In this document: piece after piece, positions 1 to 39,306 of the stretch
Layout of the letters: the number at the start of each line of letters is the position of its first letter
How positions within the stretch are numbered: position 1 is the stretch's first letter
DNA from: a virus
Length of the DNA stretch: 39,306 nt
IMG/VR virus record: IMGVR_UViG_3300009169_000040
Coordinates: 1-39,306 of that record
Direction: 5' to 3' (one strand)
Notes under the pieces: model-generated
Database searches by the model: none
The model's input: only the letters and a program-made list of their open reading frames with translations
Told to the model about the DNA's origin: nothing
Translations under genes and position numbers: made by a program

Positions 1-252
1 CTGGGCAGTTGACACCGTCGCAGCATTCCCTTGTTCATCAATGAAGACTGGCAATGTGACAGACACTAGATGGTCTAGGACCTTGACTATGACAGCCTTG
101 GTTAGGAGCAGCAAGAAATCGGCTTTGTCTCCACCGTAGGTTAAGCACCACACCGCCTGATTCTCAAGGCCCCTGGCCAGGATATCCTGCTGCTCCTCTG
201 GCAGGCCATCCAACCAGCCGTGGGCCCTCCATTTTTCGGTTACCTTCTTCAT
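1..252 (-). CDS. Partial protein of unknown function, cut by the window edge
   Basis: An open frame runs from an ATG at 252 to the window edge without a stop (84 codons seen). The ATG overlaps the dUTPase stop in an ATGA arrangement, which supports translational coupling and a real gene. The N-terminus contains KWRAHGWLDGLPEEQQ followed by LARGLENQAV, then a hydrophobic stretch and VLDHLVSVTLPVFIDEQG. The pattern KW...GLPE...LENQ is loosely like the N-terminus of T4-type major capsid proteins (gp23), but the rest does not clearly follow that family, so this is only a hint. The C-terminal part is missing and function is left open. Confidence 0.6.
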   Translation of the reverse strand, partial: MKKVTEKWRAHGWLDGLPEEQQDILARGLENQAVWCLTYGGDKADFLLLLTKAVIVKVLDHLVSVTLPVFIDEQGNAATVSTAQ

Positions 253-833
253 TTTCCGCTGCTTCCAAATCCAGCCGTTCCACGGTGGGTATCCGTGACT
301 TTGTCGGCCTCTTCCATTACGACTTCACCGGAAGTAGAAACCTTGTAGACAACGAGCTGAGCGATTCTATCTCCCTTGTTGAAGGGGACTGCGTCAGCAA
401 GCACTGCATCCTGCCGTTTGTTGTACGTCAGGACGACGGCTACCTCTCCACGATAGGTTGGATCAACAATCCCTCCAATCGGAAAGATTCCCTTTAGAGC
501 CAGACCCGAACGTCCCTCAACCTTCATGAAGATCCTGTTTCCAGCAGCATCCTTAGGGGGCATGTCTGCAAGTTGGATACCTGTTGAGACCTTTACGGTC
601 GCCCCAGGAAACATCGTGAAGTCCTCATCGGCATACACGTCAAAACCAATATCTCCATCCCTGGAGGCCTTTGGTAGCTTTGCCGTCTCGGTCATTTTCA
701 CGAACTTGATTCGTGTCGTGTTGTCCGAGGCAGGCGTTTTTGGGGCGTACCAGTTCTTGTCGTCTGTCTTGTAGGAAGACATGGCGAGTTCTGGAGATAC
801 GGAACTGTCGGCTGATTTCGTTTGTTCAGTCAT
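249..833 (-). CDS. dut: dUTP diphosphatase (dUTPase), trimeric type
   Basis: Hydrolyses dUTP to dUMP and pyrophosphate, which keeps uracil out of phage DNA and supplies dUMP for thymidylate synthesis. All five trimeric dUTPase motifs appear in order in the 194 residues: motif 1 DIGFDVYA (61-68), motif 2 GRSGLALKG (107-115), motif 3 GGIVDPTYRGE (120-130, with the catalytic Asp and the uracil-pocket Tyr), motif 4 GDRIAQL (154-160) and the C-terminal lid motif 5 RGTAGFGSSG (184-193). About 45 residues before the core are an extra, polar, Ser/Thr-rich extension of unknown role. It lies 15 bases downstream of recA on the same strand, and its stop overlaps the start of the next gene, so it is probably part of one operon. 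An AAGGA ribosome site sits about 11 bases before the ATG. Confidence 0.95.
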   Translation of the reverse strand: MTEQTKSADSSVSPELAMSSYKTDDKNWYAPKTPASDNTTRIKFVKMTETAKLPKASRDGDIGFDVYADEDFTMFPGATVKVSTGIQLADMPPKDAAGNRIFMKVEGRSGLALKGIFPIGGIVDPTYRGEVAVVLTYNKRQDAVLADAVPFNKGDRIAQLVVYKVSTSGEVVMEEADKVTDTHRGTAGFGSSGK

Positions 834-848
834 TGCTTTTCATCCTTC

Positions 849-2102
849 TCAGGCGTTGAGTGCGTCAGTGTCTGAGGTTGCAGAATCAACCCCAGAGAAT
901 GTAGGATGCTCAGCGTCCTCAGGACGCATGATGAAAGCTGCATCCATCATGTCGGTGATATACCCCTTGAACTCTGGCTTGCTTAGAACTTTCTCATCAA
1001 ACTCGTGCTTGTAGAACTTCACGTCATGCTCGACCTCGCCAGTCTTTTCGTCTACAACCTTGAAGTTTTTCCAGGCAGCCGTTCCTTCTAGGTACAGCTT
1101 CTTCCCACGAGCAGAGATGCCGTCCTTGGCGGTACCACAATAAACTCTCAGGGCATCAAAAAGCTGTTCCGGCTCTCGTACTCCCTTACCGAAGTGAATC
1201 TCAAACTCACACTCACGGAAGGGGCGTGCAATCTTGTTCTTGATCGTCTTGGCCTTAACGTTCACGCCAATTACCTGACCCTTGTTCTCAATCTGAGAAC
1301 CACCAGAAAGCTGGATTCTAACGGAACAAGCATAGGGAATTGCCATACCGCCGGGGGTGGTGATGGGCGAGCCGTACATTACGCCAACCTTCATGCGCTG
1401 CTGATTCATTAGCACAAGTAGGATGTTCTTGTTTCCAATGAGGTTAACGATCTTCCTAAGACCCTTACCAAGAACTCGGGCCTGTAGACCGATGGTGTTC
1501 TGGTCATAGTCGCCTTCTAGCTCAGCCTTTGGCGAAGAAGCAGCGACAGAGTCCCAGATGATTGTGACGGGCACATCCTGCTGCATGGCCTTTGCCTTGA
1601 TGATGGCGCTTTCCATGACCTGGAAGATTTCCTCGGTGCAGGCGGTCTGCACGAAAACAAACTTACGACGAACATCAATTCCAAGAAGCTTTAGGTTGTC
1701 CAGATTGGTGGCATTCTCGGTGTCAATATAGACAACGATGCCATTCTGCTGCTGGGTGCTCTTTGCAAGCTCAAATCCAATGTGGCTCTTACCGATAGAG
1801 GGGGGACCCTGAATCTCAACAATTCTGCCCTCTGGCAGGCCGCCACCGGTTGCGTTGGAGATGATGTAGTCTAGCTGCCTAGAGCCTGTGGAAATCCACC
1901 GCTTGACAAGAGTGGGAGCATCGTCAAAACCCAAGTTGAAAGCAATCTTTTCGTTGTGTTCCTTGTTGATCTGCTTAATCAGCTCGGCTGAGAAGTCGTC
2001 GATGGTAATGTCTTGAGTTGACTTGCCACCTGACGCTGACTCCTGCTGAGAGGCAGCATTCTTCTTACCTGTCTTGGACGTTGCCTGTTGTGGATTTGCC
2101 AT
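849..2102 (-). CDS. recA: RecA-family recombinase
   Basis: ATP-dependent strand-exchange protein of 417 residues, expected to form filaments on single-stranded DNA and drive recombination-dependent replication and repair. Seen: Walker A GPPSIGKSH (99-107), a RecA-type catalytic Glu in YIDTEN (125-130), Walker B VTIIWDS (179-185), and the DNA-binding L2 region RMKVGVMYGSPITTPGG (236-252) followed by a typical SVRIQL strand. The L2 region matches bacterial RecA closely, whereas T4 UvsX has a different sequence there, so RecA is the better label. The first ~30 residues are a Lys/Gln/Ser-rich extension. An AAAGGA ribosome site precedes the ATG. dut follows on the same strand after 15 bases. Upstream there is a divergent plus-strand gene, so the promoter should lie in 2103-2255. 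Confidence 0.95.
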   Translation of the reverse strand: MANPQQATSKTGKKNAASQQESASGGKSTQDITIDDFSAELIKQINKEHNEKIAFNLGFDDAPTLVKRWISTGSRQLDYIISNATGGGLPEGRIVEIQGPPSIGKSHIGFELAKSTQQQNGIVVYIDTENATNLDNLKLLGIDVRRKFVFVQTACTEEIFQVMESAIIKAKAMQQDVPVTIIWDSVAASSPKAELEGDYDQNTIGLQARVLGKGLRKIVNLIGNKNILLVLMNQQRMKVGVMYGSPITTPGGMAIPYACSVRIQLSGGSQIENKGQVIGVNVKAKTIKNKIARPFRECEFEIHFGKGVREPEQLFDALRVYCGTAKDGISARGKKLYLEGTAAWKNFKVVDEKTGEVEHDVKFYKHEFDEKVLSKPEFKGYITDMMDAAFIMRPEDAEHPTFSGVDSATSDTDALNA

Positions 2103-2128
2103 TTGTTGTGTTTCCTTTGAATTAACGA

Positions 2129-2153
2129 GGTGAGATAATTGTTCTTGCTCACC
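2129..2153 (-). promoter_or_regulatory. Inverted repeat in the recA leader
   Basis: Six-base arms GGTGAG (2129-2134) and CTCACC (2148-2153) are separated by 13 bases, 27 bases upstream of the recA start and inside the 153-base divergent gap between recA and the plus-strand gene at 2256. It could be an operator or a leader hairpin. No clear sigma70 -10/-35 pair was recognised in the gap. Arms this short can occur by chance. Confidence 0.25.
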
Positions 2154-2255
2154 AAAACGTTCCTCACTCTACCATCTGCCGATGAACTTGTTAAACCCTT
2201 AGATGGACAATTCGTCTGCTGCAAGGTATTTACATTTAACGGAGACCCGACACCA

Positions 2256-2597
2256 ATGAAAATTTCCCTTTCAGAGCTAAAACAACTAATCAAAGAGCAG
2301 ATCGAAGAAATCGGACAACAGTCGCCTAGAGCAAAAAGACCACCACGCCCAGGGCCAGAATCTATCTGGAATCAGTCCTGGGGGCGCTGGTACGGCGATG
2401 GCTCTGAACCGGCTTACACCCCAGAAGAGGTTGCTTCCAATTTTGCTAAAGATATCAAGGAACATCTTATGCTCGTGGTTCATTCCAGGGAGCAAAGTGC
2501 TGGAATGGTGCCGCACAGAAAACTTGCAGACATCATTCTCAAGGTGGCCAGAAACGTGGCCTCAGAAGTTGCAGCAAGACCAGACAAGGAAGACTGA
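2256..2597 (+). CDS. Small protein with capsid-targeting-like N-terminal motif
   Basis: Protein of 113 residues with no recognised domain. The open frame extends upstream to 2139, but the ATG at 2256 is preferred: it has a GGAGAC ribosome site just upstream and begins exactly at the motif MKISLSELKQLIKEQIEE, shared with the starts of genes at 23556, 24013 and 24624. The motif is a short amphipathic helix containing I-K-E, which fits the [LI]-x-E cleavage consensus of the T4 prohead protease gp21. After it come a Pro/Arg-rich linker, a Trp-rich patch (about residues 36-44) and a helical C-terminal half. It is the only plus-strand gene among the replication genes, divergent from recA and convergent with gp32. 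Packaging into the capsid is inference from the motif. Confidence 0.75.
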   Translation: MKISLSELKQLIKEQIEEIGQQSPRAKRPPRPGPESIWNQSWGRWYGDGSEPAYTPEEVASNFAKDIKEHLMLVVHSREQSAGMVPHRKLADIILKVARNVASEVAARPDKED

Positions 2598-2624
2598 GCC
2601 CACGCCTCCAACAACATGAAACAA

Positions 2625-2650
2625 AAAAGCGCCCCTTGCAGGGCGCTTTT
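2625..2650. terminator. Bidirectional rho-independent terminator
   Basis: Perfect 10-base-pair stem with left arm 2625-2634 (AAAAGCGCCC) and right arm 2641-2650 (GGGCGCTTTT) and a six-base loop. It lies between two convergent genes, the plus-strand gene ending at 2597 and the gp32 gene ending at 2768 on the minus strand. A-runs on the left and T-runs on the right give a U-tract in both directions; the one read on the minus strand (six U) is the longer. Confidence 0.85.
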
Positions 2651-2767
2651 CATTTCTCAACTATGGGGATTGTGGATCGGTTGAGAGAAAAAAGAGATGG
2701 ACCACCTTTGGCAGCCCACCTCTCTCATTTTCTATCGACTTTTGTTAGGAAGGACACGTTTTGCAAG

Positions 2768-3652
2768 TCATAGGTCATCAAAGGCGTCGTCAATGCTCTT
2801 GCGGGCCTTCTTCACCTTAGCGGTCTCACCAGCAGCCGAGGACTTCTCCAGTCCAGTTCCCGCAGACACGGGAGCGGTAGCGGCAGCAGGAACAACCGTA
2901 CCTGTCTCCAGGCCAGCGCCCTCGCCGTCCTCTTCCGTAGAACCGTTACCGGCCAGGAAGTTCTCAAGCATCGTCATCATTTCGTCCTTTGGACGAACCT
3001 GCGCCTTGAAGTAAGCCTCAAGGTTAGGAATGGACTGAATGACCTTCTCGCTCTCCTGCTCGGTGTTGGCGAGAGAACTTGGCTTGCGACGGGGCTGCAA
3101 CTTGATTTCCTTCACGGCGTTGCCATTAAAGGTCTTGTCGGTTGGAGTTACCATGACGGTAAAGTCATAGCCGTTGTTAGCATCCATCATGTTCTCGTCC
3201 TTATAGTCAGGATGAGCAAGGATGCTGTAGATATCACGCACAAGCTTGGTGTTTAGCTCCCAAATCTGCACGCCCTTCTCTTCCTCGCCACGAACGAGGA
3301 TAGGAGCATAGTAACGCTCCTTGGACTGAAGGTTCTTCCAGAGCTTCCAGGCCTCCTTGGAGCGATCCTTCTTAAGCTCGGTTAGAAGCTCGAAAACGGG
3401 GTCTTCCATACCAAACTGAGTTGGGGCAACAAAACGCCTGTCGGAGAGGAGCTTGCTGTCGTAATACCCAACCTCCTGGAAGGGTTGTCCGTTCTTGTCC
3501 GTGTACGGGAGAAAGCGAATGTTGTGCTGTCCGAGGCCTGGTTTGAACCAGTTGATTCGGGCACGATCCTTACCGCCTGCTCCACCGCCGCCACCCTTGC
3601 GCTCACCAGAGAGTTCGCTGATCTTGGCCTTAATTGCGTCGAGATTATACAT
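2768..3652 (-). CDS. gp32: Single-stranded DNA-binding protein, gp32-like
   Basis: Cooperative ssDNA-binding protein of the T4 gp32 type (294 residues; T4 gp32 is 301), acting at the fork and with RecA. Seen: a basic, glycine-rich N-terminal segment (about 15-35), then the core beginning INWFKPGLGQHNIRFLPY (33-50) with many aromatic and basic residues suited to an OB-fold, and a Gly/Ala/Pro/Ser linker leading to an acidic tip ending DDAFDDL, like the protein-interaction tails of gp32 and bacterial SSB. No cysteines are present, so the zinc site of T4 gp32 is absent. The ATG follows AGGT at a good distance. The 155-base AT-rich leader contains a nested hairpin that could serve autoregulation. 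A bidirectional terminator lies downstream. Confidence 0.9.
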   Translation of the reverse strand: MYNLDAIKAKISELSGERKGGGGGAGGKDRARINWFKPGLGQHNIRFLPYTDKNGQPFQEVGYYDSKLLSDRRFVAPTQFGMEDPVFELLTELKKDRSKEAWKLWKNLQSKERYYAPILVRGEEEKGVQIWELNTKLVRDIYSILAHPDYKDENMMDANNGYDFTVMVTPTDKTFNGNAVKEIKLQPRRKPSSLANTEQESEKVIQSIPNLEAYFKAQVRPKDEMMTMLENFLAGNGSTEEDGEGAGLETGTVVPAAATAPVSAGTGLEKSSAAGETAKVKKARKSIDDAFDDL

Positions 3653-3687
3653 GTTTTACCTACTTGCCCATTCATGGGACTTCAAAA

Positions 3688-3749
3688 TACAGAGGAAGGA
3701 TAGACTAAAAATTCCACCATGGAAAAAGTCTAAAGAGAGAACCTCTGTA
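3688..3749 (-). promoter_or_regulatory. Nested hairpin in the gp32 mRNA leader
   Basis: Three nested arm pairs lie in the leader: outer TACAGAGG (3688-3695) with CCTCTGTA (3742-3749), 8 base pairs; middle AGACT (3702-3706) with AGTCT (3727-3731); inner TTCCA (3712-3716) with TGGAA (3720-3724). The structure ends 35 bases before the gp32 start and is followed by a loosely structured, A-rich ribosome-binding region. T4 gp32 represses its own translation by binding a structured leader plus an adjacent unstructured AU-rich stretch, so an analogous operator is a reasonable inference. A terminator for the upstream HD gene is the alternative, but the U-run after the stem is only four bases. Confidence 0.45.
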
Positions 3750-3807
3750 ATACTAAATATAGTCTAACTATCCGTTTTGTATAGCTAAATCCACTAATTT
3801 CCTAGTC

Positions 3808-4458
3808 TCAGAGAACTGACGTTACACCGTGATTCTTGATGCAGGCACCACGAACGGCGCTCTGCAAAAGATACGACTCCCAGGGATCCCGAAGGGATGG
3901 CGTGAACGACACTGCCTCACCCGGCTTCTCAGCGAGAGACGTGATTGCGTGAATCTCATTCTCCGAAAGAGGAATGTTGTACTGGTTAAGCCAGTAGATC
4001 GAGCGGGTTGCAACGGGAATGGCGCTAACCTTGTCATTCACGATGTATAGCTGTCCCAGCTTGTCTCGATGCCAGTCAGAGGTCTGTGGAAGGTAGTAGT
4101 CATTGTTGACATTACCCAACTTACCAATATCATGAAACAGCCCAAGGACAATGAGAGAGTCGGGGTGGACAGACTTTTCAAGGTCCAGACCTGTACGAAG
4201 AGCCTTCATGCTTCTTAGCACGTTGAGAGAGTGCCATACCAGCCCGCCAGGAAAGCATCCAACATACTCGGTACGAGTAGAGGCCGGACATACTGCAAAG
4301 CGATCATGGAGGTCATTACAGAGTTGGGTGGCTCCTTCCTTGACTTCGGCGTTTTCAATTCTGCCAACAAGACCGAGAACTGTACCCCAGTTCTCATTGA
4401 TCTTCTTTAGAAGATCGTCATTGCTTGCGGTGCTCTTGTTCGTGTTGACGTTTGCCAT
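3808..4458 (-). CDS. HD-domain phosphohydrolase
   Basis: Metal-dependent phosphohydrolase of the HD superfamily, 216 residues. The first metal His is in GGLVWHSLNVL (H76), and the signature HD pair is in LGLFHDIGKLGN (H109-D110). A tyrosine/tryptophan-rich region and a C-terminal helical part (NEIHAITSLAEKPGE) complete a small HD fold. Such proteins act on nucleotides or cyclic nucleotides, but the substrate cannot be read from the sequence. It lies between the polymerase and gp32 genes, 48 bases after the polymerase, so a role in nucleotide metabolism during replication is a fair inference. The first ~20 residues are Asn/Thr/Ser-rich and probably disordered. Its ribosome-binding site is weak. 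Confidence 0.8.
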   Translation of the reverse strand: MANVNTNKSTASNDDLLKKINENWGTVLGLVGRIENAEVKEGATQLCNDLHDRFAVCPASTRTEYVGCFPGGLVWHSLNVLRSMKALRTGLDLEKSVHPDSLIVLGLFHDIGKLGNVNNDYYLPQTSDWHRDKLGQLYIVNDKVSAIPVATRSIYWLNQYNIPLSENEIHAITSLAEKPGEAVSFTPSLRDPWESYLLQSAVRGACIKNHGVTSVL

Positions 4459-4506
4459 GTGTGCTGTATCTACTTTCTATTTGTTTTCTTCGGCAGAGGT
4501 GTTGGC

Positions 4507-5967
4507 TCAAACATTTGCTTGAGCTATGGGTGTTTGAGATTTGGTTAACAAGGACTCTAGAGTTTGAGCCTTGAGAAAGAAGTCATGGTTCTTGAACTTT
4601 GGAATGCCAGTCGAACCAAGCCTTTCAAGCTTTGGAACGACATAATCCAGGTCATTGTGGATATCAATTAGGATTGCATCGTGCAAGAAGAAGATAGGTC
4701 TAATCATATCAGCAAGGTCATTTTCTCTTAACCGGTTTATGATTGCCTCAAAACCCAAAAGAGCAACAATTACCGCAGTGCTCTGAATGAAGTAATTTAA
4801 AAGCACGTAGGGACGTGCTCCCTCACACAGGATGGGACGGCCATACAGGTTGCTAATCTGTTTACCATTTGATTTTACGAAATCCCCAGCCAGCTTTTGC
4901 TTGAGGGCGTCAATGCCGAAGTAGTCGCTGAGGGCTGAGATGAACTCTTCTGGTTTTGAGATATAGGGTCGGAGGGTGTCGGCGGTAGCATCCTCACCCT
5001 GACCATAGAGGAAGGATAGGATGGCGGTTTTGGCAATATGCCTCGGGACCTTCCCAGCGAGGCCTAAGTCCTCCAAAGCATTGGAGTAAATGTCCTCGGG
5101 TGGAGAGGATGACGCACTGCGTTGTGGAACATTACCAATTAGAGAGGGGTTGGGGGAGGTCCCCTGTGCCAACTCCCTTGCCAAAATTAAGAGAACCCTA
5201 GGCTCCAGGGAGGAATAATCGAAATACCAGACCTTCCCATCCTCTCCGAACTTGGAAACAAGAATATCCCTGTACTCCTTCTTTAGGGTTAGAATGTCCA
5301 ACCCACGCCTAATGGTCATACGGCCTGTACGGGTGTTAACAACGCTGTAACATGGAGGGGCAACCTCTACCACACCTCTCCCAACAACCTCCCTTACTTG
5401 GTTGCTTGCAAAGTCGATGTCTCTCAGACAGGCCAGGGTTCCTCCATTGGAGATTGCTGGGAGTGCTCTCAACTCCAGAAGACGCTCTCGACTCAGGAAG
5501 GCATTTGCTAGCCCGACCTGTCCCAGAGAACCCTCTATCGGAAGACCAACCTTCCTGTTGGGGTTGCCAAGCATTCTTTGAAACCGCTCGTGGTAGCTAG
5601 TCCAAAAGGATGTATCAACCCCCGACACAACCTTCTCAATCTCCATCGCATAGATCTGGAGCTCGGACAGAAAGTGCTTGGGCCCTAGGCAATCTTCCCA
5701 GAATTCAAAACCGCTGGGTGTTGTCAGGATTGTTTGGTCGTTGCAAAGATTGGCATAGGCCTTCCTAAACTTTAGAGAAGGGAAGAGCGGAAAGGCGACG
5801 CCATACATTCTCTCAAAGCCTTCTACCTCCTCAACGTTTGAGAAGTAGAGGCAATCTTCGTATGCGAACTTCCACTTCTCAAATCTGACGACTCCATTAT
5901 GGATAACCAGGGCATTATCGTCATGTTTTGAGCAGTATACACGGGAGCGGACAACAATCTCAGCCAT
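4507..5967 (-). CDS. Short family A DNA polymerase
   Basis: DNA polymerase of the Pol I family reduced to 486 residues (typical members about 580-930). Palm and finger motifs are in order: motif A VWYFDYSSLEPRVLL (catalytic D250), motif B RHIAKTAILSFLYGQ (R309, K313, Y321), the conserved Gln in NYFIQSTA (Q395) and motif C FLHDAILID (H429, D430). The residue after the catalytic motif C Asp, normally Glu in HDE, is Ala here. The N-terminal ~240 residues show no recognisable 3'-5' exonuclease motifs, so proofreading is probably absent or separate. It sits beside the HD and gp32 genes in the replication block. No ribosome site is obvious; a palindrome occupies that position. It could be the replicative enzyme or a specialised gap-filling enzyme. 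Confidence 0.85.
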   Translation of the reverse strand: MAEIVVRSRVYCSKHDDNALVIHNGVVRFEKWKFAYEDCLYFSNVEEVEGFERMYGVAFPLFPSLKFRKAYANLCNDQTILTTPSGFEFWEDCLGPKHFLSELQIYAMEIEKVVSGVDTSFWTSYHERFQRMLGNPNRKVGLPIEGSLGQVGLANAFLSRERLLELRALPAISNGGTLACLRDIDFASNQVREVVGRGVVEVAPPCYSVVNTRTGRMTIRRGLDILTLKKEYRDILVSKFGEDGKVWYFDYSSLEPRVLLILARELAQGTSPNPSLIGNVPQRSASSSPPEDIYSNALEDLGLAGKVPRHIAKTAILSFLYGQGEDATADTLRPYISKPEEFISALSDYFGIDALKQKLAGDFVKSNGKQISNLYGRPILCEGARPYVLLNYFIQSTAVIVALLGFEAIINRLRENDLADMIRPIFFLHDAILIDIHNDLDYVVPKLERLGSTGIPKFKNHDFFLKAQTLESLLTKSQTPIAQANV

Positions 5968-5972
5968 GAGTT

Positions 5973-5987
5973 CATTATGCCATAATG
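5973..5987. promoter_or_regulatory. Perfect palindrome at the polymerase start
   Basis: CATTATG and CATAATG flank a single central C, giving a perfect 15-base inverted repeat that begins 6 bases upstream of the polymerase ATG. It takes the place where a ribosome-binding site would be, and no Shine-Dalgarno sequence is visible. It could be an operator or a translational control element. A palindrome of this length can also arise by chance. Confidence 0.3.
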
Positions 5988-6026
5988 GCTTCTACCCATA
6001 AATGCTTTTAATTCGGAATATCAGGT

Positions 6027-9000
6027 TTAGGTACTTCGATCGCCCCCGCCGTTCCTACGTGCCCCAGCCCCGGCACCAGTTGCAGGCCCGCCACCGGCAG
6101 ACCCAGGAACTACTGCCTCCTGGGCTTCCGCCTGTCGTCTGCTGATATCCTCAAGAACCTCCTGAGCCATCTGAATTCTGCTGTAGAAGCTCTCGTACCT
6201 GCCATATGCATCAACTGGAGTAAACCTAATGTCCGTAGAGAACTCACCTTCTGTAATTTTGTGAGTGATACCGGTTACGCCATATATGTTGTCAACGGAA
6301 GTACCAGTTTGAAAGTCTATGAAAAATTGCTGTGTGTAGACAATGAGAGGGCATCCCATGGTCTGCATGGTAAGCTCAGTTGGTATTACTCTCATCGGTA
6401 GGCCGCCCGGAAGCTCACCATTTGGCTGAAGCTCGCTTCTACGAAAAGAGCGTAGCATGTTTACGGTTGACAGCTCTGGATTCTGCATGGATGAGACGTT
6501 GGCTACCTTCACCAGGGAACCTCCGGCACCATAAATGATGTACGGGCAGGTGTTGTAGAGAAATTCCTTTAGCTTCCTAGGGCCGCCTGTAATTCGATAC
6601 ATGACCGGCGGAGGATCGGCACCGGGAGTGCTCCCAGCCTTGTCAGGGTTAATTCTCTCAACCAAGCCATACCGCTCAGCAGCCTCGACAAAGGCCGAAT
6701 GATCTGCCGCTGTGTTAGCTGAGACGGCAGTGTTCCCAGATTGCCCTCCAGGGATTCTGCCAACTGCCTCGAGCTGTCCGTCCCTGGAAGAGGCCAGAAG
6801 GGCACCAAGGGTCTCGTAGGCGCTGGAATGCCTATCGTATACGTGAAGCCTCAGTATGCTTTTCGCACTAGAGCCTGAGTCATCTGCTCCATCGGTCATG
6901 GCAAGTTTTTCGGGGAGACATTCCAGGTAGAATTCTATCTGTGGCATCCTAAAAGAACCATCAGGAGTTACGCCACGAAGTCTGCGTTCCGTTCTTTGTT
7001 GAAGCCCTGGCGCTTCATCAATTGACTCTGTGCTACGAGTCATCCCGGCCGCATCATACACTTCCCTATAGAAAGCTCCCTGTTCGTCCCACAGGCCATA
7101 GGAACGTGCTGCCGGATCGTCTATCACAATCTGGCCAAGGAAGTTCATGAATTCCCTGAGATTCATATTGGCAGACCGACCAATATTTGCAAGTCGAATT
7201 CTTGCGAATTCTTGAGCAAAGAAAGCTAGGTCAACCTCAAAGTTTCCTACGTTTAGATTTGCAGCGAAACCAGCAGAGGCATTGAACGGATAGAAGATGA
7301 GCTGAATATCGTCAAACTTCCTGGTATTCGCAAGTGGCTCACCCACAAAGTGAAGGAGAAGGGTTGCTAGGCTTACCTTCTGCCCCACTGCAACAGATGT
7401 TTGAAAGTTCGTTTGATAGGCAGTTCTTTCTCTACCGGCAGCTCCTGCTGTCTGTTCCTGGACCTGTCTGCTACGTCCTGCGCCATTACTTGTTAGATCA
7501 GGATAATTCTGAATGAGAAATGGGTCGGTGCCAGCCCCGTTCATTCTACCAACCTTCTCAGAGATAGAATCGAGCACAGACCGCCTAAGCGCCCCAACCT
7601 GTCCGGCAGCTCTTGTGGAGCTGGTTCTTCTAGGGGTGCCTGTCGTTACGCCACTCTCGAGTTCTGCCTCGGTTCCAAACAGTTCATCAAGTGCAGTCCT
7701 CAAGGCCCTCGTGTCGGGATTGTCTGTCTCGGTTAGAGCAGCCTGCAAGTTTCGTATTTCTCCCCTAAGGTCGCTGGACAACACGGCATGTGCCATGGCA
7801 TCCTGAGCGGCATTCAAAAACTGTATGCCTCTTACTTCTCTGGTTCGAGTTCCTTGTGTGGAGAACAGCCTTTGTCGTAATTCTGTAACTGTTGACTGAA
7901 GTCTTTCAATCTCCAATATTGCGTTACCAACACTTTCTTCGTTGGAAGAGATGATCTCCGTAGAAGTATCCACTCCACCACGCATGGACAGTTCAAGGGT
8001 GATGGCAACCTGCCCGGCATCATCGAAGGTATAGGAAGAGTTTCTTACTCCATACTTTTCCTTGCATCTCATGCCGTTTATTAGGTCCCCATAGGGATTA
8101 TCCCTGGCTGCCCTTTCACCATCCGGGTGCGACCATCCGTATTCGATAACCAACTCTGTCCTTCCATAGAGGTCTGGTCTGATGAAATCTGCAACATCTG
8201 CAAGCCTAGAGCGGTCGTGTAGAATTAGAGACAACCTAGCGGTCTTGTAGTTTGCTAGTCCGGTAGTACCTACTATGCTGACTTCAAAGTCCTTGATTGA
8301 CATGAAGGGGCGGAACTTGTCGAGCACGGGATTGCTTCTATTTTCTTCCTGGTCAACTTCATCAGCGTTAACAAGGGTCTGCGGGGTGGTAAACATTTCC
8401 ATTCCAGCTACAGAATATACTTCGTTCACCCTTTCTCTGCCTTGGGATGTCTCCTGGGTTGTAACGCTACCTAGGGCCAAAGTCCTGTAGGCAGATGTTG
8501 ATTCCTCTGAGCCACCTGGAACAACTTCTGCTCCTCGTAGAAACTTCAATGTACTTGGAGTTTGCAGTCTGTTAGTGCTGGTATTGACCGGCGGTCTCGC
8601 AAACAGAAACTCTATGTTCAGGTATGGAACAGCCTTGGAAATTTCCAAGCTAGGTATGCCATTCATGAAGATTGATACTGCGTTTACATGCCTATTGGAC
8701 TGCGAAACTCTCTTGGAATTTGACAATATGACAGAAAGGCCTGGCTTATCCTTGGTCGGTTCCGCATCCTGATATCCATTAATTGCAACACCCTGACCTT
8801 CTGCATTTCTCAGGAGTTGATTCACAGTTACCACAGGCTGATCACCGGCTACACCCTGTACCTGCCTAAAGTTGCTATTGTTCGTGCCATAACATATGAT
8901 AAGCTGGCGAACCCTGTTTTTTGTTTCCTCGGTGGCCTCTCCCATTGTTTCAGCTATTTGCCCAACAAAAGACTGGGTTGTGAGAGCTCCCTCTGAAGTT

Positions 9001-9212
9001 TCGATAAACAGCTCAATGATACGAGCCAAGACCTCGTCTTGTACCGGCCCTGATCCTGAGGCAGGTCGCCCTTGCACGGCCGCTAAGTCTTCACTGCCTT
9101 CCGAAACTTCCTGCCCACCAATTGCTGCGCCCATGGCGCTAGCCGTGTGTAGCCCGAAATACTTTGAAAGGCCGTTGACAGCCCGCTGCATTCTCTGCTC
9201 TCTTGTTGACAT
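6027..9212 (-). CDS. Baseplate hub-like virion structural protein
   Basis: Protein of 1061 residues in the tail module. The central region has a sheet-rich block with SIKDFEVSIVGTTGL, FIRPDLYGRTELVIEYGWSH and the close of a Cys-poor beta domain. Near the C-terminus, IYGVTGITHKITEGEF followed by FTPVDAYGRY is the kind of segment seen at the end of tail hub (T4 gp27 / phage D-like) proteins. The last ~25 residues are Gly/Ala/Arg-rich and probably disordered. No lysozyme or peptidase motif was recognised. It is followed by the polymerase and preceded, 24 bases away, by a gp53/LysM-like protein, matching a baseplate gene cluster. The start has a TTAGG ribosome site close to the ATG. Hub assignment is by pattern and context, not full-length similarity. 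Confidence 0.65.
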   Translation of the reverse strand: MSTREQRMQRAVNGLSKYFGLHTASAMGAAIGGQEVSEGSEDLAAVQGRPASGSGPVQDEVLARIIELFIETSEGALTTQSFVGQIAETMGEATEETKNRVRQLIICYGTNNSNFRQVQGVAGDQPVVTVNQLLRNAEGQGVAINGYQDAEPTKDKPGLSVILSNSKRVSQSNRHVNAVSIFMNGIPSLEISKAVPYLNIEFLFARPPVNTSTNRLQTPSTLKFLRGAEVVPGGSEESTSAYRTLALGSVTTQETSQGRERVNEVYSVAGMEMFTTPQTLVNADEVDQEENRSNPVLDKFRPFMSIKDFEVSIVGTTGLANYKTARLSLILHDRSRLADVADFIRPDLYGRTELVIEYGWSHPDGERAARDNPYGDLINGMRCKEKYGVRNSSYTFDDAGQVAITLELSMRGGVDTSTEIISSNEESVGNAILEIERLQSTVTELRQRLFSTQGTRTREVRGIQFLNAAQDAMAHAVLSSDLRGEIRNLQAALTETDNPDTRALRTALDELFGTEAELESGVTTGTPRRTSSTRAAGQVGALRRSVLDSISEKVGRMNGAGTDPFLIQNYPDLTSNGAGRSRQVQEQTAGAAGRERTAYQTNFQTSVAVGQKVSLATLLLHFVGEPLANTRKFDDIQLIFYPFNASAGFAANLNVGNFEVDLAFFAQEFARIRLANIGRSANMNLREFMNFLGQIVIDDPAARSYGLWDEQGAFYREVYDAAGMTRSTESIDEAPGLQQRTERRLRGVTPDGSFRMPQIEFYLECLPEKLAMTDGADDSGSSAKSILRLHVYDRHSSAYETLGALLASSRDGQLEAVGRIPGGQSGNTAVSANTAADHSAFVEAAERYGLVERINPDKAGSTPGADPPPVMYRITGGPRKLKEFLYNTCPYIIYGAGGSLVKVANVSSMQNPELSTVNMLRSFRRSELQPNGELPGGLPMRVIPTELTMQTMGCPLIVYTQQFFIDFQTGTSVDNIYGVTGITHKITEGEFSTDIRFTPVDAYGRYESFYSRIQMAQEVLEDISRRQAEAQEAVVPGSAGGGPATGAGAGARRNGGGDRST

Positions 9213-9236
9213 TTACCTAACTGTCCCTTTTGTGGT

Positions 9237-9533
9237 TTAGCCAGTGTACTTCGCTACATCATCAATGGTCGGAATTCTGAGTAAAGTTCCAGGCGGGACC
9301 TGGAGCCCCCAGCCAACATCACTGGCGGCCGAAATAACCCACCACAGCTTTCCATCGCCATAAAACTCACCAGCTAGAATGTCAAGTCGCTCACTCTCTT
9401 GAGTTACCAGTTCGCTAAATCGAATATTTCCGTTCTGTATATTCTCCCTTATGGCTGGAATAGCCATGGAGGTACCATACTTCTGACCGAAGATTAGAAT
9501 GGGGGCCCTGGAGTATCTCTTAATGTTTGGCAT
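9237..9533 (-). CDS. Small baseplate protein, LysM / gp53-like
   Basis: Protein of 98 residues with the core ERLDILAGEFYGDGKLWWVI (48-67) followed by AAS and a Pro-rich end. This matches the LysM-like segment of small baseplate wedge or tail proteins, comparable to the T4 gp53 pattern RPEELANAIYGNPQLYWVL. Such proteins link the baseplate hub to the wedges or bind the tail tube. It lies 5 bases downstream of the large structural gene (9539-12820) and 24 bases upstream of the hub-like gene, which fits a baseplate role. Both names describe the same small fold, so the wedge label is a guess. Confidence 0.7.
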   Translation of the reverse strand: MPNIKRYSRAPILIFGQKYGTSMAIPAIRENIQNGNIRFSELVTQESERLDILAGEFYGDGKLWWVISAASDVGWGLQVPPGTLLRIPTIDDVAKYTG

Positions 9534-9538
9534 AGTGC

Positions 9539-12500
9539 TTATACGTTCCTACCGCCCGCTCCTCTTCCCCTCTGAATCTGAGGAAGACGCATGGCGTCTT
9601 GTGCCTCTGCAAATGACGACTCATCTCCGGCCTGATTGACTCCGTCACTATCGACTGTCGTACTTGTTGCAGTAGATGGACTACCAATATTGTAAACAGG
9701 AGCAGTGCTAAATCCAGAACTGTCAAGGCCGGGATTGATGTCATGGATAGGCGCAAAGTCAATGTTGATCTTGCACATCATAGGCGCACGCCCGTTCAGT
9801 TTTTCAACCTGCCACGGTGACTCATTCCAGTCAAGCTTGATTGACTTTATGAATCCAGCCAAGCCCTTTCCTTTGGTTGACTCAAAGGCTTTGAATATTG
9901 GGTTGGCACCCTCACCCTCATGCTTGAAGAATTCCCGAACCAACTCGGCCGTGTTTCCATTGCTATCAGTACTTGAGGCTGGCGCTTCTCCAGAGTTTCC
10001 TTCGGCCAGAATGTCAGGTTCAAATGGACGATATGCGCTGACATTGGTAGGGCTTTCGGTGCCCGGTGGAGTACCGTTAGTAGGAATTCTGATTTGATAC
10101 TGGGTTGAGTCGGAGGAGTTGTCAATTTTGACCGTGTACACCACCGTCCCGTCCGGATATTCTTGCGTGCTCATAACCCGCATGAGGTATGAGTTAGTAG
10201 CAAGAGGTGCTGGCTCTGCTGCCCTTCTGGCGGAAGCGGTTGCGCCTGCCCCTCTACGAGCACTACCGGCTGGTGAGGCAGTTGGAGCTGGTGTAGTCTG
10301 CTGTTGAGTTGGTAGCTGCTGCAACACGAAAGAGTGTGCTGGTGCTTCGGTACCTACCAGCAATCTTGCCGAAGAGCGTCCACGCACACCAGCCCTTCCA
10401 TGTTGGATGTAGCTGACGTAAAATCTTTCGTTCTGCTTAAAAACGCCCCTCAGCATTCTCTGACGAGCGGCAAGAATGCGCTGCTGCCTGTTTCGAGTTT
10501 GCTCTCTGGTTTGCTGCACTGTCTCTTGATTTAGAGAAAAGGTCTGTGTTCCCTGGCCAAGTCCAAAAAGTCTCGCAAGGTTGAACTTTGAGTAGTTGCT
10601 TCTTAGTACGTCGCCAAGTCTTAGGCGAATAAGTGGTGATGCGCTGGGAAGTTGTGAGAAGGGCTGAACGAACTTCTCTCCCTCGAAGTCAATAACACGT
10701 CCTGTCGTGTACTGCGGATAGACAAGCGTAATCAGCTTGTTAATCTTCCACCACATCGTGTCAAAATCTTCGTCGCTTGTTGCGACCACACTGAAGCCAA
10801 GAGAAATTGTCCTGTCGGTGTTCTTGTAGGTGTACACCTTACCGATTCTTCCATAGCCAGTTGACTCACCATATTCGGCATTGAAAGTATCGGACATATC
10901 TTCAAGAAATGCGTGAAAGGATACTATCTCATTTGTTCTTAAGTCGTGGAAGTAGAATGGAACGTAGCTTGCATCTAGCTCTTTTTCGAGGCTAGCAACA
11001 ACCGTCGGGGAAATTCTGTTGCCTTCTAGCTGCTGTGCGGCATTCGTCTTCATTCCTAGGCCACTTAGCTTTGCTCCTATAGCGCCATCACTACCACCCA
11101 GGTCTCTCTCTGCCAAATCTATAGAGTCTGGAAGGATAAATGCTGATGGCGTACTTCTGGTCTGAAATGCTAGACCGCCCGTCGAGAGCTTGTTCCTGGC
11201 AGGTAGAGCAGCCAGATTCGGTCGGGAAATGGTTGACATTTGGTCGCTAGTTTCAATGCGATCAGAAATTAGCTCTATGTGGGTAACCGAAAGATTGGCA
11301 AGAGAGCCCTGATCAACACCAAGCTCACGCATAGAAATCGAGATGTCTCCCATTGTAGCCATAACGTTCATGAAACCAACGATTCGTGACTGAGACATTT
11401 TTCTAACGGCGTTTAGTAAGTTTGACGCTACGTCGTTAGACAGCCCAGGCTGCTGGATCTCAAGTCCAGAATTTGTGGTAAATGGACCAGTATTCCCTTG
11501 TGGCATTCCTGGTATTTGTGACAGGGCCGAAAAGGCAACTTGCCCAATCTCATAGGCTATCATCTTTGTAAGGCTGCGAAGGATGGTGTTGTAGTATCCA
11601 GGCGAGTCATTAAACTTTGATAGGCCATCGAATACCATGCCACCAATATCACCAGGACCAGTTCCACCACCAAAAAACAGCCTAAGTCCCTCTCTGACAG
11701 AGACGGTATAGTCGTTTCTGGTATCCATAACGGCAGAATTGACGGTGTTAAACAGACTGCCAGCCAAAGGACTCTGAAGGCCATTTCTTGGATCAAATGC
11801 TCTTGAAAGGGCCTCAAAGATTCCGGTTATGGTGGCGACCAAGACAATTGCTGCGGCAACTGAAGTTCTAGAGTCCACGGAGTCAAACGGAACAAGAGGA
11901 CTGTTGTAGGAGCCGTGACTCAGAAGTTCGTCACCGCTTAGTACAGAATTAACGGGCTTGGAAAAATCCGGCTGTACCTCGCTCATTATTCTTCCGGCTC
12001 CCATAGAGCCAACCGGTATCTTGAGACCCAGCCTTGCCAGACCTGGCACAAGAGCAAGCCCCTTGGCCGCTAGGACCTCTCCAAAATCCTCAGTATTAAG
12101 GTTGCTAGGAACAAACAGTTCACCAGAGGACTTAAGGAGCAGTTGTAGGCCAAGATTTTTGAGAGAGGACAACTCAATCTCAGACGTGTTCTTCGAGTCT
12201 GGGTATGTTCTTGGTGCGTGAACCCCAAACTCAGGCTGCACAACAATAGACCCGATTCTGGTCTCATTTTCTTTTTGACCAGCCGTCAGATATTTGCTAG
12301 TGCTCGAGAATCTGTTGTTTTCATTAGCAATTTTATCGACGCTTTTAGCAAGTTTGCTGTCGGGGCCATTTTCATTCACATCAGACAGCACCTGTGTCAT
12401 ATAGTCAAAATCAGCGTCCGTTGCAGGAGCAGCATTTCCCTTTATGACATTGAAGTTGTGCAGTCTGCTGTTGGAAGAGTTTTCAAAGACCGCCAAAGCA

Positions 12501-12820
12501 GCCGAGGATTTCTCGCCCCTGAATTCGTCAGCAAATACATTATCCCCGCCGGGTCCACCATCCTCTATTGAGGATGGCTTCCCATTATTCTGAAGAGAAC
12601 GCATACTACTGCCTATCGAAAGACTGTAACGATTTTTGGCATCCTCTGCAACGCCGACGGCCTGGGCATTTGCCACAGCCATTGTCTCTTCCGTGTAGTC
12701 TTCTCTTCCAATGGCGAATGTGTTGTCCGAATCTGAGGCGGTTATGACGATGCTAACCGTTGACCTGTTCTGTGAGGCCAGCGTCAACCTAACACGAGCT
12801 GGAAGATCCTGAGAAGACAT
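9539..12820 (-). CDS. Large tail/baseplate structural protein
   Basis: Protein of 1093 residues. The N-terminal ~300 residues are polar and Ser/Asn-rich. In the middle a folded block holds VPFYFHDLRTNEIVSFHAF, then ESTGYGRIGKVYTYKNTDR and DFDTMWWKINKLITLVYPQY, a type of segment found in large virion proteins of T4-like marine and giant phages beside the hub genes. After it come a Gln/Arg-rich helix (TREQTRNRQQRIL), a low-complexity Ala/Thr/Pro linker, and a C-terminal sheet region. There is no enzyme motif. It lies between the tape measure and the small gp53-like gene, so a baseplate or tail-tip role is likely. The start follows the 54-residue gene by 6 bases and has no clear ribosome site, suggesting coupling. 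The precise function is unknown. Confidence 0.65.
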   Translation of the reverse strand: MSSQDLPARVRLTLASQNRSTVSIVITASDSDNTFAIGREDYTEETMAVANAQAVGVAEDAKNRYSLSIGSSMRSLQNNGKPSSIEDGGPGGDNVFADEFRGEKSSAALAVFENSSNSRLHNFNVIKGNAAPATDADFDYMTQVLSDVNENGPDSKLAKSVDKIANENNRFSSTSKYLTAGQKENETRIGSIVVQPEFGVHAPRTYPDSKNTSEIELSSLKNLGLQLLLKSSGELFVPSNLNTEDFGEVLAAKGLALVPGLARLGLKIPVGSMGAGRIMSEVQPDFSKPVNSVLSGDELLSHGSYNSPLVPFDSVDSRTSVAAAIVLVATITGIFEALSRAFDPRNGLQSPLAGSLFNTVNSAVMDTRNDYTVSVREGLRLFFGGGTGPGDIGGMVFDGLSKFNDSPGYYNTILRSLTKMIAYEIGQVAFSALSQIPGMPQGNTGPFTTNSGLEIQQPGLSNDVASNLLNAVRKMSQSRIVGFMNVMATMGDISISMRELGVDQGSLANLSVTHIELISDRIETSDQMSTISRPNLAALPARNKLSTGGLAFQTRSTPSAFILPDSIDLAERDLGGSDGAIGAKLSGLGMKTNAAQQLEGNRISPTVVASLEKELDASYVPFYFHDLRTNEIVSFHAFLEDMSDTFNAEYGESTGYGRIGKVYTYKNTDRTISLGFSVVATSDEDFDTMWWKINKLITLVYPQYTTGRVIDFEGEKFVQPFSQLPSASPLIRLRLGDVLRSNYSKFNLARLFGLGQGTQTFSLNQETVQQTREQTRNRQQRILAARQRMLRGVFKQNERFYVSYIQHGRAGVRGRSSARLLVGTEAPAHSFVLQQLPTQQQTTPAPTASPAGSARRGAGATASARRAAEPAPLATNSYLMRVMSTQEYPDGTVVYTVKIDNSSDSTQYQIRIPTNGTPPGTESPTNVSAYRPFEPDILAEGNSGEAPASSTDSNGNTAELVREFFKHEGEGANPIFKAFESTKGKGLAGFIKSIKLDWNESPWQVEKLNGRAPMMCKINIDFAPIHDINPGLDSSGFSTAPVYNIGSPSTATSTTVDSDGVNQAGDESSFAEAQDAMRLPQIQRGRGAGGRNV

Positions 12821-12826
12821 ATACCG

Positions 12827-12991
12827 TTAAGTAATGTCCTTGAGCTTTTCCACGGGTAGTATAATGGCGGTCTCAACGTCCTCTACCAATTTTCTAAGGC
12901 TGGACATCAGGATAGGCTTTTCATCATCTGGAATTTGATCAAAGAGCTTTCGGTATTCTTCATTCTTCAGTAGTTCATCAAATAACGACAT
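12827..12991 (-). CDS. Small hypothetical protein between tape measure and baseplate genes
   Basis: Open frame of 54 residues filling almost all of the gap between the tape measure gene (ends 13013) and the large structural gene (starts 12820). The ATG at 12991 is preceded by AGGAG at about 9 bases, a strong ribosome site. The protein begins MSLFDELLKNEEYRKLF and is helical and acidic, ending VEKLKDIT. Small acidic helical proteins in this position can be tail assembly factors, but nothing specific is recognisable. Its fit to the gap and its ribosome site argue that it is real. Confidence 0.65.
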   Translation of the reverse strand: MSLFDELLKNEEYRKLFDQIPDDEKPILMSSLRKLVEDVETAIILPVEKLKDIT

Positions 12992-13012
12992 GAGTCATGC
13001 TCCTAAAGACTA

Positions 13013-16000
13013 TCACGTATCCTCTATCCCAGGACGGACCACGAATCTGGATGGGCCAGGCCTGCTTATAAGTGCCTGCTCAAACTCATCTGCATCAAGA
13101 ACGACGTTAACGTTTAGTTGGATTGTGAAGTTGCGGTTCTTAATCTCAAGTCTCTGTGTGCCACCAACTCCTAGGTGGTTAGCAAGCTGCTTTAGCTGCA
13201 CGTTAATTCTCTGTGGGTTGTTGCCAATACCCTCCAGGTCGGTGGTTACCGTATTCACAGCAGCCACAAGGTCACGAACGTTTCCAGCAATGTTCTTTGT
13301 GTAACGGTCTGTGACGTTCTTAATGTCGCTCTCCATCCTTCTTACCCTGGCAGGACTTGGCACCCTCAAAGAATTGAGCTCCTCAAGTGCCGATCGTCTA
13401 CTAAGAGCGTCTGGCGTTGATGCAGCCCCGGCTGCGCCGCCCCTAGGAGTTCCTGCGGCACTACCGGGTGCTGTCGCAGCAGCACCAACTGCTGACTGCC
13501 CGGCAGCTTTCTGGGCTGTGGCCTGCTGAGCAGTCTTAGTGAGGGTAGCACTTGTCTTGAGAGACGTGGTCTCAACAGCTTTTGAGGCTTCCTTGGCGCT
13601 GTCAGCTATGGCGGCTGTAGTTGCTTGTGTTGTCCCGGCTACAACACGCTGACTCTCAGCGCCGAGAGTGGTTATGCCTTCAAGCAGTCGTGCCGCATCG
13701 CCCAGGGGCCCGGACATTATCGCACTTTGTCCGACAGTTCCTCCAATGGTTGGAAGCAGAGCAAGAAATTCTCTTACAAGGCTTAGGACGGGCTCCATGA
13801 ATTCGGCAATGCCGGTCCAGGTATCCTCGACGCCCGCCGCAAATATATCCCACTGTCCACCAAGATGCGTCAAGAACTGATCGGTCATTTCTCTGATTAT
13901 CTGCCATGTCTCCGTGAAGTCAGCAATGACTGGGTCCAGTCGCCTCTGCTTCCACTCGGCAATACCATCCATGGCACGCCCAGCTAGGACACGAAGACCT
14001 TCAAAGAAGTTCATCATTGTCTGCAAGCCTGCATATAGATTTGGGAAATGAGTCTGCATGAAGCTGGCGAATACGTTTCCGATAGAGGTCCCAATTCTAC
14101 CAAAGAATCTTGTTAGGGCGCTATCCAGGTTGCCAGAAGAGGTGAACAGATTAGACACGCTCGTGATTAGCCACTCCACACTAGACTTTATGGCGCTACC
14201 AATCCACTCAATAGCCTCCACAAACAAAGCAGGCAGGTTTGAGAGGAAATTGTAGAGACCCTCCAGAATTACCGGAAGATATTCCTCAATGGTACTTGCC
14301 AGCATAGGCCCAAACTCATCCAGAGCCTCAGAGGCATAGTCCATTAGGTCGTCGCCCCACTCAAGGAAAGCTAGGCCAACTGCGGCCAGGGCAGCCACAA
14401 TGATCGCTGGCCATCCACCGATCGCCGTAAATACTAGGCCCCCAACATACTCAAGACCAGCAAGCAGAAATGGAGCAATTGCCGTCCACAACATTGAGAG
14501 CGCCGAGGTGAACGCACCCCAAAGTGCACTTAGAATAGCGGTCGGACCAATCGCAACCAACATTCCTCCAATTAGAATTTGCGCCAGCAAGCCCCAATCA
14601 ACCTCGTGGAATATATCCATCAGCACGTTGCCTATGGCCAAAATGGTCCTCATTGAGAAAGAGAGACTGTCTCTAAGCATGGAAACCATGGTTGTGGCAA
14701 CCTGATTCCAATCAATGCCAGCCGTGGCATCAGTGAACCAAGTCAACAAGGATTCTTTGATTGAATTAAGACTCTCTCTCCATGGGAATTCCAATATTGC
14801 GTCACGCATTCTTCGCAACATTTTCAAGGCACCCATGGCAAGACCATTTTCTGTGGTCCCCTCGGTGAATATGTTTGTTACTCGCTGTCGGATTTCTACT
14901 ATGGCTATTTCGATAGCAGCCTTGGCAACATTGAATATTGTCTTAAAGAATAGCCCAAATCCACCAATGACTTTTCTACCAGCAGGTTCCCTGGCAGAGA
15001 AGTTATCAAAAAATATGCCCTTGAGACGCTTGTATAGGGCTTCTAGGCCAGCTCGTGGATCGGTGCTCACAGCTTTGAAGAAATCCCTAAAGGCATCCAC
15101 CACCCCGCCTGTCATCTTGCGCCATCTAGTTGGATTGAAATAGTCTCGGAGCCCCTCAAACACATCAGACACCCCAGGGAAAGTCTTGACGAATACCTGG
15201 CCGAGCTCTCGTCCCGCTTGAAAGGTTGCCCGTAAGGATTCCCGCAGGGCTCGCATCATCCCTCGGAATTCTTTTGTTAACGTAATACCTCGCAAGAATC
15301 CCTTAAAGAAGCGTTCAAAGAACCCTCCTGTTACTGCTTCACCAGATTTAACCAGTCGCTCAATGGAGCCGGAGAGTTTCTCCATGGCCTCAGCCTGTGT
15401 TAGCTGTTTCTTCTGCGTCAGGTCAGCCTGCTTTTGCACATCAGCATAGTTTACGCCTTGGCTCTCAAGGGAGAAGCCAAGCTTGACAGCTTCCTCTGAA
15501 AGACCCGTCTGTGCTGCCAAAAGACTCATCTCCTGACGAGTCATCTGTTCGACAGACCGCCCGGTCTGGAAGAAGGCCTTTCTCAGGGTTTCAAATCTGG
15601 CCGCAGGATCTTGTTCCTGCACAAGTTGCAAGGCGTCAACGTTCATTCCGAAGGCCTGCGATAGTTGTGCTGCTGCGTCGGCGGCTGCCTCAAAATTGTC
15701 AAAGCGGTCTATGGTACCCTGGAGGTCCTGAAACTCAAGGCCTAGTCTATTGGCAAAAACTGCTACCTGGGTAAGCTGCTTAATGGAAAGAGAGCCGAAG
15801 TTTTTAACGTCGTTGGCCATGTCTCCAACGGCCCTGGATACTTGTGTGCCGTTTATGCCAAAGGCCTCACCCATACCAAAGGCCATTCCAGTAATTTCCC
15901 TACCCAGTTCAGTAAAGTCCCTACCAGTTATCAGGGCCATTCGGCCTATGCCCTTCAGCCCATCTTCTGTTAACCCAAGACCCTTTACGTAGGCACCAAA

Positions 16001-16759
16001 GGCTTCACCGTTGGCTACCAGGGAATGACTAAGGTTGTTGAATAGCGGGCCTAACTGCTTGGCATACTCAGCAATTGCCTTTATTCTCTCAGCTAGGTTA
16101 CCAAAGACACGATAGACCCTAAGCCCAGTTTCAGCTAGCTGTCCTTGCATTCCCTTGGAAATATCTAGAATTGCCTTTGAGGCACCAGTTCTTAGGTCAC
16201 CAAACTCTTTTCTGACATCCTCGAGCGCCTGCCGCAGCTCCCCAGAACCTGTGCCGACGTTGTTTATCAGGGTTGACAACATTTTGAAGGGAGCCGTTAT
16301 AATTGCTATGGCTACATTGCCTATGGCAGAACCAACACTCATCATAATATTCGCAAGGCCGCTAGCAGCACTGACAGCTATTTGCATCCCACTGTGAAGA
16401 GTTTCCATTATGGCAACAGGCCCTGCAAGGGCCATAAGTCCCTTACCAAGTTTCTTGAGCCTACTGCCCATGTCTCCCATGGCAGACGAGCCCTGTTCAA
16501 CTGCCTCTGTCATGCCAGCCAGCATTTGCTGACCAGAACCAGCAGCGTTCTCAACGTTTTCCGAGGCACCTTCCATTGCCCCGCCTAGCTCATTCCACCC
16601 GCTTGTAAGTTCCTGAGGGTTAAGCTGCTGAAACATCTCAACCATCTGCTTCATCATGGCCATTTGGCCACGCATGATTTTCGCCTGAGTCAGATACAGC
16701 TCATTCTGCTTCTGCAACAGCTTGTTAAGTTCGGCAGTTGTATCTATATTTGAAGCCAT
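13013..16759 (-). CDS. Tail tape measure protein
   Basis: Sets tail length and fills the tube lumen before being ejected during infection. At 1248 residues it is among the largest proteins here. The first ~60 residues are Gln/Met-rich and coiled-coil-like; residues ~105-170 are an Ala/Gly/Ile-rich hydrophobic region with possible membrane-spanning segments; a long helical middle has several Phe/Arg-rich repeats; a second hydrophobic block lies at about 720-800 (GGMLVAIGPTAILSALWGAF and onward); and the C-terminal part has an Ala/Thr/Ser-rich linker and a short sheet end. This composition and the position downstream of the tube and chaperone genes are typical. Taking about 0.15 nm per residue, the family rule predicts a tail near 190 nm. 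No lytic peptidase motif was recognised. Confidence 0.88.
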   Translation of the reverse strand: MASNIDTTAELNKLLQKQNELYLTQAKIMRGQMAMMKQMVEMFQQLNPQELTSGWNELGGAMEGASENVENAAGSGQQMLAGMTEAVEQGSSAMGDMGSRLKKLGKGLMALAGPVAIMETLHSGMQIAVSAASGLANIMMSVGSAIGNVAIAIITAPFKMLSTLINNVGTGSGELRQALEDVRKEFGDLRTGASKAILDISKGMQGQLAETGLRVYRVFGNLAERIKAIAEYAKQLGPLFNNLSHSLVANGEAFGAYVKGLGLTEDGLKGIGRMALITGRDFTELGREITGMAFGMGEAFGINGTQVSRAVGDMANDVKNFGSLSIKQLTQVAVFANRLGLEFQDLQGTIDRFDNFEAAADAAAQLSQAFGMNVDALQLVQEQDPAARFETLRKAFFQTGRSVEQMTRQEMSLLAAQTGLSEEAVKLGFSLESQGVNYADVQKQADLTQKKQLTQAEAMEKLSGSIERLVKSGEAVTGGFFERFFKGFLRGITLTKEFRGMMRALRESLRATFQAGRELGQVFVKTFPGVSDVFEGLRDYFNPTRWRKMTGGVVDAFRDFFKAVSTDPRAGLEALYKRLKGIFFDNFSAREPAGRKVIGGFGLFFKTIFNVAKAAIEIAIVEIRQRVTNIFTEGTTENGLAMGALKMLRRMRDAILEFPWRESLNSIKESLLTWFTDATAGIDWNQVATTMVSMLRDSLSFSMRTILAIGNVLMDIFHEVDWGLLAQILIGGMLVAIGPTAILSALWGAFTSALSMLWTAIAPFLLAGLEYVGGLVFTAIGGWPAIIVAALAAVGLAFLEWGDDLMDYASEALDEFGPMLASTIEEYLPVILEGLYNFLSNLPALFVEAIEWIGSAIKSSVEWLITSVSNLFTSSGNLDSALTRFFGRIGTSIGNVFASFMQTHFPNLYAGLQTMMNFFEGLRVLAGRAMDGIAEWKQRRLDPVIADFTETWQIIREMTDQFLTHLGGQWDIFAAGVEDTWTGIAEFMEPVLSLVREFLALLPTIGGTVGQSAIMSGPLGDAARLLEGITTLGAESQRVVAGTTQATTAAIADSAKEASKAVETTSLKTSATLTKTAQQATAQKAAGQSAVGAAATAPGSAAGTPRGGAAGAASTPDALSRRSALEELNSLRVPSPARVRRMESDIKNVTDRYTKNIAGNVRDLVAAVNTVTTDLEGIGNNPQRINVQLKQLANHLGVGGTQRLEIKNRNFTIQLNVNVVLDADEFEQALISRPGPSRFVVRPGIEDT

Positions 16760-16853
16760 AAGCTATTACACCAAATTTGTGAGCTAAACCAGGTAAGAGT
16801 ATCCTACGCTGGATAATTACAGTAGTCGCCAGAAAATAAAGGAACCACACGCA

Positions 16854-17285
16854 ATGAAATCTGACAGTAACCAATCGCCACCTGATTCTGAAAAGGAAGT
16901 CCAGGTAAAACAACTAGAGGAGTCTGCCTCGCCAGGAGCTCCCATAACCGCCAAGGCGTCCTCCAAGGGAAACGTAGTAGAAAATCTTCAAGAAGTATCA
17001 CTCTCCTGGGCTGGTAAGCTTTTCTTTGCGGGCATTGCTTCCTATCTTGCCGGAATGGGACTAGAAAAGATGGCTGGCGGCCCAACTCCCAAGCTTCCGT
17101 TCAAGATTCGTGGAACTCCAGAACAGATAAATGCAGTCATTGAAGCAGTTATGGCGTCGAAGGCCTTTCAGCAGGAAATCAAAAAGCCTGGAGCGACGGT
17201 TGAGTCTGTCATTCAGAAGCTTAACCTTCGCAACATGACCAAGGAAAAATTCAAGCAGATTACCGGTCGCCCCTGGCCGGTCTGA
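16854..17285 (+). CDS. Small phage protein of unknown function, first gene of plus-strand cassette
   Basis: Protein of 143 residues. The N-terminal ~50 residues are polar and probably disordered. LSWAGKLFFAGIASYLAGMG (49-68) is a hydrophobic stretch that could be a membrane or oligomer helix. A conserved-looking C-terminal domain runs from PFKIRGTPEQINAVIEAVMA to the end TGRPWPV. This domain resembles small uncharacterised proteins seen in large T4-like phages, but no function is known to me. The ATG follows an AAGGAA ribosome site. It is divergent from the tape measure gene (94-base gap), and the next plus-strand gene starts 57 bases later. Confidence 0.7.
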   Translation: MKSDSNQSPPDSEKEVQVKQLEESASPGAPITAKASSKGNVVENLQEVSLSWAGKLFFAGIASYLAGMGLEKMAGGPTPKLPFKIRGTPEQINAVIEAVMASKAFQQEIKKPGATVESVIQKLNLRNMTKEKFKQITGRPWPV

Positions 17286-17342
17286 TACTTTCTCCTGCCC
17301 ACCACATTTCTTCGTCTACTTTCACCAAAGAACCATAAAACA

Positions 17343-18206
17343 ATGTCGAACCACAAAAACGAAAACTGGTCATTCCTCAATCAGTTGCTAGAAAGCTATG
17401 TTGATGAAGCGATATCCGACTTAAAGCCTCGTCCTGCCTCTGAGGTCGCCTCGGAAGTAATTGCTCACATGTCCAGCAAGGATATCCGCAATGTTCAGTT
17501 AGCTATGAACACCATGGATCTGGATAAGGTCAGAAAGGCCCTTGACGAACCCCTTCGGTCTGCCGTTCAGAATATCGACGATATTGCTTGGGACATCCCA
17601 TACTACAACAAGGTTAAGGAGAAAATGATCCTTCAACTCACAAGTAGACTACGTCAGATAAGGAAACCAGACATACAACAGGAATCAGCACTAAACGTCG
17701 GCCTCGACCTAGCTGGACTAATCCCTGGAATTGGTGAGTTTGCTGACGCCGCAAATGCCCTACTATATGCTGCAAAGGGCGACTATCTCCTTGCCGGTCT
17801 GTCCCTGGTCTCTACCATTCCCGCACTTGGTGATGTGGTTGGTAAGGGTGGTAAGGTTGCCATATGGCTCGAAAAGCTATCTCCAAAGCTAGCCAAGAAC
17901 GTAACGAAGTATGCTCCAAAAGTTGCCGAGACAATCAACGTACTCAAGAAGTTGATCGTTGACAACAAGAATCTGATAAAACAGGTCTTCTCTGCCATTG
18001 AGCAACAGGCTGAGCAAAATGACATAGCCAAGAAGATGGCTCCGCACCTAAAGAGAATTTGGGAGGCCCTGGATGTCTTTGCACGTAGCGCACCAGCAGC
18101 ACCAGAAGCCGCCGCTGCTTCCGCCACAACACAGCCAGTGGCAGAGTCCGCAAAATATAGACGTAGGGCAACTGCTAAGGGCAAAACTGCTGGGCATAAG
18201 CGGTGA
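17343..18206 (+). CDS. Protein with glycine-rich hydrophobic pretoxin-like module
   Basis: Protein of 287 residues, function unknown. The N-terminus contains FLNQLLESYVDEAI (11-24), another short amphipathic helix. The middle (about 118-172) holds NVGLDLAGLIPGIGEFADAA and then GDYLLAGLSLVSTIPALGD, a Gly/Ala-rich hydrophobic module with the pattern D..G.IPG.GE..D..NAL.YA..GDY..A..S..S..P..GD. Similar modules stand before toxin domains in polymorphic and Rhs-type toxins (pretoxin-type), and also occur in phage proteins of unknown role. No recognised toxin or nuclease domain follows: the C-terminal ~110 residues are helical, then Ala-rich and finally basic. It could insert in membranes or be carried in the virion, but both are inference. 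Its stop overlaps the NUDIX gene start by four bases. Confidence 0.7.
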   Translation: MSNHKNENWSFLNQLLESYVDEAISDLKPRPASEVASEVIAHMSSKDIRNVQLAMNTMDLDKVRKALDEPLRSAVQNIDDIAWDIPYYNKVKEKMILQLTSRLRQIRKPDIQQESALNVGLDLAGLIPGIGEFADAANALLYAAKGDYLLAGLSLVSTIPALGDVVGKGGKVAIWLEKLSPKLAKNVTKYAPKVAETINVLKKLIVDNKNLIKQVFSAIEQQAEQNDIAKKMAPHLKRIWEALDVFARSAPAAPEAAAASATTQPVAESAKYRRRATAKGKTAGHKR

Positions 18207-18745
18207 AGAAGGTTTCTGAAAAACACTTTTCCGTTACCCACCAAGCCAGCGGCTATGATAAGAAGCTCGTTGTAAAGCAGTTTAAGCTGCCGAGCGGCAT
18301 GGTAGATACCTTCATCCTCGACAAGGGGAAGGACAGTGTTCAAATCTTTGCCATGACAGAGAATGGCTACGTGATATGCGTTAAACAGTTTAGGCCAGCC
18401 TACGAAAAAGAGGAACTTGAACTGCCCGGTGGTGGCCTCACGGAAGAGGATGATGGCAACCATGCAACGGCGGCTTATAGAGAACTCCTGGAGGAGACTG
18501 GGCACGAAGGGGAGCTGAGCTACGTCGCTTCCATTCCCTATTCACCATATTCCCTAGGGAGGCGGCATTGCTATGTTGCAACGGGGTGCCGCAGGGTCTC
18601 TAAGAGGTTGGACCTTGACCCAAATGAATTCCTGAAGGTTGTCCTGTTTCCTCTTGAGGAATTCCGAGAAGAATACATGAAGAAAGGCCAGGTAAGAGGA
18701 GTTGATCTCTGTTACCTGGCCCTGGACAAACTTGGCGTATTTTAG
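18203..18745 (+). CDS. NUDIX hydrolase, ADP-ribose pyrophosphatase-like
   Basis: Hydrolyses nucleoside diphosphates linked to another moiety. In 180 residues, ELPGGGLTEE (73-82) leads into the Nudix box end REllEETG form (REL at 93-95, EETG at 97-100), with Arg and Glu in the usual metal-binding places. The spacing between the Gly and the REL is longer than in the standard box, so the loop is unusual. The preceding VKQFRPAYEKEELELPGGG and the N-terminal strands resemble ADP-ribose pyrophosphatases. It starts at GTG 18203, overlapping the previous stop as GTGA, and so is coupled to the pretoxin-like gene. T4 also encodes a Nudix enzyme (NudE) acting on ADP-ribose and related compounds. The true substrate is not shown. 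Confidence 0.85.
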   Translation: MKKVSEKHFSVTHQASGYDKKLVVKQFKLPSGMVDTFILDKGKDSVQIFAMTENGYVICVKQFRPAYEKEELELPGGGLTEEDDGNHATAAYRELLEETGHEGELSYVASIPYSPYSLGRRHCYVATGCRRVSKRLDLDPNEFLKVVLFPLEEFREEYMKKGQVRGVDLCYLALDKLGVF

Positions 18746-18749
18746 ACAG

Positions 18750-18778
18750 CCTAAGTAAACCGTTGAAGTTTGCTTGGG
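18750..18778 (+). terminator. Possible terminator of the plus-strand cassette
   Basis: An 11-base-pair stem with two G-U pairs, left arm 18750-18760 and right arm 18768-18778, loop of seven bases, begins 4 bases after the NUDIX stop. In plus-strand RNA the two wobbles pair as G-U; in minus-strand RNA they would be A-C mismatches, so it is directional. No U-run follows immediately: five T occur only at about 18790-18795. The stem also lies inside the 3' end of the convergent chaperone frame. Confidence 0.35.
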
Positions 18779-18972
18779 ACTTGGTGTCTAGTTTTTCCTG
18801 TTATTGCTCTAGCGTCCGGGGAGTTGTGATGGAATCCCTTGGACGGAATGTCGTTCTTGGTCTCGTGCGCTTTGTTTATCTCCGTCTCAATTCGTTTGAT
18901 GAGCCATTTCTTGTAGGCAACGGGGAAGCTCATGTACGTCTTCCAGTCCATGCCGAAGTAGTATCCTAACAA
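18751..18972 (-). CDS. Tail assembly chaperone C-terminal frame, probably reached by frameshift
   Basis: 73 codons from a TTG at 18972, with motif DWKTYMSFPVAYKKWLIKRI (9-28). The helical pattern with SFPVAY..WLI.RI resembles the distal product of tail assembly chaperone frameshifts (lambda gpT type). No ribosome site precedes the TTG. The same frame stays open upstream for 16 more codons to 19020, encoding GLTPADKEAILLEPFFL, which looks protein-like and leads straight into the seven-T run at 19021-19027, where the zinc-ribbon gene is being read in another frame. A +1 (or -2) shift there would give a fusion of about 371 residues. It is therefore likely made as a fusion; independent initiation at the TTG or at the ATG a few codons later is the alternative. 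Confidence 0.7.
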   Translation of the reverse strand: MLGYYFGMDWKTYMSFPVAYKKWLIKRIETEINKAHETKNDIPSKGFHHNSPDARAITGKTRHQVPSKLQRFT

Positions 18973-19000
18973 GAAGAATGGCTCAAGGAGAATGGCTTCT

Positions 19001-19867
19001 TTATCGGCGGGCGTTAGGCCAAAAAAAGCTTGGGCCCATTGGCATCCCTACCTCCTCGAAGTGGTCACAGGACTTGCACTTGAAGGCAATGGTCATGTCT
19101 ACTCCGGGCTCGTGCTTGTCGATGTACTCTCTTAGGGAGAGAGAATCCATGGCAGGCATGTACGAAACAAACTTGTTGATGAGGTTCCTGTCTGTGTTGC
19201 CATCAATTTCCACAATGGAGCGCATAAGGCGAGCAGTAACCATGTTGGAGTTGATGATACCACGCTTCTTTCGCATCTCCACTTCCGCAATGATCTCCTC
19301 CTCTTCCTTGCCGGTTAGAAACTTGAATCCAATCGTCTTACCAGACTTTGGAATCTTGTGTCTAAAGAGATTCTGACCTGGAGCGACAGGATCAATTTCT
19401 AGTGGCTTAATGGCAAGGTCAGAAAGGTTTACCTCAAGTTCATTCTTAAAGTCGCAGCTCGGGCACGAATACACCGGCTCATAGAGACTACCATAGCCGG
19501 AGGAGCGAATGGCTATCATCAGAGCATTTCTATCCCCAGACAGAAGACTGGAAACGTCAATTTCCTTATTGATTAGACAGGACTTGATAAGCTCCGTGAT
19601 AACAGTACCTCTCTTTATTAGGGCAGGGCTCATCAGGAGGTCTTCCTCTCGGGCTGTCATTGCCCGATATTCTACATCGGTCTTGTTGCAGAGAGGGTGT
19701 CCCTGTCCATAGGCTTTGCCTCTGGATGGTAGGGGAACTGCATCAACAGGAAGTTCGAGCCCAAGTTCGTTCCGAGCATACTCCTGAGCCGTGTTTGTCG
19801 GCACTCCATCGCCGAAAATTGCATTGCGTGACTCACGATCGTCTTTTTCTTTTTTGTCAGATGACAT
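19001..19867 (-). CDS. Zinc-ribbon tail/baseplate assembly protein, T4 gp26-like
   Basis: Protein of 288 residues. The ATG at 19867 is chosen because GAAGG lies 10 bases upstream; the frame extends further to a TTG at 19939 without a ribosome site. The N-terminal half has LPSRGKAYG and an acidic helix (TAREEDLLMSPALIKRGTVI), then GDRNALMIAIRSSGYGSLYE. Two CxxC pairs, CPSC (135-138) and CKSC (264-267), can form one zinc ribbon. This combination is seen in T4-type baseplate hub assembly proteins (gp26/T4_baseplate-type families). It lies between the tail tube and the tape measure and ends at a frameshift site, as tail assembly chaperones do, so it is likely to act as the short chaperone form. 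Confidence 0.7.
   Translation of the reverse strand: MSSDKKEKDDRESRNAIFGDGVPTNTAQEYARNELGLELPVDAVPLPSRGKAYGQGHPLCNKTDVEYRAMTAREEDLLMSPALIKRGTVITELIKSCLINKEIDVSSLLSGDRNALMIAIRSSGYGSLYEPVYSCPSCDFKNELEVNLSDLAIKPLEIDPVAPGQNLFRHKIPKSGKTIGFKFLTGKEEEEIIAEVEMRKKRGIINSNMVTARLMRSIVEIDGNTDRNLINKFVSYMPAMDSLSLREYIDKHEPGVDMTIAFKCKSCDHFEEVGMPMGPSFFWPNARR
19021..19027 (-). promoter_or_regulatory. Candidate programmed frameshift site (seven T)
   Basis: In the minus-strand message the sequence AGC TTT TTT T GGC places two Phe codons followed by a single U, ahead of TGG CCT in the zero frame. Moving into the frame that reads GGC CTA ACG needs +1 or -2. The run sits seven codons before the stop of the zinc-ribbon gene, and the new frame is open through to 18751. 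No downstream pseudoknot was worked out. Confidence 0.55.
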
Positions 19868-20016
19868 TTTCTGTATACCTTCTATGTGTTGAACCCTTGC
19901 CTGAGACATCAATTCATCATGATGTGCAGCCTTCATCAATTTAGATGAAGATGCAAGGTATTTCTAGGTATAGATATCACGAAGTCAAAAAACCCAATTC
20001 TCGCAGCACAGACTTT

Positions 20017-21078
20017 CTACTTCCCAGAAGTCTTTCGGCTGTCTTTGACCAGGGCGTCCAGGATGCCATAGTAATACCTTTTGGCCTTGGAGCGTTCTTC
20101 TGGCTTGGTTAGCATGGCATCAATGAAGAGACGAACCCCGTAGGTGTCAGGGGCCTCCTGAGGGTCTAGGGAGCTCTCTGTGCCCTCTTCCTTAGCCAGC
20201 AGTACCTTGAACAGTCTAAGGGCTTCCTGTGGCGTCTTGCCCTTCCTAGAGGCGGCAATGGCAAACTTTGCCTGCCTAGCCAGAGCGTTGAACAGGCCTG
20301 GGTTTGACTTCTTCATCTTTCGATAGAAGTCTATGGAAGGCTTGCGCTTGTTGGTAGAGGCCTCCTCGTCCAACTTGCCAGTATCCTTTTCCTGTTCGTC
20401 TCTAGTTTGCTTGCTTTGCTTCTCTGGAGGAAGGTCTTTCTCGATACGCATGGTAAGCAGGCTCTTTCCATTGACGGTTGGCTGTCCCAGCTCATCCTTG
20501 TCAATGGACTTCACGACCATCCTCTTGTTCTTCCACTTTCCGCCGAGAACAATGTCGCCGACAGATAGGTCAAGCTGAAGTTCCTGAAGGTATTCAACTA
20601 TAAATCCCTTCAAAGTCCCGTGCTCGGACAGATTCTCCTCAGACATATCGACGTGATCCAGACTGCCCCGACCATCGTCCATAACCTTCAATTGACTTGG
20701 CTTTATGTCATCTCGAATAGAAACCGAGCACACCATACCATCTGAATAGGCCGCTGTGTCAGTCTCGAGTTTGTCGATCTGGCTTTCTGTTAGAGATACT
20801 TGGAGGATAGCAACTTCCTCTAATACCTGTTCAGCAATCATGCCCTGCCACTGCACTGCCTCTTCATAGCCAATTGACAGGAACACGTTGCCACTTGAGT
20901 GCTTATCCATGCCTGGAAATGTGTTACCATCTCCACGCCGAATACCATCTCTCATAATTGCTTGTAGGTTTTTTGATGGAGTACAGTGGAAGAACTCAAC
21001 GCCATCAGAATCTTCTGAGCTGCATATTCCAGAATCGCACAGTTCCTGTGGGCTTGGTGGCTTGGCGTGTGTTTCCAT
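20017..21078 (-). CDS. Possible ADP-ribosyltransferase-like protein
   Basis: Protein of 353 residues. The N-terminal part has EFFHCTPSKNLQAIMRDGI and then GNVFLSIGYEEAVQWQ. The pattern H.T...NL..I...GI....VFLS....A..W is like the entry strands of ADP-ribosyltransferase folds (DarT, KptA, PARP-like), where the His binds NAD. A catalytic Glu cannot be assigned with certainty. A middle module (about 168-215) has SVGDIVLGGKWKNKRMVV and PTVNGKSLLTMRIEK, seen in other large-phage proteins of unknown role. A charged linker and a helical C-terminal domain follow. Two start choices exist, GTG 21084 and ATG 21078; the ATG is used. T4 packages Alt, an ADP-ribosyltransferase, so a virion or early host-modifying role is possible. 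The family call is tentative. Confidence 0.55.
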   Translation of the reverse strand: METHAKPPSPQELCDSGICSSEDSDGVEFFHCTPSKNLQAIMRDGIRRGDGNTFPGMDKHSSGNVFLSIGYEEAVQWQGMIAEQVLEEVAILQVSLTESQIDKLETDTAAYSDGMVCSVSIRDDIKPSQLKVMDDGRGSLDHVDMSEENLSEHGTLKGFIVEYLQELQLDLSVGDIVLGGKWKNKRMVVKSIDKDELGQPTVNGKSLLTMRIEKDLPPEKQSKQTRDEQEKDTGKLDEEASTNKRKPSIDFYRKMKKSNPGLFNALARQAKFAIAASRKGKTPQEALRLFKVLLAKEEGTESSLDPQEAPDTYGVRLFIDAMLTKPEERSKAKRYYYGILDALVKDSRKTSGK

Positions 21079-21084
21079 TCGCAC

Positions 21085-21306
21085 ATAAATAGATCGACTT
21101 AAATATGAAAGCCCCCAGTAGAGGCGCTCATGTCGATGCGCTTGCTAGAGGCTTCCATACGGGAGATGATTTTGGGATGGGTGTTATGGTTTCCGAGTTA
21201 TCCTAACTCAAATCTCAACTTCCCCAGAGTAAAACATAGCAAGGATCTCGCCGATTCTGACGGCCCTAACTACGTTCTTTGTGTAAGACGTGTCGTGGTC
21301 CCCATA
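21085..21306. other. Spacer between tail tube and ADP-ribosyltransferase-like gene
   Basis: No convincing gene is present in these 222 bases. The tail tube frame continues after its TGA (21307-21309) for about 31 further codons on the minus strand, to a TGA near 21212. A plus-strand frame (21130-21345) overlaps the tube gene and is probably chance. AT-rich ATATTTAA near 21099-21106 on the minus strand may be promoter-like. Confidence 0.5.
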
Positions 21307-21798
21307 TCAAAACTGAAGAACCATGTTGTCGAAGCGAAGAGTTAGGGTGATTTCCGCAAGGTCAGACTCGGCCTCGTAGGAAAGTTCGCCAAAGGTAGCA
21401 TCCGTAATGAAGGCACCCTTGATATCCCAGAGCTGCATCACGGTACCAACCGGGTCAAGCATCTTGATTTGAATGTCTCTCTTGTAGAAGTCGGCATAGC
21501 CTGCTCTACCAGAGACGGACTCAAAGCAAAGTCTCTGCCATTCCATTACCTGCTGTGCAGCGGAAGGAGCAAGCGGATCGTGGAGCGTAACGCCCATTGT
21601 TCCGAACTTTGTCTTACCGGCAATGTAGCGAGTAGAGTTGATCCACGGAATAGCAATTTCTTCCGTTGTGATTTGCGGACGATTGGCCGTCTTGATCAAG
21701 AACTGATCAATGCCTTCGATTGCAAAGACAAAGCGCCTTTTTGCATGTGGCTCGAATTTTGTGGGCAACATGTCTGTGACTGAAAGTGTATCTGCCAT
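21307..21798 (-). CDS. gp19: Tail tube protein, T4 gp19-like
   Basis: Subunit of the inner tail tube, 163 residues (exactly the length of T4 gp19). Its start, KRRFVFAIEGIDQFLIKTA, is a typical tube beta strand, followed by RPQITTEEIAIPWINSTRYI, then HDPLAPSAAQQVMEWQRL, the helix region, and the C-terminal strands ELSYEAESDLAEITLTLRFD. This order is that of the T4 gp19 / gpV-like tube fold. The ATG is preceded by AAGG. The gene lies downstream of the motif-bearing internal-protein genes, whereas in T4 it directly follows the sheath gene. Confidence 0.92.
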   Translation of the reverse strand: MADTLSVTDMLPTKFEPHAKRRFVFAIEGIDQFLIKTANRPQITTEEIAIPWINSTRYIAGKTKFGTMGVTLHDPLAPSAAQQVMEWQRLCFESVSGRAGYADFYKRDIQIKMLDPVGTVMQLWDIKGAFITDATFGELSYEAESDLAEITLTLRFDNMVLQF

Positions 21799-21856
21799 AT
21801 TCCTTACCTTCTAATTGTTCCTAGGTCTTACCCTTGCTTTTCTCTAAATATTGCGC

Positions 21857-23140
21857 TCAAGCAAACTCACCACCAAGTTCGACAGGGATATACTTCTTAA
21901 TGATAGAATTCTTGGACATCGCTTGCGCTGCGTGCTTCTTAGCCTTGCCCATATCCTTAGAAAACTGAAGGCCTTGAGCGATATTGCCGAGAACGTTTTC
22001 CATTGCCCTTATTTTAGGCATAGCAAACATTACACCAGAAGCCTCAAGTTGGTCATAGAGCTCGGGCCACTCCTTGTTGAGCTTAGAAGAGCCAGCCTTT
22101 ACCTTACGAAGAAGCAGGATCCAACCCTCAACAGCAGGCTCTTCCTCTTCCTCTGATACTACTTCTTTCTTTGTCGTATCTGATGATTTTCTTTTGTCGT
22201 TGTACTGCGACCAAGCGATCTGATATGGTCTTGGCGAATCTTTGCCAAATTTCTTCTTCAGTGCAAGAACAACATCCTCCATGCCTGGAGGTGCCTTTTC
22301 CTGCATCCCGGAAGAGCCCTCTTCCTCCGATACCACAGTTGGCTGCATATCGGCGAATCCAGTCTGCGAGGCGGCAAGCTCCTCACTCAGGTCTTTTTTT
22401 TTAAGCATCTCCTGCTTGCTCTCTCGGATAATGCTACGAATGGTTTCCTTTAGCTGAGAAATGGACATCTTCTTGGCAGCAGGCTTCTTGCTCTCTCCAA
22501 GCACATTCTCGACAAACCACTCCTCATCAGAGAAGGTGTGCCCCTGGAACTCTTCCTCTTCGTCAGCCAGTTCTTCTGGCGATGCGGCCGTTGCATCGGG
22601 CTTTCTGCCGATATCAAACGAAATTTCTGGTGGCAGCTCACGGGTTGAGCCTACAAACCCTGGCTCGCTAGGCTCGTCTCCAAAGAAGTCGGGATGATCA
22701 AGGTCTTGAGCTTCATCGACAAACCCTTCTCCGCCTTGAGCAGCTATACGGTCCTCTGTCTCTTGCCATCTGGCCTCATCTTCTTCGGTCCAGGAGTCAT
22801 CCCCAAGATAGCCATCCTCGTCGCCCAGGAAAGAAGGGTCTTGCTCCTGAGCATCATTCCATCCAAACATGTGGCTTCTCTCCTCACGGGAAGCCGAGTC
22901 CCAAACGTCTCTTGGAACGGCGGTGCCAGAGATCATTACCACATCATCTTCGGCATCTGAGATGGAGCTATCAATTGCCTGGTCTCTCTCTGCTCGTCGA
23001 GTAGAAGGACCACCCTCAGACATATCCTCTCCAATACCGCCAGCAACACCATACGACTCAACACAAGAAGAATCATCCTCTCGGAGTTCGTTGTACTGCT
23101 GCTCTGTGATTATCCCTCTGTTTGTGAATAGAAGCTTCAT
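21857..23140 (-). CDS. Acidic protein with internal capsid-targeting-like motif
   Basis: Protein of 427 residues, function unknown. The first ~215 residues are strongly acidic (Glu/Asp clusters, as in EELADEEEEF) and probably disordered. At 225-248 comes a basic switch, KKMSISQLKETIRSIIRESK, containing I-R-E, the same motif found at the start of its neighbours, but internal here. The C-terminal half contains PPGMEDVVLALKKKFG and AWSQYNDKRK, then a helical region ending KYIPVELGGEFA. The start overlaps the upstream gene's stop by four bases, so translation is coupled. An internal ATG at 22468 begins exactly at the motif but lacks a good ribosome site. A scaffold-like or packaged internal protein, cut at the motif, is a possibility. 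Confidence 0.75.
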   Translation of the reverse strand: MKLLFTNRGIITEQQYNELREDDSSCVESYGVAGGIGEDMSEGGPSTRRAERDQAIDSSISDAEDDVVMISGTAVPRDVWDSASREERSHMFGWNDAQEQDPSFLGDEDGYLGDDSWTEEDEARWQETEDRIAAQGGEGFVDEAQDLDHPDFFGDEPSEPGFVGSTRELPPEISFDIGRKPDATAASPEELADEEEEFQGHTFSDEEWFVENVLGESKKPAAKKMSISQLKETIRSIIRESKQEMLKKKDLSEELAASQTGFADMQPTVVSEEEGSSGMQEKAPPGMEDVVLALKKKFGKDSPRPYQIAWSQYNDKRKSSDTTKKEVVSEEEEEPAVEGWILLLRKVKAGSSKLNKEWPELYDQLEASGVMFAMPKIRAMENVLGNIAQGLQFSKDMGKAKKHAAQAMSKNSIIKKYIPVELGGEFA

Positions 23141-23556
23141 TTCTCCACCCTCTCTTCCGATCCTTGTGCCACGGTGTTAACACCTGCACCTGTTGCAACC
23201 ATCTGTTCATCTATCTTGCGGCTATCAAAGGCCTTCTTGATCTGAGCCAGAACTTCCTTCTTTTTCACAATCTCTGCCTTGATATCCATGTATCTCTTCT
23301 GTAGAGCTGGCCAAGAAGTTTCCTCTGGGTTTATGTGCCGAGCATTTGCCTGGGCGGCAGCTTCAGGCATCCCCATCTCTTCAATCAGCCACTTTACGAC
23401 CGCCTCATCCGGCGTGTTACCAACAGCCACACCATCAAGTTCATCACCAGAAAAGATCATGAAAGGCTTGGTGCGGAGGCCTGCCTGTGGAACTTCGGCC
23501 TGTGCTTCGATGGTTTCTCTGATGATTCTCTTTAGCTTTTCAATGTTGATTTTCAT
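23137..23556 (-). CDS. Small protein with capsid-targeting-like N-terminus
   Basis: Protein of 139 residues. It begins MKINIEKLKRIIRETIEA, with I-R-E as a candidate prohead-protease site. A middle region includes FMIFSGDELDGVAVGNTPDE (about 32-51), and the C-terminal half is a charged helix (QKRYMDIKAEIVKKKEVLAQ). Its architecture matches the neighbour at 23597-24019: motif, short sheet domain, C-terminal coiled coil, suggesting they are divergent paralogues. It overlaps the next gene's start by four bases. The function is unknown. Confidence 0.75.
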   Translation of the reverse strand: MKINIEKLKRIIRETIEAQAEVPQAGLRTKPFMIFSGDELDGVAVGNTPDEAVVKWLIEEMGMPEAAAQANARHINPEETSWPALQKRYMDIKAEIVKKKEVLAQIKKAFDSRKIDEQMVATGAGVNTVAQGSEERVEK

Positions 23557-23596
23557 GATAGGTTCTTCCTTAGTGCATGTGTGTATCTTGTAGGGA

Positions 23597-24019
23597 TCAG
23601 CGACGACGGCCAGAAAGGAACGCTCCCGCCGCTCGTGGACCCTTCGCTGGAGCTGTCTTTATGGGCACCGGAGTTCCTAGGGCTCGCTTCATTTCTATAA
23701 CAGCCACATTGGTTCTCTCAAGCCTATCAAGCTCGTTTTGAAGCTCTTCCTTCAGTCCATCCACATCTGTTTGGTGGGCATGAACACCTAAGCCTGGTTC
23801 ATCGGCAAGTGTCGTGCGACGCCACTGAGCAAGGGCTTCTTCGGACTTGCTACTGGAGCTTACAATACAGCCAATCACTGCCTGTGCCTCGTCAAGGATT
23901 AGGTAAGGAATCCTCTGTGGTCGTCCTCTCGGGGCTGGCGTACCTCCGATACCACCAGCCTCTTCCATCTGTTCCTTGATGATCTTCTTAAGCTCTTCTA
24001 CTGTCAACTTCATAGTCAT
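23597..24019 (-). CDS. Small protein with capsid-targeting-like N-terminus
   Basis: Protein of 140 residues (138 from the second ATG at 24013). Begins MKLTVEELKKIIKEQMEE, with I-K-E as a candidate prohead-protease site. A Gly/Pro/Arg-rich linker follows, then a small domain (IPYLILDEAQAVIGCIVS) and a C-terminal coiled coil (LKEELQNELDRLERTNVAVI), ending in a basic, Ala/Gly/Arg tail. The first ATG overlaps the upstream stop as ATGA, and AAGGG lies just before, so both ATGs are reachable. Same layout as the gene at 23137-23556. Function unknown. Confidence 0.75.
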   Translation of the reverse strand: MTMKLTVEELKKIIKEQMEEAGGIGGTPAPRGRPQRIPYLILDEAQAVIGCIVSSSSKSEEALAQWRRTTLADEPGLGVHAHQTDVDGLKEELQNELDRLERTNVAVIEMKRALGTPVPIKTAPAKGPRAAGAFLSGRRR

Positions 24020-24624
24020 TTATCCCTTGCCAGCAGCTTAAGTGTTACGGCCAATTTCTGTTTGGAGGTCTGTAACTTCTGCCACAGCTTCATGTATTCC
24101 ATAACCTGGGCCTTTACATCAGTTCCGGCTACAGAGTCAACCGAGGATGAATCAGAAAGCCGTAGCCCCTTCTTCAAAAGCTCCTTGATGGTGCTCGACG
24201 GATCCTTGGTTGTTGAGGTAACAGCCCAGAGGAGGTACTTCCACAGTGTAGCCTCGTCTTCCTGACCACCACCAGAAGAGAAATCAGCCTGTTCGCTAAT
24301 ACCTTCGTTTATCGGTTCATTCCGAGCCACCATGCCGAGCCTGAGAAATGGAAAAGCCTCAAGTCCACGCTCAGTGATTTTATATGTCGCATATTCTGTG
24401 CCAGGAACTTGAGCAATGAGGTGCGCCTGCACTGCCCTCTTCAAGGTTGAAGCTCCAGCAATCGTCAATAGATGCGGCGGCAGATCACGAGCCTCAGTTG
24501 GGCCTTTGTCTTTTAGAATTTGCAGAATTCTGAAAATTGAGTTCTTGATATTCCTGGGCACCCTTTGTTCCTTAGCAATTGCCTCTTCGATAAGCTCTTT
24601 AAGGTGTTCTGGCGTTAGTTTCAT
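24016..24624 (-). CDS. Winged-helix-like protein with capsid-targeting-like N-terminus
   Basis: Protein of 202 residues. The ATG at 24624 is chosen because AAGG lies 9 bases before it and because it begins at the motif MKLTPEHLKELIEEAIAKEQ; the frame runs up to 24648. Residues about 22-95 look like a winged helix: FRILQILKDKGPTEA, a helix with LTIAGASTLKRAVQAHLI and a wing ending TYKITERGLEAF. The rest is helical and charged, with a C-terminal coiled-coil-like KLWQKLQTSKQKLAVTLKLL. It could bind DNA and be packaged with it, but that is inference. Starts 11 bases after the methyltransferase-like gene and overlaps the next gene by four bases. Confidence 0.75.
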   Translation of the reverse strand: MKLTPEHLKELIEEAIAKEQRVPRNIKNSIFRILQILKDKGPTEARDLPPHLLTIAGASTLKRAVQAHLIAQVPGTEYATYKITERGLEAFPFLRLGMVARNEPINEGISEQADFSSGGGQEDEATLWKYLLWAVTSTTKDPSSTIKELLKKGLRLSDSSSVDSVAGTDVKAQVMEYMKLWQKLQTSKQKLAVTLKLLARDK

Positions 24625-24634
24625 AGTCTCTGCC

Positions 24635-25225
24635 TTACTGTGACTCATATATCACCTGAGAGTGAATGTCCGTTGTTGTGACTGTGTCGGTGGGTACATG
24701 AGAACGAATCTCGGCTGATGTTGGCCACTGAGATGCGTTGCATTCCGAGCCGAGCGCACCGGCGACGTTAAAGGCCTCCCAGTCATCAATAGCCAAGAAA
24801 ATCTTCCGTCCAGACCACAGCGGGACTATGGCCTTGAGTTCCTCAATTATTGGACATTGGTTGTTTGGGTCTCCGACATTACCACCGGACCAGTGGGCAT
24901 CTAGCCAGATGACAAGTGCTGCCGGGTTGCCATCGACATCAGCCTTTTTGAGTATAATCGGAAGCGTATTTCTTAGGAAGGCATCGGAACTGCCATGATG
25001 AATTGTAATGTTGCGACTGCCTGCAAATCTGTTTGCACAGTACCGATACTGTGGCTCAGTCAGTTCAACTGAGTGGAAATGTGCAACCTTTGTAAGCCTG
25101 TTTGCTGCGGCCATAACGCCGTCACCGACGTGTGTGCCCGTTTCAATGAATAGGATTGGGGTTCCGTCTGGAAGTTTGTTGGTAAAGTCTTCCATGCGCT
25201 GAAGTATAGTGTTCGAGAATGGCAT
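24635..25225 (-). CDS. Class I SAM-dependent methyltransferase-like protein
   Basis: Protein of 196 residues. Seen: a Rossmann-type glycine motif FIETGTHVGDG (26-36), an acidic strand end SVELTE (52-57) expected to bind the SAM ribose, HGSSDAF near residue 78 and ALVIWLDAHWSGG (about 102-114), a motif IV-like site with Asp and His. This resembles small O-methyltransferase-type proteins of phages and of glycan clusters, but no substrate domain is recognisable. It has an AAGGAG ribosome site and sits between the first sheath gene and the motif-bearing small genes. It is not a known tail part and looks like an inserted accessory gene. The substrate could be DNA, protein, glycan or a small molecule. 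Confidence 0.65.
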   Translation of the reverse strand: MPFSNTILQRMEDFTNKLPDGTPILFIETGTHVGDGVMAAANRLTKVAHFHSVELTEPQYRYCANRFAGSRNITIHHGSSDAFLRNTLPIILKKADVDGNPAALVIWLDAHWSGGNVGDPNNQCPIIEELKAIVPLWSGRKIFLAIDDWEAFNVAGALGSECNASQWPTSAEIRSHVPTDTVTTTDIHSQVIYESQ

Positions 25226-25290
25226 AATAGGCTCCTTTGGTGTAGCTGGTTACCTAGTTTGTAAGTCTTCAAACATATTGTTCTAGGAAA

Positions 25291-28275
25291 TCAGCCCTGC
25301 CCAAAGTTGTTGGAGTTGTTGATTACGAAGTCTACACCTAGGAATTCAAGGGTCTTTGTTGGTACCACGAAAATCTTGCCACGGATTGTCTTGTTTTCAA
25401 AATCTGCCTGCGTAGTTGTAGAGGTATCAATCTGTACCAGGAAGCGATCAACGCCCTTCTGGTCCTGGATTCTCTTGAGAATAGGGTTGACCAACTGAGA
25501 GAATCTTGCCAGGGTCTCAGGAAGCCCCTGCTCGAAGATAATGCGGTTGGCGATGTGTCTTACCTGTCTCCTGATAGCTAGAAGAAGTCTTCGCACGTTC
25601 ACACGGTCAAGAGCCGACTGTGTCGTGTAAAGGGTCTTCTGACCCCAGATAACTGGACCAGAGGAACCAGCGAAGGAGACGATTGGGTTGATGTTGACCT
25701 CGTAGAGATCGTCCATGTTGCCTCTGGATAGTTCAAGTGCAGTCTGCTCCGTGGTATCTAGAGCGCCTCTTGCGAAGCCTGCTGGAGCCATCCAGGGGTA
25801 TGCAACACGGTCGTTGTGGGAGAATGCTCCGAGAGCAACGACGCTTGGAGGAACAAATCGGGTTGTGCCATTGACTGTGTCTCTAACCACCACGTCTGGG
25901 AAGTAGGTGGCTCCGAAGGAGGTGTTTAGTCCACGATCTCTGAAGTTTGTGGTCGTGTACTGAACAGAGACGGTCTGGCTGGAACCAGTAACTAGCTGGT
26001 TGGTAGTATCGTAGTTTTCTAGGTCCATTAGGTACAGAGCATCGAATCTGTTCTCTGCGACCAGAAGGGCTCGGTCTGTAAGAACGCTGGATCTGATGCC
26101 TGGCAGAGCCATCATTTGAATGTCTACTTCGGTTGCATCCGAAATAAGGTCAAGAGCCGTGTTGTAGGAGATGACGGTTGGTCCTAGTGAGCCGCCACGA
26201 GCGATGTTGTCTATTTCTTCAACAACAGCTTCATTGGTGAGGGCCGCTTCGTTTCTGTTGAAGGTTCTCACACCGTCGAATCCACCCTGAAGGAAGAAAG
26301 AGAACTTGGCGAGCCTTCTGGTGGAAGGATCTTCAAGGTCAGATACCTGGAGGGCTCTGGTAAGGTTAACAACGTCGGTCGAGATTCCACCGGCACGCTG
26401 ATAGGACCAACTTGTTGCAAGAACAGTGTTTGGAAGTAGCGTCGATGAGTTATAGACAACCCTAACATTTTCAAGGCTAAATGCGTTGTTGTTAAATCTG
26501 TCGGCGTCGATGATGCCATTCTCGGTTGTATCTAACGTTCCTTCGTTATCGCTAACTACAACGTTCTGCCAATCCGTATGGAAGTCAGGGAAGTAAGAGG
26601 CAAAGGATGCAATGGTGGACTCTGGAATGGTGCTCTTGTTTGGCTCAGACACAGAGATCTTGCGCTCAAACTGAACGCCCCAGTATAGCCCCTTGTCTAC
26701 AGTCTTGTTTGGGCTGGTTCCACGAACAAGTGTCTGCCTTAGAGGCAGTGGCATTTGAACAGTCTTATTGAATGGGTTTGCTGCAAGAAAACCTGCGTCA
26801 TCTGTGAAGGCAGCAAACGGTGCGGAGCCTGATGTCATCAGGTGAGGTGTGCCTCTGAAGCCAAAAGGAAGAGCTGAAGTATCAGCTTCCTTGTTGGTAA
26901 CCTGGGAACTCATCTCTACTCGAATATACTTTGAGTTGTTCGGGTAGTCGCCTTCGGTTACAAGCTTTGCGCCGCCCTGAGAGGTGTCCAGGTTATAGAA
27001 GGTGTGGTAGTCGCCGATCACCCTTGCAATATAGTTCTGGTTCTCTGGGTCGATGGAAAGGCCTCTGTAAGACTCAAGAACAACTCTTGCCTTGTCGTTG
27101 TCATTGAAATCTCTTACGAGGAGGTCAAAGGTTCCGTAGGGGCTAGCGTCGCTAAGACTTGGAGAGATGTTTTCGATCGAAATCTTTACGTTCGAGTTTG
27201 CCCATGCGCCATCATCAAGGGCATGGATGCGGAACAGGTTCTGTGGCTTGCCGCCAAACTTCTGCGTGGTCACCCATGGAGATTTTGCGGTACGGAATCT
27301 GTCCTCGAAGTTATCAAAGTTTGGAGCAATGGTTGAACCAGAGTTTCTGGTTGCGGACCCGGTCAACAGGAATGCAGCCTTTTCGTAGCCTGCTGGCGTT
27401 GCAACCGTAACGGTGACACCGGCTCCCGTAACAACTGCCACGGAGGGATGAATAACCCAGTCGTTGTACAGGTAGTATCCAGCCTCTTCGAGCTTGAATG
27501 GATCTCTGTTTAGGAGAGAGCCGAAATAGTTTGGAGCATCGACATCGAAGGAGGCCGTGATAACGTTTGGATATACGGTTGGCGTGCTGTTCTTAAGACC
27601 GTTTACAAGGAGCACGAACTCCTGGCGTCCACCGTTAAGATTTACAGAACCAGTTACTGCACCAGCCGCTGTTCCCCAGCTTGCAGCCGCTGCCGAGTTA
27701 GGATCAGAAGCAACGTTAGAGGCAGAAAGAGTTAGGAGAACGCCGGAGGCTGCAAAGATCACGCCTCTCACTATTGGAACGCCTACACCCGGCAGTGACG
27801 CTTCGGTGAAAACGGTTGAGTCACTGCTTTGGCTCATGAAGGAGCCAAGGAAGAAGGTACGGCCAAGAACACCATGGCTCATCGCATAAGTGTTACCGCC
27901 GAGGTTTCCACCAAGAGACTCTTGTGGAAGTTCGCTACCAACGACAAAGCCAGCTCCGGCTACTCGCCCTCTGCTGTTTCCGTCTTGCTCTCGACGTTTG
28001 CCCTGGCCCACACCAAGTACACGAATAAAGGTTGCAGCCTGGGCATTTCTAAGCCATTCCGCAACGGCAATAGGCCCGTTGGTGGCTTCGTTTGTAGGAG
28101 GACCAAACTTCACCACGAAATCCTGCGTGGTTGCAACTGTAGTTGGAACGAAGGCAGGACCCTTTTGCGAAGTACCAATAACGCCCGCCGGAATGCCCGT
28201 TGGGACAATTCCCGTAGGCCTGGAAAGATTTATGGTTCTGGCAGAAACGCCAGCCGATTTGAAATTAGTTGTCAT
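25291..28275 (-). CDS. gp18: Tail sheath protein 1 (T4 gp18-like)
   Basis: Contractile sheath subunit of 994 residues (T4 gp18 is 659). N-terminal domain: NLSRPTGIVPTGIPAGVIGT followed by KGPAFVPTTVATTQDFVVKF and a strand with TFIRVLGVG. C-terminal domain, the most conserved: YPWMAPAGFARGAL, INPIVSFAGSSGPVIWGQKT, then RRLLLAIRRQVRHIANRIIF and LEFLGVDFVI at the end, which in sheaths form the inner wall and linkers. The long middle is extra outer domain. It is the second of two tandem sheath genes; the other lies upstream at 28324-31386. The ribosome site is GGAG. Which of the two makes the main sheath cannot be told. Confidence 0.9.
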   Translation of the reverse strand: MTTNFKSAGVSARTINLSRPTGIVPTGIPAGVIGTSQKGPAFVPTTVATTQDFVVKFGPPTNEATNGPIAVAEWLRNAQAATFIRVLGVGQGKRREQDGNSRGRVAGAGFVVGSELPQESLGGNLGGNTYAMSHGVLGRTFFLGSFMSQSSDSTVFTEASLPGVGVPIVRGVIFAASGVLLTLSASNVASDPNSAAAASWGTAAGAVTGSVNLNGGRQEFVLLVNGLKNSTPTVYPNVITASFDVDAPNYFGSLLNRDPFKLEEAGYYLYNDWVIHPSVAVVTGAGVTVTVATPAGYEKAAFLLTGSATRNSGSTIAPNFDNFEDRFRTAKSPWVTTQKFGGKPQNLFRIHALDDGAWANSNVKISIENISPSLSDASPYGTFDLLVRDFNDNDKARVVLESYRGLSIDPENQNYIARVIGDYHTFYNLDTSQGGAKLVTEGDYPNNSKYIRVEMSSQVTNKEADTSALPFGFRGTPHLMTSGSAPFAAFTDDAGFLAANPFNKTVQMPLPLRQTLVRGTSPNKTVDKGLYWGVQFERKISVSEPNKSTIPESTIASFASYFPDFHTDWQNVVVSDNEGTLDTTENGIIDADRFNNNAFSLENVRVVYNSSTLLPNTVLATSWSYQRAGGISTDVVNLTRALQVSDLEDPSTRRLAKFSFFLQGGFDGVRTFNRNEAALTNEAVVEEIDNIARGGSLGPTVISYNTALDLISDATEVDIQMMALPGIRSSVLTDRALLVAENRFDALYLMDLENYDTTNQLVTGSSQTVSVQYTTTNFRDRGLNTSFGATYFPDVVVRDTVNGTTRFVPPSVVALGAFSHNDRVAYPWMAPAGFARGALDTTEQTALELSRGNMDDLYEVNINPIVSFAGSSGPVIWGQKTLYTTQSALDRVNVRRLLLAIRRQVRHIANRIIFEQGLPETLARFSQLVNPILKRIQDQKGVDRFLVQIDTSTTTQADFENKTIRGKIFVVPTKTLEFLGVDFVINNSNNFGQG

Positions 28276-28323
28276 TCAACACTCCACTTATTTGTCTTCC
28301 TTAACTATCTTGTTGCCCAAACA

Positions 28324-31300
28324 TTACGAGGTTGCGAAAGCAACTCCATTCCTGGTGATGATGAAATCAAGCTGAATAAACTCGATTGCCTTCACTGGGA
28401 GAAGGAAGATTTTCGCATTCATTCTGTTGTTTTCTCTATCAAGCTCTGTGTTGTTTGTCTTGTCACAGACAACCTTAAACTGCTTTAGACCCTGTCTGTT
28501 CTGTACGTTTGCGAGGATTGGAGAAACCTTAGAGACGAACTCACCATAGAGCTCGGGGGTAAGGTTCTCGAAGATTAGTCGGTTGCCGACTTCTACCACC
28601 TGACGCTTAACCTCAAGAACCATTCTCTGAACGTTGATGCTGTCCAGAGCCGTTCCTTCGGCATCGAGCGTCTTCTGGGAGAAAATCACAAAGCCCTCGT
28701 TGGGGAACTTCACGATTGGGTTGATTCTGGCCGCAAACATGCGATCTCTCTCAGACTGCTTTAGGCGAGTTCTGGTAAGAGATACGAAGTTCAGAGCGCC
28801 TCTGTTGAATCCAACTGGTGCCCACCAGGGGTACGCAACCTTGTCGTTGTAGCCAATGGCTGCCAAGGCTCCAACGCTGGCTGGAACAGTTACTTTCTTA
28901 CCGGTTTTGCTATCGTCGATAACAATATCTGGGAAGAAGCTGGAGACGATCGTCTTGTCCAGTGCTCGTTGCTCGAAGAAGTCGGCGGTGTTCTCACAGT
29001 CAATGTAGGTGGAGCTGTTTGCGGTCTCTCCATCGAATATTCTGTCACCGTCGCTGTTGTAGTTTGGTACGTCCATCAGGGACATAGCCATTCCGTAGTT
29101 CTCAACAGCATCTGTCACATAGTCAGTAACCAGTGGATCACGCTGTCCAGGAACAGTTAGAACGTTGATGTTGGACGCTATTGGATTGGTGATGATGTCT
29201 GTTGCAACTCTGTAGGAGTTGATCTGGTTGTTATTGATGCCAACACCATTCTGGTTATGTGCAAAGCCAGGAGAGGTGAAGTTGGCATTCGAGTTGCCGT
29301 AGGTAGCGCCACGGGACTCTGTCGAGGTTGAGCGGTCATCGAAGGCCGCCGCATGGCTGTCTAGGATATTCACGCCGTCAAAGCCGCCGTTCATAAACAC
29401 GGTGAACTTTGCATAGTCAGAGAACTTGTTGAAAAGCGTTGCCTGTGTGCCGCTGTGGACAAGACTTGCAAAAGTAAGTCTTCCAGTTGACCCATCCGTA
29501 ATCTTGTATTCCGTTGCGTCAGGAGAACCGTTTCGGATGTAGCACGCTTCACGCATGTGAATGTTCGCAGAGGAGGTAATGTCGGTAAAGGAACCGTTAC
29601 CAAGAGCCACTCTCGCAAGAGTAAACTTGTTGTTGTTGAAGGTGTCCGTGAACGACCCTGTAACGACAGCATCAAGCTTATCTATGCCAGCAAGCTTGGT
29701 GAAGGTTGTTACGATCCTATTAAGCTCTCCGTTTACGTTGGTGTTTAGAACATCTCCGTCGTTTCGTTCAAACTTAACACCCCAGTAAAATCTGCTATCC
29801 GTGATCTCTGAAGAACCAGGAGCACCAGTAAGACCAGAAGTTGCTACCTGACCTCTTGTAACCTTGAATCTAAATGGGATAGGAGGTACGATAGCGCCAA
29901 GGAGACGAGGGTCTGGCAGGGAGGCGGTCACAGCCGATAGACGGGTCTTTGCTAGGAATCCACCAGAACCGGTGATGTCCCCAAGCAGGGAGTTCGTGTT
30001 AAGAACCTGTGGGCCACGGAAGCCGAATGGAAGGCAAGAGTCTGGGAGGTATCCTCTCTCCAGGGGCTCGCTCATGATTACACGAATGTACTTGGAGCGA
30101 TTTGGGTATTTGCCAGAGCGGATTAGGCGGCGATCCTCTGGGTTTTCTACATCGAAGTTGTAGACCACCCTGGAGTCACCAATCACCTTACCGATGTAGT
30201 TGTCAGCAGCAGGATCAAGTGTCACGTTGGTGAACTGTTCGATTACGGCCGGATTAAGATCCGTGTCGGTAAACTTACGGACAATCACACTGAACGTACC
30301 AAAGGCATATCGTGGGTTTGTCGATGCAATGATGTTGACGATAGAAATCTTCACTTGACTGTTGGAGTATTCTCCGTCATCAATTGCCTCTATCTGGAAA
30401 AGGTCGTGCTCGGTTCCGCCATATGGCTGCGAGATAAACCAAGGAGTCTTGGGTGTCTTGTATCTCGTGTCAAAGCGACCGAACATTTCTCTCATTATCA
30501 GAGAGGTGTCGCCCGAGGTTGCTGAGGTGTTTGTACTACCCGACGCCAGAAGAACCGTGTCGGTTCCCGTGGAGACGTGTGCAACCTCATTGTCAACGGC
30601 ATAATCTGCATAGAGATAGTGTCTCTCCTGCTCGAACCTGGAGGGGTCGGTGTTTAGAAGCTTTGCGAAGTAGTAGTTTGAGCTTGGGTCAAAGGATGCA
30701 CTGTAGATTCTGACGCCTGCGAAGCCGTCATCACAGCCAAATGCTGAACCCTGAGAGGTCGATACTACAAGCTTGAAGAGGGATGTGGTGCTATTGACTG
30801 TTGCCACGTCATCTGCTCCAACCGTCCAGGAAGCGTTATGGTCGAGGATCATGATACGAGCATCGTGTGCCGTAAACACTTCACCACGAACGATGTGCAC
30901 TTCATCCGAAGAACCCGTTGTTAGGAACGAGTTGTTATCGGTGAACATCGGAAATCCACGAGCTTCTGATGCGGTGAGCTGATGTTTGGCAATCAGAAAC
31001 TGTACCGCTCCATTGGTTTTCCCAGAACCAGCATCGAAGGTGCCGCTTATCTTGAAGCCTGCATTTGTTACAATGCCCTTGGTTCTGGTTGCCTCTATGT
31101 CAGCAGCAGTTGAGTTTACACCGGCTCCAAGTACACGTACGAAAGTTAGAGCAGACCTATTCTCTAGAAATTTCTCTACTGCATATGGAGCTGCCAGCTT
31201 TGGGCTTACGTCACCAAACTTGGTTATGAAATCGTTAAATGAGCCGATTGTGCTAGGCACAAAGGCCGGACCCTTGAGAGAGGCACCAACAACACCACCA

Positions 31301-31386
31301 GGAACGCCAACGGGTGATGCCGTGCGAGCGGTGAGGTCGATTTCTCTATCATAGAATCCTGGAAAATTGAAAACTGTATCTGCCAT
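28324..31386 (-). CDS. gp18: Tail sheath protein 2 (T4 gp18-like)
   Basis: Second sheath paralogue, 1020 residues, divergent from the downstream copy but with the same landmarks in the same order: GVPGGVVGASLKGPAFVPST near the N-terminus, TFVRVLGAG, YPWWAPVGFNRGAL, INPIVKFPNEGFVIFSQKTL, VKRQVVEVGNRLIFENLTPE and EFIQLDFII. The shared C-terminal core and the differing outer middle suggest duplication followed by divergence of the exposed part. The ribosome site is AGAGGAA. It follows the gp15-like gene by 83 bases and precedes sheath 1 by 48 bases. Heteromeric sheath or separate use along the tail are both possible. Confidence 0.9.
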   Translation of the reverse strand: MADTVFNFPGFYDREIDLTARTASPVGVPGGVVGASLKGPAFVPSTIGSFNDFITKFGDVSPKLAAPYAVEKFLENRSALTFVRVLGAGVNSTAADIEATRTKGIVTNAGFKISGTFDAGSGKTNGAVQFLIAKHQLTASEARGFPMFTDNNSFLTTGSSDEVHIVRGEVFTAHDARIMILDHNASWTVGADDVATVNSTTSLFKLVVSTSQGSAFGCDDGFAGVRIYSASFDPSSNYYFAKLLNTDPSRFEQERHYLYADYAVDNEVAHVSTGTDTVLLASGSTNTSATSGDTSLIMREMFGRFDTRYKTPKTPWFISQPYGGTEHDLFQIEAIDDGEYSNSQVKISIVNIIASTNPRYAFGTFSVIVRKFTDTDLNPAVIEQFTNVTLDPAADNYIGKVIGDSRVVYNFDVENPEDRRLIRSGKYPNRSKYIRVIMSEPLERGYLPDSCLPFGFRGPQVLNTNSLLGDITGSGGFLAKTRLSAVTASLPDPRLLGAIVPPIPFRFKVTRGQVATSGLTGAPGSSEITDSRFYWGVKFERNDGDVLNTNVNGELNRIVTTFTKLAGIDKLDAVVTGSFTDTFNNNKFTLARVALGNGSFTDITSSANIHMREACYIRNGSPDATEYKITDGSTGRLTFASLVHSGTQATLFNKFSDYAKFTVFMNGGFDGVNILDSHAAAFDDRSTSTESRGATYGNSNANFTSPGFAHNQNGVGINNNQINSYRVATDIITNPIASNINVLTVPGQRDPLVTDYVTDAVENYGMAMSLMDVPNYNSDGDRIFDGETANSSTYIDCENTADFFEQRALDKTIVSSFFPDIVIDDSKTGKKVTVPASVGALAAIGYNDKVAYPWWAPVGFNRGALNFVSLTRTRLKQSERDRMFAARINPIVKFPNEGFVIFSQKTLDAEGTALDSINVQRMVLEVKRQVVEVGNRLIFENLTPELYGEFVSKVSPILANVQNRQGLKQFKVVCDKTNNTELDRENNRMNAKIFLLPVKAIEFIQLDFIITRNGVAFATS

Positions 31387-31469
31387 TTTGGTTCCTCTTA
31401 TTGCAGAATTGGCAACGCCCTTCTTTTCATATTCTAATTAGGTCCGGGTAAGTCGTAACTCCACCAGGC

Positions 31470-32711
31470 CTACCGTTTATTTAGAGACAAAATGTACTGC
31501 TCTGCTGTCTCTATGTCCGATGCCGCAAATACCGTTTCTCCTTTTGCCTGATTTGTGTCTAAGATAGATACATACTTCGTACGCCTCTTTCCTGTTCTGG
31601 CGTCAATCAATGTCTTCTTAACTACGTATCTCTGCATTGTTGTCTTGGTCTGTGCTTGTTCGGGGGCCACTTCAATGTCGCTCAAGGTAAACGCATCGCT
31701 GGCATCTGTTTTAATTGGTGGTCTCTCAAGGACGCTCTTTGGCTGAATTTCTCCTGGGACTAGGGTCATATCAAAAACCACGTTGGGGCAGGAGATCCAC
31801 CGGCGAACAGGTACAGCATTTGTTGGATGCTGCGGAGCAAATAGGTAGCCCTTTACACGAATATTGAACGTGTAGCGAACAAGGCGCTCGTCCCCGCCGA
31901 ACTCATCAAAGTTCTCGCCATTCTGAAAGGTGTCCTCGGTGGTTGCTAGAAACCAATATCCCTTGTCGGTTTCCAGTTTGTGACCTCTCATCTGCGGCAG
32001 AAAGGACGACATGTAGGTTTCTATCATGTAGTTCATGTGCTGAGTGTAGGATGTCCAAAACACAACCTCATAGGTTGCGGTAAAAAACTGTGGCTGGGGT
32101 ACTGTTATGATTTCGTAGATATTGCCACCTGGAGACGTAGTAGAGCCTAGGAGGCCACCCTGGACGATCTCAATTTCATCCTTGTTGGCATCCCTCTCCT
32201 CTCGTGTAGTTTCGGGCATTCCGCTCAGGACATTTTGAACGTTCTGCAAACCCTGCTTGTTGAGCAGGTTTTGGTAGTCTCTATCCGATGAGTCGAGCCT
32301 TCTCTTGATGGTGATGTTTCCAGTGAACTGATTCATGCCTCTGCCAGAAACATCCTCTGACGTTTGCTCAATGGTCATTCTTCTGATGGATATCGCAGGC
32401 AGGATTAGAACCTTTTCCCTGTCTCTTGGTGGATTAAGTCGCTTAACCAAAGCAAAACGTTCACCAGTTGCCAAAATAACAAACGGCTTAGAAATGTCCT
32501 TGGGGCCGAGCTGTGTTTTGACAGACTGAACTCGGAAACCAATGGTCTTGTCAAACAGCCTGTGAAGGGCTGTATCTACATCGGCAATGCCACAAGGTGG
32601 TATTGTGAAAGTTGTAGACGGCGAATTTTCGTAGCCAGAGTCTAAGTGGGCAACAGGATTTCTTGGATCCTGAGGAATGTTCTGCCTTGTCTTATTGTCT
32701 TTAGAATCCAT
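31470..32711 (-). CDS. gp15: Tail terminator / sheath stabilising protein, T4 gp15-like
   Basis: Protein of 413 residues. The ATG at 32711 has GAGG upstream; the frame can be extended to a TTG at 32735. The core has ITIKRRLDSSDRDYQNLL, then TYEVVFWTSYTQHMNYMIET, SSFLPQMRGHK and RLVRYTFNIRVKGYLFAP. This order, with a strand, a long helix on a Y..FW.....M..I..... pattern, FxP and a closing strand ending in GYLFAP, follows T4 gp15 (IYELSIFTRYEDDMFQIVEQ ... GWMYPP), but the protein is longer at both ends. Gene order neck - gp15-like - sheath also agrees with T4. A C-terminal ~75-residue tail is extra. A moderate call by motif and order. Confidence 0.65.
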   Translation of the reverse strand: MDSKDNKTRQNIPQDPRNPVAHLDSGYENSPSTTFTIPPCGIADVDTALHRLFDKTIGFRVQSVKTQLGPKDISKPFVILATGERFALVKRLNPPRDREKVLILPAISIRRMTIEQTSEDVSGRGMNQFTGNITIKRRLDSSDRDYQNLLNKQGLQNVQNVLSGMPETTREERDANKDEIEIVQGGLLGSTTSPGGNIYEIITVPQPQFFTATYEVVFWTSYTQHMNYMIETYMSSFLPQMRGHKLETDKGYWFLATTEDTFQNGENFDEFGGDERLVRYTFNIRVKGYLFAPQHPTNAVPVRRWISCPNVVFDMTLVPGEIQPKSVLERPPIKTDASDAFTLSDIEVAPEQAQTKTTMQRYVVKKTLIDARTGKRRTKYVSILDTNQAKGETVFAASDIETAEQYILSLNKR

Positions 32712-32752
32712 TGTTTCTGGTGCCTCTTCAAGCAATAAGTATGGCTTTCACT

Positions 32753-33619
32753 TTATCCAACTTTCAGTCGCCTTCTAAGTGGTACCGTTTTAATGGAACT
32801 GTCATCAGACATTGAGGGTCGTGCGCTGCGTACTTGGCCACTGCCAACCGCTCTAACTGCTAGTTCTGCCGGAAGAGGTGGGAAGGTGTATCTCTTCCTT
32901 CGGTTTGCTTTTTCGCTGTAGAATTTCTTTGCTATCTCCTCGGTAAGCCCATAGTCGAATAGCACAATCTTCCCGTCGGGCGTCTTGCCGTAGTGGTCTA
33001 CTTCTAGAATGTCGCCCGGCATTAGCCTGTTTTCTTTCATGGCCGAGACAATCCCGTTGAAGAATTCAGATGTTCTCATGCTGTCTACGTCGCCAAGAAG
33101 CTCCTCATAGTACGAGGCGGTTCGCATATCCCCTTCGGTCTTTAGACGTTTTGCTCTCTTGGAGTATTGCTTAGAGACGCTGGTGGTTACCTCGTCTAGG
33201 TTGGATGAGGCATTAGTCTTTGCAAACTCTCGTACAATATCATTGTACGGATCCCAGTTGAACCCAGAAAGTTGCTTGAACTCCTCAATATCCCGGATCG
33301 TTCTCACCAGTTGAGATATTAGCCACACAACCTTGCCATCAATTTCCTTGTGGTCATAGATTGCGCTCACAGCCGACTTGGCCTCGGCATTTTTGCTAAC
33401 AAAACGCTCCGCTGCATTCTGCTCCAGGCCTTTTTCATTGAAGGCTATCTTGAGAACCTTACTTTTACTCAGTGCAAAAACTACCCTTGATGAACCTTCA
33501 CCGAGGCACGGTAAAGAGGTCATTTTGGCATAGGCAACCATTTCTTCTGTGGTAAGGAGCTTGTTGAAGTGATAGATGCTAAACTTCTTGCTCTTCCGTA
33601 TAGGTTCTTTTTCTGCCAT
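32753..33619 (-). CDS. Protein kinase-fold protein inserted in the neck/tail genes
   Basis: Protein of 288 residues from the ATG at 33619 (frame also opens at GTG 33658, and GGGGGG lies 7-13 bases before the ATG). Kinase-like elements: a glycine loop LGEGSSRVVF (39-48), VLKIA with K57 as the ATP lysine, a following Glu-containing helix (GLEQNAAERF), and near residue 222 a DYG (in VLFDYGLTEE) in place of DFG. The catalytic HRD is not obvious; a degenerate DHYGKT region precedes DYG. It resembles kinase-like proteins of large phages, with substrate unknown. It interrupts the gp14-gp15 gene order, so it may be a packaged or early host-modifying protein or an assembly factor. Confidence 0.6.
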   Translation of the reverse strand: MAEKEPIRKSKKFSIYHFNKLLTTEEMVAYAKMTSLPCLGEGSSRVVFALSKSKVLKIAFNEKGLEQNAAERFVSKNAEAKSAVSAIYDHKEIDGKVVWLISQLVRTIRDIEEFKQLSGFNWDPYNDIVREFAKTNASSNLDEVTTSVSKQYSKRAKRLKTEGDMRTASYYEELLGDVDSMRTSEFFNGIVSAMKENRLMPGDILEVDHYGKTPDGKIVLFDYGLTEEIAKKFYSEKANRRKRYTFPPLPAELAVRAVGSGQVRSARPSMSDDSSIKTVPLRRRLKVG

Positions 33620-33670
33620 TGCCACAGCCCCCCAGCCGTATGCCTCTAAGTATACCACCCGGCGGCTGTT

Positions 33671-34471
33671 TCATTCGTTGTATATGTCATCGGGGTCTGC
33701 GTAGGTCGGCGACTCATTATCAAAGGAAGAAGCCTTTTCTGGCTCATGCTCTGGGTTTGTGGACTCCGAGTCGATGTTGACAATACGTGCGCCCTCCCCT
33801 AGGGCTATCTCTTCCATGTCTTCACCGAGCCGCTCTCTCATTTCCCGTCTATCCCCTGTTGGACCGTCAACATTCTCCTCAAGTCCTCTTTGTTGCTGCC
33901 AAACCTGTTGTACGGTATTGTCTGCGTACTTAATTCCTGCATCAGCCAACATGAGCTTGAAAATGTTGAGGTCTAGCTGCCCCTTGCGGACAATCTTACC
34001 CTCAACCTTAATCCCAACGTCGTACTCCACCTGACCAAATATGTTGTTGATGTTTACGGCACTCAAGACCTCATACACAGCATCGCCATAGAGGAAGAAG
34101 TCACCTTCAGAAACCGTATACCCCTTATCCAGCAAATCCCTAACCTGCACGAACAGCTCAAGCTTGTTGACCTGCTCATTGCCCCACACGTTGTACTTAG
34201 TTTCCCAGTTTGGCTGGTCAGCCAAGACATCCAGCTTAATTGGGGTCAGGAAGACCTTCTCGATTGCCTCATCATAGATGGGGTGAATCTGAGTCTTCAT
34301 GGCTGATATCGGGTAGTAGTATATGAACTGCCCCACAACGTCCTTCACAAATTCCTTTGTAAGGTCGTTGATAAACTGAATTTCCTTTGGAGTAATGAAG
34401 AGGCGTGCGATGTTATCCGGTCCTGTCAGCGCCAAGAAGCTTCCAACCAAACAAGCTGGTGCGCCAACCAT
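33671..34471 (-). CDS. gp14: Neck protein, T4 gp14-like
   Basis: Protein of 266 residues (T4 gp14 is 256). Seen: FITPKEIQFINDLTKEFVKD, YPISAMKTQIHPIYDEAIEK, a central ELFVQVRDLLDKGYTVSEGD followed by FFLYGDAVYEVLSAVNINNI and FGQVEYDV, and a polar, acidic C-terminal tail ending FDNESPTYADPDDIYNE. The order EGD-F-Y/F-DxxxYE-x..-FYQLG, and a disordered tail, agree with gp14, which with gp13 joins the head to the tail. It lies directly downstream of the gp13-like gene and upstream of the kinase-fold gene. The start codon has only a weak ribosome site and follows the gp13-like gene by 12 bases. Confidence 0.75.
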   Translation of the reverse strand: MVGAPACLVGSFLALTGPDNIARLFITPKEIQFINDLTKEFVKDVVGQFIYYYPISAMKTQIHPIYDEAIEKVFLTPIKLDVLADQPNWETKYNVWGNEQVNKLELFVQVRDLLDKGYTVSEGDFFLYGDAVYEVLSAVNINNIFGQVEYDVGIKVEGKIVRKGQLDLNIFKLMLADAGIKYADNTVQQVWQQQRGLEENVDGPTGDRREMRERLGEDMEEIALGEGARIVNIDSESTNPEHEPEKASSFDNESPTYADPDDIYNE

Positions 34472-34483
34472 TTACAAGCTTGT

Positions 34484-35752
34484 TTATCCCATGAAAAGCG
34501 TATACTTTGGAGGCATTGGCATGTGCTGAAGAAGCTTCATGTTCTGCTCTGCTCTATTGGCTTCCAGCTCGGCCAGCTTGTCATAGGTAAGACTCTCTAG
34601 CATCTTTACAAGCCCGCCATCACCGTTTAGAAGCTCTTTCTTGTCCTCACGGCCCTGCGTTAGAAGTTCATCGCCGTTAAGCTGAAGCTCCGCTCCAGGA
34701 ATCGGGAAGTTCTTGAACTTGTTTCTAACCAGCCCTAGAAGCTCCTTGCAAAGAGCTAGGGTCATCTGAATTATCCAGTTTCTTGCCCAGGGGTTTAGGG
34801 AGTTGTAGTCGATGAAGCCCGCTGGAATGTTGCCGGGGTTAGAAACACCGTAAGTTACACTGGAGCCTATCACTGGCAGACCAAAGGAGCCAGACGCTCC
34901 AACGCTTGCAGTCGTCCCTGTAATTATTCCAGGAGCAGCCGATGGAGGAAACCCGACCCGTATCCAGAGCTTGTCGTTGAAAAATGGAATGAGGTTGTTG
35001 GGAGATGGGAGAATACGAATATGTCGGCCTGTCAGTCTGTAGCTATAGTGTGACCGGCGAATACGTGAGGCCGTCTCAAGCATACTTGACCTAAGAACAT
35101 CCTCAAAGAGAGGGAGCACGTAGAAGCGTGTGTCGGGAATATAAGACTCAACAGGTAGACCTGATGCAATGAAGTTGGATGCGAGATTGGAGTTAAAGAC
35201 ATATTGCATTGGAGCGTAGTGATACACCTCAAATATCTTCATTCTTCCATTGATGCCAAACGATCCTGTCCCCATGTAAGATGAAAGTGTCTGACCGGCG
35301 TCATCCTTTAGGTCGGTGTACAGGTCGTAATCCTGCTTGCCCATGGTTAGCTGTACAGAACCAGAATAGGAATCCAGGGACTGACCATACCCAACCTCGG
35401 AGGCGTATGGCTCTGCCTGTCTTATGAGAAACTCAAAGTTAGGCTGGACATAGGCGTTAATGAGATTGAGTGAGTATTTTCCCGTAACAGGGTCGATGCT
35501 GCCCGTAGGATTACCCAAAAGACTTGCCAAATTTGATTTTGCTTGATATTCAATCATGGTACTATTGAACATCAGGGTTGCCTCTTCAAAGCAGGCCCAT
35601 ATCATCTTTTTCGTAAGCTCAACAGACAGCACGTCCTCGCCGAGCTTTCGCAGGACGAAAGTAACCATCTTGTCAGCATCACTCTGGAATGCACTTGATG
35701 AATCGAAAAAACCAAAAGGCGTTGGACGAATAGTTGTACTGAATGTTGCCAT
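34484..35752 (-). CDS. gp13: Neck protein, T4 gp13-like
   Basis: Protein of 422 residues (T4 gp13 is 309). Seen: VTFVLRKLGEDVLSVELTKK (start of the head-tail joining fold), an aromatic beta middle (MKIFEVYHYAPMQYVFNSNL), then NPWARNWIIQMTLALCKELL, RNKFKNFPIPGAELQLNGDE and a C-terminal end PPKYTLFMG. The C-terminal helix-turn with ALAKEL.G..R....PGG...G...L matches gp13 well. It should fit onto the head portal and hold gp14. Strong ribosome site GGGGAAGAG. It is the first gene of this part of the minus-strand tail cluster, divergent from the HAD gene. Confidence 0.82.
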   Translation of the reverse strand: MATFSTTIRPTPFGFFDSSSAFQSDADKMVTFVLRKLGEDVLSVELTKKMIWACFEEATLMFNSTMIEYQAKSNLASLLGNPTGSIDPVTGKYSLNLINAYVQPNFEFLIRQAEPYASEVGYGQSLDSYSGSVQLTMGKQDYDLYTDLKDDAGQTLSSYMGTGSFGINGRMKIFEVYHYAPMQYVFNSNLASNFIASGLPVESYIPDTRFYVLPLFEDVLRSSMLETASRIRRSHYSYRLTGRHIRILPSPNNLIPFFNDKLWIRVGFPPSAAPGIITGTTASVGASGSFGLPVIGSSVTYGVSNPGNIPAGFIDYNSLNPWARNWIIQMTLALCKELLGLVRNKFKNFPIPGAELQLNGDELLTQGREDKKELLNGDGGLVKMLESLTYDKLAELEANRAEQNMKLLQHMPMPPKYTLFMG

Positions 35753-35821
35753 TTGCTCTTCCCCGTAGTGTGCGTGCAGCGATTTAGCTAATGGTAAATA
35801 GCTCCCTAATTATCTCTACAC

Positions 35822-36403
35822 ATGACCAAGAAGCTAATAAAGGCTCTCATAGAGACTGTCATTGACAGTGAAATACCATCACAAGATATGAAGAAGCTAA
35901 GAGTTTTTGACTTCGACGACACGATTGCCAAAACGAACTCAAGGGTAGGAGTTCGTAAGCCAGACGGAACCAGGCTCTCGCTTACAGCCGGAGAGTATGC
36001 TGTATACAGCAGGCAGCCGGGTGATCAGTTTGATTATGATGACTTTGAAAAATTGGTCGAGCCGCAAGAGATTCGCTGGATCACTTCCATTCTCAGGAAG
36101 GTAATCAACAGGAGAGGAGTGGATGCTGCGGTCATCCTTACCGCCCGAGGAAGTAAGGAGCCCGTGGAGCTATTCTTTAAGGAATTTGACATACCACGGA
36201 TACCGATCGTGGCTCTTGGGGATAGCCATCCAGACACAAAGGCTTTTTGGATTCTCTACGTCATCAAGAAATTTGGTTACGACGTAGTTGAGTTCTTTGA
36301 CGATTCTCCAAAGAATATTGCAGCAGTCAATGCCATTCAAAAAAGAGCACCTAGAACTAGGATAATCACTAGGCTCATACAGCACAAGACGCCTAAGGTC
36401 TAG
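35822..36403 (+). CDS. HAD-superfamily phosphatase-like protein
   Basis: Protein of 193 residues. HAD motifs: I VFDFDDTIA (D30, D32), II ILTAR (T107), a candidate motif III Lys in DTKAF (K140) and IV FFDDSPKNI (D160, D161). The pattern of phage HAD proteins related to the polynucleotide kinase 3'-phosphatase domain fits, but no kinase P-loop is present. The N-terminus is MTKKLIKALIETVIDSEIP, an amphipathic helix reminiscent of the motif at 2256 and 23556-24624, though without the MKI/LT form. It stands alone on the plus strand between the gp13-like gene and the DUF192 gene, and its 3' end overlaps the DUF192 gene by 11 bases in convergent fashion. Substrate unknown. Confidence 0.78.
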   Translation: MTKKLIKALIETVIDSEIPSQDMKKLRVFDFDDTIAKTNSRVGVRKPDGTRLSLTAGEYAVYSRQPGDQFDYDDFEKLVEPQEIRWITSILRKVINRRGVDAAVILTARGSKEPVELFFKEFDIPRIPIVALGDSHPDTKAFWILYVIKKFGYDVVEFFDDSPKNIAAVNAIQKRAPRTRIITRLIQHKTPKV

Positions 36404-36836
36404 ATAGAATCATCATTTTTGAGCCCGGTCGAATCCCGTGCTTGAGACACGAGCCACTCCTGAGCTCTAGAACATTGGCTGTAGGATAGCGTATAACCAC
36501 GGACGTTTCATCATTGGCCTTAAGCCGCAGAACCTCAACAACCTGTAGTTGAGAGTTTAGGGCAACAAGGTCCAAGTCAAATGGCACGTTCTTCATCCAG
36601 AAGCCCTGGAGGCTGGGCTGGCTATACTTAAACCACAGACCCTCGGTGTCCTTGGGTTCTGGCTTGAACATGAATCCTTCCTGATGTTCTTCTGGGGTTG
36701 TTAGGATCGTAATTTGAAATGTGTGTCCTGATGGAACGCCGCCATTAGCAGCAAAGGAAACCTGAACCAGATTTCCCTGAGAGAAGCTCCTCCACTTAGA
36801 CAGAATTTCCTGCATCGTTCTTGAAGTTCTGTGCAT
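36393..36836 (-). CDS. DUF192 family protein
   Basis: Protein of about 147 residues from the ATG at 36836; ATG 36815 is an alternative. A longer frame from TTG 36851 is unlikely because the 16-base-pair terminator stem overlaps it. DUF192 landmarks are EGFMFKPEP (about 33), WFKYSQ, the central FWMKNVPFDLDLVAL with an LDLV strand, and NVLELRSGSCLKHGIRPGSK. DUF192 is a small conserved domain of bacteria and phages of unknown biochemical function. The gene ends within the 3' end of the HAD gene. No clear ribosome site supports one start. Confidence 0.8.
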   Translation of the reverse strand: MHRTSRTMQEILSKWRSFSQGNLVQVSFAANGGVPSGHTFQITILTTPEEHQEGFMFKPEPKDTEGLWFKYSQPSLQGFWMKNVPFDLDLVALNSQLQVVEVLRLKANDETSVVIRYPTANVLELRSGSCLKHGIRPGSKMMILSRP

Positions 36837-36849
36837 GACCTTAAATAGC

Positions 36850-36887
36850 AAGAAGCCTGGGTGACGATACGGTCACCCAGGCTTCTT
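36850..36887 (-). terminator. Strong rho-independent terminator
   Basis: A perfect 16-base-pair stem: left arm 36850-36865 and right arm 36872-36887, six-base loop, followed on the minus strand by a TTCTTGCTATTT region and on the plus strand by TTTATTTCTTCTC. It lies 24 bases after the stop of the gene at 36912-37427 and just before DUF192, so it separates the two minus-strand units. Confidence 0.8.
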
Positions 36888-36911
36888 TATTTCTTCTCTA
36901 GTGGCTGTCTA

Positions 36912-37427
36912 TCAGGGGATGATTAGTGGTATCATCGTGGACTTGATCCTCGCCTCCAGGAGGCCAATTGATGTAGCCCAGGGTAGACAAATGACTCTTG
37001 TCCCGGAATTTGAGGTCAACAGAAATTCTGCTTGGTACACCTTGTCCCCTACCTGATCACCGATCTTGCACATGCCGTAAAACAGGGATCTGCCATAGCC
37101 GTAAACCCTGTTTTTTTCAACCCCGGTATAACGTAGGAATGTGATGCACGGGAAAAGCGAAGGAGCGATGACGGTCACGGACGAATAGTCTGTCTCCGCC
37201 ACCTTCATGGCAGCCGTCGCCGCCGTACTCTCCTTGGTTCGCTCTTTGTCGCCATGTAGTGGATGATACTCCGTCGGAATCCCAAACAGCCTGTCATTTG
37301 TCGATCGGCGGAAGGCGCAGACCGTAAATGGTCTAACAGATCCATTGCCCCACCGCCTAAAGGCAGATGGATTGCGAACAAAATCAGAAGGAGCCGTGAC
37401 CTTGAACTGGTAATATTCTACTAGCAT
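36912..37427 (-). CDS. Hypothetical protein
   Basis: Protein of 171 residues, not recognised. The N-terminus MLVEYYQFKVTAPSDF and later YSSVTVIAPSLFPCITFLRY and VYGYGRSLFYGMCKIGDQVG suggest a beta-rich fold with Tyr and Arg; the Gly/Tyr-rich middle and the C-terminal LLEARIKSTMIPLIIP have no known motif. It starts 4 bases after the RNA ligase stop, so they are probably co-transcribed and end at the strong terminator at 36850-36887. Its closeness to RNA ligase may hint at RNA processing, but nothing in the sequence proves it. Confidence 0.65.
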   Translation of the reverse strand: MLVEYYQFKVTAPSDFVRNPSAFRRWGNGSVRPFTVCAFRRSTNDRLFGIPTEYHPLHGDKERTKESTAATAAMKVAETDYSSVTVIAPSLFPCITFLRYTGVEKNRVYGYGRSLFYGMCKIGDQVGDKVYQAEFLLTSNSGTRVICLPWATSIGLLEARIKSTMIPLIIP

Positions 37428-37431
37428 TGTC

Positions 37432-38070
37432 TTATTCTCGGATTTGCAGACCGTTAGCAGTCACGGGCTTGGACATCCAGTGCTCATCTGTCTGCACATG
37501 GTTCTTACGGACGAACTTGGCTACGGATTTCGTAAAATCCTTATAGTCAAATCCAGACTCCAGACGGACAACGTAGCCTTCGATCGTCTTGGAGTCCGTG
37601 TCGGGGTTATAGAGATTCCTAATGGTGTTGTATGCGAAAGGACCTCGGTAGAGAACCGGAACCGTTGAAAGTCCAAGGAGAGCACTCCACTCCTCAGTCT
37701 CTTGCCAGGACAGACACTCGTTCTTGTCCGTCCAGATCGAGAACACCAAAAAGTAACTCGGGAGATTGCGATAACTGATGGAATGCTCTGCGTAGAGGTT
37801 CTCTCCGCACACACGCCACCCCTCTGGAATATCCTGACAGATGCTCCCGTGAAGGGTCTTTACCCAGGCCCGTGAGGGGTGGTGGGCACTGTCAAGAGAC
37901 CGGGCGTGAATGTGATCTCGGTACATGGTGGTATTTTCGCCATCCATCTTTTCGGTTACCACGACTTCCTTACCCTCAAAGGCGTAGACTCGCTTAAGAG
38001 TAATGTCATCCGTGGTCGCACCCTGAGACCAGGGCAGATGGGGCGTGCGAGGATATTTTACGAGGGTCAT
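37432..38070 (-). CDS. RNA ligase, Rnl2-type
   Basis: ATP-dependent RNA ligase of 212 residues. Nucleotidyltransferase motifs in order: I KMDGEN (41-46, K41 the AMP-lysine), Ia-like CGENLYAEHSISY (88-100), III SYFLVFSIW (105-113), IV EGYVVR (164-169) and V AKFVRKNH (184-191, K185). Compared with T4 Rnl2 (334 residues) the C-terminal domain is missing, so it is a minimal catalytic core. It would seal RNA nicks or breaks, for instance in tRNA repair after host cleavage. It lies beside two unknown genes and near the HAD gene. No ribosome site is strong before the ATG at 38070. Confidence 0.85.
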   Translation of the reverse strand: MTLVKYPRTPHLPWSQGATTDDITLKRVYAFEGKEVVVTEKMDGENTTMYRDHIHARSLDSAHHPSRAWVKTLHGSICQDIPEGWRVCGENLYAEHSISYRNLPSYFLVFSIWTDKNECLSWQETEEWSALLGLSTVPVLYRGPFAYNTIRNLYNPDTDSKTIEGYVVRLESGFDYKDFTKSVAKFVRKNHVQTDEHWMSKPVTANGLQIRE

Positions 38071-38098
38071 TGTCGTTAGCTGCTGTTGAGGATGCGGT

Positions 38099-38512
38099 TC
38101 AAGGTCGTTCTATGGTATGCGCTGACCACAAGGATGGAAAGGTGTAAAACATCTTCTCACCCATCAGAATCTTCATATAGGGGAGTTTGGAACTAAAACC
38201 ATCAGCCTTTTTTGCCTCAAAGACCGTATCTGGACCGGCAAGTACAACCATGAATACGGTGCCCTCGCCGAGGGTCAGTCTTTTTGACCCTAACGTCCAC
38301 ACGTCACTCGGGAGCATGGGTCCTGGCACGCTGGCGTCGGGCGGCTCGAGCCCCTGCACCTCGCTCCACGCAAACATTTGCCCTTCTACGATGCAAACAA
38401 GCTCCCCAGCAGAAAAGGACACGGCAGCGGCAAAGCCATCATTGATGGCAATAGTCCAGTGCCTTTCGAGTTTTAGGTTGAAACTCAACTTGGTTGGCGT
38501 TGTTGTCTGCAC
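38099..38512 (-). CDS. Hypothetical protein
   Basis: Protein of 137 residues from a GTG at 38512 with a GAGAGAAG ribosome site. It is Ala/Gly/Phe-rich: FAAAVSFSAGELVCIVEGQM (28-47), then VMGLEPPD-type loops and GTVFMVVLAGPDTVFEAKKA near residue 87. The pattern of short strands could be a beta sandwich or cupin-like, but no motif is clear. Neighbours are a 59-residue gene 16 bases upstream and the RNA ligase downstream. Function unknown. Confidence 0.6.
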   Translation of the reverse strand: MQTTTPTKLSFNLKLERHWTIAINDGFAAAVSFSAGELVCIVEGQMFAWSEVQGLEPPDASVPGPMLPSDVWTLGSKRLTLGEGTVFMVVLAGPDTVFEAKKADGFSSKLPYMKILMGEKMFYTFPSLWSAHTIERP

Positions 38513-38528
38513 CGTCTTCTCTCACAGG

Positions 38529-38708
38529 TTAGCTGTCCAGAATCTTCGCCGCCGCAACAAGAAGAAAGATTTGCTCGTTGGTTACGGCAGGGTCAGAAAG
38601 CTGAATTCGGTCGATGATCTCCTGCGTGGTGAGGCCGTAGCTTCGGAGCGTACGAACACGAGGAAGGACTTGATCGAACCAATAAGCAGTGTCAAACGTG
38701 GTGCCCAT
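38529..38708 (-). CDS. Small hypothetical protein
   Basis: Protein of 59 residues in the gap between two other unknown genes. Begins MGTTFDTAYWFDQVLPRV and contains LTTQEIIDRIQLSDPAVTNE, a helix-turn-helix-like arrangement, then a hydrophobic end IFLLVAAAKILDS. It could be a small DNA-binding or assembly protein. The frame has good coding character and fills the gap of about 200 bases with 16 and 6 bases left over, which supports it as a real gene. Confidence 0.6.
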   Translation of the reverse strand: MGTTFDTAYWFDQVLPRVRTLRSYGLTTQEIIDRIQLSDPAVTNEQIFLLVAAAKILDS

Positions 38709-38714
38709 GATAGT

Positions 38715-39176
38715 TTAGCTCTCAGAAATAAGTTCACAATCAACCAAGTTGGTGTAATCCGGCTGACACCCTTCCACCACCAGTGCTACCCCAGAGAATG
38801 TTGCCGTGAATGGAAGAATCGTTGCAAGGATAGACTCGTCTGCATTCGGAATAACCCGGTGAAGGGCACGACCAAGAGACACGTCTACCTCGCAGGTCTG
38901 ATATCCTTCAAGGTGAACGACCGCATAGGAGGTAAAGAAATCAACGCACCGAACAACTCCAGTTTTGGCAAAACGCTTGTCACGAAGTGAGGGTGCGCCT
39001 TTCCGGGTTACGGTACTTTCCTGCTCAACAAACAAAGCCCAGGAAGTATGCCTGCCGGTCTTGGGGTGGAAGCCCCGCCCATTATACAGACGATAACCTG
39101 GAGGAGTCCAGAGCGGAGGCTGGGCATCCTGGGTAAACTCACCCATTTCTGCCTGAGTTTTCGGCCATTCAATCAC
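38715..39176 (-). CDS. Hypothetical protein
   Basis: Protein of 153 residues from a GTG at 39176. Begins MIEWPKTQAEMGEFTQDAQP with Pro/Trp-rich PPLWTPPGYRLYNGRGFHPK, then a basic region with TGRHTSWALFVEQE, a beta part ending LEGYQTC and the end NADESILATILPFTATFSGV. No known motif. It is the first minus-strand gene after the C/A-rich window end. The next gene starts 6 bases after its stop. Function unknown. Confidence 0.6.
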   Translation of the reverse strand: MIEWPKTQAEMGEFTQDAQPPLWTPPGYRLYNGRGFHPKTGRHTSWALFVEQESTVTRKGAPSLRDKRFAKTGVVRCVDFFTSYAVVHLEGYQTCEVDVSLGRALHRVIPNADESILATILPFTATFSGVALVVEGCQPDYTNLVDCELISES

Positions 39177-39306
39177 GGCACCCTCACATCACGGGCGAAT
39201 CGCCCTGCACGGCCGCACCCCCCCGCGGAACACTAACCACAACACTCAAACAACCACCTCCTCCCCGAAAACATCAAACACGTCAGGAACCACGCACCAC
39301 CCACAA
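39177..39306. other. C/A-rich non-coding end of the window
   Basis: The last ~90 bases contain only about six T and are dominated by C and A, unlike the rest of the window. A run of seven C lies at 39218-39224, and a small inverted repeat GGGCG/CGCCC at 39193-39205. No gene or clear promoter was found. It may be the 5' leader of the first minus-strand gene, a genome or contig end, or an assembly artefact. Confidence 0.6.

What the first reader, a model, noticed from the sequence alone, without database searches (positions are those of the whole stretch)
21857..24624. Four adjacent genes share a motif like a capsid-targeting peptide with a protease site
Three proteins begin with closely similar helices: MKINIEKLKRIIRETIEA (23556), MKLTVEELKKIIKEQMEE (24013) and MKLTPEHLKELIEEAIAKEQ (24624). 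A fourth, the acidic protein at 21857-23140, carries MSISQLKETIRSIIRESK internally at residue 225. The shared pattern is M-K-[IL]-[ST]-x3-L-K-x-[IL]-I-[KRE]-E. In T4, internal proteins IPI-III and Alt carry an N-terminal capsid-targeting sequence removed by prohead protease gp21 after [LI]-x-E. Here I-K-E, I-R-E and I-E-E end the helix in every case. Inference: these are internal proteins packed in the head and ejected with DNA, and the bodies (winged-helix, coiled coil, acidic scaffold) are cargo. This could be a little-described virion-packaging signal used across one phage group.
Basis: partly seen in the sequence, partly recalled or inferred. Interest (0 to 1): 0.82.

Follow-up and report, generated by a model that had tools for sequence, protein, structure and literature searches.

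The report
Phage capsid-packing tags on unrelated proteins
A group of large, mostly uncultured T4-related phages puts the same short starting peptide on dozens of otherwise unrelated proteins, most likely as an address label that loads them into the virus head so they can be injected into the host with the DNA.

Summary
Three adjacent window genes start with the same helix, M-K-[IL]-T-x3-L-[KR]-x-I-I-[KR]-E. A fifth copy lies at 2256 (+). The 'fourth' copy, internal to 21857-23140, is degenerate.

The motif is far beyond chance and tied to gene starts. With residues 1-4 alone fixed, 89 of 153 N-termini carry phi8-phi11-phi12-E14, against 2 of 530 internal controls. A DNA pattern for it gave 20 hits in viral contigs, 0 for a rearranged-codon control and 0 in 84,980 prokaryote genomes.

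I found 166 tagged proteins with 98 unrelated bodies. Some bodies are Nudix, DnaJ-WGR, HAD, DUF3293 and an Acb1-like anti-CBASS domain.

The tag marks a T4-superfamily lineage that includes a 484-kb genome. In 33 of 43 relatives with a gp21-type prohead protease, a tagged gene lies just downstream of it. Their capsid protein keeps an invariant E, in an [LI]-x-E, where T4 gp23 is cut. The tag's conserved positions fall on the four T4 capsid-targeting residues mapped by mutation (4, 7, 8, 10).

Best reading: a divergent, lineage-wide capsid-targeting sequence with variable injected cargo. Packaging and cleavage are inferred. No virion proteomics exists here, and the exact cut site (E14 or E18-E22) is open.

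The parts
24583..24624 (-). N-terminal tag MKLTPEHLKELIEE (residues 1-14) of gene 24016-24648
   Evidence: sequence; PSSM 31.6
24016..24648 (-). tagged gene 1, 202 aa from M24624; body without family match
23972..24013 (-). N-terminal tag MKLTVEELKKIIKE of gene 23597-24019
   Evidence: PSSM 35.8
23597..24019 (-). tagged gene 2, 138-140 aa; body without family match
23515..23556 (-). N-terminal tag MKINIEKLKRIIRE of gene 23137-23556
   Evidence: PSSM 30.5
23137..23556 (-). tagged gene 3, 139 aa; body without family match
22421..22468 (-). degenerate internal tag-like stretch MSISQLKETIRSIIRE inside the acidic protein 21857-23140
   Evidence: sequence; PSSM 12.5; no good ribosome-binding site in front
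21857..23140 (-). acidic 427-aa protein of the same cassette; membership in the tagged set uncertain
   Evidence: PSSM 35.8
24635..25225 (-). untagged gene in the same inserted cassette; SAM-binding-like motif FIETGTHVGDG by eye, no family match
25291..28275 (-). tail sheath gene, left border of the inserted cassette
   Evidence: phrog_23, E 1.7e-53
21307..21798 (-). tail tube gene, right border of the inserted cassette
   Evidence: phrog_4542, E 2e-27; 70-75% identity to G001, G006 and G002
19001..19939 (-). baseplate hub gene; the tube-hub gap is the other cassette site in relatives
   Evidence: phrog_150

Best explanation
The shared N-terminal helix is a capsid-targeting sequence that works like that of T4 internal proteins. 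During head assembly it binds the prohead core (scaffold), so any protein that carries it is enclosed. The gp21-type protease then cuts after an [LI]-x-E in or just behind the helix. The freed body stays in the head with the DNA and is injected to act on the host, in several cases probably against host defence.

In this lineage the tag sits on (a) conserved small core proteins encoded directly downstream of the protease and (b) a fast-changing set of cargo genes inserted at sites such as sheath-tube and tube-hub. The window's three adjacent genes are one such insert.

Shown by computation: the tag itself, its N-terminal restriction, its modular spread, its link to the protease-capsid module, the conserved capsid cleavage-type site and the T4-like spacing. 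Inferred: core binding, packaging, cleavage, injection and cargo function.
For: 1. Not chance. 81 of 1455 non-redundant gene starts match, against 7.2 on residue-shuffled starts (max 17 of 200 rounds). 107 N-terminal against 19 internal matches in 712,680 residues. With only residues 1-4 fixed, 89 of 153 N-termini against 2 of 530 internal controls have phi8, phi11, phi12, E14. The DNA pattern gave 20 matches in 19 viral contigs, 0 with the same codons rearranged and 0 in 84,980 prokaryote genomes.

2. Modular tag. 166 proteins fall in 98 body clusters, 82 of them singletons. Bodies include Nudix twice, DnaJ+WGR, HAD-like phosphatase, Acb1 (36.8 bits over cut-off 27) and DUF3293.

3. Head link. 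Relative G001 has three tagged genes starting at the stop codon of its PF03420/phrog_207 protease and lying before the phrog_138 capsid gene. 33 of 43 protease-bearing loci have a tagged gene within 2.5 kb downstream, 16 within 200 nt. Density is 0.82 per locus at -4 to -3 kb from the capsid gene against about 0.05-0.1 elsewhere; 93 of 97 are on the capsid strand.

4. Protease specificity. The capsid protein has an invariant E (80 of 80), preceded by an [LI]-x pair, at the place of T4 gp23's cleavage, kept even where 8-9 residues are inserted before it.

5. T4 correspondence. T4 IPII/IPIII start MKTYQEFIAE. Residues 4 and 7 were mapped as targeting, 8 and 10 as processing (PMC9026906). Relative to the E these are P7, P4, P3 and P1, which are among the most conserved columns here.

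6. AlphaFold2 gives one confident helix, residues 5-24, then low confidence, for the head-module family.

7. Empty sites. Sheath and tube are 41 and 185 nt apart in G002 and G006, but 3.5 kb apart in the window with five genes between.
Against: No virion proteomics or N-terminal sequencing was available. Conservation does not stop at E14: E15 and L/I/V16 are also conserved, so the true cut may be later (18-22) or absent. Some tagged genes lie in non-structural surroundings (window 2256, G006 28-57 kb). The letters of the tag differ from T4's MKTYQEF. The cultured relative Mel-JY01 has the protease and capsid genes but only one weak tag. The window itself holds no protease or capsid gene, being a fragment.
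Confidence: 0.72

Rival explanations
1. The tag is a docking helix for the head core that is never cut, or is cut only at later [LI]-x-E sites; E14 is conserved for binding, not for proteolysis.
For: Conservation continues to E15 and L16. In the protease-adjacent family E14, E18 and E22 are all invariant, spaced by four as in one helix. The modelled helix runs from 5 to 24. T4 IPI itself lacks E10 and has ITE at residue 19. In SPN3US many internal proteins are not processed (PMC5694885).
Against: P3 is I, V or L and P1 is E with the same P2 preference (K/R) as the capsid site.
Confidence: 0.45
2. The tag addresses proteins to the tail or baseplate (for example loading of the tail tube) rather than to the head.
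For: Cassettes in the window, G009 and G013 and one gene in LR756508 lie between sheath, tube and hub genes.
Against: The most conserved tagged genes sit between protease and capsid genes. The [LI]-x-E element and the T4 CTS spacing point to the prohead.
Confidence: 0.1
3. The tag is a non-virion signal, for example binding to a phage or host hub protein in the infected cell or a stability signal.
For: Some tagged genes stand alone among replication genes (window 2256). No virion data exist.
Against: Link to protease and capsid genes. Not found in 84,980 prokaryote genomes. Absent from the sampled 40-kb head regions of T4, S-SM2, phiN3, nt-1 and Ettore, so it is lineage-bound like a structural partner.
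Confidence: 0.13
4. The tagged genes are one fast-diverging paralogous family of which only the N-terminus is still recognisable.
For: Arrays of 6-8 tagged genes in 6 kb; most bodies have no family match.
Against: Bodies include unrelated folds: Nudix, DnaJ+WGR, HAD, Acb1, DUF3293.
Confidence: 0.05
5. Chance: amphipathic Lys/Glu-rich helices are common at N-termini.
For: The composition of the stretch is ordinary.
Against: Shuffles, internal controls, rearranged-codon pattern, absence from prokaryote genomes.
Confidence: 0.01

Closest known systems
T4 capsid-targeting sequence (CTS) of IPI, IPII, IPIII and Alt
   Same: Short N-terminal peptide shared by unrelated bodies. Hydrophobic residues at P7 and P4, [IL] at P3, E at P1. 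gp21-family protease and gp23-family capsid protein in the lineage. Some cargo types have anti-defence relatives (IPI in T4; Acb1-like here).
   Different: Four residues longer, different letters (MK[IL]TxxxL[KR]xII[KR]EE against MKTYQEFIAEA), conservation beyond the E. On roughly 5-10 genes per genome and also on conserved core-like proteins beside the protease. Cargo mostly not basic (43% basic, 45% acidic), whereas T4 IPs are described as basic (PMC9026906).
phiKZ / SPN3US inner-body and ejection proteins
   Same: Jumbo phages with a prohead protease that cuts head proteins after E. SPN3US gp53 and gp54 share an identical 15-residue N-terminus (PMC5694885).
   Different: Cleavage motif is A-x-E or S-x-E with long propeptides; no common tag on many unrelated proteins reported there.
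Phage P1 DarA/Hdf and other virion-packed anti-restriction proteins
   Same: Proteins packed in the head and delivered to counter host defence (lead from titles and abstracts).
   Different: No common short tag of this kind was tested or seen; no sequence link examined here.

Membership tests
T4-type capsid-targeting sequence | Short N-terminal peptide (10-19 residues) shared by proteins with unrelated mature bodies | tested here: met
   166 proteins, 98 body clusters; N-terminal restriction
T4-type capsid-targeting sequence | Hydrophobic residues at the T4 targeting positions 4 and 7 and [IL]-x-E at the processing positions 8-10 | tested here: met
   Spacing relative to the E is identical; residues 8, 11, 12, 14 here (T4 mapping in PMC9026906)
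T4-type capsid-targeting sequence | Recognisable sequence homology to MKTYQEF | tested here: not met
   Only the pattern is shared; sampled 40-kb T4-like head regions give no PSSM hit of 15 or more
T4-type capsid-targeting sequence | Prohead protease of the gp21 family in the same phage | tested here: met
   In G001, G006, G018, G021 and 43 loci. Not found in the 39-kb window or in the 100 kb of LR756508 searched, both partial
T4-type capsid-targeting sequence | Protease specificity [LI]-x-E in this lineage | tested here: inconclusive
   Invariant E with preceding [LI]-x in the capsid protein at the gp23 cleavage place; cleavage itself not observed
T4-type capsid-targeting sequence | Tagged protein is enclosed in the head and the tag is cut off | not testable with these tools
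   Needs virion mass spectrometry
T4-superfamily phage | gp23-type capsid protein, gp18-type sheath, gp19-type tube, gp26-type hub | tested here: met
   Window sheath, tube and hub; relative G001 capsid and protease; shared genes across contigs

The most novel reading that the evidence does not exclude
A whole lineage of large T4-related phages, including a 484-kb genome, uses one heritable peptide code as an open loading dock. Any gene that gains the tag becomes an injected effector, so each phage carries about 5-10 different and fast-exchanged cargo proteins, among them defence antagonists. The tag alone could then be used to list injected effectors in uncultured phages.
Probability: 0.5. 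Interest if true: 0.85.

Novelty: new variant of a known kind. Interest (0 to 1): 0.74.

Why it matters
T4 is the textbook case of a phage that addresses proteins into its head by a short peptide, known for a handful of proteins. If this tag works the same way, it turns a property normally seen only by virion mass spectrometry into one readable from sequence, for a widespread uncultured jumbo-phage lineage. Injected, first-minute effectors (many of unknown fold, some related to anti-CBASS, Nudix, HAD or chaperone proteins) could be listed directly from metagenomes and tested one by one for effects on host defence. It would also give a new loading tag for packing proteins into phage heads.

Tried and rejected
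tblastn of the 21-residue tag and of whole tagged proteins against named phage records found no relative, so DNA patterns, neighbourhood loci and a PSSM were used instead. Family searches of the window's tagged bodies gave nothing above cut-offs. No isolate with several tags was found: Mel-JY01 has one weak copy; RM378 and the sampled third of immuto have none. The idea that the acidic protein's internal copy is a hidden start was weakened by the lack of a ribosome-binding site. Possible ADP-ribosyltransferase nature of window 20017-21084 and L073 rests on eye only; PDB and Pfam searches of the window protein gave no match. A C-terminal version of the tag was looked for and is rare (3 against 107 N-terminal). 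SAM-lyase annotation of L139:17195-17806 is below Pfam's cut-off (25.2 against 28), so only DUF3293 is kept. Literature searches for an existing description found only the T4, phiKZ and SPN3US cases; most subscription papers are not in that library.

Full report
What was checked. The window is a 39,306-base IMG/VR virus fragment. A further copy was missed: MKISLSELKQLIKEQ at 2256 on the plus strand, a stand-alone 113-codon gene with a terminator-like hairpin behind it. The internal copy in the acidic protein 21857-23140 is degenerate: PSSM 12.5 against 30-36 for the others, different spacing, and no good ribosome-binding site in front of its ATG.

Neighbours. The window carries tail sheath, tube and hub genes of T4 type. 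The tagged genes form a 3.5-kb insert between sheath and tube. In relatives G002 and G006 sheath and tube are only 41 and 185 nt apart. In G009 and G013 the insert with the same tag lies instead between tube and hub. In the 484-kb record LR756508 one tagged gene lies between tube and hub and an array lies between capsid and sheath genes.

More than chance. In the relatives fetched by capsid and sheath genes, 81 of 1455 non-redundant gene starts match a loose motif, against 7.2 on average (max 17) when residues 2-21 are shuffled. The strictest test fixed only residues 1-4 (M-[KR]-[ILV]-[TSN]) and asked about the rest. L8, I/L11, I/V12, E14, E15 and L/I/V16 emerge, and 89 of 153 N-termini have the phi8-phi11-phi12-E14 set, against 2 of 530 internal stretches with a comparable tetrapeptide. 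With P1 left free it is E in 82 of 95. A degenerate DNA pattern for the tag has 20 exact matches in 19 viral contigs, nearly all at gene starts. There were none for the same codons rearranged and none in 84,980 prokaryote genomes. One caveat: the first PSSM was trained on regex-selected sequences, so its own column heights are partly imposed; one search is the unbiased version.

A tag on unrelated bodies. A PSSM cut at which shuffled starts score about zero per genome gives up to 10 tagged genes per genome or contig. The full set is 166 proteins in 98 body clusters, 82 of them single. An alignment of 100 of them has consensus MKxTxxxLRxIIREE and nothing else, with L8 and E14 in at least 90%. 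Recognisable bodies are Nudix twice, DnaJ with WGR, DUF3293, HAD-like phosphatases and an Acb1-like anti-CBASS domain with both HxT/HxS dyads. A second variant, LL[KR]xYIxxIIKE, is also N-terminal (9 against 1 internal and 1 C-terminal) and precedes the HAD and Acb1-like bodies. Median length is 130 residues; bodies are about equally often acidic and basic.

Link to the head. In G001 (244,715 bases) three tagged genes begin at the stop codon of a PF03420/phrog_207 prohead protease and lie ahead of the phrog_138 capsid gene. Across 43 loci with a protease on the capsid strand, 33 have a tagged gene within 2.5 kb downstream and 16 within 200 nt. Around the capsid gene the tagged-gene density peaks at -4 to -3 kb (0.82 per locus) over a background of about 0.05-0.1, and 93 of 97 share the capsid strand. 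The commonest such family keeps E14, E18 and E22 in all 17 aligned members, three overlapping [LI]-x-E. Its AlphaFold2 model is confident only for helix 5-24 and helices in 60-103 (overall pTM 0.28, so nothing more is read from it).

Protease specificity. The capsid protein of 80 relatives has an invariant E with a preceding [LI]-x (LL[KR]E|S, or MLNE|S where 8-9 residues are inserted). It aligns with T4 gp23's known cleavage place FLTE|A and with L-N-E, I-A-E and L-Q-E in nt-1, S-SM2 and phiN3 (the T4 cleavage place itself is from general knowledge of gp23, whose 65-residue propeptide is stated in PMC9026906). So this lineage very probably has a protease of T4-like specificity, and the tag ends in the same triplet.

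Comparison with T4. T4 IPII and IPIII start MKTYQEFIAE. Amber-suppressor work placed targeting mainly at residues 4 and 7 and processing at 8 and 10 (PMC9026906 section 2.6). Counted back from the E these are P7, P4, P3 and P1, and the tag's L8, I11, I12 and E14 hold exactly these places. T4 IPI has no E10 and carries its [LI]-x-E at residue 19, so a later cut in the present proteins (residues 18-22) would also be T4-like. The PMC9026906 authors suggest that the CTS may be a general way for T4-like phages to load varied proteins; the present set fits that on a larger scale. The tag is absent from the sampled 40-kb head regions of T4, S-SM2, phiN3, nt-1 and Ettore, from RM378 and from the sampled third of immuto, so it is bound to one lineage.

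Mechanism and confidence. Most likely the helix binds the prohead core, the protein is enclosed, the protease removes the tag and the body is injected with the DNA. Core binding and enclosure are inferred (about 0.72 for head targeting). A cut exactly after E14 is about an even bet. Tail targeting (0.1) and a non-virion signal (0.13) remain possible. The window proteins' own functions are unknown.

Verdict. It is a new, lineage-wide variant of a known kind of signal, larger in scale than in T4, and it makes the injected proteins of uncultured jumbo phages readable from sequence, pending one mass-spectrometry experiment.

Noticed in passing
L016:16832-18556 (G001 136832-138556, minus): The prohead protease gene carries an insert of about 360 residues with intein-like ends (ENAQILTANHGW... 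and ...GRPYWTGNS) between its two protease halves.
   Followed up: partly
window 25291-28275 and 28324-31386: Two tandem tail-sheath paralogues (37% identity), a pair also present in G001, G002 and G006.
   Followed up: partly
L061:11582-12112 (also L062, L063): Acb1-like anti-CBASS protein (Pfam PF23474 over cut-off) with HCT and HIS catalytic dyads behind a variant tag MSLLREYIQNLITE.
   Followed up: partly
L139:17195-17806: Tagged protein with DUF3293 (over cut-off) and a sub-threshold S-adenosylmethionine lyase match: a possible injected anti-restriction enzyme.
   Followed up: no
window 20017-21084: 355-aa protein between tube and hub genes whose start (FFHCTPSKNLQAIMRDGI) looks by eye like an ADP-ribosyltransferase or RNA phosphotransferase fold; weak phrog_13493 match only.
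   Followed up: partly
L147:17113-17340 (Microcystis phage Mel-JY01): A ribosomal protein bS21 gene sits between prohead protease and scaffold, the place where tagged genes sit in the other phages.
   Followed up: no
L174:27188-35316 (LR756508, 187-195 kb): Array of seven tagged genes in a 484-kb metagenomic phage genome that has no annotation in its record.
   Followed up: partly
G009 53.3-59.3 kb and G013 37.6-43.9 kb (L133, L137, L138): Arrays of 6-8 tagged genes with almost no shared bodies between the two related phages, as if cargo is exchanged quickly.
   Followed up: partly
L052:10663-11760: Tagged protein joining a DnaJ domain and a WGR domain.
   Followed up: no
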